From Rugalucina vietnamica (Eukaryota; Mollusca; Bivalvia; Lucinida; Lucinidae): 64,000 nucleotides of DNA. The stretch is taken from NCBI GenBank assembly GCA_964017185.1, contig OZ024874.1:31596721-31660720 (forward strand), read 5' to 3'. The translations under genes and the position numbers were made by a program. The notes beneath the pieces were generated by a model. It searched no databases. It saw only the letters and a program-made list of their open reading frames with translations, and was not told the origin of the DNA. Within the stretch, counting starts at the first letter, position 1. Every line of letters begins with the position of its first letter. Positions 1 through 64,000 of the stretch are shown in pieces.

Positions 1-2484
1 ACCGCTTGGCCAATCTAGTTGAAATTTTATGTGGAGCCTCCTTGGGTAGTGGCATTTCAAGTTTGATCGCGAAATCCAGGTCACATGACCAAGATGGCCG
101 CCACGCCCATATATGGTAAAAACCACTCAAAAATCTTCTTCTCCAGAACCGGTGGGCCGATTTCCACGAAACTTGGTATGTAGCATCGGGGATGTCAGCC
201 CATCATAGTTTGATAAAATGATGACCCCTGGATGACCTTGAATTATTTTACGGCAAGGTCAAATTTGGAAACATAGGCTTTTACATGGGAAAAAGTGAAA
301 ACTATGGATTTTTGGAAAACTATTGCAGCCTGAGGCCTGAAAAGTGGTAGATGCAAACAACTTATGGAGTAGATGAAGGTATGTGATTAATATAGGTCAA
401 GGTCATCTCTTGACCTTGGCCAGTCTGTCGTCCATACACACTTTTCAAAGATCTTCTTCTCTGAAACTGCTTGGCCAATCAAAGTGAAATTTTATGTGGA
501 GCATCCATGGGAAGGGGATACGAAAGTTTGATCGCGAAATCCAGGTCACATGACCAAGATGGCCGCCACGCCCATATATGGTAAAAACCACTCAAAAATC
601 TTCTTCTCCAGAACCCGTGGGCCGATTTCCACGAAACTTGGTATGTTGCATCAAGGACCTCAGCCCATCATAGTTTGATAAAATGATGACCCTTGGATGA
701 CCTTGACCTATTTTACGGCAAGGTCAAATTTGGAAACATAGGCTTTTACATAGGAAAAAGTGAAAACTATGGATTTTTTTAAAACTATTGCAGCCTGAGG
801 CCTGAAAAGTGGTAGATGCAAACAACTTATGGAGTAGATGAAGGTATGTGACTAATATAGGTCAAGGTCATCTCTTGACCTTGGCCAGTCTGTTGTCCAT
901 ACACACTTTACAAAGATCTTCTTCTCTGAAACTGCGCGGCCAATCAAAGTGAAATTTTATGTGGAGCATCCATGGGTAGGGGAGACGAAAGTTTGGTCGC
1001 GAAATCCAGGTCACATGACCAAGATGGCCGCCACGCCCATGTATGGTAAAAACCACTCAAAAATCTTCTTTTCCAGAACCGGTGGGCCGATTTCCACGAA
1101 ACTTGGTATGTAGCATCAACGACCTCAGCCCATCATAGTTTGATAAAATGATGACCCTTGGATGACCTTGACCTATTTTATGGCGAGGTCAAATTTGGAA
1201 ACATAGGCTTTTACATAGGAAAAAGTGAAAACTATGGAATTTTTTGAAAACTGTTGCAGCCTGAGGCCTGAAAAGTGGTAGATGCAAACAACTAATGGAG
1301 TAGATGAAGGTATGTGATTAATATAGGTTAAGGTCATCTCTTGACCTTGGCCAGTCTGTTGTCCATACACACTTTTCAAAGATCTTCTTCTCTGAAACTG
1401 CGCGGCCAATCAAAGTGAAATTTTATGTGGAGCATCCATGGGTAGGGGAGACGAAAGTTTGATCGCGAAATCCAGGTCACATGACCAAGATGGCCGCCAC
1501 GCCCATATATGGTTAAAACTACTCAAAAATCTTCTTCTCCAGAACTGGTGGGCCGATTTCCACGAAACTTTGTATGTAGCATCGGGGACCTCAGCCCATC
1601 ATAGTTTGATAAAATGATGACCCCTGGATGACCTTGAATTATTTTACGGCAAGGTCAAATTTGGAAACATAGGCTTTTACATAGGAAGAAGTGAAAACTA
1701 TGGATTTTTTAAAAACTATTGCAGCCTGAGGCCTGAAAAGTGGTAGATGCAAACAACTAATGGAGTAGATGAAGGTATGTGATTAATATAGGTCAAGGTC
1801 ATCTCTTGACCTTGGCCAGTCTGTTGTCCATACACACTTTTCAAAGATCTTCTTCTCTGAAACTGCTTGGCAAATCAAAGTGAAATTTTATGTGGAGCAT
1901 CCATGGGTAGGGGAGACGAAAGTTTGATCGCGAAATCCAGGTCACATGACCAAGATGGCCACCACGCCCATATATGGTAAAAACCTTTCAAAAATCTTCT
2001 TCTCCAGAACCGGCAGGCCAATTTTCATGAAACTTGGTATGTAGCATTTGGGACTCCAGCCTATCATAGTTTGTTGAAATGATGACCCTATGATGACCTT
2101 GACCTATTTTACGGCTAGGTCAATTTTGGAAACATAGGCTTTCACATGGGAAAAGGCGAAAACAGCTGTTGCAGCCTGAGACCTGACAGTTGCTAGATGC
2201 AGACAACTAATGGAGTCAATGAAGGTAAGTAATTAATGAAGGCCAAGGTCATGACTTGACCTTGGCCCAAGGTCATTTAAATATCAAAATTAAAATTGTG
2301 GTTTTCTCAGAAATCACTGGGTTTGGAAACTATTGCAGCCTGAGACCTGAAACTTTGCAGATGCAGACAACTTATGAAGTCAATAAAGGTGTGTGAGTAT
2401 TCAAGGTCAAGGTCATTTCATTATGACTTAATACTCCAAGATCAGGCTTCAGGTGAGCGTTCTCAGGACCAATGGTCCTCTGGT
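1..2484 (-). mobile_element. pearl-like (Helentron-associated type) tandem-repeat element, type 1, copy A, cut by window edge
   Basis: Minus orientation; 5' end at 2484 shows the 15-bp palindrome AGGACCAWTGGTCCT followed by GCTCACCTGA. Five internal units of about 465 bp follow: the GGTGGGCCGATTTCC block recurs near 151, 616, 1081 and 1547, with a diverged unit at 2011. Each unit carries facing TGACCTTGACC and GGTCAAGGTCA. Its 3' end is outside the window. The structure (terminal palindrome, short inverted repeats, tandem core, tetranucleotide tract, 3' hairpin) matches pearl/DINE-1-like non-autonomous elements of bivalves. No coding capacity. Confidence 0.65.
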
Positions 2485-2984
2485 ATTCCATTCAGCTAAC
2501 TTTGCTCGGAATTGCTCACTGTACCAGTTATTTATATTGGTCATATCATAGGGAGTAGCCCTAGTGTTGTTTGAACTCCTAGTTCTTCTGGGCGGCATAG
2601 CTAAGTATATGTAGAGAGCCAAATGTTCTAACAGCAGATGAAATTCCACAACAGAGTTTTACTTCTAAAACATTATTCACAAGATCAGTCCTTCTTCACT
2701 CAAAAGTAAAAAAAATAGTTTTGAAGTCACAAAGTACATGAATGCAAATTAAATCCAAAACACAGAAATATAATTGGCACAGTTTTTGCACAACAAATAC
2801 AATAAACAATTCACAATTTTATATTAGCACAGTAATAGCTTGAAGCACTCTGATAACAAACTGAGGCTGGTTCTGATTGTCTGCCAGGTATATATTGCTA
2901 CTGATTCTGTATTACAATATAAGCTCACTTGTAAAACATCCTATCTAAACAGTTACATTTCCCATTAACTGCCATTTCCCATTA
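2485..2984 (-). other. unassigned segment with a coding-like start, cut by copy A
   Basis: On the minus strand an ATG at 2598 opens MPPRRTRSSNNTRATPYDMT and continues INNWYSEQFRAKLAEWN before meeting the end of copy A. Composition looks protein-coding, but I do not recognise it. The AT-rich sequence upstream (2650-2960) could be the leader of a retroelement. Left unidentified. Confidence 0.25.
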
Positions 2985-5297
2985 ACTGCCATAAATGTTT
3001 ATTTAGCGGAAAAATAGCTGATTTCCACTTTTCCCATTATAAGTCTATGGAAACTTTAAGTTGCCATAGCAACCAGAGTTCTTATCCGCCTGGAATAAAA
3101 AAACACAAATTATATAGAGGCCACTGTCAGGAACATGTATACAAAGTATAGGCTTTATCCCCTTGACAGTTTCTGAGAAGAAGATTTTTGAATGTTTTTC
3201 GAAATTTTGCCCTATATGGGGCCCCTGCAACCAATCAAAATGAAGGATTAGAACAAAAGTCACATGAAACGTAGAGGACTACTCAATAAACATTTCTGCA
3301 AAAACAAAATTCAAATATCTCAAACAAGACAGAACCAGAGGACCATTGGTCCTGAGAACGCTCACCTGAAGCCTGATCCTGGAGTATTAAGTCATCATGA
3401 AATGACCTTGACCTTGAATACTCACACACCTTTATTGAATTCACAAGTTGTCTGCATCTGCAAAGTTTCAGGTCTCAGGCTGCAATGGTTTCCAAACCCA
3501 GTGATTTATGAGAAAACCATAATTTTAATTTTGATATTTAAATGACTTTGGGTCAAGGTCAAGAAATGAACTTGGCCTTCATTAATTACTTACCTTCATT
3601 GACTCCATTGGTTGTCTGCATCTAGCAACTTCCAGGTCTCAGACTGCAACAGTTTCCAAAATGTCCATTGTTTTCGCCTTTTCCCATGTAAAAGCCTATG
3701 TTTCCAAAATTGACCTTGCCGTAAAATAGGTCAAGGTCATCCTATGGTCATCATTTTATCAAACTATGATGGGCTGGCATCCCAAATGCTACATACTAAG
3801 TTTCATGAAAATCGGCCTGCCGGTTCTGGAGAAGAAGATTTTTGAGTGGTTTTTACCATATATGGGCGTGGCAGCCATCTTGGTCATGTGACCTGGATTT
3901 GGCGATCAAACTTTCGTCTCCCCTACCCATGGATGCTCCACATAAAATTTCACTTTGATTGGCCCAGCAGTTTCAGAGAAGAAGACCTTTGAAAAAATTG
4001 TATGGACCACACACTGACCAAGGTCAAGAGATGACCTTGACCTACATTGATCACATACCTTCATCTACTCCGTTAGTTGTTTGCATCTACCACTTTTCAG
4101 GCATCAGGCTGCAATAGTTTTCAAAAAATCCATAGTTTTCACTTTTTCCCATGTAAAAGCCTATGTTTCCAAAATTGACCTTGCCGTAAATTAGGTCAAG
4201 GTCATCCTAGGGTCATCATTTTATCAAACTATGATGGGCTAAAGTCCCAAATGCTACATACCAAGTTTCATGAAAATCGGCCTGCCGGTTCTGGAGAAGA
4301 AGATTTTTGAGTGGTATTTACCATATATGGGCGTGGCAGCCATCTTGGTCATGTGACCTGAATTTCGCGATCAAACTTTCATCTCCCCTACCTATGGATG
4401 CTCCACATAAAATTTCACTTTGATTGGCCGAGCAGTTTCAGAGAAGAAGATCTTTGAAAAGTGTGAATGGACGACAGACTGGCCAAGGTCAAGAGATGAC
4501 CTTGACCTAAATTAATCATATACCTTCATCTACTCCATTAGTTGTTTGCATCTACCACTTTTCAGGCCTCAGGCTGCAATAGTTTTCAAAAAATCCATAG
4601 TTTTCACTTTTTCCCATGTAAAAGCCTATGTTTCCAAATTTGACCTTGCCGTAAAATAGGTCAAGGTCATCTAAGGGTCATCATTTTATCAAACTATGAT
4701 GGGCTGAAGTCCCCGATGCTACATACCAAGTTTCGTGGAAATCGGCCCACCGGTTCTGGAGAAGAAGATTTTTGAAGGGTTTTTACCATATATGGGCGTG
4801 GCGGCCATCTTGGTCATGTGACCTGGATTTCGCGATCAAACTTAAAATGCCACTATCCAAGGAGGCTCCACATAAAATTTCAACTAGATCGGCCAAGCGG
4901 TTTCAGAGAAGATCTTTGAAATTGTGGACGACGGACGGACGGACGGACGGACGGATGGACAGACGGACGGACGCCGGATCATGGCCATCCTATAAGCTCA
5001 CCTTGTGAGCCTTCGGCTCAGGTGAGCTAAAAAACTGGCAATTTTCACTTTTTTCCATTATAAGTCTATGGGAAGCATAAGTTGCCATAGCAACCAAAGT
5101 CCTTATCCGATCAAAACAAAAAACACAATTATTCTTTCCCCCTACCTGTAGATGGTGTATGTGTAATATGAGAACAATCGACCCAGCGGTTTCAGAGAAG
5201 AAGATCTTTGAAATTGTGGACGACGGACAGACGGACGGACGCCGGAGCATGGGTATACTATAAGCTCACCTATGAGCCTTCGGCTCAGGTGAGCTAA
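2985..5297 (+). mobile_element. pearl-like element C (type 1 relative), split by copy B
   Basis: The two flanks of copy B, 2985-3333 and 5031-5297, line up end to end with the unbroken repeat at 6715-7327: same CCATTATAAGTCTATGG, GCATAGCAACC-type and TTCTTTCCCCCTACCTG blocks in the same order. It ends with the (ACGG)n tract and the GCTCACC...GGTGAGC hairpin at about 5262-5295. A 5' terminal palindrome was not seen at 2985, so the left end is uncertain. Confidence 0.55.
3334..5030 (+). mobile_element. pearl-like element, type 1, copy B, complete ends
   Basis: 5' end: ACCAGAGGACCATTGGTCCT, then GCTCACCTGA. Three core units of 465 bp follow (ATCGGCC block at 3811, 4276, 4741), then an ACGG/GACG tract (4928-4975), then the 3' hairpin GAGCC-TTC-GGCTC nested in GCTCACC/GGTGAGC, ending GCTAA. 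The 10-bp inverted repeat is GCTCACCTGA / TCAGGTGAGC. Target before insertion is visible at 7040-7060 (AAGACAG then CAAAAACTGG); no target duplication longer than one or two ambiguous A's is seen, as expected of Helitron-type insertion. Confidence 0.7.
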
Positions 5298-7918
5298 TAA
5301 AAATGAAGGCGCTAGAGTGGCCACAACACTAAATATTGATTTTTCAAACACTCAAGGGCAGATAACTCCGTAGTGAGAGGTCGGATCTGGTCGAAATTCG
5401 ATCTCATTCGAGATGTTATGAATGTCCTTGTTACTTCCAAGAATAAAGAAGATCCGAATAAAAATGAAGGCGCTAGAGTGGCCACAACACTAAATATTGA
5501 TTTTTCACACAGTCAAGGGCAGATAACTCTGCAGTCAAGGGTTGAATCTGGCTGAAATTCGAACTCATCCAAGATGTTATGGCTATCCTTATTACTTCCA
5601 AGTATGATGAAGATCCAATCAAAATTGAAGTCGCTAGAGTGGCCACAACACAAAACCAGAGGACCAATGGTCCTGTAAACGCTCACCTGAGATCTGCTTC
5701 ATATACCAATAAACATATTTGAATATTATGGTATTTAACCACAGTGCAGGGGCAGATGAAGCCCTTGGGCCATTTTCTTTTTTCAGAATAATCATTATTC
5801 TGTCCATTTGCCAATTTTTTGCTGATTTTCCCCTTCAATAACATTTTAAAAGCAGATAAGCCCCTGGGGTCCATTTTTTTCAGAATCATTAAATTTCAGT
5901 CCTACTGCCCATTTCCTGCAAGACTTTCACTTAAAATGACATTTTAAAAGTTTTCCCCATTCAAATGCATTGACGACCTATGTTGACCTTGCCATAAAAT
6001 AGGTCAAGATCACCACAGGGTCATGTTTTATATATACATTGTAGTACTTGAGTCATCCATACTTCATGCAATGTTTCGTTGAAATCGGTTCACCGGTTCT
6101 GGAGAAGAAGATATTTTAAGGGGTATTACCATATATGGGCATGGCGGCCATCTTGGTCATGTGACCTGGAGTATTTATATACACATTGGTTCCCACTTCC
6201 TATAGATGCTTCATATAAAATTTGGCTTTGATTGGCCAAGTGGTTTCAGAGAAAAAAATCTTTGAAAAGTGTGTATGGACGACAGACCGGCCAAGGTCAA
6301 GAGATGACCTTAACCTAAATTAATCATATACCTTCATCTAATCCATTAGTTGTTCGCATCTACCACTTTTCAGATCTCAGGCTGCAATAGTTTTCAAAAA
6401 ATAGCTAATTTCCACTTTTCCCATTATAAGTCTATGGAAACTTAAAGTTACCATAGCAACCAGAGTTCTTATCCGACTGGAATAAAAAACAAATTATGTA
6501 GAGGCTAGTGTCAGGAACATGTATACAAAGTACAGGATTCATCCACTTGACAGTTTCTGAGGAGAAGATTTTTGAATATTTTTTTTTTTTCAAAATTTTG
6601 CCCTTTATGGGGCCCCAGAAACCAATCAAAATAAAGGATTAGGACAAAACTCACAAGAAACGTCAAACACTACTCAATAAACATTTCTGCAAAAACAAAA
6701 TTCAAATGTCTGCAATTTTAGCGGAAAAATAGCTGATTTCCACTTTTCCCATTATAAGTCTATGGCAAATTTAAGTTGCCATAGCAATCAGAGTTCTTAT
6801 CCGCCTGGAATAAAAAACACAAATTATGTAGAGGCCACTGTCAGGAACATGTATACAAAGTATAGGCTTGATCCCCTTGACAGTTTCTGAGAAGAAGATT
6901 TTTGAATGTTTTTCGAAATTTTGCCCTATATGGGGCCCCTGCAACCAATCAAAATGAAGGATTAGGACAAAAGTCACAAGAAACGTAGAGGATTACTCAA
7001 TAAACATTTCTGCAAAAACAAAATTCAAATATCTCCAACAAGACAGCAAAAACTGGCAATTTTCACTTTTTTCCATTATAAGTCTATGGGAAGTATAAGT
7101 TGCCATAGCAACCAGAGTCCTTATCCGATCAAAACAAAAAACACAATTATTCTTTCCCCCTACCTGTAGATGGTGTATGTGTAATATGAGAACAATCGGC
7201 CCAGCGGTTTCAGAGAAGAAGATCTTTGAAATTGTGAACGAAGACGGACGACGGACGGACGGACGGACGCCGGAGCATGGGTATACTATAAGCTCACCTA
7301 TGAGCCTTCGGCTCAGGTGAGCTAATAATGACTTTTCAAACACTCAAGGGCAGCTAACTCCACAGTCAGAGGTCGGATCTGGCTGAAATTCGAACCCATA
7401 CGACATATTATGGTTGTCCTTGTTACCTGCAAGAATGAAGAAGATCCAATGAAAAATAAAGGCGCTAGAGTGGCCACAACATTTTTCCCATTATAAGTCT
7501 ATGGGGATTTTTCCAAACGCTCAAGGGCAGCTAACTCCGCAATCTGAGGTCGAACCTGGGCGAAATTCGAGCTCATCCGAGATGTTAAAGTTGTTCTTGT
7601 TATTCCCAAGAATGAAGAAGATCCAATCAAAAATGGAGCTGCTAGAGTGGCCACAACATTTTCCCCATTATGACTCAATGGGAGCTATCTGTTGCTATGG
7701 AAACCAGAGTTCCGATCCGATCTGCTTAAAAACCTATGGCAGGCAATCCCCCACCCCAATGCTGCTTCATGTAAAATCTGATTGCAATTGGCCAGTTAGT
7801 CTCAGAGATATTCAAGCTTGAAAGTGTGGACGCACGGACGCACGCACGGACGGACGGACAACGGCTCGACTACCATACTATAAGCTCACCTTGTGAGCCT
7901 TCGGCTCAGGTGAGCTAG
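5298..7918 (+). mobile_element. pearl-like element E with ~162-bp units, split by element D
   Basis: Units beginning GGCGCTAGAGTGGCCACAAC recur at about 5308, 5469, 5630, 7461 and 7630, giving a spacing of about 162 bp where uninterrupted. The element resumes after D at 7328 and ends with an ACGG/CGCACGG tract and the hairpin GAGCC-TTC-GGCTC at 7890-7917. The left end coincides with the end of element C, so C may itself be inserted in E. Confidence 0.5.
5655..7327 (+). mobile_element. pearl-like element D, inserted in E
   Basis: Starts ACCAGAGGACCAATGGTCCT then GCTCACCTGA, shares its 5' block with the copy at 17255. It contains one 455-type unit (to about 6370), two ~335-bp units starting at about 6385 and 6720, then the ACGG tract and terminal hairpin. 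It is a mosaic of units found separately in other copies, which suggests unit exchange within the family. Confidence 0.55.
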
Positions 7919-7994
7919 AAATCGCTAAATAAAAGTCACATGAACATTTCGGCATTTATAGTATTATGTATATTCAAGGATCTTGCTTATGTAT

Positions 7995-8207
7995 GAGCCT
8001 GTACTTTCGGTTCCGACCAGGTCCAACATAAACCGGGCTGTACAAGTCACAGAAGAGGCTGGAGATTTTGGATTTAGAAAGTAGAGGAATTGTACTATCC
8101 TTGTAGCGAAAACAAAGGTGCTGATCAGCTTTGCAGTTACTGCGAAGCTGATCAGCGCCTTTGTTTTCGCCTATGCAGATTGTTGGTGTTTTCCCATGCG
8201 GCGGCTC
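7995..8207 (-). mobile_element. central-palindrome MITE ('CP-MITE'), copy 1
   Basis: Member of the ~235-bp family described here: ends GAGCCGC...GCGGCTC followed inward by GAGAAAACCGG-type sequence, and a long central palindrome (GCGAAAACAAAGGCGC ... GCGCCTTTGTTTTCGC around GATCAGC). Flanked by a perfect 4-bp duplication GTAT (7991-7994 and 8208-8211). No ORF of its own; open frames across it are palindrome by-products. A 4-bp duplication fits Sola-, Ginger- or Academ-type transposases, but the superfamily is not determined. Confidence 0.8.
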
Positions 8208-8555
8208 GTATAGTTTATGTCCATTGCCGACGAGGGAATATTGAATGGGATGAAGAGATAACAAAGACATAGTGACAGTGAAACTGAAAACTCATTCATG
8301 TATTCATTCAGCTTACATACAATATCTATGACAAAATTCTCATGGAAACTGGATACCTGTGACTTGCCTTAATAAAAGCATTTCAGAAGCAACTCTAATG
8401 CATAGCTACATCTTGTTTTGCGACAATGTAGAAAAAAAAACCTTGTATGAAAAGTGTACAGTGTATGTTGGTTTCTGAATTTACAATAAACAAACTGTCA
8501 TGTTAGCTGTAAAGAAAGGTATCTGGAATCTGGTAATTTCTGATAGGGTATACTT

Positions 8556-8740
8556 GAAGTCCCAGTCAATAATCTTAAAAGTCATGTTGGGACTAACCCA
8601 ACAATTCTTGAGTACTTAACCAGCACTATGCGGAATGAGCGTCTTGCCCAAAGATACAATTCAGCAAAAGTAGGGTTTGAACCAAGGGCTTCTGTTTTCA
8701 AATTCTTACATCCACCTGTAAGCTCACAAGCACATCTGTA
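8556..8740 (-). mobile_element. tRNA-derived SINE, diverged
   Basis: On the minus strand: GGTTCAAACCC-type B box, then GGGCAAGACGCTCATTCC, CATGACTTTTAAGATTATTG and ACTGGGACTT. Same 3' core as the SINE at 30243. Confidence 0.5.
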
Positions 8741-9980
8741 CTTTTACTCTCACATAAATGAAATGGCTGACATCTAGCACTTAAGGAAACAGATTTAAAA
8801 CACCACACACTAAGTATTTAAAAAACATCAAGTTAAAATAAGTAATTTGATTAAAACTAAACAGGATATTCAAGCAGCCCATGGAATAAAATGTGCACAA
8901 AAGCTCCCACTGATGTTAGCCTACACATCGGCTCAGACTCACTGATTTGAATTCAAGATTAAGTTCATCTCAAAGCAGTAGCTGGTCTACTTTTACAAAA
9001 TCCAAAATTGCAAAATTTCTGTTTTTCTTCTTAAAAGAACTGAAGGAAATATTAATTTTGGGATTAATTAACATGGTCATGTTAAAAGAAAGAAGAAATA
9101 CTCCTATGTGACACTTAACACAAGTTACACATAAATCATGAATTATGCAAGCATTATTGCACAAAAATAAAAGCAAAATATTCTAAAATAAAAGCTAAAT
9201 GTCCGTAACTATGGATAAACTCGCATTTGAAGTTGAAAGTCAGACTTCTCACAAAATTCTGCAACAATGTGCTGTGAATTTGAAATCTAAAATTTCCTTC
9301 AAAGATGACTTTATCCAAAGTTATTGAGGTTATTTTTACAGGACTACAACCATATGAGACAGTTTATTAATTTCACAGTATATAAACAAGTCCACGCTCC
9401 ACAGTCATTGTGTGCTCTGCTTAAAACAGAATCCCATGGAGTGGTTTATACACCGTGTACAGGGACACACATAAAACCTCACTTTAAAAACTGTTATACA
9501 GAGTAAAACATAAATGAAATGCAAACAAATTATTAAAGACACTAGGAAATAAAAGAATATACAGAAATAAAGTACCTAGCATAAATGTTAGATATCTAAA
9601 ATTATATTGGCAGTAAGAAGGCATACTCTAACAGCGGGTAAAAATAACTGGAATGACCATAAGAAACAAATATAGGACAGACAATGGATGGTACGTTATT
9701 AAAACAAAGTGACTTCTTGGGCAAACATTCATGATGATGCGACTCATTTTTTATTTGGAGAATAAACTGCAGAAGAACACTGGTATGAAAGGTTTGCAAA
9801 GACTCAGGCAGGGAAAGGATTTAAATAATGGAAGTAAGCCTTAGAATAAGTTTTGTGGAACAGTGGTGAGTTGAAACCTTGCAAATGCAAAATTTCACGA
9901 AAAACAATGACACTGTCACAATACAGAACAGGCTGAAATCCTATACTTGCCAAGCCTGATGTTCGCTTTGCCAATCACTC
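8741..9980. other. AT-rich stretch, nothing recognised
   Basis: Both strands read; only short scattered open frames without splice context, no inverted repeat or tandem structure of note. Confidence 0.5.
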
Positions 9981-10206
9981 CAGGCCCCAGGATTATAAAA
10001 CTTTTTTCTTGCTCCATTCAGCTGAGAATGAAATTTAAATTCCCCATAACTACTGAAATACCCCAATCAGGTTAAGATCACCAAAGCCTGTAATTTATCC
10101 TGCCAATGTTTAAATGCCAATTGTTGGCATTTTAACATTTATGAGCAGGATAAATTTTAGTCTCAGCTGAGCTGAGCATGAAAAAGTTTTATAACCTTGG
10201 GGCCTG
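9981..10206. mobile_element. hAT-like MITE with CAGGCCCC ends
   Basis: Inverted ends CAGGCCCCAGGATTATAAAA and (reverse strand) CAGGCCCCAAGGTTATAAAA. Central stem TTTATCCTGC...GCAGGATAAA. A partial relative occurs at about 34225 (GAGCAGGATAAATTTCGTTC). CAGG-starting ends suggest hAT, but no 8-bp duplication is visible. Confidence 0.6.
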
Positions 10207-10689
10207 GCTTGTTCTCAGCAATAAAAGGACACATTTTCTCTGGTCCTGTGTAATTCATCAAAACTGACAAATGCACGCGCAAAAAAAACTAAATGACACA
10301 GTTCTTTGACCTAAGCACATAAATCAATTATTATTATTATGCAATTCAATGTTAAAATGTCCATTTTATGACTGTCATGTCTTCCAATTAACCACAACAT
10401 AAGCTTGAACCACCACCACCCATGCAATTAACAATCACTATCATTAAATGTAAACAATGCTAAAGCAAACATAAATAATTTGTTAATTAGGTGTGCACCA
10501 TCACTTGTTCAGAATATTGTTTAAAACAATTGAATACACTAAAAGAACCAAGTGCAATATTTCCATATTCCTAAGAAATGGATTTTACAGACAGAATTAT
10601 CACACCGGTTAACCAAAGACAAACAACACAACTGAGAACAGCCAATACAGATTAAATGAACGAGTGACAATTGAGAGTAGAACACTTTC

Positions 10690-10841
10690 AGGGAACAACT
10701 TATCTTGGATCATTCTAATCTATGGTATGTTGTCCCCACATAGGTCTCATAGGCTATGAGACCTATGTGTCTCATAGGCTATGAGACCTATGTGGGGACA
10801 ACATACCATGGATTAGAATGATCCAAGACAAGTTGTTCCCT
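10690..10841. repeat. 152-bp near-perfect palindrome
   Basis: Arms of about 72 bp run from AGGGAACAACTT to AAGTTGTTCCCT around an 8-bp loop near 10766, with very few mismatches. The inner part is itself repeated (CATAGGCTATGAGACCTATG twice). Could be a fold-back MITE or a recent inverted duplication. Confidence 0.75.
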
Positions 10842-11125
10842 GAGCCATAGCCCTATATTGATTTCTATGTTTGTTGTACTCTGTCACGTTGGTTGACTCT
10901 GGATAACCAGTTTGAGTATGTTTGTAAATCCGTATTGTTTTCTGCGACCTCCAATCATGAGATATTCTCCTGTCTCAATCCTACAACTACAATACTACTG
11001 CCATTTTTTGTCTCAACGAGCAACTGATAAACTATAAACAATACAATGTCGTAACAGCAACAAGAACTAGAAACAAACTTAACTTTAGAACAAGATCAAA
11101 CAAAGTCTCAGACCTTACATAGAAT

Positions 11126-11327
11126 GAGCCACAATGAGAAAACCGGTCTTTAGTGTTTCCGACCAGGTTCTACTCAAACTGATTTGTACAGCCATAGAAG
11201 CAGGCTACAAGCTTGAAATTTTGGATTTAAACAGAAGACGGGCTGTACTATCATGTACAGTTACTGCACAGCTGATCTGCACCTTTGTTTTCGCATAGAA
11301 AAATCTGTTTTTCTCATGATGCGGCTC
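11126..11327 (-). mobile_element. CP-MITE copy 2, central palindrome partly deleted
   Basis: Begins GAGCCACAATGAGAAAACCGG and ends TTCTCATGATGCGGCTC. Only the right part of the palindrome remains (CAGCTGATCTGCACCTTTG). Confidence 0.7.
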
Positions 11328-11630
11328 AATTTTCAACAATATCAGTAAAGAATAGAAGTGTAGGCATGAAAATCCAGTCTATAAGCCATTAAAAGTGCCC
11401 AAAAGAATTCCTAACTTGTAGAGATACAAAAACATTGTCCAGCTTATTTTCATGGTTTTGGTCACATATTTATGGAACAAAAAATGAAGAAAGGCAGCTC
11501 GCTTGACAATGGCAAAAAAGTATCTGGAACAAATTGTAAACAAATACATGCCCAAGACTTTGACCAATAATGAATCGAGAAAACACTAACGCAAACAATC
11601 ATGTCAAATACAACTAAACAACATTTCTAG

Positions 11631-11856
11631 GGGCCAGTTGTTCAAAACTTTGTTAGCTTAACATCATCCTTAACCTCAACTTGTTAAGTATGCCCATAAG
11701 CAAATGCACTGTTATTTTTTGTTGATAAAATGTGAGAGTCCTTTGCAAGGATTCTCACATTTATCAACAAAAAAATAAGTGTATTTGTACTATTGCCATT
11801 TGAAATTTTAACTAATCGTTAACTACCGACATCGTTAATTTTGAACAACTCTGCCC
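11631..11856. mobile_element. MITE with GGGCCAGTTGTTCAAA ends
   Basis: Left GGGCCAGTTGTTCAAAAC, right (reverse strand) GGGCAGAGTTGTTCAAAA. Central stem TTGTTGATAAAATGTGAGAG / CTCTCACATTT-like with ATCAACAA. No coding. Confidence 0.6.
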
Positions 11857-12230
11857 GGGACTTTTGAGTAGGACAGTCTCTAACTGACTGGCTCTACTTT
11901 GTCCAATATCATCATTAATCCTTTATCACACCCAATTTAACCAACAACCAGTATGTTCAAAGATCTTTAGTACATGTATATTCTGCAATTTTTCTGACTA
12001 GTGTTGGAATATTTCAAGTTTGTCAGAAATGTCCTGGTGTGCACTTATTGGCGCATGTGAACTAATTAGAATAAATATGGTATTCTATATTGCCACCTAT
12101 ATTTACTTACGTCCTTCATAAAGATGTACATTCATCAGCCATAAAATAATTAACATCCTACAAATCCATTCTGTAAAATCATAATTATGTTTTCTATACA
12201 TACAAATTATATAACTTGTTATGACTTGAC

Positions 12231-12462
12231 CAGCCGCATCTGAAAACCAACAATTAGGATATGCAAAAACAAAGATGCAGATCAGATGTGCAGTAATTGC
12301 ACAGCTGATCAGCGCCATTGTTTTTGCTACACAGATAGTATAGTTCCTCTTCTACTTGTATCCAAAGTTTCAAGCTTCTAGCTTTCTTCTGAGACTGTAC
12401 AGGCCGGTTTGTGTCGGACCTAGTCTGAATACCAGATTGTTGCTTTTCTCATGTAGAGGCTC
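12231..12462 (+). mobile_element. CP-MITE copy 3, diverged
   Basis: Palindrome half-sites CAGATCAGATGTGCAG / CACAGCTGATCAGCGCC and the GGCCGGTTTGTGTCGGACC block are present. Both ends are mutated. Confidence 0.6.
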
Positions 12463-12782
12463 ACTTTATAACCACAGACTGTACATCCAAGTACTAATGT
12501 ATTTTAGTTTATAGTTTTTGCGGCACTTAGTACAATCAGTGAAATCACACAAGCATGCATTTACACTAAAATCCTTTTAAAACGAAGCATGCCTACAAAT
12601 GTATACATAACACATTTTCACTTAAGTTAGATAAGACATACTGAATGTAAACTTTAATATGATATTGAAATTAAAGTTAAAATTAGTAAAAATGTTAAAT
12701 AGTCAACCAAGCTTTAAGGAATTGGCAGGGGAATAGACAAAAGGCATATTTGAGAAGTGAAAGTTACTTTTTTGCCATTTCT

Positions 12783-12965
12783 CCATAAAAGTATGTTTGT
12801 TTGTATGTTTTGTGATTTTAACGTCCCAGTCAGTCATGTTAGGACGAATCCATCGCTTTCTGGGTACAAGTCTTGCTCGAGGACAACAGCATCAGTGGGT
12901 TTGAACCCCCGACCCCTGGATCCAAAGTCTTACGAAAAAAACTCTAGGCCAACATCCTCCCCGAG
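12783..12965 (-). mobile_element. tRNA-derived SINE
   Basis: Minus strand: GGGGGTTCAAACCCACTGAT (B box), then CATGACTGACTGGGACGTTA and a tail of AAACATACAAACAAAC. The A-box end is worn. Confidence 0.6.
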
Positions 12966-13434
12966 TTATCTTGTGGGTGTTTATTCAAATCTAATTTCTG
13001 AATATGGTTTTTGCTTTACATGTTCAAGTCCATGGTAAATAGTCAAGACTAAAGCTGCATGGCTATAACTTCTTATCGCAGTTTACCCATACTTAGTGCC
13101 CACTTTAACAATAGGGACCTAAACTAGGCCTTATTAAATAAGTGACTGCGGAACTGCCAACACAAGGATCAATTTCTGGAAAAGGAATGCCTTGCTGAGA
13201 AAATTCTTGTGAGAACAACATTGGCTTTTTAGAAGGAATAAGCAAATCTGAAACTTAGATCCCCCTCAAATATGCATCTTATCCTGTCTATGAATTGGCT
13301 GTTTGTAAATATTTAACAGCCTAAACAGATATAATGTAAAATGCTAAATATATACACAATGGGAATGAAAACAACATCAACTCTTGGAATTTCAACACAA
13401 ACAATACAGGTTTAAATTTTGATAGCAATCCCCT

Positions 13435-13663
13435 TTAACTCATATTAGCCTGGCGTCCTTTTTACGGGACATAGGCAAACAGTATAGCCCCAGATGTGAC
13501 GACGCATTATGCGGCGTCCCATCTGGGGCTATTCTGTTTGCTTAAAGGAATTTCATCAAAAAATGAAATATAATTGTAAAATCACACCTGAAGCCCCTAA
13601 AAATGACAATGGACTCACCCAAATGATAATGATGGGTGAATCCATTCGTCAATAATAGGTTAA
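13435..13663 (-). mobile_element. TTAA-flanked MITE (piggyBac-like), copy 1
   Basis: TTAA at both ends, inner ends CTCATAT and (reverse) CCTATTATTG. Contains the hairpin AGCCCCAGATG...CATCTGGGGCT around GCATTATGCGGCG. Same family as 26501 and 33379, where ends read CCCATAT...ATATGAG. Confidence 0.6.
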
Positions 13664-13715
13664 GCAAGCAACCTGTCATAACAGGCCATTGATTTTGTCG
13701 TCTCCTGCATGAAGT

Positions 13716-13896
13716 GAGCCGCGTAATGAGAAAAGCAGATTTTGGCCTGTACAAAAATAAGGGTGCAGATCAGCGTCTTTGTTTTCGCTGCATGGATAGT
13801 ACAATTCCTCTTATTTATAAATCCTAAATTTGAAGGTTCTAGCTTTGTGTTGGACCTGGTCGGAAACCCGGAACTGGTTTTCTTGCATCAAGGCTC
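13716..13896 (+). mobile_element. CP-MITE copy 4, shortened
   Basis: Flanked by a perfect AAGT duplication (13712-13715, 13897-13900). Left half of the palindrome only, so the central part has been lost. Confidence 0.7.
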
Positions 13897-14299
13897 AAGT
13901 TATACTATCTAGCTTTATATTGCAACATACCGCTAGAATTGCAAACAAGCTCCCCGTAGCAAAGGACTGTTATACATCATATAATGGGAAGCTATAATGT
14001 CCCTCCCTTGAAATTATTGTTGGGTTCTACTGTTCAAATGCTTTACGAACATATACTTCATGTACAATGTAGATACAAAATATAATTTAAATGACAATGT
14101 TGAAAACTTCAAAATACGTAATGTATATGAAGACAGAATATGAAGCACACACACTGAGCAAGAATAAAATGTAAATGAAATTAATATTTCCTATCACTCA
14201 CTTCACGGAAAGGAAGCTCGCTAAATTTTGTACAATCATGTATTCAGTTGTTTATGTACCTGTATTAGTCTATGCCTCTCCATTAAAATGTAAGTTGTA

Positions 14300-15044
14300 C
14301 ATAGTAGGTTCTAGTCAAAAAGAAGTCTGACAGGTAACCCTGGCCTCACTTTTACTTTCACAAGAGACCCAAAATTCTATCGCTGCTAAAATCTTTTTCA
14401 ATGTTTTTATTAAAGGCACACTTGTAGAACATTGTGAATTGCCCTAAAGAAAGAAAATTGGCAGAAGGTATCCACCTTGCTTGTACAGGCTGTGACATAA
14501 CACTTATTTGGCTACATGGGTTTATCATAAATAAAGTAAAATGGCAGGCAAATATTAAATACACTATACTGAGAGAAACTAGAAACTTAAGTTTCAAACT
14601 TCCCATAGTTTGGTGGTTGGGCTCCGTAAAATCGATTTTTGAACTCTGGTAATTTCTTTCCTGCAATAAAAAGATTAGTCACAGCAGAATCGCCTTCAGA
14701 CGGTCAGTAAAAGAATTAGTGGAGGGTTCAAATCGATTCTTACGGGGTTCCAACCCAAAGTATAATGATTAAAAAACTTAAGTTTCTAGTTCCTCTCAGT
14801 ATAGTTCAGATTCATTACTTGAACGGAGAGCGCTCGCAGTAGTAATAGCACTTTTGACATCATTTGACATCATTTCCAGTCCTATTGAACTGTATGGAGG
14901 TTTTTGCTACAAGAAGAAAGTGTTTGCAGATTCAAAGTCACCACAATTAGATGAGAAAACTTCCAATTCAGATCATAAGTGACTTCTTAGATTTTAAGCT
15001 GTCATTCTGAGTCATCCTTTGTGAAGTGAGTAAGAGGAGTAATG
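14300..15044 (-). other. presumed 3' untranslated region of the RhoGAP gene
   Basis: No coding signal follows the stop. The nearest minus-strand AATAAA-type hexamers are at about 14404 (tttttatt on the plus strand). The stretch contains the palindromic element at 14563-14805. Extent is inference. Confidence 0.3.
14563..14805. mobile_element. palindromic MITE with ACTATACTGAGAG ends
   Basis: About 32-bp terminal inverted repeats (ACTATACTGAGAGAAACTAG and on through AAACTTAAGTTT) with one or two differences. The interior also pairs: GGTTGGGCTCCGTAA...TTACGGGGTTCCAACC. Ends at a TA-rich boundary, compatible with a Tc1/mariner-type MITE. Lies in the presumed RhoGAP 3' UTR. Confidence 0.7.
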
Positions 15045-15557
15045 CTAGGACTTGGGTTCGCCATACTTATGCTCTATCATGAAATAACAGATTTCTGACT
15101 CGGTCATTTCATCGTCCTTCAAGTCGTCGGTAAAATCGTGACCATCTTCCATGTCCGGAGACACATCCTGGAATGTGTCGCTGTGAAGTATATCCCGATG
15201 TATACACACTGCCGCCGTGTTAGTCCTCGCCGGCTCGGAGGCCGGCGACTCGCTGCGGCTCGTATTGTCCGAGAACACACTTTCGCCGTCAGAAAAATTG
15301 TCTAGAACGGCCCCCTCTGAGGAAGCTCGTGTGACAGAATTCCCTGAATGTTTTGTTCGGAGTGGTTCGTGGTGGGGCGGTGGAGGCTGCACATTGATGA
15401 CTGGGCTACTGACAACGCTTGGTCCTAGGAACCAGTCGGATCGCTGCCGGAGTCGTTCCAGTTGTTTCCGCTTCACAGAGTTGTAGCGACTAAGACCAGG
15501 CTTTGGCTGGCTGGCATTGTGAGACTCGTTCAAGTTATCATCTACAGACTTTGGTCT
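15045..15557 (-). CDS. RhoGAP gene last coding exon
   Basis: 513 nt, 170 residues and TAG stop; acceptor ...tatatttccag. Starts RPKSVDDNLNESHNASQPKP, then a basic heptad-like patch VKRKQLERLRQRSDWFLGP, a PPPPHH run, a Ser/Asp-rich stretch and an acidic end TDDLKDDEMTESEICYF. GC content is visibly higher than the flanks. The ATG-initiated reading that extends past the acceptor is an artefact of intron sequence. Basic patch plus acidic tail suggests docking or regulation, but no function can be assigned. Confidence 0.85.
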   Translation of the reverse strand, partial: RPKSVDDNLNESHNASQPKPGLSRYNSVKRKQLERLRQRSDWFLGPSVVSSPVINVQPPPPHHEPLRTKHSGNSVTRASSEGAVLDNFSDGESVFSDNTSRSESPASEPARTNTAAVCIHRDILHSDTFQDVSPDMEDGHDFTDDLKDDEMTESEICYFMIEHKYGEPKS

Positions 15558-18500
15558 CTGGAAATATACATACATAGGCTCTGAGGAAGTTATTTTTCAT
15601 ATGACAATGCATATTAGATATTTATACATCAATGTGACCAATCAAATAAGATTCTTTGATGACATTCCAAACCTGATCTATTTGCTATTTTATGTAAATT
15701 CAGATTATAGTAAACAAATGCGTTGCTAGACAAGCCTCCTGCAAACAGATTTGCAATAATACTGAGGAAGGTTACCAGTAAAAAGTGTTCATTCCCAAAC
15801 AAACTTTTGGTTACTGCGCAACTCCAAGTCAGCAAAAGTTTGAACTAACCTTGCTAACTTCCGGTGAGGGCACCAGGGACACCTCGGGTACCGACACAGT
15901 TGACGTCACTAACAGATTAGATGGTTCCCCTCCTTGATCTAAGTGCTGTTTCCCTTTCTCCGTCAGGCCATTCTCCTCAGGCTCTTTCTCGTGCTCATGC
16001 TCACGATTTGAATGTAGTCGCGTCAAGGCTTTGTCCATGTAAGTTTCTTCTGAAATTGCTGTGAAAGAAAAAATGAATTTATGTAAGTACATGATGACTA
16101 AAACTGAACATGTTGAATAAAAGTGAACAAAAATTCAACCTGATTAAACAGTAGGGGAAGAAAAACAGCAAAGATCAGACTATGTGTTCATGTTTATGCA
16201 ATAACCTTGAATTACCATCAAAATATGTCTTTTCTGTTCATTCAGACTTACTGCTGGGAAATTAAAATACTCATCAAAGTGTGGACAAAACCATGTCAAA
16301 TGGTGACTCATGAGTCTTCCCACAACAAAATATTAGTTGGAACAAATGCACAGTTGTGATAGAATGCTGATCATGACAGATGAACATATAATGGCGGAAA
16401 AATACACACAAATGCATTTGACAAAATGGTCTGTAAGAAGTACGCCATATCCATAAAGTCTAGAGACTATCATCAATGAATGAAAACTTGATGTAAAAAG
16501 AAAGAATATTAATTTCATAAAAATATTGTCAGTATGCAAAGGTCAGCCCATCAGGAAAACATGTCCGTAATATGTATACCCTCTTAAACCCCACTTTTAT
16601 ATAGCAAAACTGGGGTATGCAGTGGTATACCTATTTTTCTTATTTTTTGCTCCAAAACATAGATTGTGGGTACTCGTTAGAACCGCCTCGGTGAGGCGGT
16701 TCAAACGTGTACCCACAGTCTATGTTATGAGCAAAAATAAGAAAAATATCAAGATTTTTTTGACAAAATTTTAAATTAATCTCTGTATATTGCATGGGCA
16801 AGTTTTTGTAATGCTACTTCTGCTAAAAGAAATGAGATCTCCTGCATAAGAAAAAAAAAAGAAAACTTTAAAACCCATTCCTATAATGTAGCATGTATTT
16901 TTCATGCAAGCAAAATATTGAAAAGCTTTTAAGCTGATTCACAGACAGACATACAAAGTATTTAATGAAATGACAGAGAGAATGTGTCAATATACTGTAA
17001 ATTCGGAAATTTTCACGTGACTTTATTTCGTGAATTTTCTATTTCCGAATTATTAGCAAGTTCTTGAATTCACGAGTGAGTGTCCATGTATTCTATAATG
17101 TTTGTAGTGACTCTTTATTAGCGAGAACTTTGAATACTCGAGGCAACCAATTCGCGAATATTAGCGAAAATTAAGTTCTCGCAAATATTTTCGGATCCAC
17201 AGTATGTTCACCTATGAGTCTTAACCTGAGCACAGGTCAGTAAAAAGCACCATAATAACCAGAGGACCAATGGTCCTGTAAACGCTCACCTGAGATCTGC
17301 TGCATATACCAATAAACATGTTTGAATATTATGGTATTTAACTCCAGTGCAGGGGCAGATGAAGCCCTTGGGCCATTTTCTTTTTTCAGAATCTTCAATA
17401 TTCTGTCCATTTGCCAATTTCCTGCTGGCTTTTCCCTTCAAATGACATTTTGACAGTTTTCCCAATTCAAATGCATAGGCAACCCATGTTGACCTTGCCA
17501 TAAACTTGGTCAAGGTCATCACAGGGTCATGATTTATATATACATTGGAGTACTTTAGCCATCGATGCTTCACGCCAAGTTTCCTTGAAATCAGTCTATT
17601 GGTTTCAGAGAACAAGATTTTTGATGGGTTTTTACCATATATGGGCATGGCGGCCATCTTTGTCATGTGACCTAGATTATTTATATACACATTGATTCCT
17701 CAATTCTATAGATGCTTCACATAAAATTTGGCTTTGATTGGCCGAGCGATTTCAGAGGAGAAGAGGTTTGAATATATATTATGGAAATATACATGTATAT
17801 TGCCCCGGGGTGGGGGCACATGAGCCCCTGGGGTCCAATTTTTTTCAGAATCATTAATTTTCAGTCCTACTTCCCATTTCCTGCAAGACTTTCACTTTAA
17901 ATTACATTTTAAAAGTTTTCCCCATTCAAATGCATTGGCGACCTATGTTGACCTTGCCGTAAAATAGGTCAAGGTCATGAAAAGGTCATGAATTATATAT
18001 ACATTGTAGTGCTTGAGCCATCAATGCTTCATGCCAAGTTTTGTTGAAATCGGTCCACCGGTTCTGGAGAAGAAGATTTTTGAAGGGTTTTTACCATATA
18101 TGGGCATGGCGGCCATCTTGGTCATGTGACCTGGATTATTTATATACACATTGGTTCCCCCTTCCCATAGATGCTTCATGTAAAATTTGGCTTTGATTGG
18201 CCAAGCGGTTTCAGAGAAGAAGATGTTTGAATATTATGATAATATACATGTATATTGCCCCGGGGTGGGGGCGGATGAGCCCCTGGTGCCCAATTTTTTT
18301 CAGAATCATTAATATTCAGTCCTACTGCTCATTTTCTGCAAGATTTTTCCTTTAAATTACATTTTAAAAGTTTCCCCATTCAAATGCATTGGCGACCTAT
18401 GTTGACCTTGCCGTAAAATAGGTCAAGGTCATGAAAAGGTCATGAATTATATATACATTGTAGTGCTTGAGCCATCGATGCTTCATGCCAAGTTTTGTTG

Positions 18501-21500
18501 AAATCGGTCAACCGGTTCTGGAGAAGAAGATTTTTGAAGGGTTTTTACCATATATGGGCATGGCGGCCATCTTGGTCATGTGACCTGGATTATTTATATA
18601 CACATTGGTTTCCCCTTCCCATAGATGCTTCATGTAAAATTTGGCTTTGATTGGCCAAGCGGTTTCAGAGAAGAAGATGTTTGAATATTATGATAATATA
18701 CATGTATATTGCCCCGGGGTGGTGGCGGATGAGCCCCTGGTGCCCAATTTTTTTCAGAATCATTAATATTCAGTCCTACTGCTCATTTTCTGCAAGACTT
18801 TTCCTTTAAATGACAATTTAACAATTTTTCCCATTCAAATGCAAAGGCGACCTATGTTGACCTCGCCGTAAAATAGGTCAAGGTCACCGCAAGGTCATGA
18901 TTTATATACACATTGTAGTACTTGAGTCATCGATGCTTCATGCCAAGTTTGGTTGAAATCGGTCCAGTGGTTCCGGAGAAGAAGATTTTTGAAGGGTTTT
19001 TACCATATATGGGCATGGCGGCCATCTTGGTCATGTGACCTGGATTATTTATATACACATTGGTTCCCCCTTCCCATAGATGCTTCATGTAAAATTTGGC
19101 TTTGATTGGCCAAGCGGTTTCAGAGAAGAAGATCTTTGAAAATGGTGGACGACGGACGGACGACGGACGACGGACGACGGACGGACGGACGGACGCCGGA
19201 TCATGGCCATCCTATAAGCTCACCTTGTGAGCCTGACGGCTCAGGTGAGCTAAAAATATCTACATGCATGTGCATAATCAAAGCTCCTTCACCAAGGTTT
19301 TAATGGCAGGTACTTACTACTACTATCAAGCCAAGGCATTTTGTATCATATACATGCTGATTCAGTACTAGTATTATCTGAGAACCTGTAGAGTACCTTC
19401 TACTTTTCAAATAGAATCTACTACAAACGTGTTTCCTTGTGATTACTTAACTCTTATCCTGCTGTTTGCGTAAATTGCCGTTTTGGGAAGGTAGTCAACC
19501 TTTACAGCTTGCCAAGCTGTACATAGTACACCTCAACCTCTTTACAACATTACAATATTATTGGGGTCCAAACCAATTTCCGTGTTAGCTATCCATTCTG
19601 TGTTATAACGAGAGTAAAATGTATAGATATATAGCAAAATTAGAACATTTGGGGTCCAGCAATGATCAGTGTTATATCCAAAATCGTGCTGTGATGAAGG
19701 TTGTTATAAAGGGGTCCAGGTGTACATTGTATACATATTAAAATACTTGCAAATGAACAGTATGAATAAAGCAAAGGAAACATGTCCATAGACATATATA
19801 ATTTTTTAAGGTTTAATTTGTTTGTGAGCTGAGGTTTTTACTCTATATTTGCTCTAAAAAGTTATCTAGATGGTAAATACATTAAATTTAGGCATAATAG
19901 AAAAGCTTTTTGCATGCAGCTGCCTTTCCATTTATTTTCTTGGTATTGTTTTTTGGGATAATCAAATACTTTTAGTTGATATGATTACCATATCTTTAGT
20001 ATGTGGATAAATTTTTCTTTCACTGTTTTTTGCGCCACGTCGTAAGAAAATGTTATTACTGCCTATGCGAAATCAAAGGCGCAGATCAGTTGTGCAGTGA
20101 CTGCACAACTAATCAGCGATTTTGTTTTCACTATCCTTTTTCTTCTTAAATCCAAAATTTAAAGCTTCTGGCCTGCTTCTGTGACTGTACAGGCTGGTTT
20201 ATGTCAGACCTGGTCGGAAGCCCCGAAGACCAGTTTTCTCGAGTCGCGGCTCATTTGTTGCCTGGCTTTGTTACATGTCTAGCAAGCTCTTACCATGAAT
20301 GAAAGGATCAAATCCTGACTTAGCCCCCTCTGACAACATAAACATAACAAACACCTGAACTGCCCTCAAACCTGGACATGCAAACATAAACATGCAAATG
20401 AGAACTGCAGGACCCTTCATAAAAAGTGGCAGTGATTAACTGATAAACAAGATAAGATTGGCATTTTCATCAAAAAGAGGGGACACATTATATTCATATA
20501 ATGATTGCTGAAAGCATTAAAGATCCAATATTTTGGGTCACATAAATGGGTCGAAAGAAGAAATTTTGTTCAAAGATCTCCTTACATTCATCTGTTTTGA
20601 TGAAATTAATGGTCCCATGTTTTTCTGACAGAAGAAGACTGTCACTTTTCATGAAAGCACCTGTACACTGAAAAAATGTCAAGCCTAAGATATCACATCA
20701 GACTATGTATGTTTAATGAGTACTAATCACATTCCGTCATCATTTAGAAATTTCAGCATATTAGTTACTGTTAAACAACTTAACATGCAAAAATGTAGTG
20801 CTTTACTGACTCAGTGTTGTTTTATAACTGCCAATGTTTATATTTTTATTACAAGTCCGAGAAGGAAAATAAAAGTACATTCGAAGTAAAAATACATTTT
20901 CCTTATTATTATACTTCTGTTGTTGTTGTTTAACTTTTGCAAAACTTCAATCTGACATAGACAATGTCTTCTAAGTTGGCTTGAAATTTTTCATAGCAAT
21001 AAAGAAAAACAATGAAAAACTCACTACTGCATAAAGGAAAGTTTGACAGCTAAAAGGACCTAAAATGATATGCTTTATTTAAAGGAAGTATAAAATGTAT
21101 GACACTTTTGTTCTTCTAAATGTTGTGGTCAACCATAGGAAGACATTGTATTTTTAGACCCTGTAGGCCATAATCGTTTTTGTGCAGTTAAAAGAAATAC
21201 ACAGTCTGATGATATGTTTCTGTATCTTTGATTAGCTAAGCAACAATATTAATCATAAATGAACTAAGGTCTGGGGAAAGAAAACTAGAATAGTATGACT
21301 AACTTTGAATGCAGATGGTAATAAGGTGTGTTCAAGATGAAATGAGCCGCATCGTGAGAAAACCGGATTTTTGCCTAGGCGAAAACAAAGGCGCAGATCA
21401 GCTTCGCGGTAACCGCGAAGCTGATCAGCGCCTTTGTTTTCGCTACTCGGATAGTACAATTCCTCTTCTACTTAAATCCAAAATTGCAAGCTTCTAGCTC

Positions 21501-24500
21501 TTTTCTGAGCTTGTACAGGCCGATTTGTGTCGGACCTGGTCGGAAACCCCGAAGACCGGTTTTCTCGCGTCGCGGCTCAAATATTGCCCAGTCTTCATGC
21601 CGAGAGAATATTTGTAATCAATTTGGAACCAACACACAAGTACAGGCAGTATAGTGCAGACCCTGATCACAGAATGGCAATGATACATGAGCCTGTGAGT
21701 GAGAAAAGCAACAATTTGGAGTTCTGACCAGGTCCGACACAAACCGGCCTGTACAATTACAGTTGGCTAGACGCTTGAAATTTCGGATTTACGAAGAAGA
21801 GGGATTGCACTATCTGTGTAGCGAAAACAAAGGCGCTGATCAGCTGTTACTGCACAGCTGATCTGCACCTTTGTTTTCGCCTATGCAGAATGTTGGTTTT
21901 CTCATGCGGCGGCTCACATAACCTAATGGTTAATATCTAAGCATGCAAACCTAAAATTAAATTCCAACTAAGAAAATGAAAATATGTAGCAATCAAAAAC
22001 ATTTGAACCACATTGTGAGTAAACAAATGATTTTGATTGAGCAAAATACATGGGCACAGATCAGCTTGTACTGCTTCACATACTGATCCATCCCATTGTT
22101 GTTCACTGCAGTCTGTACATGCCAAAAACTTACAGACTGATTGGAGACAGGTTTTACCCAAACTGTGGCTCAAATTCATGTTGCTTTCATGATGTGCTGC
22201 AACAATTTTAACTTACGAGGTAGATTTTCTTCTCCCGGGTAGCTATACTGGTACTTGAATGTCTCTCGTACATGAATTTCTATGTGTGTAACTTCTGCAA
22301 AGTATTCTATATTATGCTGACCAAACACTCTTGCAACACCGAAGTTGTCTATTAATAGCTGCATAATCCTACTAGCTTTTTCCACTTTTGCAGGGTCCAT
22401 GGCACAGGTGTGAAACATGCTCCCGGCAACACTGCGTGACAGTGCCTCCGTTGACATGTAGTTCTGATGGGAATTATGAACCATGGTAAACCAAATGCCG
22501 AATAGTAATGATAAAAGTTGCTGATGAGCCATGCTTCTTGACATAATGTAGCTGAAACAGAAGAAAACAGTCATTTATTCTAAAATGTCTGACAAAAAAG
22601 TTGTGAATAAGCAATGAGCACTTGCACAATAATTATTTTTCATCAAAAATTGCACAGTTTGTCATTTATAATGGTTGCTTAATTTTTCTTCAAAATTAAT
22701 TGTTCTTGTTTCCGAGGAATGCCTCAAATGGTATGGGTGAGCACACCACAGAGTACACTTGTTAAAAACATCATCAATGAGTACTATTGGTTAAAACATC
22801 ACCTTGCATTACCGTGATTCTTTCAGCTCAAAGTGATGTAACAAACATGACATGACAAAATGCAGTGCCCTGATTGGAAGTCTGATCCATTGCAGAGTTC
22901 ATTACCTCACTGTAGGTACATGTATTTGTAAGATCAATAATGCTTCACTGTATGCCACTGTCCAATCAATCAGGCTTCCAATGAAGCATTCCATTTTGCA
23001 ATATTTACATTTTTATTGCAATCGCCCTAGATGAAAGTATCTTTCTTGATGTTCTTCATTTCCCAATGAAAAACATTAAGTCACGTGATCTAGAGGCCAC
23101 GCCTATGGGCGGGGCGACATCAAAACCAGCCAGTGACGTTGTTTGTTTACTCTTGTTGGCGTGACGTCAGTCGCGTATGGCCATGATGTTGAGCGCGAAA
23201 ATTAGACGTTTTGGCTGTTCCAAAATTATGTTAAGTCGGATTTAATGTCAAATAACATGAAAATGAGTGAGGATATACAACTCTGATACTTGACTGATAA
23301 TTTTAAATGTAAATATAAGTATTGAAATTCATATTTTAGCTTTCACTGGATGATGAAAAACATTAGTTGTTTTAATGTCTCCGAGAAGCCCTTTGGGCTT
23401 CACAGGGCTTCACAGACATTAAAACATGTTTTTCATCATCCAGTGAAAGCTAAAATCTGAATTTCAATCCATAAGTGTTTTGATGTTGCATTAATCAGAG
23501 CTGGAAGAAATTTGGTTGCATCACGGATATACAGGGTGAAAATGATGGTCTTTATATTCAAGTCTATATACTAGAGGCATTTTCTCATTTGTAAAAATGG
23601 GTTGTTCTATTCAATACATTTATAAATATTTGAGAGTGAAATACAAGGAAAACACCCTGTAAGTTTCACATACTCATGTATAGCGTCATATTGTTCCATC
23701 TTGTGTCCTATCGTGAGAACTTTGAGCAGAATTTCCTCCCCTTCCTCACTGAATACACCACCGGGTAAACTGATCAGGAATCGCTGGAGAATTACACAAT
23801 TAATAACACACATAATTACATAATACCAGTATATGCACTTACATGAAAAAATGTGTATATCATAAAAATAACAAAAAATGTCTGCTAGATTTGTGATGCA
23901 AGCACACCCACTAAGCTTAATTTACATCAGGCATATTTAAAGTTTCATGTAAGGCAAATACTAAGATTACAATAAGTGGATTACCAAGACAGTGTTTGTC
24001 CTTCTTGGCACACAATGATCATTCTGTTTGTTTGACAAGACATGACACCATGACGGTAGGTCTCAAACCCTAGACATACAGGAATCTTAGGCTGTACTAC
24101 TGAACCATCGTGCTACGTCGTTTTATAGTGTGAGTGGTCAATTGTTCTGCAAACTTCCTAAACTCGGTCAATAACTGGATTAGTTATAATGCCCCTCCTT
24201 ATAATGTGGTTCTCAATATAACACGGCCATGTCATGGTTCCCAAATTGATTAACATGGTTGACTTATAACACCTTCTGCTTGTATAGACCCCGAAGATAG
24301 CGTTATAATGAGGTTGACCTGTAATATCTTTGGCATCTAGTTTCACAGGCAACAAAATTTTCAGTATAAAAGATGAAGCTGTAACTCAGTACATACCTTG
24401 ATAACGGAAGCCAATGTATAGAAGCTATAGTTGGAGAATATAACCGGTTTTCCTTCTGACAGTCGTTTAACAACTCGTCTGATGTCACTCGGGTTGCCGG

Positions 24501-25250
24501 GACGACGGAATATGTCCACAGTGTTGACACCCTCTTTGGCCACATACACCAGCAGTTCCTGTAACATATATTGTGATTATTTAAGTCAAGTCAGGACTCA
24601 GTCTTTCCCACCCGCTGTCTATGTTGGGACTTTAAATTTAATTGCATCGATTCCTGGTCCCTCTATTCTTACTTTGCTTACTGGGTATCAACCAGTATTA
24701 TGTGGAGCTAATTAACCAGTAAAATAGGGCATAAATATGTCTTCCAAGGGCTCAAATCTGCCCTGCAGGGGTTCCAGTCCCCAATCACTTGATCTGGAGC
24801 CTGATGCTCTACCACTAGGCCACCATGCTCCAAGTGTGCTTTTATGAAAAGAGCCGCGTCATGAGAAACCGGATTTTTGCCTATGCGAAAACAAACTGCA
24901 CAGCTGATCAGCGCCTTTGTTTTCGCTACAAATACAGTAAAATTCCTCTTCTTCCTAAATCCGAAATTTCAAGCTTCTAGCCATCTTCTGTAGCTGCGGT
25001 TTGTGTCAGACCTAGTCAGGAACCACGCGCGTCGCGGCTAATATATTATTTATTCATTCGAAATCCTGCCACAGTGTCCGAGTACATGTATCACCTCTTT
25101 CTTTTTCCTATATTTTTCTCTCTCTTGTTTCCTTTCAGCTGAGCATATTAAATCTATTTAAGGAGTAATAACTCTGGTATACTTACCACCATAGGAATGG
25201 GTAGGTAGCCATTCTTCAGGGCAGTGGAAAGTGGTGCACCAAATTTTATC
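15045..25250 (-). CDS. RhoGAP-domain protein (ARHGAP20/TAGAP-like), C-terminal 463 residues, six exons
   Basis: Spliced minus-strand gene; exons in transcript order are 25250-25187, 24558-24397, 23783-23674, 22551-22217, 16058-15850 and 15557-15045. Every junction has AG acceptor and GT donor and the phase is kept across all six, giving 463 residues to a TAG stop. Residues about 2-165 form a RhoGAP domain, which speeds GTP hydrolysis by Rho-family GTPases: KFGAPLS start, arginine finger in DIFRRPGN (residue 39), Lys75 in SVIKRFLISLPGG, and NYMSTEALSRSVAG. The LPGG and IFRR context resembles ARHGAP20/TAGAP; subfamily is inference. Two usual stabilising residues are replaced (Ile79 for Arg, Ala for the Asn of the NLA motif), so activity may be weak. 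The tail is acidic, Ser-rich and low-complexity with a basic patch (SVKRKQLERLRQRSDWFLGP). The first exon begins mid-codon, so 5' exons are missing from this model. Confidence 0.82.
15850..16058 (-). CDS. RhoGAP gene exon, linker region
   Basis: 209 nt; acceptor tttctttcacag, donor gttagt. Joins in frame to the split CCT C|CA codon of the previous exon. Encodes ISEETYMDKALTRLHSNREH, an EKEPEEN acidic stretch and a Val/Ser/Pro-rich segment. No domain recognised; probably disordered. Confidence 0.8.
16550..16813. mobile_element. hairpin MITE 'ATCAGGAAAACATG', copy 1
   Basis: Starts ATCAGGAAAACATGTCCG; long hairpin CATAGATTGTGGGTACTCGT...ACGTGTACCCACAGTCTATG around CGCCTCGGTGAGGCG, then CATGGGCAAGTTTTTGTAATG. 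Ends pair imperfectly (ATCA...AAAACATG). Confidence 0.7.
16993..17204. mobile_element. MITE with ACTGTAAATTCGGAAA ends, copy 1
   Basis: TACTGTAAATTCGGAAATTT at left, GGATCCACAGTA at right (reverse of TACTGTGGATCC). Rich in TCGCGAAT-type motifs. Full copy also at 45126; decayed copies at 44600 and 47520. Confidence 0.65.
17255..19252 (+). mobile_element. pearl-like element, type 1, four ~455-bp units
   Basis: Complete ends: ACCAGAGGACCAATGGTCCT, GCTCACCTGA start; ACGG tract at 19150-19195; terminal hairpin and TCAGGTGAGCTAA end. The GGCGACCTATGTTGACC block recurs at 17478 (diverged), 17937, 18391 and 18846, spacing 454-459 bp. Inserted in the 6.2-kb RhoGAP intron, plus orientation, opposite to the gene. 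Confidence 0.7.
19527..19724. mobile_element. MITE with TACACCT...AGGTGTA ends
   Basis: TACACCTCAACCTCTTTACA at left pairs with TATAAAGGGGTCCAGGTGTA at right; interior repeats ATAACGAG/GTTATA-type motifs and TTGGGGTCCA. TA-bounded, so Tc1/mariner-like is plausible. Confidence 0.55.
20032..20252 (+). mobile_element. CP-MITE copy 5
   Basis: Right end GAGTCGCGGCTC intact, left end diverged (GCGCCACGTCG). Palindrome uses the GTGCAG-loop variant. Confidence 0.65.
20255..21340. other. intronic sequence, nothing recognised
   Basis: Part of the 6.2-kb RhoGAP intron. A 62-residue minus-strand open frame at 20494-20682 has no splice support that fits the flanking exon phases. Confidence 0.45.
21344..21578 (+). 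mobile_element. CP-MITE copy 6, near-consensus
   Basis: Cleanest copy with CTTCGCGGTAACCGCGAAG at the palindrome centre, a GAAAACCGG / CCGGTTTTC inner repeat and AAAT on both sides (21340-21343; 21579-21582). Confidence 0.85.
21689..21915 (-). mobile_element. CP-MITE copy 7
   Basis: Only 110 bp from copy 6, in the opposite orientation, with its own ACAT duplication (21685-21688, 21916-21919), so it is a separate insertion. Confidence 0.8.
22005..22171. mobile_element. CP-MITE copy 8, heavily decayed
   Basis: Only GCACAGATCAGCTTGTACTG, CTGATCC and terminal GTGGCTC can be matched to the family. Confidence 0.35.
22217..22551 (-). CDS. RhoGAP gene exon, C-terminal half of the domain
   Basis: 335 nt; acceptor ...ctgtttcag, donor gtaagt. 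Encodes DYIMSRSMAHQQLLSLLFGI onward through NYMSTEALSRSVAGSMFHTC and IMQLLIDNFGVARVFGQHNI. This covers the later helices of the RhoGAP fold. The usual N-L-A triplet reads A-L-S. The following intron, to 16059, is about 6.2 kb and filled with repeats. Confidence 0.85.
22855..23003. repeat. short inverted-repeat element
   Basis: CAAAATGCAGTGCCCTGATT...GGAAG faces CTTCCAATGAAGCATTCCAT TTTG across about 145 bp. Probably a small MITE; no family recognised. Confidence 0.4.
23322..23470. repeat. 149-bp palindrome in a RhoGAP intron
   Basis: ATTTTAGCTTTCACTGGATG ATGAAAAACAT faces ATGTTTTTCATCATCCAGTG AAAGCTAAAAT; inner arms TTTTAATGTCT/AGACATTAAAA flank GGGCTTCACAGGGCTTCACA, a small direct repeat. 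Fold-back MITE likely. Confidence 0.6.
23674..23783 (-). CDS. RhoGAP gene exon, mid-domain
   Basis: 110 nt; acceptor ...attctccag, donor gtatgt leaving two bases (GA) of a split Asp codon. Encodes RFLISLPGGVFSEEGEEILL then KVLTIGHKMEQYDAIH. Aligned to FLRxLP of other RhoGAPs, the arginine position is isoleucine here. Confidence 0.8.
24001..24115 (-). mobile_element. decayed SINE head
   Basis: Minus strand: GCACGATGGTTCAGTAGTAC, then GGGTTTGAGACCTACC, which fit A- and B-box spacing. Weak. Confidence 0.35.
24155..24322. repeat. possible MITE related to 19527
   Basis: GTTATAATG... and CGTTATAATGAGGTTGACCT at its right end resemble the 19527 family termini. Left end weak. Confidence 0.35.
24397..24558 (-). 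CDS. RhoGAP gene exon with the arginine finger
   Basis: 162 nt, 54 codons, phase 0 at both ends; acceptor ends ...gttacag, donor gtatgt. Encodes ELLVYVAKEGVNTVDIFRRP at its start and TLASVIK at its end. The FRR arginine is the catalytic finger inserted into the GTPase site in this family; the final Lys is the second conserved catalytic-face residue. Confidence 0.82.
24601..24836 (-). mobile_element. tRNA-derived SINE
   Basis: Minus strand: GGTGGCCTAGTGGTAGAGCA (A box), GGGGACTGGAACCCC (B box), then the body and AAGTCCCAACATAGAC. Lies in the RhoGAP intron between 24558 and 25187. Confidence 0.6.
24851..25040 (+). mobile_element. CP-MITE copy 9, left palindrome arm deleted
   Basis: Starts GAGCCGCGTCATGAGAAACC; GCGAAAACAAA then jumps to CTGCACAGCTGATCAGCGCC. 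Lies in a RhoGAP intron. Confidence 0.75.
25187..25250 (-). CDS. RhoGAP gene exon 1 of the visible set
   Basis: 64 nt: one base completing an upstream codon, then 21 codons reading IKFGAPLSTALKNGYLPIPM plus V. The acceptor is a pyrimidine-rich ttttatttacttcag, the donor gtaagt. It matches the FGVPLS...G.LP.PL opening of RhoGAP domains. An earlier exon ending after two codon bases must exist further right on the plus-strand scale; I could not find it. Confidence 0.75.
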
Positions 25251-25691
25251 CTGAAGTAAATAAAATTGAAAATATTAATGTGAAATCATTTATAATAGAC
25301 ATAAATTTGGGTTTGGAGATTATTCATTGAAAGACCACATAAATGTAGAGTTTGTTGGCTCAAGAAAAGTGCAACCCAATTAAGATCTCTACTATAGGGA
25401 GTCATCATTATTTCATGTATCATTATTTGCCTGGATAATTAAATGATTTCCATGACAATTTGGAAAAAAAAGTCTTTTTAGATTTTAGATTTTTCCACAA
25501 CTGATTTTATCATTTGTGACAGGGTTGAACCAATCTCCTTTGAAAAGCCTTGCCAAGGTGCTACTTACACTCATCCAAACTATTATTTTCATGACATATA
25601 ACACACCTTTAAGCGGCTTTATGCCAATGCAAACAACAATGGTTCAGATCTAAAAGTCTGAACATAGCTACCTAGACAGTAACTAGTATTC

Positions 25692-25914
25692 GAGCCGCGA
25701 TGTGATGAAACCGGTTTCCTGGGTTTCCGACCAGGTCTGACACAATCCGGCCTGGGCAGCTACAGAAGATGGCTAGAGGCTGGAAATTGTGGATTTAGAA
25801 AGTACAGGAATTATACTATCCGTGTAGTGAAAACAAAGACACTGACCAGCTTCGCAGTTACTGCACAGCTGATCTGCATCTTTGTTTTCTCTCTGATTTA
25901 TTCATGATGCAGAT
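25692..25914 (-). mobile_element. CP-MITE copy 10
   Basis: Starts GAGCCGCGATGTGATGAAAC, keeps GACCAGGTCTGACACAATCC and most of the palindrome. Right terminus eroded. A weaker fragment with the GAGC...CTAACCTGGTTAG block follows to about 25990. Confidence 0.6.
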
Positions 25915-26103
25915 CATTTCTCAGTCGAGCTTGTCTCTATGTCTAACCTGGTTAGAAGCCCCACATTCAGGTTTTTCATGGCATCGCCTATACAAGAATT
26001 GACTGGAATTTTTCATACTATTTTCTCTCAATATTTCTAGAGCACACAGTAGAGCAAACATAAAAATAATAGTTTCAGTCATACAATCAGACAGTAGCTA
26101 ACA

Positions 26104-26320
26104 CGCAGCATGACAAAACCAGCTTTCCGCAGAATCTGTTGCAAAAACCAATTTGCACGTCAGCTGATAAGCAAACATGCAGAAACTGATGCCTTAATTT
26201 TTGCTATATATGCTTTTCATCAATTTCACTACTTTCATCATTCCAAAAGAAAAAAAAAACACTTCTTTTCTGTGGGCCTTAAAGTCTGTTTCTAGAAGGA
26301 TCAGGTCGGCACAACGTAAA
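26104..26320. mobile_element. possible decayed CP-MITE fragment
   Basis: CAGCATGACAAAACCAGCTT start and a late GATCAGGTCGGCACAACG resemble family blocks; the palindrome is no longer recognisable. Confidence 0.25.
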
Positions 26321-26500
26321 TAGACAGGCTTTTACAATACGGAACTCAGGCTGATAGCTGGGACAAAAATAGCTTCTCAATAAAGTAGATGAAGGAAAAA
26401 TAAATAAAAGCTGACTGTTGACCTATAGAATCCATTGAAAGGCCTCAGAACACTGTTCAATATTCCGCAACTGAATCATCTAGAAAACTTGCTTTTTTGT

Positions 26501-26746
26501 TTAACCCATATTTGGCAAATGGGTTCTCCCATTGTTATCAACTGGGTGAGTCCACTTTCATTTTTAGTGGTGTTAGGAGTGATCTTTATTTTTATATCTC
26601 ATTTTTCGATGAAATTGTTCTGTGCAAACAGAATAGCCCCAGATGGGACGCCACGTTCTGCGGCGTCCCATCTGGAGCTATACTGCTTGCCTATGTCCCA
26701 CAAAAGGGACGCCAGGCTTATATGAGGCCAGGCTTATATGAGTTAA
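26501..26746 (+). mobile_element. TTAA-flanked MITE (piggyBac-like), copy 2
   Basis: TTAA|CCCATAT ... ATATGAG|TTAA at the two ends. Hairpin AGCCCCAGATGGGACGCC...GGCGTCCCATCTGGAGCT. A second GCCAGGCTTATATGAG unit is duplicated near the right end. CC-starting ends and TTAA target are the piggyBac pattern. Confidence 0.65.
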
Positions 26747-27889
26747 CCAGTATACAGATCAGTTACTGTTAAGCTCCTTTATGTTTCACTGTCCAGAGAT
26801 CATTGTCTCTCAAGTTTATTTATCTGAAATTGCACATTTCTTACTTTCCTGAGAGACCTTTGTTTGCGGTTGACATGACTACCCCCCTCCCCCCACTCCT
26901 CTACCCAAGATGGTTATAGGAAAATCATTTCTCAAGGCCCAAATGGGCGGAGGCCAGAATCAGGTTGCTTTCATTTCTTTTTTCAATGCTTCTGTTAACA
27001 CACTGTTTTAGGTCCGTCACAGTGTGAGTGATTCTTTATGATATCTGCTACTGATTCTTGATGATATCAGGTAACGGATTCTTGACAAATGCTACGGATT
27101 CTTGACAAGGATTGATACTCCCAATTACAAACAGCAAAAAATGGTAGTTTTAGATCTAAATTTTGTCAGGAGACATATTAGTAGCATGGTTTATATTAAT
27201 CTATGTATATATTCTACATGTTAGGGTTTCAAAATAAAACCATTTAGATAAATTGAGCAAATATGAAAAACATGGCAATTCGGTATAATTATGTGAATTC
27301 CTAAGCAAACATGTTTGGAAACATTGAAACAGTTAATAAAAGTGATATGAGGACCTTCAAATTCTACATTACCCTGTGTAATAACCCTTTTTCATTTTTT
27401 TTGCATGCTACGGATTCTTGATGATACGTTACAGATTCTGTATGATATCAAAATGTGGGTAACGGATTCTTTATAATATATGTTACTGATTCTTTATGAT
27501 AAATGTTACAGATTCTTTATGATTTAAAGCCAGTTTATGATGTTCTACAACTTGAAATGCAGATCTGGACCCATGGTTTACCAATGAACTGTGTTTTTAT
27601 CAATTCAACACTGCAAGAAATATGATGTGCAGTGTAAAATTCGATCAGATTTATCACAAACCAATTAATAATTGTGATTAATGTAGAACCTTGTTGTATA
27701 TTTGTGTATATCACAAAACACTATTATTTATTTATTTATTTTTTAACTTTTTGGTAAAATCATTTAAATTTTTTCAATCAGTGAGACCGACAATCTTATA
27801 AGTGGTATTCATGTGTGTACAATTTTACATTTTTTTCTGTTTTGGGTCTCACAAGGATGGGCATTGATCCCATTTCTAACCACCTTACT

Positions 27890-28140
27890 GCTTCGCTATG
27901 TCACCTTGTGTATGTTTTCATGTTTGGGTAACAAAGTGACTGACTAGTGGGAAAAAGCTACTCACTCAGATTACAAAATGTTCCCTAAGTATACCAAGTA
28001 CCTTATTGTCAATGTAGTCTTTTTTCACATTGGTTTTCGGAGTGGGAATTTCTGATTGCACCATTTGCTGTAATCATCATCATTGCATACATTTTTCCTT
28101 TTCGGTGCCACTTCAGAGAAGTTACATTTACTGCCAGACT
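27890..28140 (+). mobile_element. Penelope-like element, 3' tail fragment
   Basis: Parallels 62540-62775, the non-coding 3' part of the element at 60990: GTATGTTTTCAT, GTGGGAAAAAGCTACTCA, GGTTTTCGGAGTGGGAA and TTTCTGATTGCACC occur in the same order with similar spacing. Severe 5' truncation is typical for retrotransposed copies. Confidence 0.55.
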
Positions 28141-28273
28141 GGAATTCAGGAAATACAAATATTCAAGGCCACTAACGAGTATTGATTATTTGAAACATCC
28201 ACATTCCTTTCACTGCTGTTTCAGGATCTCATTTCTATGGCAAGCCAATTTATTGTTTATTCAAGAAAGCAGA

Positions 28274-29118
28274 TAAGGGTGGTTTTCAAAAAACAAATGA
28301 AGTATTTTTCAATATTAAAGCTGAACGGATAAGCTTTATACATAAAAGGTCTCATTAATACCTTAAATGTGTGTTATGAAGGTGTCAAATTCCATGCAAA
28401 ATTTCATAAAAAAAAAAAGACGGATCCATACCAGATTTATACAACAATATATACCTACAAATGTCACAAGTGCAACGTTTTAGCGTGACATTTTGAATAT
28501 TAAGTCATTTTCAAATGGTCAGAAAACAATTATCTGATTACCTAACAAAACAAAATCTCTAAAAAGTTACAAACAATTAGGTACTTGAGAGTTGCCAATG
28601 AAACATGCATGTACTTTGCCTATGTTGCATCTTCAGCATTTATAAATAATAACCATACCCCTAAAAATAAACTACAGTAAAATAGCTCAGCTTAACCTTG
28701 TGAAAGCCAGTGTTCAATCATTGTAAGCCCTACATCTATTGTATGATCTTACTGATCAAGTCTGATGTATCTGGATTGATTATCAGAGGTTCTTCATTAA
28801 AAACCCTTTCTTATATTTTGAAAAGTAGCTGATCTAATCAGTTCACCATTTTTGTCACAAGTGTGTTTTGTATTTCTTGACTGACCATATGAGCATATCA
28901 TGTATGACTTGTTGTTTTGCTTTATATTTTAGTCTAGCAGGTCAGAAAGAAACCTTTGCAGATAGTTATGCATTATTGGTTTCTAATATTAATAAAAGTG
29001 ATGTCACAAGTGCAACACATATTTTCTAGTCTAAAAAATTGAACGCTAATTCCTAACGATACATATTACTAAAATGGGTCAATGTCACACTTTTACTTCA
29101 TTTTTTTGAAAATCACCC
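28274..29118. mobile_element. nested 0.85-kb inverted-repeat element
   Basis: Left GGGTGGTTTTCAAAAAACAA ATGAAGTA and right, reverse strand, GGGTGATTTTCAAAAAAATG AAGTA: about 27 bp with two differences. Interior carries GTCACAAGTG-type motifs near 28458, 28856 and 29001. No coding; superfamily not assigned. Confidence 0.6.
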
Positions 29119-29119
29119 A

Positions 29120-30180
29120 TATCTGTTATGCAATATTAGATATCTTGTTTAATAGATATGACATTTATTTCAATTTATTAGATATCTATATATAAAGAAG
29201 ATATCTTATATAGCAAATATGATATCCATTTAATTATATTAGGTATACATAATGTTAATATTAGATATCCGCAATGTTTATTTAGATGTCTTATATAGTA
29301 TGTCTAGATATCATTCAGGCTTAATAAGATATCGTATTTGTAAAAATAGATATCTAAATTGACAAATAAGATATCTTGAAAATTATATTAGATATCTTAT
29401 TTGTAAAAAAGTATATAACATATCTTAATTCATAATTTGTCATAAAGATATCTGATATAGCAATTATGATATTAGATATTAGATTTTTTTCTTAATATGA
29501 CATCAGCATTTGAGAATATGACACTTAATCAGCATTTGAGATATCTAGAATAGTTGTATAGATATCTATGTTAACATGTAAGCTTTTTATATTTGTCAAA
29601 TAAGATATCTTCTTGAGTATATAAGATATCTTTATTACATAAGATATCTAATATGCTAAAGTAGATATGGTTTTAGACAAATAAGATATCCTATTTACAA
29701 AAAAAAGTTATCTTATATCCTTAATTAGCTATCTTATTGAGCTAAACAAATAAGACACCTTTAGTTTATATCTTATTTATTTTGCCCAATCACAACCTAT
29801 TTCTTTTACTTAAATAAGATATCTACTATGTCAGTACAGAAATCTAATTTGTAGCCTTAATTAAGATATATTGTATTAATTCATATATCTGAATTATAAA
29901 TTAAGATATCGTTTTTCTAATTAAGATATCTAATTTACCATAAAAGATATCTTATTGATCACTGTTTATAAGATATTTGTTTTACTAATTTAGATATCTT
30001 ATTGCTAATTAAGATACCTAGTTAAGCAATAAAGATGTCAAGTATTAATCAAAGTAGATATCTTGATTTATCTTGTTAGGAAGATATCTTGATTTATCTT
30101 GTGAAGAAGATATCTTATTTAGGTATAGCAGATCTCTCATTTAGTATATAAGATATCTAAATTATATTAGTTTCATAATC
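29120..30180. repeat. degenerate GATATC-rich array
   Basis: About 1 kb in which AGATATCTTAT-like words, mostly centred on the palindrome GATATC, recur every 15-35 bp in irregular spacing, separated by AT-rich filler. No fixed unit length, so not an ordinary satellite. Confidence 0.6.
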
Positions 30181-30242
30181 ACTCAATCATCTCAGCGCTG
30201 TGTTTAGTGTGGGTTCAAGTCCCGCACTGGGTAATTGTGAAA

Positions 30243-30450
30243 CAAGCGCGGTGGCGTAGTGGTAGAGTGTCGGACACCAAATAGAGAGGTCCTGGGTTCG
30301 ATCCCCACAGGCGTCACCGTGTTGTGTCCTTGACCAAAACACATTAACGCCTTACAGTACTGGTTAAACCCAAGAAGAATTGGCTCTGTACTGACATGAC
30401 TGAAACATTGTTGACTGGGACATTAAGCCTCAATACAATTTGAGTTCATT
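30243..30450 (+). mobile_element. tRNA-derived SINE, best-preserved copy
   Basis: GCGCGGTGGCGTAGTGGTAG (A box), CTGGGTTCGATCCCC (B box, about 30292), then GTGTCCTTGACCAAAACAC, CAGTACTGGTTAAACCC, CATGACTGAAACATTGTTGA and CTGGGACATTAAGCCTCAA. The head is tRNA-like, but the long shared tail marks it as a SINE and not a tRNA gene. Confidence 0.7.
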
Positions 30451-30463
30451 TCATTTAAAAAAG

Positions 30464-30655
30464 GAAGTGCAGTGCGGTAGGGGTAGACTACAGGTCTCCA
30501 ATGCGGGAGGCCCTGGGTTCTAGACATAACTCTACCATGCAAGTTGTGTTCATGAATCTATAGTATTGTTTAAAACACAAGAAGTGGTGGCCCTTTGCCC
30601 CAACATGACTCAAAACTTGTTTACTGGGACGTCTAGTCATCACTTAACCAAACCA
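30464..30655 (+). mobile_element. second tRNA-derived SINE, adjacent
   Basis: GTGCGGTAGGGGTAGACTAC head, CCTGGGTTCTAGACA B-box remnant, and TGTTTACTGGGACGTCTAG tail. Same orientation as its neighbour. Confidence 0.55.
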
Positions 30656-30770
30656 TATCATAATATTTGAAAATAAATGCTCAAATCTCAGTTTGCCTGA
30701 TAAAATAATGACTTGTTTACCAAATCGCATAGTACAAACCTGCTTTGTAGATCAGAGACATTAATAATTG

Positions 30771-30800
30771 CCCCCCCCCCCCCCCCGGGGGGGGGGGGGG
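30771..30800. repeat. C16G14 homopolymer junction
   Basis: A run of C directly followed by a run of G: self-complementary and difficult to sequence. Lengths may not be reliable. Confidence 0.8.
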
Positions 30801-31651
30801 TCTTTGCTCCCTGCTCCATGAAAGAAAAATGACCTTTCTGCCCAGCTCATAAAATGTTTTCCTCAGCCCCCTGCTCCCTAAAACTCCAAAAAGTTATGCT
30901 TTCTCCCCAAATCCCTTAAAATAAATGACCCTTCTCCCCAAATCTCTGAAAATAGATAGCCCTTCTCCCTGAATCGCCCAAAACCCTGGGAGGGCCTCAT
31001 AATTGGTAGTTTATCTCGATAAAAGAGTGTCATAAAGAATCTGTAACATATCATAAAGAATCCGTTTCCCATCATTTTGTATCATACGGAATCCGTGACA
31101 AAATTTTGTCACAGATTCTTTATGATACTTTTGATGCTTAAAAACATAAAAGTCTGCAAAACGATTCCTTTGAAGATTTACATGCATTGAAAAGTGTTAG
31201 TTCATAGATAATTAGTTAAATTTCTAAACTGATGATAAAATGTTTTGATGTGTTATGTATTTTAATATTCATTTTCGATTTTCCTTGCTTTATTAACCAT
31301 TTTAAGGATTGAATCACCCATTAACTTTCAACCAATATACCAACATTGCTAAAACTGATGGAGAACAATTTCCAGCTCATATATACTATGTATGTGTGCC
31401 AAAAAGGTCATTTCATGCATCAAAAACCTTAGAAACAACGGTTTCTCATCACCTACCAATAGATGAGCTAAGAATATCATAAAGAATCTGTAACGCTATC
31501 ATAAAGAATCAGTAGCAGATATCATAAAGAATCATCTCGCACTGTGACGGACCTAAACCCCTGTGGTTAAACAGTTTTGAGTCATGTTAGGATGAAACAA
31601 ACAATTTCCTGGGAACACGGTTTAAGTGGCAGTTTATCTCTGACCCCAAAT

Positions 31652-31794
31652 GAGCTGCGATGCGAGAAAACAGGTCTTCGGGGCTTCTGACCAGGTCTTA
31701 CACAACCTGTGCACCTACAGAAGATGGCTACAGAAGAAGATCTGGGCCTTTGTTTTGGACTAGGCAAAAATCCGGTTTTCTCATGACGTGGCTC
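31652..31794 (-). mobile_element. CP-MITE copy 11, centre deleted
   Basis: Both ends intact with AAAT on each side; only GGGCCTTTGTTTTGGACTAG of the palindrome remains. Confidence 0.75.
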
Positions 31795-31799
31795 AAATG

Positions 31800-32880
31800 T
31801 CACTGTGCTACATATATTCCCTGTGACAAAAGCCAGGAAAATCGAGAAAAATTTAGCATCCCAGTCCGACTTCTTGTGTTCATTACGTTGTATGCTGATA
31901 TGATCTATAGCTTTAATCTACTGGGAACCGTGTGGACAAGAAACCCACAGATCTAGAAACATCAGAATGAATTATGAATGGAGAAGTATGGCACTGGGAA
32001 AAACGGTTTTTCAGAATTACAGCCCCGCCGAACACAAACAGGGTTGTAAGCCACAGAACTTAACTACAGTCCTTCAATTTTTGATAGGGGAAATAGTTGC
32101 ATTGTACTTCCTACAGAGGGAAAACAAAGATGTGCTGATCATATGTTAGACTGCAGAGCTGATCTATGCCCTAGTTTTGCTATATTCCAAACATGGTTTT
32201 CACGGGATGCAGCTGAGCAAATGTCAGAATTGTCAACATATTTCAGCTCTTGACCAAAAAACACTAATTGCGGATTCAAAGACAAAATTCCTTTAACAAT
32301 AATCTAACCTAGAAAATTATCATTATTGACAATATTAATTTGAATTATTGAAAACCTGAGTCGGCTGCCTCATCAGGGCATCGCCAATATTTGAAGCTAC
32401 GTTGTCATGTTTGTTTTTTCGTGACGCTGTCGTGACTGATTGTGTCGCACTGGATCAATACACCAGCAACACTAGAGCAGTCAACTGATCTAAATATGGA
32501 ACTCAATCTAGGGGACCAGAAAATAACATTTTTTATTTCTGGAGTCTATGAAAGAACTTTCTCTTGTTTCTCAATAAAACAACAATCAGTGGGTACTCTT
32601 TCGACAGCACTAGCATTGATCTTCTATCAAGTACCCACAACTGAATATATTATGGGGCACTGACAAAGTTTTCGTTGATTATCATCATAAAGTCTGTTGA
32701 TCTGGTGGACTTATTATCTAAGACATCTCAGAAGACTATTGTTCTTGTCACATAGGCTACAGAAAAGCTCAGGTGATATTTACCTGGGCAACTTCTGCAA
32801 AACCTAGTCTGGGCCCAACTGTTGGAAATCTTAGCAGATAACTTGCATTCCAACATTTGCTTCTCTCAGTGTCTACTGTG
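31800..32880. other. mostly unassigned sequence
   Basis: Apart from the decayed CP-MITE at 32025, nothing recognised on either strand. Confidence 0.4.
32025..32215 (-). mobile_element. CP-MITE copy 12, decayed
   Basis: Residual GCAGAGCTGATCTATGCCC and a final TTTTCACGGGATGCAGCTGAG. Confidence 0.35.
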
Positions 32881-32887
32881 ACAGGGC

Positions 32888-33126
32888 ATCAGGAAAACAT
32901 GTCCGTGTAATGTATACACATTGAATCCCACTTTTATATAGTAAAACTGGGGTATGCAGGGGTATACCTATTTTTCTTATTTCTGCTCCAAAACATATAA
33001 CCACAATCTATATCTATAAAAATAAGAAAAATATAAAAAATTTTCAGCTGAAAATTTTCAATTTTCAAAGCTCAAAAAAACTCTGTTGAGCTTAAAAACT
33101 TTGTTGCATGGGCAAGTTATCGAAAT
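32888..33126. mobile_element. hairpin MITE 'ATCAGGAAAACATG', copy 2, hairpin deleted
   Basis: ATCAGGAAAACATGTCCGTG start and GCATGGGCAAGTTATCG end. The central hairpin is reduced to CCACAATCTAT. Confidence 0.6.
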
Positions 33127-33378
33127 GGGAAGAACAAAAGAAGTCAAAAGTGATAGAAAATTTCAAGAAATCCTCACTAGGATTGGATTGGGTTTCAAAA
33201 ACAGAAAGTACAAACAGCATTCAAAAACGGCTCATTTGCTGATTCGGTGCTTTACGTCCATGGTCAATAGCTAAGGTGATGTCTGATTGGTCAGTTATCC
33301 CAGTAACATGTTCCTGGGCAAGCTTCCCAGAAACAGTTTTCAGTTTTTTGTTCCTAGGCCTCAGAATGCTGTCTTCTG

Positions 33379-33597
33379 TTAACCCATATTTGACGAATGG
33401 ATTCTCCCATCATTATCAATTGCATGAGTCCACCAACATTTTTAGGGGTGTTACGAGTGATTTTAAATTTTTATCTCATTTTTGAATGAAATAGAATAGC
33501 CCCAGATGGGACACCTCGTTCTGCGGCATCACATCTGGGGCTATTCTGTTTGCAAGCCTATGTCCCATAAAAAGGATGCCAGGCTTATATGAGTTAA
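33379..33597 (+). mobile_element. TTAA-flanked MITE (piggyBac-like), copy 3
   Basis: TTAA|CCCATATTTGACG ... CTTATATGAG|TTAA; hairpin AGCCCCAGATGGGACACC / CATCACATCTGGGGCT. Confidence 0.65.
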
Positions 33598-34546
33598 TGT
33601 TGCCTGGTTTGTCACTGGTCTATTCTCAAGTTTGATACTGTTTCCGACAACAAAGTTCAAATGCTGTTTTTTTTTTTTTTTTTACTCTTTGTTGTTATTT
33701 TGTATGACAATTTCCTAGCCTAAGTCCCTTTTTATTTGTTCAGAGCATAGAGGCTGATTGATTATACCAGCATGTATCAATATTTGAGTCATGAGCTTTT
33801 CAGCATGCAACAGAGCTTAAGAGATATTTTTAGACTCTGTTGCTCATTCACTCTAGCTCCTGAGGTTAATTATAGCTATAAAAGGAAACAATATTGATTG
33901 TGAGTGAACTTGAACTTTTTACCCCACCCATACATCTAGCTCTTCCTAATTTGATTATGTGATAAGGCAATCATATGCAAATCACACTCTTGGGAAAAAC
34001 TCATGAGTAAATCTTAAGCAGAAAGCTTCATGTGCTCCCCTGACAATGAATGCACTAGTCATTATTGTTTCCCCAAACCAAGAACAAATGTTCTATATTT
34101 TTCTAATTTCTTGCAGAGTGGGGAAATTTTAAACAAGCAACAATGGCAATGCAGTGCACTATAGACTCTTGTGAAAACTGTTGTGTATTAAGTGTGATCA
34201 TTAGCCAAAATGTAATCTTTATATTTACGAGCAGGATAAATTTCGTTCTCATTTAATATGAGCATAAAAAATTATCAACAAATACTTACTTTTGATGGCG
34301 CATGGCCTCAGAGCTTCGATCGGAGACGCACCCGCCAAACATATTACGCAACATATTCAACTTTTATCAACGTGGCCATCATCATCAGGCTTCTCATGAC
34401 CAGGATCACTAATCAAACCTCATCATGCTCATTCAAATGCTTGACTGCTGGTTCCTGCCTCAACGGCCAATCATACTACAGCAGCTTCCGCTAGGTTTCA
34501 GTCTGAAAAGAGAGAGATAGAACGTTTAGAATATTTCAGAATAATC

Positions 34547-34838
34547 ATCAGGAAAACATGTCAGTGAAACAAATACAAATGTACCTACCCCCTTATACCC
34601 CACTTTTTTATAGTAAAACTGGGGTATGCATGGGTATACCTATTTTTCTTATTTTTGATCCAAAACAGAAACTGTGGGTACTCTTTAGAACTGCCTCGTC
34701 AAGGCTTTTCTAACGTGCACCCACAATCTATGTTTTGAGCAAAAGTAAGAAAAATACCAAAATTTTACTACTGAAATTTTTCATTTTTTACAACTTTAAA
34801 AATCTCTGTATATTGCATGGGTATGTTTTAGTAATGTT
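34547..34838. mobile_element. hairpin MITE 'ATCAGGAAAACATG', copy 3
   Basis: ATCAGGAAAACATGTCAGTG start, stem AACTGTGGGTACTCTTTAGA / ACGTGCACCCACAATCTATG, CATGGGTATGTTTTAGTAATG end. Confidence 0.65.
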
Positions 34839-34929
34839 AAAGGCTCTTGGTGACAAACGGTTGTTTAAAATTTATTACACTTATTAAATAAAGATAAGGC
34901 TTAGTATCTGTCCAATCAGATCAGTCTGC

Positions 34930-35092
34930 AGTATGACACAACTTATCCAACATAATGACACTTTCTTTCTCACAGTTAGAGCGGTCCTTCGGAAGATCAT
35001 CTGGCAGATTGGCGACTCTAAGATAACGAGTTTGATGTTCAGTTTTGGTGCATTTTTCCATAAGTTGTCACTTACTGACAAAAGGATTTACA
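34930..35092 (-). other. short coding-like stretch, unidentified
   Basis: On the minus strand two overlapping frames are open. One reads QLMEKCTKTEHQTRYLRVAN then LPDDLPKDRSNCEKESVIML, which has protein-like composition; the other, reached from a good acceptor (tccttttgtcag), reads SDNLWKNAPKLNIKLVILES. I cannot tell whether it is an exon of the RhoGAP gene, a retroelement fragment or chance. Confidence 0.22.
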
Positions 35093-35518
35093 CAATGTAC
35101 TGATTAACTGCTTGCAAGGAAAGAAATGTCAAGTTGCATATTTTAAATATGGTGAAATAAATGCATGAAATCAATCTACAGTAAAAGCACAGACACTGTG
35201 TCTACTACCACACTTGAAACCTGAACATTTGTCAAGAAAAAAAGTCTACTGGAGTATTTACAAACACACGTGGCATGAAAACCATAAAAAGAAAGATGGC
35301 GACAAGCTTATAGTATCAGTTTCAAGAAGGCAGTTTGCACAGTCTATGCAGCAATGACAAAGGTGCTTCCATTAGCAGAACTATTTCTTTGCCAAGAATC
35401 AAGACTAATGTTCTTATCTGTCATCCACAATGGCACAAGTTAAATGCTCAGGACTGCTGTTTGTATTTTTGTTACATGATCTGTGTAATAAAGATCATAA
35501 ATTCAAACAGGGTAATCT

Positions 35519-35740
35519 GAGCCGCATCGTGAGAAAACGGAAATTTGCCTATGCGAAAACAAAGGCGCAGATCAGCTTCGCAGTAACTGCGAAGCTGATC
35601 AGCGCTTTTGATTTCACTACACGAATAGTACAATTTCTCTTCTATTTAAATCCGAAATTTCAAGCTTCTAGCCTCCTTCTGTGACTTTGTGTCAGACCCG
35701 GTCGGAAACCCCGAAGACCGGTTTTTTCACGTCGCGGCTC
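35519..35740 (+). mobile_element. CP-MITE copy 13
   Basis: Near-complete: GAGCCGCATCGTGAGAAAAC left end, CTTCGCAGTAACTGCGAAG centre, CACGTCGCGGCTC right end. A short deletion removes part of the CTGTACAGGCCGG block. Confidence 0.8.
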
Positions 35741-35924
35741 ATTCATAGGAACAAACAATATCATCATATCATTAAATTTTGGACAAAATATAAGAAACAA
35801 AACTATCATTACAAGCCTTGACACAGAAGAAAATTTATCAAAGTTAAAGGCCTCGTCACACATAAGTGAAAATCTCTCTCAACGTAGGCTTGCGTTTTAT
35901 TTCGAAAAGGGATTCTTGTTTGTT

Positions 35925-36015
35925 TGATTTATTGCTTTACGCCACTTTCAACATCTAATGTTCTGACATGACCATAGCTGTTGACAGGGACATAAAGCAA
36001 TAAATCAATCAAACA
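35925..36015. repeat. inverted pair of SINE 3' tails
   Basis: GTTTGATTTATTGCTTTACG faces CATAAAGCAATAAATCAATC, with CATGACCATAGCTGTTGACA GGGAC between: two tail cores head to head. Confidence 0.45.
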
Positions 36016-36204
36016 AAAACTATTTTCTGCATCAAGCCATTTTTGCTTAGGTGTGACGACTCCTGAAGGTTTTGGTACACAAAGCTGGCTATACAGCACT
36101 CAAAACTAACCTGAAACAAAAACAAGTATGCTGATCAGATGCTGGTAGCTACATGGTGGCAAACGGCTGAACCATCCCTTTGTTTTTGCAAGCTTTTCAT
36201 AAAT

Positions 36205-36433
36205 GAGCTGCATTATGAGAAAACCAACATTATGCATATGTGAAAACAAAGCCGCAGATCAGCTTCGCAGTAACCACGAAGCCGGTCAGCGCCTTTGTTT
36301 TCACTACAGGGATTGTACAGTTCCTCTACTTTCTAAATCCAAAATTTGCAAACTTTAGCCATCTTCAGTGATTGTACAGCCTGCTGTATGTCCAACATGG
36401 TCGGAAAAAGTTGGTTTTCTCATGACGCGGCAC
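36205..36433 (+). mobile_element. CP-MITE copy 14
   Basis: AAAT on both sides. Right end reads GCGGCAC. Uses the CCAACA/TGTTGG-like inner-end variant instead of ACCGG. Confidence 0.7.
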
Positions 36434-36660
36434 AAATGCATCTCATACAACATATGAGTTTAGGTCAGTGAACTTCCTGTTATTTGTGGTAATTACAAGA
36501 CCTACTTGTGTTAATTTGTCACCCTAGAGTGGTCATATGATCCCAACACATTTCAAACCAAAAGAATGTGGAGAATGCTAATAGCCAGCAAAGTAAGTCT
36601 GAAGTAGACTCAACGGTCTGCGCTAAATTCTATCTAATAAAAAAGTTGGAATCTTCTCGG

Positions 36661-36661
<1 letters not shown>

Positions 36662-36726
<65 letters not shown>

Positions 36727-36766
36727 CCTCCCTCCCCCTCTCTCTCTCTGTCCCTCTCTCTCATTT
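36662..36766. repeat. (CT)n microsatellite with CCCT interruptions
   Basis: About 30 uninterrupted CT units then CCCT/CTCT variants. The Ser-Leu open frame over it is an artefact. Confidence 0.95.
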
Positions 36767-37425
36767 TCTCTTTAGATTACCAGTACTTAGTGAACATTTC
36801 TCAGTGTAAATGTAAGTCTGTCTGACCATCACACAAAAAGATGTCTTGGTCAGACGAATATTTTGCCACACAGGACTGGAATTTCTGTGAAGAAATTCAG
36901 GTAAAAACTGAGCCAATATCTTATTGGTCAGGTATTATGAATTCCGTCGGACAAACATACAGAGTTTATCTAACCAAAGAGAGTTTATCTGACCAAAGGT
37001 CCAGTAAGGTATTCACAAGTTGCTTTAACACAAGATTTTTTTTTCTCCATTAACTAACAAATGCTCTTCTGGAGTGGAAGAAGAATAACCAAAAAAATAT
37101 TTTCATGATCAAATCTTCACATAAGAAATGTGCCAGACTTTGAAATCCATCTTCAGTCTGCATCATTCAATTCCAAACGGATGCACTATCAAATGAGCTA
37201 TTTTTTTTTTTTTTTTTTATTTATACCATGTCCTGACTTCTCAAAAAGGTTTGTAAACTGTATGTGAACTGGCCATCAGAGAGTCAAAGAGATAAAGTTC
37301 AAAATTCCTGTAAAATTTAAAAGTAAAAAGTCTTACCAGTGTAATAAAAATCCAAAACTGATTTCTACTATCAATTACAATCCTCAAATTTTATAAGAAT
37401 GTTCCATTTATGTGAAATATTAAAT

Positions 37426-37660
37426 GAGCCGCGACGCGAGAAAACCGGGCTTTGGAATTTCCGACCAGGTCTGACACAAACTGACCTGTACAGTCACAGA
37501 AGCGGCCTAGAAGCTTGAAATTTCGGATATAAGAAGAAGAGGAAATGTACTATCCCTATAGCGAAAACAAAGGCGCTGATCAGCTTCGCGGTTACCGCGA
37601 AGCTGATCTGCGCCTTTGTTTTCGCATAGGCAAAAATGCGGTTTTCTCACGATGCGGCTC
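37426..37660 (-). mobile_element. CP-MITE copy 15, near-consensus
   Basis: AAAT duplication (37422-37425, 37661-37664); palindrome centre CGCGGTTACCGCG intact. Confidence 0.85.
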
Positions 37661-37823
37661 AAATAAAAGGAGAATTATTTCTATTAAAACTTCTTAAAAT
37701 TTATCTAAAACATGAACACACAAAGTTTTCTGGTTTTGATTATTTCAAATCGGATCTATAGTACAATGACAGGATTAGTACATTGTCATAACAAGACCAA
37801 AGATCAAAATATGAACAAAATTT

Positions 37824-38055
37824 GAGCCTGTGCATGAGAAAACCAGCAATTAAGCTTTATGACCAGGTCGGACACAAACCAGGCTGAACAGTAACAGAAT
37901 AAAGCTAGAAGCTTGAAACTTTTGATAAAAGCAGAAGAGGAATACTATCCGTGTGGCGAAAACAAAGGCGCTGATCAGCTTTGCAGTTACTGCGAAGCTG
38001 ATCTGCGCCTTTGTTTTCGCCTATGCAGATTGTTGGTTTTCCCATGCAGCGGCTC
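37824..38055 (-). mobile_element. CP-MITE copy 16
   Basis: GAGCCTGTGCATGAGAAAAC to CATGCAGCGGCTC, with a full palindrome. It lies about 160 bp from copy 15 in the same orientation. Confidence 0.8.
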
Positions 38056-38275
38056 AAATAAGAACAAAATTTAATGAGCTTCTGAGCCAAATCATGGGAA
38101 AACTCACTGTATCCATACTGCATACTTTGATGACAGTTATCAGCCTGCAATTTGGTATACAGTCTGAGCGGATCTGTGGTTTAATATTGACCTTATGGAT
38201 GACCATAACCAAACGATTATAAGCCTTATTAGCTTAGTTGGGTGGTTATATTTGAAGTCCTTAATTTGGGCAAAA

Positions 38276-38352
38276 GTCCCATAAAATGGAGGCAATGTTC
38301 TGACATGATAGCTGTTGACTGGGACGTAAAGCATCAACTCAAACAAACAAAC
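38276..38352 (+). mobile_element. SINE 3' tail fragment
   Basis: GTTCTGACATGATAGCTGTT GACTGGGACGTAAAGCATCA ending in AACAAACAAAC. Confidence 0.5.
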
Positions 38353-38675
38353 ATCATGGGGAAATCTATCTTGAGGGTTTCTGAACAGATCTGACACAAA
38401 CCAGGGTGTACAGCCACAGAATTTCAGACGTGATGTGCTGCCTTTCATAATGAAGATAAAGGCTGATCTGCTATGTGCCTTTTAGCCTTTTTTTTGCACT
38501 GCATATTCAGCTTTTGTTTTTTTCATTTTTTTTTAATTTATGATGAATATCCTTTTATACTACATGTATTTTTTAAAACCTGGATGACACTTTAAATACT
38601 TATCAATTTTTACCTTTCTCTGTTATCAGATTGATTTTATCTCCTCTTAACCACAAAACACAATGACTGCATATC

Positions 38676-39384
38676 TTAAAGCCAGATGTACGTAATTGAC
38701 CTCACGGTAGAAAATTTTTATTTTTGGCATGTGGTTGTATTTTGATGTCCTGCATACGAAAATGAAAAGAAATCGATACCGTTCCGAGCTTGTTTTCGAG
38801 ATATCGGCCTTCAAAATCATCAAATTTGAGAGCGAAAATACATTGACGTCAACGTAAAATGCGATTTTTAGACCCCCTTTTTGTTAATTTTCTTGATATA
38901 TTTCAAAAACTCCACGGTAGGATTTTTTAAAAAACTGATATGTATTAGAGAAATTCCTGAACTACAGGTAGATAACGAGAAAGTCCCTAGTTACCGGGTT
39001 CGTTTTCCTGCTATAAGCGTGCGAAGAGAAGTAGTCGTTGCTGAATTCAGTACGTTTTATGCGCGACGTCGATTTTGCGCCAAAATCTCCGACGCTATTT
39101 TGTATTCAATATTGCTAACTGTCGCGCAAATGATGTTTTCCTCGGGATAACATGTCCACAATCTATATTTTGAGCAAAAATAATAAATAACATCAAATTT
39201 TTTACATTTCTGAAGTCCTCTACATAATTTTATGTAAATAGTCTCGTATTCCGAACGTAAACTGACGCTAGAAATGACGTTTCGAGCGATAAGTGACGTT
39301 ACGAATGCGGCGTAAAAATGACGTTTCGACCCTTAGATACGCACGCTCCTTTGAGCGCCTTCAATTACGTACATCTGGCTTTAA
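38676..39384. mobile_element. 0.7-kb TTAA-flanked element with perfect 20-bp inverted ends
   Basis: TTAA at 38676 and 39381; terminal repeats AGCCAGATGTACGTAATTGA and its exact complement at 39361-39380. Interior holds GACGTCAACGT and repeated GACGTTTCGA motifs near the right end. AG-starting ends with a TTAA target fit Kolobok better than piggyBac; this is inference. The 89-residue frame inside has no recognisable domain. A scrap of the ATCAGG hairpin family lies at 39148-39190. Confidence 0.7.
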
Positions 39385-39976
39385 GGTGTTCACATTTTTA
39401 AACCACTGATTACAAAAGATAATACAAAACTTAAGATCAGAGACATTGCCAAGATTTGGAAAATTTGCTTTCATTTTTCTCTGCTAAATTCTAGAAAATC
39501 AGTGTTCATATTATTACATGAACTACACAGATTCTCTTATGGCTTGGTGTGAAGTACTAATGCACCAGTCATTTGTAACCACTGCTCCCCCACCTACGGG
39601 GAAGGTCTGGGATCATGACTTTTCAGCTTTCAGTGCCCTGCTATAAGCCATACCCCCGCCGGCAAAGTGGAGGTCAAAACTTTGCTCTTTGCCCCGCCCT
39701 TCGCAATAGAAAATCTCCCTGGGGTAATGATCCCCTAATGTCAAAACCCCATCATTTACCCTGCACTGAGCCCTGCACTTTGGCCCGGCTATCCCCCACC
39801 CTTCCCCGGAGGGGGGGGGGGGGGGGGGGGGGGCAGTTGTTGCAAATGAATGGTGCATGACCAATGCAACTATCCAAAAATTGACTTACAAAGGTTAAAA
39901 TGCGGAATAATTTTTGCTGATTGTAAATTACCACGATCGTATTTTCTCATGTCGAGTGCCGATTAAAACAGGATTT
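39385..39976. other. unassigned sequence with a G homopolymer
   Basis: Contains a 23-base G run at 39811-39833 and purine/pyrimidine-skewed CCCCGCC text. Proline-rich frames here come from the homopolymer. Confidence 0.5.
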
Positions 39977-40211
39977 GAGCCGCGTCATGAGAAAAACGGA
40001 TTTTTGCCTATGCGAACACAAAGGCGCAGATCAGCTTCGCAGTAACTGCAAAGCTGATCAGCGCCTTTGTTTTCGCTACACAGATAGTACAATTTCTCTT
40101 CTTCTTAAATCCGAAATTTCAAGCTTCTAGCCTGCTTCTGTGATTGTACAGGCCCGTTTATGTCAGAGCTGGTCGGAAACCCCGAAGGCCGGTTTTCTCG
40201 CGTCGCGGCTC
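39977..40211 (+). mobile_element. CP-MITE copy 17
   Basis: GAGCCGCGTCATGAGAAAAA to GCGTCGCGGCTC; flanks ATTT and ATTC look like a mutated duplication. Confidence 0.82.
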
Positions 40212-40739
40212 ATTCTATAGTACTAGTTTTCTGAGAGATGTCTGATATTTTCTCTGACCCAGAAATCTATATAAAGAAATGAAAAGTACAGCCATTACAA
40301 CCTGATAGTGTTGAAAATACTAGAAACATCATAAACATTCTGGCACTGAAATATGAACAGGGTAGCAATAGGGAGTCAAAAAAGATGCAGATCAGTGTCA
40401 GTTAATGGCAAGGAATGTGCATAAGGTACTAGCAATCTGCCTGTGAGGGAACAATGCCCTGGAAATGAGCCGATTGACGATGGTCCATCCCGATACCATC
40501 TCATTCTATGACTGAGAACATTAGAGCATCAAATCAACAAACATCTTTTTTTTTTTTCATTATAATGGTGTAATAACGTGTAATTTACATGTAACAAACA
40601 GGACAGCAGTATAAATGACTATATTGCTATATTAAGAATAACTCTCCTCTTTTTTCCTACCATATCTGGTAACAAAATAAACATAATAAACCTTACAACA
40701 TGCATGTTTTACATAATTTGACAAAGGATAGTACAATAT

Positions 40740-40947
40740 GAGCCACACCATATCAAAAAACTGCTTTAGCATATGTGAAATACAAACGCCAGATCTGCAT
40801 TGTAACTACTTACCTTGTATTTACTACAAAGACAGAACACTCCTCCTTTTTCTTAAACATGACGTTTTAAGCTTTCAGCCAAACTTTGTGGCCTCACTGC
40901 TGAGTTTGTGTCAGACTCCTCAGAAAATTCTTGTTTATACCTGGCTC
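40740..40947 (+). mobile_element. CP-MITE copy 18, decayed
   Basis: GAGCCACACCATATCAAAAA start, GTGTCAGACTCCTCAG block and CTGGCTC end. Palindrome degraded. Confidence 0.5.
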
Positions 40948-40954
40948 ATAAAAT

Positions 40955-41174
40955 GAGCCGCCACATGGGAAAACCAACAATCTGCATAGGCGAAAACAAA
41001 AGCGCAGATCTGCGAAGCTGATCAGCCCCTTTGTTTTCGCTACTCGGATAGTACAATTCCTCTTCTACTTAAATCCAAAATTTCAAGCATCTAGCTCTTT
41101 TCTGCACTTGTACAGGCCAGTTTGTGTGAGACCTGTTAGGAAACCACATTGTTGGTTTTCCCACGAGGCGGCTC
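40955..41174 (+). mobile_element. CP-MITE copy 19
   Basis: GAGCCGCCACATGGGAAAAC to ACGAGGCGGCTC with AAAT on each side. One palindrome arm is partly deleted (GCGCAGATCTGCGAAGCTG). Confidence 0.8.
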
Positions 41175-41502
41175 AAATGTTTATCAAAGTGGCAGTAATG
41201 GTCTTATTTACATAAAATTAATTTAGTTGATACAAATTGGTACTAAATAGTTATGAATTCTTATTTTTTATCTACTGAACTGATAAATCATGAAAGGCAT
41301 GATCATCAATCTTGCGTTTTTTCTCATTTGACATTTATGAGGATAGGTAACTTTTCTGGGCATTCAGGTTATTCTAGTATAAGATTTTAATCCAGGTACA
41401 TGTATAATATATTATCTTAGTTCTAATACAATGAAAATCTATGACAAAAAATATGACTGACAATCAACAGCCAATCGATGACCCAAAAGACATTAGGAAT
41501 AG

Positions 41503-43770
41503 TCTATGACCACATGGACATAATGGACAATCTATGACAACAGAGACAAGAATGATGGACAATTATGTCCACAGAGACATGATGGACAATCTATGACCAC
41601 AGAGACATGATGGACAATCTATGACCACAGAGACATGATGGACAATCTATGACTAAACAGACATGATGGACAATCTATGACCAGAGTCATGATGGACAAT
41701 CTGTGACCAAACAGACATGATGGACAATCTATGACCACAGTCATGATGGACAATCTATGACCACAAAGACATGACGGACAATCTATGACCACAGAGGCAT
41801 AATGGACAATCTATGACCACAGATACACGATGGACAATCTATGACCACAGAGACATGATAGACAATCTATGACCACAGAGACATGATGAACAATCTATGA
41901 CCACAGAGACATCATGGACAATCTATGACCACAGATACATGATGGACAATCTATGATCACAGAGACATGATGGACAGTCTATAACCACAGAGACACAATG
42001 GACAATCTATAACCACAGAGACATGATGGACTATCTATGACCACAGAGACACAATGGACAATCTATGATCACAGAGACATGATGGACAATCTATGACTAA
42101 ACAGACATGATGGACAATCTATGACCAGAGTCATGATGGACAATCTGTGACCAAACAGACATGATGGACAATCTATGACCACAGTCATGATGGACAATCT
42201 ATGACCACAGAGACATGATGGACAATCTACAACCACAGAGACATGATGGACAATCTATGACCACAGAGGCATAATGGACAATCTATGACCACAGAGACAT
42301 GATGGACAGTCTATGACCACAGAGACATGATGGACAGTCTATGACCACAGAGACATAAAAGACAATCCATAACCACAGAGACATGATGGACAATCTATGA
42401 CCACAGAGGCATAATGGACAATCTATGACCACAGAGACACAATGGACAATCTACAACCACAGAGACACAATGGACAATCTATGACCACAGAGACATGATG
42501 GACAGTCTATGACCACAGAGACATAAAAGACAATCTATAACCACAGAGACATGATGGACAATCTATGACCACAGAGGCATAATGGACAATCTATGACCAC
42601 AGAAACATGATGGACAATCTACAACCACAGAGACATGATGGACAATCTATGACCACAGAGACATGATGGACAATCTACAACCACAGAGACACAATGGACA
42701 ATCTATGACCACAGAGACATGATGGACAGTCTATGACCACAAAGACATAAAAGACAATCTATAACCACAGAGACATGATGGACAATCTATGACCACAGAG
42801 GCATAATGGACAATCTATGACCACAAAGACATGATGGACAATCTATAACTACAGAGACATAATGGACAATCTATGACCACAGAGGCATAATGGACAATCT
42901 ATGACCACAGAGACATGATGGACAATCTACAACCACAGAGACATGATGGACAATCTATGACCACAGAGACATGATGGACAGTCTATGACCACAGAGACAT
43001 AAAAGACAATCTATAACCACAGAGACATGATGGACAATCTATGACCACAGAGGCATAATGGACAATCTATGACCACAAAGACATGATGGACAATCTATAA
43101 CTACAGAGACATAATGGACAATCTATGACCACAGAGGCATAATGGACAATCTAAGACCACAGAGACATGATGGACAATCTACAACCACAGAGACATGATG
43201 GACAATCTACAACCACAGAGACATGATGGACAATCTATGACCACAGAGACATGATGGACAATCTACAACCACAGAGACACAATGGACAATCTATGACCAC
43301 AGACATAAAAGACAATCCATGATGGACAATCTATGACCACAAAGACATGATGGACAATCTATGACCACAGAGGCATAATGGACAATCTATGACCACAGAG
43401 ACATGATGGACAATCTACAACCACAGAGACATGATGGACAATCTATGACCACAGACACATGATTGACAATCTACGACCACAGAGGCATGATGGACAATCT
43501 ATGACCACAGAGACATGATGGACAATCTATGACCAAACAGACATGATGGACAATCTATGACCAAACAGACATGATGGACAATCTATGACCACAAAGTCAT
43601 GATGTGCAATCTATATAGATGATCAGAGAGACATAATGGACAATCTATGACCACAGAGACATGACAGACAATCTATGACCACAGAGACATCATTGGCAAT
43701 CTATGACCACAGAATCATGATGGACAATCTATGATCAGAGAGACATGGACAATCTATGACCACAGACATG
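41503..43770. repeat. 28-bp minisatellite, about 80 copies with higher-order repeats
   Basis: Unit GACATGATGGACAATCTATG ACCACAGA. Variant units (GACATAAAAGACAATC, GGCATAATGG, CTACAACC, CTATAACTAC) recur in fixed order: the ACATAAAAGA variant sits at 42353, 42521, 42745 and 42997, spacings 168, 224 and 252, all multiples of 28. Edges decay into related but irregular units. Confidence 0.95.
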
Positions 43771-44599
43771 ATGTATTACCAGAGAGAGAATAAGGCATAA
43801 CCAGAAACACAATAAACAGTCTATGACTGACCAGAGACATAACAATTATTGCATTGTGAGTCTGTAGAAACCAACTCAGATAGACAAGACTAGACTATAT
43901 ATAGAAGGCTGATGCTGCAACAACAAGGTGAGTAAAATCACCTACCAGTCAGACAGAATGATCTCCCCTGTTTAAGAACTAATTTATCTTAATGCTGAGA
44001 AAATTCCTCTTGGTGTTAAATAATACATCTTTGTCCATGTGGAACTGGGCTAAAAATAGGCAATGATTTCCAATACTCCTGCAGACTGACTCTTGTAGAA
44101 ACTAAAAATAGTGGAAGTGTTGATTAATGTGATATTTCTTTTTTTCCAGAAGAGTCGAGCTGTCGATAAGCATGGTAGTTAATTCCACTATCCGTCAAAT
44201 TCACTTAGTTAAGTAGAAGCTTATGTGGCGTAAATGTTAAGCTTCTTGCTTTGTTAACCATAAGAGTACAAGCTCGAGCCCGAACTCTACAAGTCTTTTG
44301 GATATTGAATCAGAGGTCCAGTCTCCATATGACCTTAGCTATTGAGAACACCTTAGTATATCAGTCAAATAGTTTGCACCACTAAACAACTATCTGTATG
44401 GTCAGACATTGGTTTTAAGTTAAGTGTTATCTATTATTTGTAGAGGCCTTGGTCCAACATCACATTGCAGAGAAGCTTTAGGCTGCTATATCAGGTGAAT
44501 GAAGGCCAAATAACTAGCTGAATTACGTGTGCTGATTCAGGTTAGCATACGCATCAAGCTACATGCTGTTCATTAGTGTAAAAAGACAGCTACAATTTT
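43771..44599. other. unassigned sequence
   Basis: A faint tRNA-like block (TTAAGCTTCTTGCTTTGTTA ... AGCTCGAGCCCGA) at 44235-44290 followed by ATGACCTTAGCTATTGAG may be an old SINE. Otherwise nothing. Confidence 0.35.
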
Positions 44600-44775
44600 A
44601 AGCTCCAAAATTTTTGTGAAACCTTAATTTTCGCAAACATTTGCAAATTCAAAGTTCTCACTAATTAAAGAGTCTCTATCGATATACAGTAAATAACAGA
44701 TAAACATTTATTTAAGAATTCAAAACCTTGCAAATAAAACTTGGAAACAGAAGATTAGCAAAATAAAAGTCAGAC
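44600..44775. mobile_element. decayed ACTGTAAAT-family MITE
   Basis: TTTTCGCAAACATTTGCAAA, TAAAGAGTCTCTATCG and TTCAAAACCTTGCAAATAAA blocks match the copy at 45126 in order. Termini lost. Confidence 0.4.
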
Positions 44776-44962
44776 AAAAATTTCTGAATAACAGCACAAA
44801 AGGTTCCACTATGGCCAAGCAATTCAAACAGCCAAACAACAATTATCATGTTGTGAGTGATCTTGGTTTAGCTGGTCAAATTATGATGCATACATGTAGA
44901 AGCTGTCTTGTGTTTACATACTCATATTATCAAACCAAACTTTTTTTTGCATTTCATGAAAA

Positions 44963-45660
44963 CAGGCCCCCTAGCAGATTCCAAGAAAAATAAAGGTTTT
45001 TTATAAAGGCTATTTTTGCCAAAATAAAGGCTCTTTAAGACAGATTTTTGAGAAAATAAAGAGCACAGTGTGGTCTGCTAACAACACAGTGAAATAGTTT
45101 TCAGAGATCCGCAACACCTATTTAATACTGTAAATCCGGAAATTTTTGCGAGAACTTAATTTTCACTAATATTCGCGAAGTCTTTGCTTCGCGAAAATAA
45201 AGTTCTCGCTAATAAAGAATTACTATAAGCTTTATAGACTGCACGAGTACTTGCTCGCGAATTCAAGAACTAGCTAATAATTCAGAAATCGAAAATTCGC
45301 GAAATAAAAGTCTCGCGAAAAATTCCGAATTTACAGTACTTCAACTCTTTGTGAAATAACCCAGAAGAGTCCCCCCTTGTAAAAGTATGAGTGAAACATA
45401 AAGCTTAATTAAGCCAGGGGTCTGGGGGCCGGCTAGGCCCCCAGAAGCCAAATACTAAGCCTTGAGTTCCCTTCCAATTTCAGCATTTCCTGATAGCAAT
45501 ATGTAAAATAAAGGCTATTTAGTTAAAATTATCACAGAATAAAGGTTTGAGAGTAAAATTATATGCTTTTTGGTGGATTATGGAACAAAATAAAGGTTTT
45601 AAAGGATTTCCATTAAAATAAAGGTTTTTAAAGGTTTTAAAGGTTCCCCTAGGGGCCCTG
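44963..45660. mobile_element. 0.7-kb hAT-like element
   Basis: Ends CAGGCCCCCTAG and, reverse strand, CAGGGCCCCTAG; GAAAA on both flanks may be the remains of an 8-bp duplication. Interior repeats AAATAAAGGTTTT. It hosts the MITE at 45126. Confidence 0.55.
45126..45338. mobile_element. MITE with ACTGTAAATTCGGAAA ends, copy 2
   Basis: TACTGTAAATCCGGAAATTT to AAATTCCGAATTTACAGTA; strongly self-complementary throughout. Confidence 0.7.
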
Positions 45661-45830
45661 GAAAAAGGTCAAAGTCCACCCAGGGACACCATTTTATCAT
45701 GATCAGCCAAGTGGCTTCAGAGAAGAAAATGTTTGAAAATTGCTGATATAGTATTGGTGACGACAACTGAGCATTCTAACAGGACCTTAACTGTTTACCA
45801 TGAGTGATAGGCAATAAATTGAAATCATAT

Positions 45831-45971
45831 GAGCCACTACACGAGAAAACCAGTCTTCCGGGTTTCCCACCAGGTCTGACACAAACTGAGCTGAGCTTCG
45901 CAGTTACAGCGAAGTTGATCTGTGCCTTTGTTTTTGCATAGGCAAAAATCCAGTTTCTCATGGCGTGGCTT
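45831..45971 (-). mobile_element. CP-MITE copy 20, internally deleted
   Basis: GAGCCACTACACGAGAAAAC to TTTCTCATGGCGTGGCT. The segment between the GACACAAACTG block and the palindrome is missing. Confidence 0.65.
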
Positions 45972-46253
45972 GTTTAAGGTAGGTGCTAGCACATTTTTTC
46001 ATGAAAATATTTCTATATTACAAGCCATTCTTCCTCTTCTACTGAGTACAAAAGTATGCACAAAGTACTGGTAATCTGCTGCCTGAGACTTGCTCTGGAA
46101 GTTTGTGGCTAAGGATAAATGACCATCGCAACATTGTCTTTGCTGATAAATGAGGATGTAAAACAAATACTTTCTTGGCAAAAAAAACAAACAAAACAAA
46201 TAATTATTGTAACCTTACAATTATGAATAAGCAATTTTGCAAAATACTAAAAC

Positions 46254-46533
46254 ATCAGGAAAACATGTCCGTGAAATGTTTACCCCCTCAAACCCACTTT
46301 TATATAGCAAAACTGGGGTATGCAGGGGTATACCTATTTTTCTTATTTTTGCTCTAAAACATAGATTGTGGGTACTCGTTAGAACCGCCTCGGCGAGGCG
46401 GTTCTAACGTGTACCCACAATCTATGTTTTGAGCAAAAATAAGAAAAATATGAAAATTTTTCTGATGCAAATTTTCATTTTTTACAACTTTTAAAATCTC
46501 TGTATATTGCATGGGCATGTTTTTGTAATGATG
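46254..46533. mobile_element. hairpin MITE 'ATCAGGAAAACATG', copy 4, cleanest hairpin
   Basis: Perfect stem from ACATAGATTGTGGGTACTCG to its complement around GAACCGCCTCGGCGAGGCGG TTC. AATAAGAAAAATA on the 3' side pairs with TATTTTTCTTATT on the 5' side. Confidence 0.75.
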
Positions 46534-46973
46534 CATACAAAGCCAGTATATTTTCCACAAAAATTCCTCGTTACCTAGCTCTCAACCAGTATGTTCATCT
46601 GTGCTCTCTATACGAATATGTACATCCATTTTCAGAAGCGAATTCTCACGACCATCAATTGTGAAGTAAAAACAAACTTTGCGATGATTCTGCAGAAAAA
46701 AAAAAACTGCAATATCTGAAACAATGTGTGTGCAGCTTGTGGCATGAAGTGTTATGTCTACACACTAATCCATCAATACGAGTATGGCAGAAAACATTTC
46801 ACAATCATTACAGGCTCCATATGTCTCTATTGAAACATGCAAACATACAGAATATAGGTCCGGGTAACTCGGAAAGTAGTGCCGCTACTTGAGGATATGA
46901 CCGCAATGAGACTGACTTCAAGCTCTTTCACATTCTTTCTTCAAGATTTGGATATGAAAAGATTTCTGCATCC

Positions 46974-47266
46974 AAGCTTCTCCTAGTGACTCCCAAGCTT
47001 CTCCTAGTGACTCCCAAGCTTCTCCTAGTGACTCCCAAGCTTCTCCTAGTGACTCCCAAGCTTCTCCTAGTGACTCCCAAGCTTCTCCTAGTGACTCCCA
47101 AGCTTCTCCTAGTGACTCCCAAGCTTCTCCTAGTGACTCCCAAGCTTCTCCTAGTGACTCCCAAGCTTCTCCTAGTGACTCCCAAGCTTCTCCTAGTGAC
47201 TCCCAAGCTTCTCCTAGTGACTCCCAAGCTTCTCCTAGTGACTCCCAAGCTTCTCCTAGTGACTCA
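46974..47266. repeat. 21-bp minisatellite, 14 nearly identical copies
   Basis: Unit AAGCTTCTCCTAGTGACTCC C repeated with essentially no divergence. 21 is a multiple of 3, so four of the six frames stay open; the resulting heptapeptide-repeat frames (for example ESLGEAW) are by-products. Confidence 0.95.
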
Positions 47267-47519
47267 AGAAGAGTAGAATGCCAATGTCCTGCTCCTGCAG
47301 CATACCCTCTATCCAATACACTAACAGGACTGGTTTACGGTACAGCACTTCATGGCAAACAAATATGCATTAAGTATTGGTAAACTGCCTCACAGAAATA
47401 TGAACTGCGACTGAAGATGATCAAGACTTGCTGTTTATGATGTATACAGCAAAAACAAAACATTAATACCTACATGCAGCTGTTCTGCATGTTTGTTTTT
47501 GCATAAATATTATGCAAAA

Positions 47520-47705
47520 AGCCACAAACTGTAAATTCGGAAATTTTCGCATTTACTTTTATTTCCCGAATATTCTTTTTCCAATTTCTTAAAATTCTTG
47601 TATGCTTATAATAAGCCTTTGTTATCGAAAGCTTAATCTGAATTCACAAGGAAAATAATTCTTAAAACTAAAGTTCTCAGAAACAGTTGCAAAATTCTAG
47701 TATTT
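47520..47705. mobile_element. decayed ACTGTAAAT-family MITE
   Basis: AAACTGTAAATTCGGAAATT TTCGC start is clear; right end is worn. Confidence 0.5.
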
Positions 47706-47827
47706 CTCTGAATCATTATTGACAGTCTGTTGAATGATCAGAACAGATAAACATACATATGCATCTTAAAATTCTTAAATTGCTCATTGTAAGCGCCATA
47801 ATGTCCAAGAACGTTCTTGATCAGAAT

Positions 47828-48062
47828 GAGCCGCCGCATGGGAAAACCAACAATCTGCAAAGGCGAAAACAAAGGCGCAGATCAGCTTCGCAGTGACTGC
47901 GAAGCTGATCAGCGCCTTTGTTTTCGCTACACGGATAGTACATTTCCTCTACTTTCTAAATACAAACTTTCCAGCCTCTAGCCATCTTTTGTGACTGTAC
48001 AGCCTGGTTTGTGTCGGACTTGGTCGGAAACCCAAACTGTTGGTTTTCTCATGCGAAGGCTC
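47828..48062 (+). mobile_element. CP-MITE copy 21
   Basis: GAGCCGCCGCATGGGAAAAC to CATGCGAAGGCTC, full palindrome, CCAACA inner-end variant. Confidence 0.8.
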
Positions 48063-48132
48063 ATTTGTTCTTTACTTAACTTGCTTTGCTTATAACAAAG
48101 AGACTGGAGATCATAAATGACTGAAATGATTT

Positions 48133-48306
48133 GAGCCATGACGTGAGAAAACCAGTCTTCAGGGTTTCTGACAAGGTCTAAAACAAACCGACCTGTACAG
48201 TCTTCGAAAAAGGCTAAATGCTTGAAATTTCGGATTTAAGAAAAAAAAAGGTTTGTACTATCTGTGTAGCGAAAACAAGGAAGCTGATCAGCTGTGCAGT
48301 TACTTG
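48133..48306 (-). mobile_element. CP-MITE copy 22, truncated inside the palindrome
   Basis: Left end and GACAAGGTCTAAAACAAACC present; stops after GCTGATCAGCTGTGCAGTTA. Confidence 0.65.
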
Positions 48307-48518
48307 TGCACCATCACTAAATATCAGAATCATTCTATTTTTTAAACAGAGGTATGTAAGAAATTTGATTTATTAAACTCTTCATCTAACATTGCGAAAT
48401 AATTGTTTATAACTGATTCATTCTTACCATATCATATGTTTCTGTTTGTTTTTTTAACTAAATTATGCATCTTACAATTGTAAGACGCCAATGACCCATT
48501 AGGGTTGACGCGTCCTTG

Positions 48519-48546
<28 letters not shown>
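48519..48546. repeat. (AATC)n microsatellite
   Basis: Several units of AATC at the end of a short SINE-tail-like CACCAATC context. Confidence 0.8.
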
Positions 48547-48550
<4 letters not shown>

Positions 48551-48653
48551 CATTACTGTAATCTAGCTGATTAATTCAGGTGTCGGGCCAGTTTGTCTTG
48601 GACTTGGTTGGAACTCTGCAGAGAAATAACTGAAACATTACCTATCAGTAACT

Positions 48654-48891
48654 GAGCCGCATCGTGAGAAGACAGGATTATTGCCTATGCGAAAAAAACA
48701 ACGGCACAGATCAGCTTCGCAGTAATTGCGAAGCTGATCAGCGTCTTCGTTTTTCTTAATCGGATAGTACAATTCTTCCTCTACCTATTTGCAAAATTTC
48801 AAGCTTCTAGCCTGCTTCTGTGACTGTATAGGTCGGTATGTGTCGGACCTGGTTGGAAACCCCGAAGACCGGTTTTCTTGCGTCACGGCTC
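48654..48891 (+). mobile_element. CP-MITE copy 23
   Basis: Perfect AACT duplication on both sides. GAAGACCGGTTTTCTTGCG and CACGGCTC at the right end. Confidence 0.85.
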
Positions 48892-48945
48892 AACTGTTGC
48901 TTATGCTAGCTCACTGTCAATGAGACTGGCTATGTCTGACAGTAA

Positions 48946-49195
48946 TTACAATGGAGTCTTTGTATTCTCACTGTAGCTGTAGAGCACAGGTGCACATTCC
49001 AGAATGCAATTGCAAGAAGCCAACAAAAATTCTTGTCCAAAATCTGGAGTTCTATGCAAATTGACGACCAGATTGGGGCCTTGTATTAAAAGCACTGGAG
49101 TACATTTTTCACTGGCCACAGTTCTGTTGTATTCATCTTTATTTAGCTCTGTTTCCAAGACAATACAATTCCATATATACGTGTCTGGTAGGATT
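48946..49195 (-). other. coding-like stretch of unknown origin
   Basis: Minus strand, open: TYIWNCIVLETELNKDEYNR then TVASEKCTPVLLIQGPNLVV and NLHRTPDFGQEFLLASCNCI. Composition is protein-like, an AG lies before ACACGTATATATGG and a GTGAGA follows CTACA. The acceptor has no pyrimidine tract, and a long frame is also open on the plus strand. It joins a SINE at its upstream side, so a repeat origin is equally possible. Confidence 0.22.
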
Positions 49196-49445
49196 TTTGT
49201 CCTATTTTTTAAATTCCACACAACAGCTAAGGTCATACACAGACAGATGGGGCGAAGAAACTGGGGGCCTCCTCTCTAAAGCAAGTTTTATTTATTTTAG
49301 GCAGTGGTAAATTATCGGTGCAGCCAAAGCTATACCAGCCCTATCTGTAACCACACCCCTAGACAAGCTGTGGGTTTAAACATCTAAAAGGATCAAACCC
49401 ATGACCACTGGTTTAAAAGGTCTAACCACAATGCCACTGAGGCTT
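49196..49445 (-). mobile_element. tRNA-derived SINE
   Basis: Minus strand: GTGGCATTGTGGTTAGACC-like head (CAGTGGCATTGTGGTTAGAC), GGGTTTGATCC B box, then TGTATGACCTTAGCTGTTGT at the 3' side. Confidence 0.5.
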
Positions 49446-49451
49446 CTGAAA

Positions 49452-49970
49452 CCAGAGGACCAATGGTCCTAAAAACGCTCACCTGAGATCTGGGATATGA
49501 GATAAATTTTCTGTCCATTGGCATACTCCCAGCAAGTTTCCCCCCATTTAATTACATTTTACTAATTTTTCCCATTCAAATGCATTAGCGACCTAAGTTG
49601 ACCTTGCCGTAAAATAGGTCAAGGTCATCCCAGGGTCATGATTTATATAAATTTTGTAGAGCTCCATTGCCTGATGCTTCATGCCAAGTTTCAAAATCAA
49701 AAGGCTCTCTGGTTCTGGAGAAGAAGATTTTTACAGGTTTTTGCTATTTATAGCCATGGTGGCCATCTTGGTCATGTGACCTGGACCATTTATACATACT
49801 TTCGTTCCCCCTTCCTAAGGATGCTCCACAAGTTTGGCTTTGATTGGCCCAGTGTTACAGAGGAGAAGATCTTTGAAATTGTGGACGACGGACGACGACG
49901 GAGGGACGGACAACGGTCGCCGCAGCATGGGTATACTATAAGCTCACCTTCAGCCTCGGGTGAGCTAATA
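49452..49970 (+). mobile_element. pearl-like element, type 1, single-unit copy
   Basis: ACCAGAGGACCAATGGTCCT and GCTCACCTGA start, one ~400-bp unit, GACGACGG tract (49885-49912) and a shortened 3' hairpin ending GGTGAGCTAA. Shows that unit number varies from one to at least five. Confidence 0.68.
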
Positions 49971-50230
49971 TTCTGGTGAAAGAATTTCAGTGATGATTCT
50001 TAATTTCCCTTTCCATGGGGGGAACTTGCCCACCCACTTCAAACAAGTCTAAATATACCAACTTATGAGCCATAAAGAACATTTATCAAAGACAACTAGT
50101 GAAGTCTGAAACTGCACTCAAGAATACAGCTTTATTCTGAGAAGATGACTCAGCTAAATACCAAGTTTACTATAAAACATAATAATGCTCACAAACATGC
50201 ACAAAATTCAGTAACTGATCAGCACTATAT

Positions 50231-50465
50231 GAGCCGCAATATGAGAAAACCGGATTTCTGCTTGTGCAAAAACAAAGGCGTAGAGCAGCTGTGCAGTAAC
50301 TGCACAGCTGATCAGCGCCTTTGTTTTTGCTACTCGGATAGTATAATTCCTCTTCTACTTATAGCCAAAATTTCAAGCCTCTAGCCAGCTTCTGTGACTG
50401 TACAGACCGATTTGTGTCAGATCTGGTTGAAAATCTCGAAGACCGGTTTTCTCTCATCGTGGCTC
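50231..50465 (+). mobile_element. CP-MITE copy 24
   Basis: ATAT duplication; GTGCAGTAACTGCAC palindrome-centre variant. Confidence 0.83.
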
Positions 50466-50908
50466 ATATGTTTTGTTATGTAGACAAGTAACATGCACTG
50501 CACTATTTCAAGGCTTGGGCTCTAGCAATCTTTAGTTGTGAAACCAAGTCGGGGCCTGGTTCGAAGCCCAGAAGTTTCCACCACATAATCATAATTCACT
50601 TAATTGTCACTGTGACTCAAATAATATGTGTTAAGCCTGATGAGTCCTTAAAGGGCCCCTGAATATGGTGGTTCAGATAAAAAACAACATTATGGGTGTA
50701 TGATAAAACCTCTCACTTCTGCCAACATGAAATGCCCATGAAAGGGCAAGGATCGTGGGCCTATTAAATCAAGGGAATCCAATATATCCAGAAAGCTTCA
50801 AAAATTAAAAATATGACAATACATCTTTTTCTACATATGTACAAACATATAGTCTTTTACTGTTAATTTTTGCTTTCTTTTAGAACCTGTAGCATATAGA
50901 CAATAATT

Positions 50909-51142
50909 GAGCCGCATCATGGGAAAACCAACATTTTGCATATGCCAAAACAAAGGCGCAGATCAGCTTCGCAGTAACTGCGAAGCTGATCAGCGCCTTT
51001 GCTTTCGCTACACAGATAGTACAATGCATCCACTTTCTAAATCCAAACTTTCCCGCTTCTAGCCTGCTTCTGTGCTTGTACAGCCTGATTTGTGTCGGAC
51101 CTTTCCGAAAGCCACTTTGTTGGTTTTCTCATGACGTGGCTC
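50909..51142 (+). mobile_element. CP-MITE copy 25
   Basis: AATT duplication; CTTCGCAGTAACTGCGAAG centre; CCAACA/TGTTGG inner ends. Confidence 0.85.
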
Positions 51143-51329
51143 AATTCTCAGTGAAAATTTCTTGGCATCCAGAACATAGTGAGTTTGTTTCTACTCAGTT
51201 AACTACATCAATGAGCAATTGTATGCAGCTTGAAATCCCATCTGTTCTTCAGTAAAACACATTCCTAGATACTAGTTTTCTGTCTCAACAATTTAAGGTA
51301 ATCATGAACCAGACTTAACCTAAATAAAT

Positions 51330-51605
51330 GATTTGTTTTTGTGGTTTGATATCCAAGTCAACAATTTTTAGGCAATGACAGCTGACTGATTTTATGTTTT
51401 AAGTCCCACTGCACAGCTAAGGTTATACCGAGACACTCCAAGACAGAATATGGCTTTACTTGTCCGAACAACTAGATTCTACAGTACATTCTACCAAGAA
51501 TCTTGACCATCATCCGGAAGAAGAAAAAGGAAGAAGCCCGGAACAAACCCACAACCTTGGGTTAAGAAGTTGAGAGGCTTAACCACTAAATCAGAGGTTT
51601 CTTGG
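51330..51605 (-). mobile_element. tRNA-derived SINE, diverged
   Basis: Minus strand: TTTAGTGGTTAAGCCTCTC head, GGTTGTGGGTTTGTTCCGGG B box, GTATAACCTTAGCTGTGCAG and TTGTTGACTTGGATATCAAA tail. Confidence 0.5.
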
Positions 51606-51646
51606 TAATTATAGGACTGACTATAAATTCACAAGCAAAGAAGAAC

Positions 51647-51958
51647 CAGGGATTTTCCTACCTTTTCAAAACAGGGACCCAGGACCAATGATTTTGGGAA
51701 AAATAATATGTATATCAGTCAAATTGGGAAAATGGATACAAAACAAAACAGGGGATATTATGCATATTTAGTGTTAATTTGAGGATATTTCTCAAAAAAA
51801 AAATATTTTGAGGGTATGATCTACCTATCCACAACAAATGGACAAGGATTTATTTATTATTTTGGGATTTTTTACCTGAAAATTGGGAAATTTTACACAT
51901 TTTTCAATTGGGAAAGGGGCCTGTAATGGGCCCCAAAATCAGCCCAGGAAAATCCCTG
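51647..51958. mobile_element. hAT-like MITE, CAGGGATTTTCC ends
   Basis: CAGGGATTTTCCT facing AGGAAAATCCCTG, with AGAAC on both sides as a possible worn duplication. Interior is rich in AATTGGGAAA-type repeats. Confidence 0.6.
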
Positions 51959-52321
51959 AGAACCAATGTAATTTTAATTTATGGAGAAACCATTTTTCAA
52001 TGGAAAAACTTTAAGTTTACATTTTTCTTTGAATCTCTGCAGTTAACAAGAATTGTGTATAAAAACATCAAAAAGTACAATTACCACAGAACTTTGTTAA
52101 AATTTCATCTCATGTACTTTCATATAGGCCTATTGTAAAACCAAATATTATACCTGTTTGTACCAGTTATTTCTTTCCTTGCCATTCATAGTGACTTCAA
52201 AATTGAACTTTTTTTATAATAGCCATTATTTCATTCTGAAGATTAGTTACTTAACTTACTTACAGTTCATTAAGTCAGACTAGAACTACCAATTACAGTT
52301 TACTGAATATTACAAAACAAT

Positions 52322-52540
52322 CAAGAAAACCGGTCTTTGGGGTTTCTGACCAGGTCCGACACCAACCGGCCTGTACAGTCACAGAAGAAAGCTAGAATCT
52401 TGGAATTTTGGATTTAAGTAGAAGAGGAATTATACTCCAAGTGGCTAAAAAAAGGCGCTGATCAGCTGTGCAGTTAACTGCACAGCTGATCTGTGTCTTT
52501 GTTTTTGCATATGCAAAAATCCGGTTTTCTGATGGTCAAC
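52322..52540 (-). mobile_element. CP-MITE copy 26, both tips missing
   Basis: AGAAAACCGGTCTTTGGGG to AAAATCCGGTTTTCTGATG; the terminal GAGCC/GGCTC are not present. Confidence 0.7.
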
Positions 52541-53056
52541 AGGGGTACCACATAATTTCTCCAAATTCTACAGCACATGTATGGATCTGAATCCTCCAAA
52601 GACTGGTCAGAAAAAAGACCAATGTTCATTGAAATTTAAAGTCTGATTTCAGTTTGTTGCAGAGATACATGTAATATCAAGGGCTCAGGCTACTACTCTG
52701 ATTTTGTCATGTGGGGAGTAGGTATGAATTAAATTTAATAAGTTCAAAGATCATAGTGCAGTGCGGTCAACTGTCAACCCAAACAAAGCTGTACATATCC
52801 CTAAAAGCCGCCAGCTGTCAGAGGTTGCCTATCATTATATCAATCACAATGATTATCTTTAATGGACTAGCCACACTTAAATAATGTCCCTCGGGATGTT
52901 TAAAATAACTTATGGTCTACAATAGTAGATATGGCCAATTTCATATGACCATGGCTATAGAGCAAAAATTTGTAAAACAAAACCAGAACAAGTACTTGTG
53001 CAGTCTATGAGCCTGGCTGTGCCTTACAATCACCACATTCCGTTCTGTCAGGCCAT
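52541..53056. other. unassigned sequence
   Basis: No feature recognised on either strand. Confidence 0.4.
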
Positions 53057-53411
53057 CCTTAAAAAATGTTTGTTTGCAATTGCCTAACCCGGGTTTGAAA
53101 GTGTCGGATTTTTTTTTTTTTTTTTGGTCACGTGGAAATAATATGCAGTATATATTTTGTTTAATAAACATGTAATAATGTAATTAAGCAACTCAGTGCT
53201 CAAGTCCAACAGGAATCTTAATCAATTTAAACAGAACCTATAAACTAAAAGGTTGACTGAAAATAAATATATTAATACTAAATTGCCCTTAGCGGCACTG
53301 CCAAGAGCAGTCAAAAAAAAAAAATCCTGAAAACCCAATAAAATTGTTTGGGTAGGAGGAAAAATAGTGGGTAGGTAGGCAATTGCAAACAAACAAAATT
53401 TTTTTTAGGCC
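53057..53411. mobile_element. MITE with AGGCCTAAAAAAA-type ends
   Basis: CCTTAAAAAATGTTTGTTTG CAATTGCCTA faces, in reverse, CCTAAAAAAAATTTTGTTTG TTTGCAATTGCCTA. The poly-T and poly-A runs (53108-53128, 53316-53328) lie inside. Confidence 0.6.
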
Positions 53412-53469
53412 TCACATGTGAAATATTGCGTCAATCTGCACTGTAAGGAATTTGGTAGCATCTTAATTT

Positions 53470-53541
53470 GGACCATGCCATGAGAAAATCTGTGTTTGGT
53501 TTTCTGACCAGGTCTTAGAAGCTTAATATTTTGATTTTAAT
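53470..53541 (-). mobile_element. CP-MITE fragment (copy 27)
   Basis: GACCATGCCATGAGAAAATC and GACCAGGTC then stops at the start of the pearl-like element at 53542, which may have landed in it. The other half was not recognised on the far side. Confidence 0.4.
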
Positions 53542-55001
53542 AAGAGCTGTCGCAGGACAGCGTAGCTCGCCTGACTTGTGCTTTGTCACTACATCTGTTA
53601 AAATCTATGACCCATGACCTTGACCTCAAGGTCACTCAGGTGGGTCATGATGGTACAACATAAAACTTCAGACCAATGCAAAGTATCAACTTGATCAATC
53701 TACATGTTCAAGAGATATAGACTTATAAAAACATTAACCAAAACTTAAACACAAAACTTCCAAGTCTGTGACCCTGACCTCAAGGTCATCCAGGTGAGTT
53801 GTGATGTACAGCATAAAACCCGAGACCAATATCTATCAACATGCAAGTATCAACTTTATCCATCAACATGATGTTCAAGAGATTTAGACTTTAACCAAAA
53901 CATTTAACACAAAATTTCTAAGTCTGTGACCTTGACCTCAAGGTCACCCAGGGTAGGTCATGATGGTACTGCATAAAACTTCAGACCAATATCTACCAAC
54001 ATGCAAAGTATCAACTCGATCAATCAACATGGTCAAGAGATATAGACTTACAAAAACTTAAACACAAAATTTCTAAGTCTGTGACCTTGACCTCAAGGTC
54101 ACCAAGAGTGGGCCGTGATGGTACTGCATAAAACTTCAGACAAATATCTAGCAACATGCAAAGTATCAACTCAATCCATTAATATGGTCAAGAGATATAG
54201 ACTTACAAAAACTTTAACCAAAAACTTAAGCACAAAATTTCTAAGTCTGTGACCTTGACCGCAAGGCACCCAGGGTGGGTCATGATGGTACTGCGTAAAA
54301 CTTCAGACCAATATCTAGCAACATGCAAAGTATCAACTCAATCCATCAATATGGTCAAGAAATATAGACTAACAAAAACTTTAACCAAAAACTTAAACAC
54401 AAAATTTCTAAGTCCGTGACCTCGACCTCAAGGTCACCCAGGGTGGGTCATGATGGTACTGCGTAAAACTTCAGACCAATATCTAGCTGCTAAGCAACAT
54501 GCAAAGTATCAACTCAATCCATCAATATGGTTAAGAGATATAGACTTACAAAAACATTAACCAAAAACTTAAAACACAAAATTTCTAAGTCTGTGACCTT
54601 GACCTCAAGGTCATCCAGGGTGGGTCATGATGGTACTGCGTAAAACTTCAGACCAATATCTAGCAACATGCAAAGTATCAACTTGATCCATCAACATGGT
54701 CAAGAGATATAGACTTTTAAAAAACTTTAACCAAAAACTTAAACACAAAATTTCTAAGTCTGTGACCTTGACCTCAAGGTCACCCAGGGTGGGTCATGAT
54801 GGTACTGCGTAAAACTTCAGACCAATATCTAGCAACATGCAAAGTATCAACTTGATCCATCAACATGGTCAAGAGATATAGACTTTTAAAAAACTTTAAC
54901 CGAAAGTGTGACGCGGACGCACACGTAAACGTAAACGTAAACGTAAACGCGCACGACCGAGGTGACTACAATAGCTCTATGCACTTCGTGCAGGCGAGCT
55001 A
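53542..55001 (+). mobile_element. pearl-like element, type 2, eight ~155-172-bp units
   Basis: 5' hairpin GCTGTCGCAGGACAGC followed by TAGCTCGCCTGA; units start at GTGACCTTGACCTCAAGGTC near 53613, 53771, 53924, 54083, 54250, 54416, 54590 and 54765. A CGTAAA tract (54925-54950) and the 3' hairpin TGCAC-TTC-GTGCA inside TAGCTC/GAGCTA close it. The 11-bp inverted ends TAGCTCGCCTG / CAGGCGAGCTA are perfect. Core sequence differs from type 1, but each unit again carries facing TGACCTTGA/TCAAGGTCA. No coding. Confidence 0.7.
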
Positions 55002-56030
55002 AAAAGAAGGTAAGATGGACTGTAAAGGGTGTTAAGAAAGGTCGTTCCGCTATTAAAGGCATAATTTCTATGACATGTTGTCCAAAAAGATGTCTGAATT
55101 AATTGATCTGCTGATATGAGTGACAGTTTCATACCTTTTAAATTGTCATACTCAAATGAAATTTTCATCTGACCATGTACTATGTTCCTGTTTCACCAAC
55201 TCCCATTTCGCCTATGATTTGTCCTATTTAGTCCACTCCCATTTCGCCTCCTCATTCAATATGGATGAATAACAATTTTAAAACCAAAAAAAAAAAAAAA
55301 AAAAACCAACTAAAACAACCTCCTACAATCATTCAACCCATTCCGGATCAAGTTCCTGAAAATTGCTGCGCATGCGCATATGAATGATTTGAGTATTTTG
55401 AACTTAGTATTATCTTGAAGCCAATTTTGTTCCTCATCAACTGTAATGGTTTTCATTTTTGATCAAGCACGCAACTGTGACCGCTGGAGCGTGAAAGTCT
55501 ATGCATAATTGAAGTCGAAGCGAATCAATTGGAGGTAATCCGAATCATGGTCTATATATCACCACCGATGGGTTTATCCTTCAAATTCTTTGCATGTAGC
55601 CATACAGTGAACCTTATCAAATATTCCGAGGACCAAAACAAATGCCTTTTTCGGCGGCATTTTCCCATAGCCATGTTTGCTTAACCCCACCCCCACCAAA
55701 CACACAATGTTCCATGGGTAATTTGAATAACGTTTGAATATCATTCTATGTTTGTTAAAGGCGCAGATTATTTCATTGTTTACACTTAATTTTATAACAT
55801 GAACATCCAGAATGTAAAAATATCCCTTTAGTTCCAAACATCAGACAATCCAAGTCCTTTGAGAGCACAAAATGACAGTATGCGGTTAAACGTGATTCGG
55901 AGTAACTACAATAACACCGTTTCAAAGGTTCTAATTAAATATGTTGTAATATTCGATTTTAGGACTGAAACTTCGCCAAAATAACAGAAAATGATTGGAC
56001 AAAATATTAGCAAACAATATCGAAAGATAA
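55002..56030. other. unassigned sequence left of the candidate promoter
   Basis: Contains a direct repeat of ACTCCCATTTCGCCT (about 55199 and 55239), an A run, and a short minus-strand frame MPPKKAFVLVLGIFDKVHCM at 55665 that stops 12 codons after K16. A first coding exon ending at GATAAG|GTTCAC is conceivable but the donor is weak. Confidence 0.3.
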
Positions 56031-56035
56031 CTTAC

Positions 56036-56200
56036 AGGGTACCTTTCGTTTTTCCGAAAATTCGGCGAACCGCCTTTGATAACCGTGTGTAAAAGAAAGC
56101 TTTTTCTGTATATGAGCCGGGAACCATTGACGTGAACAAGATGTTGACGTCATTATCCACGATCATTGAGCGATGGAATGAAACATGTTTGAATCAAGAG
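56036..56200 (-). promoter_or_regulatory. candidate minus-strand promoter and non-coding first exon
   Basis: Locally CpG-richer than its surroundings. A full palindromic CRE (TGACGTCA) lies at 56145-56152 with a related TGACGTG beside it. On the minus strand the sequence then runs without an ATG to a consensus donor, ACCCT|GTAAGT, at 56036/56035. This could be the 5' end of the RhoGAP gene, whose known exons lie about 31 kb downstream, or of another gene. No exon has been linked to it. Confidence 0.28.
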
Positions 56201-56539
56201 TCAAGTGGCCAAGTTCGTTTCAAAAATTATTGTTTTATATTTTTGTAAAAATCTTTTGAAAATTATTTTGATCCGGATCGTCTTCAGATCCGCTATGGCT
56301 ACAACAAGTGTACTCGGCTGAGCCTTCGGGTGCCCCCGGGACAACAAAACCAACAAAATACAACCTCAATAGAACTGGTCTCGCCCAGGAAACAATTTTA
56401 AAACATGATATGTATTTAAATGTGCAGATATATTGTAAAGTTTACCATGGAAAAATGAATTTTTGAAAAATGAATGTATTTTATTTTTAAGAAAATGATT
56501 ATTCTATTGGCTTGAGCAAACACAACCACTTTAATTTTT

Positions 56540-56692
56540 TTGTGTGTTGAGGCTTAACATCCCAGTCAACAATTTTTCAGTCATGTCCGGACAGAGCCAA
56601 CCCTTCCTAAGTTTAACCAGTACTGTAGGGAGTTAATGTGTCTTGCCCAGGACCTCTCGATTCGGAGTCTGACGCTCTACCACTATGCAACC
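56540..56692 (-). mobile_element. tRNA-derived SINE, same family as 30243
   Basis: Minus strand: GCATAGTGGTAGAGCGTCAG head, GGTCCTGGGCAAGACACATT, CAGTACTGGTTAAACTTAGG, TGTTGACTGGGATGTTAAGC. The B-box region is deleted relative to the 30243 copy. Confidence 0.65.
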
Positions 56693-58373
56693 CCATATCT
56701 CTTTATAACATGGTTCATTATAACACAAACACAGTTTATCTATTTTTTAAAAAAAAGCAGAATACAGAGCTGACTTGTATCTACTCAATCAAGGACTTGA
56801 TCTGGACATTGAGGGTCAGGTCCTCAGTCCTAGATGGATATTGAAAGCAGAAAGTCATTCTTCAATAATAATATGTCACCAGTGAAAATTTTGGTACATT
56901 TGCTTTATGCATAAAAATACATACAGGTAGTAAGTAAGAATAGTAAGAACATTGCAAATAAATTCAAGTACAAAATGTGAGAAAGGTTTTTCAATTTTTA
57001 TGTGGGATGTAAATAGATAATGGATGGATGGTATGAAAGGATATTTTTCAACAGAAATAAGATAAAAATTTCATAGTTTTTGAATTTAGGAATTTTACAT
57101 TTCTCAAGATTTCTGTTCATCAAATGCATTTTGGCAGTTTGATAAAATTGTGTTCACAAGGAAATGGGACAGCTTTGAAGGTTTAACAAGTTATCACCAT
57201 ATAAGTAATTAAGCTCTTTTGGCAGATAGGTTGAGCTTGGATAACACTTTGAAACTTTTAGCACTTTTTAACAAACAAAACATAGGGTGCTTAACTTAGG
57301 TAACTCATGTGATAATTGGCTTCTAGCAAAATGCTTAGACAATGAAATTGCTGATTGGAACTCAGGAAAGGGAGATTATTTGAAAGAGCAGATTATTTTG
57401 TATTTTTGACAATTTGGCTTAATTTACTCTAAGGGACAGTTTGGCACCTTGAGATGGAATTTAGTACAAGGAATTTCATTGGTTTTTGCAAAAATGTTTA
57501 GGATTGGTCAAATGTAAGGAAACAATTTATTGGTTGATCTAAAAGGGAGAAATTTTGGAAACACAAATTTTTAGTTTTTGGAAAATCACTTCTGATCTGG
57601 ATATGAAACTGAGAACATGTGATTTTGCAATGTAGACTCTGCATAGACCATTTGACATTTATTGGCTTTGTGCAAAGACTTCCAAATCTTTGTAAAATCT
57701 TAAGTTGCAGTTTTAATGTGATGTGCTAAGAAGGACTTGTACAAAATAATAAATATTAGGACAATAATAAGGAGTGTAATAACAATTAAATGTAAATCTG
57801 GAACAAGGGAAACAGCAGTTGAATTTAGAAACACAGAACTTTACATTTTACAATTAAGGGCACAGATGAACAGTAGTTTTGGAAAATCATATGCTGGTGA
57901 CATCAGGTTTAGGACAATACAAATTGAAGTATTTCGCGTAACAACAGGAACATTTTGGAAATTCATAGTGTAAGACTTCAGGAACAGAAAGTGACAAAAA
58001 GTGCAGTGTGTTTAGGACAATTTTAGGACATTGTGAAAAAGTGATTTAGGAACAATTTAAGACATTGAACAAGTGAATAAATCTGCATCAATCGCGTTTT
58101 TACATTGTAGAAAATAATAATTAAAATTTGGAAAACTACATATCTATCTTGAAGTTTTATTTCTGCGATTAGGCTATAGGCCAGAGACATTTAAACTGTT
58201 CACATGGTGGTCGTTAAGCTTCAGTGTACATTAGGGTCCTGTGTGCTACCAAACAGCTTGAGCTCAATTCCCCAAATCTGCCAAGCGAGTGCATTCACAC
58301 AGTGACCTCGAAACGACATTAGGCTATTACAATTAAGCCATAGCAGCGACTGTCTTTCGCCTTGTGACAGATG
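56693..58373 (+). other. AT-rich region upstream of the LTR element; may include its 5' LTR
   Basis: No independent gene seen. A primer-site-like TGGTGGAGAATCCGGGT starts at 58374, so the LTR should end just before it, near TTGTGACAG. The matching 3' LTR is outside the window, so the LTR start cannot be fixed. Confidence 0.3.
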
Positions 58374-58583
58374 TGGTGGAGAATCCGGGTACGAGAACCT
58401 CTCAACTCTTCAAGATAGACAACCGACTAGCCAGCCAGATTCAACAGATGTCAACCAGCCAACGCAGATGAGGACCGACTAGATGTTCAAAGAACCAAGA
58501 ATACAGATAAGTTAAACTGTCGGTACTTTCCATACTATTTTTATTTTATTTATTGTGTAGATTTAAGATTAGATATAAGCAAA

Positions 58584-60974
58584 ATGCCTCAGTACAAAAA
58601 TAAGCTAAACTGGCACTGTTCAAAGAAATCTTGCAGCGTAAATTCTGCTAGCATTGACCGGAGTGCATGTAAGGTAGCTTTAATAGCACCTCTAGAAAAT
58701 AACTTAATTCAAGTAAATATAGGCAAGCAGACATGTTCAGGGCTGATAGATTCCGGCGCAACCATAAGTTGCGTGAGTGAACACATTTACAGGCGATCAT
58801 TCAAAAATGTAGAAATCATGCCAAGCTCATTAGCTCATATTGTAGGTGTATGTGGGGAAGTCCACAAGGTTCTTGGACAGGTAACATTGCCATTTAGGAT
58901 TGATGGTGTTGTTGTAGAGCATACTTTTCATCTGTTTGAAAAATTACATCAACCACTTATTTTAGGCATGGACTTTTTAAAGCAAAATAAGGCTAAAATT
59001 GACTTAGAGCAAGGTACTGTAAGTTTCAAAACAAGCAATAGTACAAAAAGTACAGCATGTGAAGATGAAGAGCCAACTGTTTGTCATATTTCCATGGGTC
59101 AAAACACAAAAACATGTGTAGGTTTGGTGAGGACAGTGTCTTCAGTGGTCTTGGAACCACAGGCTGAATGCACACTGCCTGTCAAAATTGCCTTATCATC
59201 AAATTCAGGCTCATTAGTCGACAGTGCTGTTCTTTTAGAACCTTCAGCTAGTCTTAACCAGGAAGGCTTAGTAGGAGGGAAGTGTTTAAGTGCTATAGGT
59301 GAGGGCTCTGGAGCATATAGGGTGCTAAATCCAACAAATTTTCCAGTCTATTTGAAAGAAAATTTTGTTATAGCAACATCACATTTGATGGATGAAGAAA
59401 ATATTACACAGGTCACTGATCATGATGACATACCTTCTGTAAATTTAACAGATCCATCTTTCGAAAATGATTCTGAAATGCATTATGAAAATATTGCAAA
59501 AGATTTAGGCTTGAATTTAGACCATTCTGAATTGTCGGATGAGCAAAAGCGCAAACTTTACACATTTTTGGGCCGAAATAGGGACATTTTTGCAAAAGAT
59601 TCTTCTGAATTAGGAGAAGCAAAATTTCATAGTCATGTCATTCATACTAAAACAGAAAAGCCTGTAAGTAAACCACCCTATAGACAGACACCTAAAATGC
59701 GCGCTGAGACAGAGCGACTAACAAATGAAATGTTGCAAAATGGTATCATTAGAGAATCAAATAGCCCTTGGCATTCACCTGTAGTGCTAGTTAAGAAACC
59801 CAATGGTGAGTACAGATTTGCTATAGATTATAGGGAGCTAAATAAAATAACAGAGCCTATTTCATTTCCAATTCCTACATTGGAGGAAGTATTTGACACT
59901 TTAGCAGACTCTAATGCTCAGATTTTTAGTTTGTGTGACCTGCGCTCGGGATTTCATCAGGTCCCATTATGTCCGTCTACGGCCGAAAAAGCAAGTTTCA
60001 TTACACATCAAGGAATATTCACGCCAAATCGTCTAGCGTTTGGTTTACGAAATAGTCCTAGTTGCTTCCAAAATTTGATGTCAAGATGTCTTAAAGACTT
60101 AAATTGGAAGATAGCTTTGGTTTATATAGATGATATTTTGATTTTTAGCCAAAATTTTGATCAACACTTAGACCATTTAGATCAGGTTTTCCAAAATTTG
60201 CGTGCAGCAAATCTTCGAATCCATCCAGGCAAGTGTAAATTTGCTGCTAGAGAAATCAAATACTTAGGTCATATACTTTCACCTAAAGGAATTAAGGTAG
60301 ATCCAAGCAAGTACAGTGCTATTGAGACTTATCCAGTGCCGAAAAACGTCAAAAATGTTAGAGCTTTTCTAGGTTTAGCACAATTCTATAGGAAGTACAT
60401 TAAATCATTTGCACAAATAGCTTTGCCTCTAAATAAACTGTTAAGAAAAGATGTAAAATTTGAATGGACTGAAGGATGCAATCAAGCTTTTCTGACACTC
60501 AAAAAGGCATTAATTACAGCACCTGTGCTTGCTTTTGCTCAATTTGACAAACCATTTATTTTAGCTGTAGATGCAAGTGATGAATCAATAGGTTTTGTAC
60601 TTAGTCAGTTAGATTCTGAGGGTAAGGAACACCCAATTGCTTACGGAGGTAGGGCATTAAGAAACGAAGAATTAAGATGGCACATCACAGACAAAGAAGG
60701 ACTCGCTTTAGTAGAAGCAGTAAGACAGTTCAGACCATATCTTGCCAGTATGCCGTTCACAGTTTACACTGACAATGTGTCTGTAAAATGGCTGCAGCAG
60801 ATTAAAAATTGTCAAGGTAGGCTTGGTAGATGGGCACTTTTATTACAAGGGTATAACATGGAGATTATCCAGAAAAGTAGCCGAAATAATGCAAATGCTG
60901 ATGGTCTCTCTAGACGGACGTATCCGCTGCCTCCAGAGGAGGAAATAGAAGATCAAGAGGTTTCAGTAAACTGA
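58584..60974 (+). CDS. Gypsy-type pol fragment: protease, reverse transcriptase, RNase H
   Basis: 796 residues. Aspartic protease motif LIDSGATIS at residues 54-62; reverse transcriptase from about residue 350 to 560, with the metal-binding YIDD box at 514-517; RNase H with AVDASDESIGFVL near residue 660 and YTDNVSVKWL near 730. These are retroelement enzymes acting in reverse transcription of the element's own RNA. The start ATG is at the first in-frame methionine after stops; no gag or zinc knuckle precedes the protease in this frame. Frequent A/T third positions match the surrounding DNA. It belongs to the LTR element above and is not a host gene. Confidence 0.85.
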   Translation: MPQYKNKLNWHCSKKSCSVNSASIDRSACKVALIAPLENNLIQVNIGKQTCSGLIDSGATISCVSEHIYRRSFKNVEIMPSSLAHIVGVCGEVHKVLGQVTLPFRIDGVVVEHTFHLFEKLHQPLILGMDFLKQNKAKIDLEQGTVSFKTSNSTKSTACEDEEPTVCHISMGQNTKTCVGLVRTVSSVVLEPQAECTLPVKIALSSNSGSLVDSAVLLEPSASLNQEGLVGGKCLSAIGEGSGAYRVLNPTNFPVYLKENFVIATSHLMDEENITQVTDHDDIPSVNLTDPSFENDSEMHYENIAKDLGLNLDHSELSDEQKRKLYTFLGRNRDIFAKDSSELGEAKFHSHVIHTKTEKPVSKPPYRQTPKMRAETERLTNEMLQNGIIRESNSPWHSPVVLVKKPNGEYRFAIDYRELNKITEPISFPIPTLEEVFDTLADSNAQIFSLCDLRSGFHQVPLCPSTAEKASFITHQGIFTPNRLAFGLRNSPSCFQNLMSRCLKDLNWKIALVYIDDILIFSQNFDQHLDHLDQVFQNLRAANLRIHPGKCKFAAREIKYLGHILSPKGIKVDPSKYSAIETYPVPKNVKNVRAFLGLAQFYRKYIKSFAQIALPLNKLLRKDVKFEWTEGCNQAFLTLKKALITAPVLAFAQFDKPFILAVDASDESIGFVLSQLDSEGKEHPIAYGGRALRNEELRWHITDKEGLALVEAVRQFRPYLASMPFTVYTDNVSVKWLQQIKNCQGRLGRWALLLQGYNMEIIQKSSRNNANADGLSRRTYPLPPEEEIEDQEVSVN

Positions 60975-60989
60975 AGATTCAGTAAACTG

Positions 60990-62780
60990 AAGTGTAGAGG
61001 GTTCCGTGCGACAAGCTTGTCCACATATGATTTTTCTACTCTGTATACTACATTACCACATAATCTAATTAAAGAAAAACTTCTGGATTTGATAGAGTGG
61101 ACCTTCAAAAGGGCATTAAAAAACTATGGTTCACTTTATATGGCATGTAATGACAGAAAGGCGTTTTTCACTTCCTCTGACCAAAGTCGGTATACACTTT
61201 GGTCATGTCAGAATGTATGCGACGCCTTATCCTATCTCCTTGATAATATTTATATTAGATTTGGAACCAAGTTATACAGACAAATTGTTGGCATTCCGAT
61301 GGGTACAAATTGCGCACCTCTCGTAGCTGATTTATTTTTATACTGCTACGAAAGAGATTTCATGGATTCTCTTAACCATGATAATCAAGCTGATGTTATC
61401 GAGGCTTTTAATTCCACATCTAGGTACCTCGATGACCTTTTGAACATTGACAACCCTTATTTTGAAGGTATGGTCAATCAAATTTATCCACCTGAACTTC
61501 AGTTGAACAAAGCCAATATCTCAGATACTGAAGCCCCCTTTTTAGATCTACATCTTTCTGTTGCTAATGGATTTGTTTCTTCTAAAATTTATGATAAGCG
61601 CGATGACTTTGATTTTGATATAGTAAATTTTCCTTTTTTGGATGGTGACGTTCCTCGTCGTGCGTCTTATGGTGTATACATTTCGCAACTTATTAGGTTT
61701 GCTAGAGTCTGCAATCATGTTACAGACTTCAACGCTCGAAATAAATGTTTAACGGCAAAACTTCTCCAACAGGGCTATCGGTATCATAAACTTCGAAAAA
61801 CATTTTCTAAATTTTATCGTAGACACTATGAATTGATTTCCAAATATAATGTTGGGTTAAAGACGCTTTTAAGTGAGGGCCTTTCGGAACCTGAATTTTA
61901 TGGTGACTTGGTTTACAAATTTAAGAAACTTAAAGGAATTAATGATTTTTCTTTTCAGTTCAGAAAAATCATAACACGTTACAGACGTATAGGTTATAAC
62001 TTGAATGTTATGCGACAGTCTGCATGCTTAGTTTTTAACCCAATCATGGTTGATGACTATGCTGCCTTCTTTAATTGCACGCCGGTGGGTCAGGCGTCAG
62101 ACTCTATGATGGCCCCGACATAAAGCTATTCATTTTAGTTGGTTGGGGCCGGAGCTTCTAGCCTGTTGCTTGGCCCACCGGGGTCCAACTGGTGTTTTTC
62201 TTTTGCTCCGGAGTTAGTAGGTTATTCGGCGCCCAGGGATCTCCATCGTCGGGCAGCTTACTCAGTCTGTGAGTCCTGGTTTTTGATTCATCAGGATGTT
62301 TATCATGATTTATTTGTTTGTTCTTGATGATTCATTTACTAGTTAGAGATTCACCACGAGGACCGAATAACTAACTAAATGTTATGAACCACTGCAGAAG
62401 CTGAGGGTGAGGTTATGGCCATGTAAAACCGGTTTAAGCCCGCCAGTAACTTTGTGTTACTGATCGTTCCAAGTCGATACTTCTGTGGTGGTTCTTTTTG
62501 TTTTATGTCTTGGTGTATAAAACTTTTTTGTGCTGTTGGCGCCTTATGTATGTTTTCATATTTTTAGTTAAGTTAAGGTAACTGAGTGGCCACCTATCGG
62601 GAAAATAGCTGCTCATTCGGCTTACGATATGTTTCATGGTATAAGTGCCTGATTGTTAGTTTGGTTTTTTCCCACCTCGGTTTTTGGAGTGGGAATCTTT
62701 TTCTGATTGCGCCTTTTCCTGATCTTTGCCTACTTGTACCTTTGTACGGTAGGCTATGAGGTAACTTTTTGTTATTCAAA
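60990..62780 (+). mobile_element. Penelope-like retroelement, 5'-truncated, inserted in the Gypsy element
   Basis: Lies between the RNase H and integrase parts of the Gypsy element, in the same orientation. It consists of the RT ORF at 61017-62123 plus about 650 bp of 3' non-coding sequence (start GGTTGGGGCCGGAGCTTCTA). A shorter copy of the last 240 bp is at 27890-28140, confirming that this 3' tail belongs to a repeat of its own. Exact borders are approximate. Confidence 0.65.
61017..62123 (+). CDS. Penelope-like reverse transcriptase, N-terminally truncated
   Basis: 368 residues. The frame opens within the RT core at TYDFSTLYTTLP (catalytic Asp at residue 5), then GIPMGTNCAPLVADLFLYCY at 92-111 and the second catalytic box RYLDD at 136-140. 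Then comes the thumb-like IYDKRDDFDFDIVNFPFLDG and YGVYISQLIRFARVC, a block typical of a group of metazoan Penelope-like RTs. The fingers part upstream of motif A is absent, as expected from 5' truncation. No GIY-YIG endonuclease follows the RT, unlike canonical Penelope/Poseidon elements. That is compatible with the Naiad group, whose endonuclease is N-terminal and would be lost here. ATG start is probably fortuitous. Confidence 0.72.
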   Translation: MSTYDFSTLYTTLPHNLIKEKLLDLIEWTFKRALKNYGSLYMACNDRKAFFTSSDQSRYTLWSCQNVCDALSYLLDNIYIRFGTKLYRQIVGIPMGTNCAPLVADLFLYCYERDFMDSLNHDNQADVIEAFNSTSRYLDDLLNIDNPYFEGMVNQIYPPELQLNKANISDTEAPFLDLHLSVANGFVSSKIYDKRDDFDFDIVNFPFLDGDVPRRASYGVYISQLIRFARVCNHVTDFNARNKCLTAKLLQQGYRYHKLRKTFSKFYRRHYELISKYNVGLKTLLSEGLSEPEFYGDLVYKFKKLKGINDFSFQFRKIITRYRRIGYNLNVMRQSACLVFNPIMVDDYAAFFNCTPVGQASDSMMAPT

Positions 62781-62784
62781 TGAC

Positions 62785-64000
62785 CCAAGTGATGTAAAGG
62801 TGCAATCTGTTGATACAGAGCCTGCTAAAAAGAGCTCAGAAAAGGGTACCAATTGTCCGAATCTGCAGCGTCTGCAACGAAACTGTCCAGACTTTCAAAC
62901 CATTTACAAGTATAAGGTAACAGGTGAGGTGCCTGAGGATGAAAAACAGGCTAGAACTCTAGTAGCGGAGGCTTCACAGTTTGAAATACAAAATGGTCTT
63001 TTATATCACTTCTACACACCCAGATCAAGAGGAGTACCAAGGGAAGAAAGGTTAGTAAAACAATTAGCTGTACCAAGGATCATGCGAGATGACATACTCA
63101 GGTCATACCATGATTCCTTAGCTGGTGGAGGACACCAAGGTCATGAGCGAACTTTTGCGGCAATAAGACTGAAATATTATTGGCCGAAAATGTATGATCA
63201 GATAGGCAAATATGTACAATCATGTGAACTATGTCAACAGGTAAAGCGACCAGTGCATGCGAAACCACCGCCTCTTCAGCCATTACCTGTGGCTGATCTT
63301 TTCGGTCGATGGCACATTGACATACTAAGTGGCTTACCTACCACAAAGGATAAGTATAAGCATATACTGGTAGTTGTTGATTCTTACTCAAAATGGATGG
63401 AGGCACATCCTCTTAGGACACAAGAAGCAACTGAAGTAGCGGCTGTTCTATACCGAGAAGTCATTACTCGCTATGGAGCGCCGAGGACTTTGGTCTCGGA
63501 CCGTGGCCAAACCTTTATGTCAAAACTGACAGCAGCTATGTGTGAGCTTTTTCAAATTACAAGGCATTATTGCTCCAGTTACCACCCACAATCCAATAGT
63601 CATGTCGAAAGAGCTAACTCTATTATCCTGCAAGCTTTCAGGATCTATTGTAAGGATAAGCAAGATGACTGGCCCGAAATTTTGCCTTCAGTCATGATGG
63701 CGCACCGTATGACCCCGTGTACTCAATCGTCACAAGAGTCACCATTTTTCCTCCTTTTTGGCAGAGAAATGCATTTGCCAATTGATACTGCTCTCCTTCC
63801 TAAAGACAATTTAGCTCAGGATCACAAAATCCATCTAAATAATGTGCTGCGTCAACTTGAGACCACACGCAAAATTGCCACTGAAAACATTAAAGCTGCG
63901 CAGGTAAAATACAAGTACCAGTTTGACAAAAGGTCACAAGAGCCTAAATTTCAGCCAGCAGACAGAGTATGGCTGTACTGTACTAAGGTAGCTCCAGGTA
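62785..64000 (+). CDS. Gypsy-type integrase region, open at window end
   Basis: Zinc-binding H-H-C-C segment (HDSLAGGGHQGHERT ... CELCQQ) at about 63105-63240, catalytic core with WHIDIL (63313), VSDRGQTF (about 63495) and the glutamate in HVERAN (about 63603), then a C-terminal part with FDKRSQEPKFQPADRVWLYC. Integrase joins the element's cDNA to host DNA. It is the downstream part of the interrupted LTR element; its end lies beyond the window. Confidence 0.8.

What the first reader, a model, noticed from the sequence alone, without database searches (positions are those of the whole stretch)
53542..55001. Two pearl-like families with unrelated cores share one terminal architecture
Type 1 (465-bp units) and type 2 (~165-bp units) both run: small 5' hairpin (AGGACCAATGGTCCT or GCTGTCGCAGGACAGC), then GCTCRCCTGA, tandem core, CG-containing short-repeat tract (ACGG or CGTAAA), then a 3' hairpin with a TTC loop (GAGCC-TTC-GGCTC or TGCAC-TTC-GTGCA) overlapping the inverted repeat and ending in GAGCTA. 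Stem sequences differ while loop, order and spacing are kept, as if structure is what the mobilising enzyme reads.
Basis: partly seen in the sequence, partly recalled or inferred. Interest (0 to 1): 0.75.

Follow-up and report, generated by a model that had tools for sequence, protein, structure and literature searches.

The report
Helentron-mobilised tandem-repeat elements in a bivalve-like genome
The two repeat families are non-coding passengers of a rolling-circle transposon; one of them was matched to its protein-coding partner here, and a small DNA hairpin at one end seems to be kept by its shape and its loop rather than by its stem letters.

Summary
On the other strand both families have the layout of known non-autonomous Helentrons (HINEs; bivalve "pearl" elements are filed there): T-run, 5' subTIR with a nested hairpin, microsatellite, tandem core, 3' subTIR, palindrome. 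The cores are unrelated. Type 2's 5' end has 5,362 matches. A 13,085-bp Rep/endonuclease Helentron carries type-1 ends; three more carry the 5' end of the window's 454-bp relative. No type-2 partner was found. The printed oyster study could not link its HINEs to any autonomous element. Compensatory change holds for the true 5' hairpin: 2,431 of 2,461 type-2/type-3 ends are in one of two paired states, and 97 of 100 listed ends of a second group are Watson-Crick at the loop-closing pair. Six kinds of stem carry a GNA or GNNA cap; fungal Helitron2 ends in print also show GAA. Decayed copies show one-sided changes, and the 3' palindromes share no loop and fold weakly. The kind is known and structure conservation was already proposed; the cap rule is the new part.

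The parts
53540..55002 (-). type-2 HINE, whole element (true 5' end at 55002, true 3' end at 53540)
   Evidence: copies and flanks; no ORF of >=60 aa lies inside it (one 63-aa frame overlaps its edge)
54972..55001 (-). type-2 5' subTIR and IR folding as a two-tier hairpin TAGCTC-GCC-TGCAC[GAA]GTGCA-TA-GAGCTA
   Evidence: (z -2.83); covariation with type 3
54923..54949 (-). (CGTTTA)n microsatellite of the left flank
53734..54900 (-). type-2 tandem core, about 169-bp units, 7.1 copies
53563..53574 (-). type-2 3' subTIR (TCAGGCGAGCTA on the element strand)
53546..53561 (-). type-2 3' palindrome GCTGTC[CTGC]GACAGC
   Evidence: folds weakly, and the MFE pairs GAGCT with AGCTC instead
3334..5029 (-). 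type-1 HINE, whole element (465-bp units at 3554-4912, microsatellite 4926-4973)
4995..5028 (-). type-1 5' two-tier hairpin AGCTCACCT GAGCC[GAA]GGCTC ACA AGGTGAGCT
   Evidence: z -5.36; nearly the same end on the autonomous Helentron
3339..3353 (-). type-1 3' palindrome AGGACC[AAT]GGTCCT, preceded by the 3' subTIR at 3358-3369
   Evidence: z -1.97 in the Helentron version
17257..19252 (-). type-1b HINE (454-bp units), 5' hairpin 19217-19252 with a GTCA loop
   Evidence: 5' ends upstream of three Rep genes; 5,739 exact 5' ends genome-wide
1..2484 (+). part of a further type-1 element cut by the window start; 3' subTIR 2449-2460 and palindrome 2465-2479
5263..5295 (-). further type-1-like 5' hairpin end (GAA loop)
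7291..7323 (-). further type-1-like 5' hairpin end (GAA loop)
7883..7916 (-). further type-1-like 5' hairpin end (GAA loop)

Best explanation
Types 1, 1b and 2 are HINEs: non-autonomous Helentrons that carry tandem repeats, the bivalve 'pearl' kind. Shown: type 1 shares both ends, and type 1b its 5' end, with autonomous Rep-encoding Helentrons of this genome, which also carry related tandem units; type 2 has the same layout and inserts in T-rich DNA without target duplication. Inferred: the Helentron protein nicks next to the T-run at the 5' end, peels one strand with its helicase, and stops at the 3' subTIR plus palindrome; the strand, perhaps as a circle, is joined into a T-rich site. Inferred: the 5' subTIR/IR folds on the displaced or extruded strand into a two-tier hairpin, and its pairing and its sheared-G.A type cap (GNA or GNNA loop), not its stem letters, are what is recognised. 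That would let different Helentron lineages drift to unrelated stems while keeping the cap.
For: (a) Autonomous partner: three copies of one Helentron share one boundary, TTTTT|AGCTCACCTGAGCCGAAGGCTCACAGGTGAGCT at the 5' end and ...CTCAGGTGAGCGTTTATAGGACCAATGGTCCTCTGGT at the 3' end; 13,085 bp in the C5 copy. Left flank 87-88% identical to the window's type-1 flank; its tandem units match the 454-bp unit at 77-82% over up to 457 bases and the 465-bp unit at 76-82% over up to 297 bases. C5 copy: Rep match of 101.5 bits in an open frame of 2,621 aa; herpes-tegument-type N domain and DUF6570, and a C-terminal Exo_endo_phos match. RGSPH, the Helentron signature, in 9 of the 11 loci, of 30 examined, where the motif could be read. 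(b) AGCTC-type 5' ends lie on the Rep strand in 9 of 20 regions 5.9-7.2 kb upstream of Rep genes; the 3 antisense hits are the IR arms of the same hairpins, so 0 of 20 have an independent antisense end. Three are type 1b, 95-96% identical to the window's type-1b element over 617-1,172 bases. (c) 9 of 9 type-2 left flanks read end in TT (8 independent; L005 and L007 share flanks); all 9 keep TTAT after the palindrome, so it is element sequence and no duplication. One insertion has paralogous empty sites, 8 printed, three of them one position in copies of one Helentron. (d) Covariation. (e) Cap: 15 of 20 distinct two-tier hairpins next to a T-run are GNA/GNNA, 6 of 83 others. (f) In print: Helraiser 3' hairpin with exchanged stem kept about 90% activity, a changed loop (one base pair at its base changed too) behaved like deletion (PMC4778049, passages); GNA and GNNA DNA loops are exceptionally stable (PMC4686876, passages); N4 RNA polymerase reads such a hairpin with free choice of non-conserved stem letters (PMC4496689, passages).
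Against: No autonomous element with type-2 ends was found, so mobilisation of type 2 by this kind of protein rests on layout and on its type-3 relative. The type-3 end at C3 lies at the right place (-6,256) upstream of a Rep gene, but type-2-like repeats follow it and its 3' end was not found (the stretch fetched, L103, holds an open frame that I take, from recall, for a host gene), so it may be a HINE beside the gene. The endonuclease match of the type-1 Helentron is below Pfam's cut-off (22.8 v 24.5 bits); its helicase segment was not fetched. Covariation counts sequences, not events: it shows at least two two-sided changes. Single copies with deviant stems mostly do not pair: 6 of 9 fetched are one-sided or decayed, and of all 20 fetched only 2 pass the strict two-tier test. 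Type 1b shows no stem variation in the 42 rows with letters. The cap could simply be inherited in the AGCTC group; only three subTIR groups are independent. 3' hairpins do not support a shared structural code. 5 of 20 T-run hairpins are not GNA/GNNA.
Confidence: 0.85

Rival explanations
1. MITE-like elements with terminal inverted repeats moved by a DDE transposase; the hairpins are only by-products of inverted repeats.
For: TAGCTCRCCTG is present inverted at both ends; pearl was first described as a MITE according to PMC7492417 (passage).
Against: The inverted repeat is terminal at one end only; no target duplication in the 9 type-2 copies read nor at the empty site; the element with the same ends encodes Rep. 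DDE transposases were not searched for.
Confidence: 0.03
2. HINEs as above, but the 5' hairpin is read by sequence through the subTIR; the cap and the paired stems are inherited with each master lineage and the covariation reflects two founders each.
For: Within type 1b the stem does not vary in 42 of 42 rows with letters; covariation comes from two master lineages in each case; the outer subTIR TAGCTCNCC is shared by types 1-3; deviant single copies are not compensated.
Against: Both lineages changed both sides of a pair and stayed paired, in two unrelated subTIR groups; three subTIR groups with unrelated stems have the same cap; fungal Helitron2 ends in print have GAA with other stems (PMC5148889).
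Confidence: 0.35
3. Types 1 and 2 are mobilised by one and the same Helentron protein, which accepts both stems.
For: Type-1 and type-1b ends occur upstream of Rep genes with near-equal Pfam scores (not compared directly); no type-2 autonomous element turned up; same layout.
Against: Only 20 of at least 150 Rep loci had this 5' region read; a type-3 end, close to type 2, lies upstream of one Rep gene. Absence was tested with one exact 3' pattern only.
Confidence: 0.3
4. Satellite-like arrays whose shared ends come from gene conversion rather than transposition.
For: Cores are tandem repeats.
Against: Dispersed near-identical full-length copies with sharp ends and different flanks, and empty sites.
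Confidence: 0.01

Closest known systems
Cg_HINE elements of Crassostrea gigas (PMC7492417; Results section read, passages)
   Same: 5' subTIR of 11-12 bp, complementary IR, microsatellite (GTCC among them), tandem monomers of 138-181 bp, 3' subTIR then palindrome; T-rich sites, no TSD; related flanks with unrelated cores occur
   Different: there no autonomous partner could be related to any Cg_HINE; here type 1 and type 1b have one. 454-465-bp units lie outside the monomer lengths of its 13 clusters. Loop sequence is not discussed in what I read
Pearl elements of bivalves (Gaffney 2003; known to me only through the passages of PMC7492417)
   Same: bivalve elements with short arrays of about 160-bp central repeats, re-filed as non-autonomous Helentrons
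   Different: original sequences were not compared
Helentrons and HINEs (Thomas 2014, PMC4067079; abstract, Results parts 1 and 2 of 3, passages)
   Same: Rep with RGSP motif, AP-type endonuclease, subTIRs, 3' stem loop, TT preference, deletion-derivative HINEs
   Different: the GNA/GNNA cap is not mentioned in what I read
Helitron2 (Bao and Jurka 2013, PMC3627910, passages; FoHeli1/2 of Fusarium oxysporum, PMC5148889, passages)
   Same: 5' hairpin formed with the 5' ATIR; compensatory mutations reported for one pair of elements; FoHeli1 and FoHeli2 print the same GAA loop with other stems
   Different: no endonuclease; the loop is printed but, in the passages found, not commented on
DINE-1 of Drosophila (Yang and Barbash 2008, PMC2374699, passages)
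   Same: subTIR, IR, GTCY microsatellite, central repeats, 3' stem-loop with stems that differ between species
   Different: compensation was proposed there for the 3' hairpin; here it is the 5' hairpin that shows it

Membership tests
HINE (non-autonomous Helentron) | 11-13 bp subTIRs, close to the 5' end and internal at the 3' end | tested here: met
HINE (non-autonomous Helentron) | IR complementary to the 5' subTIR | tested here: met
   two-tier hairpins
HINE (non-autonomous Helentron) | short microsatellite in the left flank | tested here: met
   GTCC type in type 1, CGTTTA in type 2
HINE (non-autonomous Helentron) | 3' stem-loop after the 3' subTIR | tested here: met
   present; weak folds, z -1.97 and -1.51
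HINE (non-autonomous Helentron) | T-rich insertion site, no target-site duplication | tested here: met
   9 of 9 type-2 flanks read, one empty site with 8 paralogues printed
HINE (non-autonomous Helentron) | no coding capacity | tested here: met
   type 2 only: no ORF of >=60 aa inside it
HINE (non-autonomous Helentron) | shared ends with an autonomous Helentron, types 1 and 1b | tested here: met
   type 1 both ends; type 1b 5' end only
HINE (non-autonomous Helentron) | shared ends with an autonomous Helentron, type 2 | tested here: inconclusive
   none found; one pattern search and 20 upstream regions
Helentron (autonomous partner) | Rep (Helitron_like_N) with the RGSP motif | tested here: met
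   Rep match in the C5 copy itself; RGSPH in 9 of 11 readable loci, which do not include that copy
Helentron (autonomous partner) | C-terminal AP-type endonuclease | tested here: inconclusive
   type-1 partner: E 9e-05 but 22.8 bits, below the cut-off of 24.5; over the cut-off in two other families here
Helentron (autonomous partner) | PIF1-type helicase | not tested
   that part of the type-1 partner was not fetched; Pif1_2B matches in the two other families
MITE / DDE transposon | true TIRs and fixed-length TSD | tested here: not met
Pearl | sequence or module match to the published pearl elements | not tested
   no mollusc sequence collection is on hand

The most novel reading that the evidence does not exclude
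The whole Helitron2/Helentron branch, from fungi to animals, starts its 5' end with a hairpin capped by a GNA or GNNA loop, and this cap plus pairing, not stem sequence, is the recognition signal of the Rep protein. Such caps are exceptionally stable in single-stranded DNA and, in phage N4, go with a small hairpin that extrudes from supercoiled duplex; so the same feature could both open the duplex for nicking and mark the end. A Rep could then accept ends of foreign lineages if the cap fits, which would explain hijacking by HINEs with unrelated ends.
Probability: 0.3. Interest if true: 0.75.

Novelty: new member of a known kind. Interest (0 to 1): 0.5.

Why it matters
The oyster study left open what moves tandem-repeat HINEs in bivalves; here 465-bp and 454-bp HINEs are tied to Helentrons that share their ends and carry related tandem units, so such arrays can travel as part of a rolling-circle element and seed satellite-like DNA. 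The cap rule, if it holds, turns a vague 'hairpin' into a testable recognition code, gives a search pattern for Helentron ends in other genomes, and complements the experimental result on the Helraiser 3' hairpin, where the loop mattered and the stem sequence did not.

Tried and rejected
Family F3 as type-2 partner: a type-2 copy lies about 7 kb downstream of an F3 Rep gene on the same strand, but it is a complete HINE inserted next to the F3 3' end. Rows that stop at query position 1364 looked like different 3' ends; the one copy read is complete and longer by about one repeat unit. Autonomous type-2 element by a 3'-end pattern that excludes the HINE context: 2 hits, both in type-2-like repeats. 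Ends of families F1 and F2 by shared words between their two sides: their 5' ends were not reached. An F4 copy (the type-1-ended Helentron) lies inside a type-2 left flank, but the far flank did not match type 2, so it gave no empty site. 20 ends with deviant stems were fetched to look for compensation: most are decayed. A first hairpin scan labelled GAA loops as CGAAG and was replaced. The Fisher p (1.5e-9) is not used: rows are related, each hairpin is counted on both strands, and one true GAA end (L058, L089) falls outside the T-run rule. D. melanogaster DINE-1 as an outside check: I recall a GTA loop in its 5' hairpin; two searches for the recalled letters found nothing, so it stays a lead. 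Not-in-print claim for the cap: searches and the passages of the papers named; figures and supplements were not seen, and most papers appeared only in search listings.

Full report
Setting. The window lies in a 1.09-Gb genome of 47 contigs, unnamed; I take it for a bivalve only from its repeats. It can be searched but gives no file.

What is there. The strings in the finding exist. On the minus strand each element reads: T-run; TAGCTCRCCTG... with a complementary arm a few bases on; a microsatellite (GTCC type in type 1, CGTTTA in type 2); the tandem array; a subTIR complementary to the first; a palindrome; a short tail. The type-1 and type-2 cores are unrelated (no blastn hit at E<=1e-3), while the 465-bp and 454-bp cores are about 70% identical. 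Type 2 has 14 of 67 listed rows covering at least 1458 of 1460 letters at 95-100% identity (the tool scored 40 of 3,539 candidates), and 5,362 5' ends with up to 2 mismatches.

Orientation. Comparison of three copies of one Helentron (C5, C7, C4) gives a sharp 5' boundary at TTTTT|AGCTCACCTGAGCCGAAGGCTCACAGGTGAGCT and a 3' boundary just after GGACCAATGGTCCTCTGGT, with unrelated flanks. The Rep frame runs in this direction. The C5 copy spans 54459542-54472626, 13,085 bp, with a Rep match of 101.5 bits in a 2,621-aa open frame. Its N-terminal part matches Herpes_teg_N (E 3.4e-06) and DUF6570 (2e-21), its C-terminal part Exo_endo_phos (9e-05, below the cut-off); the helicase part was not fetched. 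Helentrons with a tegument-type deubiquitinase domain and an AP endonuclease are known, molluscs included (PMC9741609, passages). Its left flank is 87-88% identical to the window's type-1 flank; its tandem units match the 454-bp unit at 77-82% over up to 457 bases and the 465-bp unit at 76-82% over up to 297 bases. So type 1 has a partner with the same two ends and the same sort of core.

Other partners. I read 20 regions 5.9-7.2 kb upstream of Rep genes (20 of at least 150 Rep matches). Nine have an AGCTC-type 5' end on the Rep strand; the three antisense hits are the other arms of the same hairpins; eleven regions have none. Of the nine, four are type 1. Three are type 1b with a GTCA loop and match the window's type-1b element at 95-96% over 617-1,172 bases. 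One is a 'type 3' end (GAAA loop), whose left flank resembles type 2 and whose repeat unit is 87% identical to the type-2 unit; since a HINE beside the gene could look the same and its 3' end was not found, I do not count it as a partner. One (L097) has the flank of a non-coding copy. No element with type-2 ends and a Rep gene was found.

Insertion. Nine of nine type-2 copies read (eight independent) are preceded by TT, and all nine keep TTAT after the palindrome. One copy sits in a type-1-like repeat for which empty versions exist: TTTATATAAATC against TTTATT[element]TTATATAAATC; 7 of the 8 printed paralogues read TTTATATAAATC and one TTTGTATAAATC; three of the seven are one position in copies of one Helentron. 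No duplication is needed.

The hairpin test. (1) In the AGCTC group I searched the whole genome with the middle pair of the inner stem left free (Y on one side, R on the other) and the loop 3 or 4 long: 2,461 ends. Of these 1,430 are C.G with loop GAA (type 2) and 1,001 are T.A with loop GAAN (type 3); 30 remain for all other combinations. (2) In an unrelated group, TATGCCCCCAACTT..., which forms the 5' end of the F3 Helentron, the loop-closing pair was left free: 1,830 ends; of the 100 listed, 62 are T.A, 35 C.G, 2 T-G and 1 C-A, by my count of the listing. Both are two-sided changes between master lineages; they count as two events, not thousands. (3) Over larger distances whole stems are exchanged: GAGCC/GGCTC, TGCAC/GTGCA, CCTGTAC/GTACAGG, CCAACTTT/AAAGTTGG, CAACTTC/GAAGTTG, AAAAC/GTTTT. 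The six 5' ends folded do better than shuffles, z -2.8 to -6.6; 1 of 200 shuffles matches type 2 and 0 of 200 the other five. Against: ends with deviant stems picked (20 fetched of 114 listed) are mostly decayed or changed on one arm only; 6 of the 9 are of that sort, and only 2 of the 20 pass the strict two-tier test. That is expected of copies that drift after insertion, but it means that compensation is seen between families, not within them.

The cap. In a scan of the window and all loci held, blind to loop sequence, 20 distinct two-tier hairpins stand next to a T-run; 15 have a GNA or GNNA loop (GAA, GTCA, GTTA, GAAA, GGAA), against 6 of 83 others. The five exceptions include one mutated type-2 copy. 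The loci were chosen around such elements and rows are related; independent subTIR groups are three (TAGCTC, TATGCCCCC, TATACCCCCC). In one search the fourth loop base was free to be A, G or T: 42 of 42 rows with letters (of 5,739 matches) read GTCA or GTTA. [quoted passage not shown] FoHeli3-5 have a 'degenerate hairpin' there. GNA and GNNA loops are the class of exceptionally stable DNA mini-hairpins (PMC4686876, passages), and phage N4's polymerase recognises such a loop with a sheared G:A pair while non-conserved stem bases are free as long as they pair (PMC4496689, passages).

The other end. The 3' palindromes differ in stem, loop and spacing, and fold only weakly (z -1.97 and -1.51; 8 and 17 of 200 shuffles do as well). 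For the Helraiser Helitron the 3' hairpin was tested: exchanged stem about 90% of activity; changed loop, with one base pair at its base changed too, like deletion (PMC4778049, passages).

What is known. HINE anatomy in oysters (PMC7492417), Helentron ends and partners in arthropods (PMC4067079), stems differing between species at the DINE-1 3' end (PMC2374699), and compensatory mutations at Helitron2 ends (PMC3627910, which also proposes that pairing of the two ATIRs breaks the 5' hairpin to set the end point) are in print. The oyster study states that it could not relate any autonomous element to its HINEs.

Noticed in passing
G000 C7, locus L046 about 1570-1700: A type-1-ended Helentron sits inside the left flank of a type-2 element, in its TTTTT run: nesting of one family in the other, though the far flank did not match type 2.
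   Followed up: partly
L040, L044, L050, L056, L059, L061 (families F1-F3): Three other Helentron families end in ...TTCTAGTT, like the CTAG end of canonical Helitrons, although F1 and F2 carry the endonuclease: a mixed set of features.
   Followed up: partly
genome-wide: 48 of 108 listed Rep matches have the same score (801 bits, 91% identity to the query) and 44 of these 48 have an open frame of exactly 2,562 aa, by my count of the listing: a very recent burst of one Helentron.
   Followed up: no
window 46972-47265: 14 perfect copies of the 21-bp unit CCAAGCTTCTCCTAGTGACTC.
   Followed up: no
window 41489-43773: 2.3-kb array of a 28-bp unit with strong AT skew (+0.39 at 42001-44000).
   Followed up: no
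window 21380-21442, 35570-35600, 37562-37624, 47864-47926, 50266-50330, 50951-51001: Six copies of a long foldback family (CGAAAACAAAGGCGC...GCGCCTTTGTTTTCG and shorter forms) and a second one at 16665 and 46361.
   Followed up: no
window 34595-34627: A hairpin ATACCCC...GGGGTAT next to a T pair may be a decayed end of the TATACCCCCC Helentron group.
   Followed up: no
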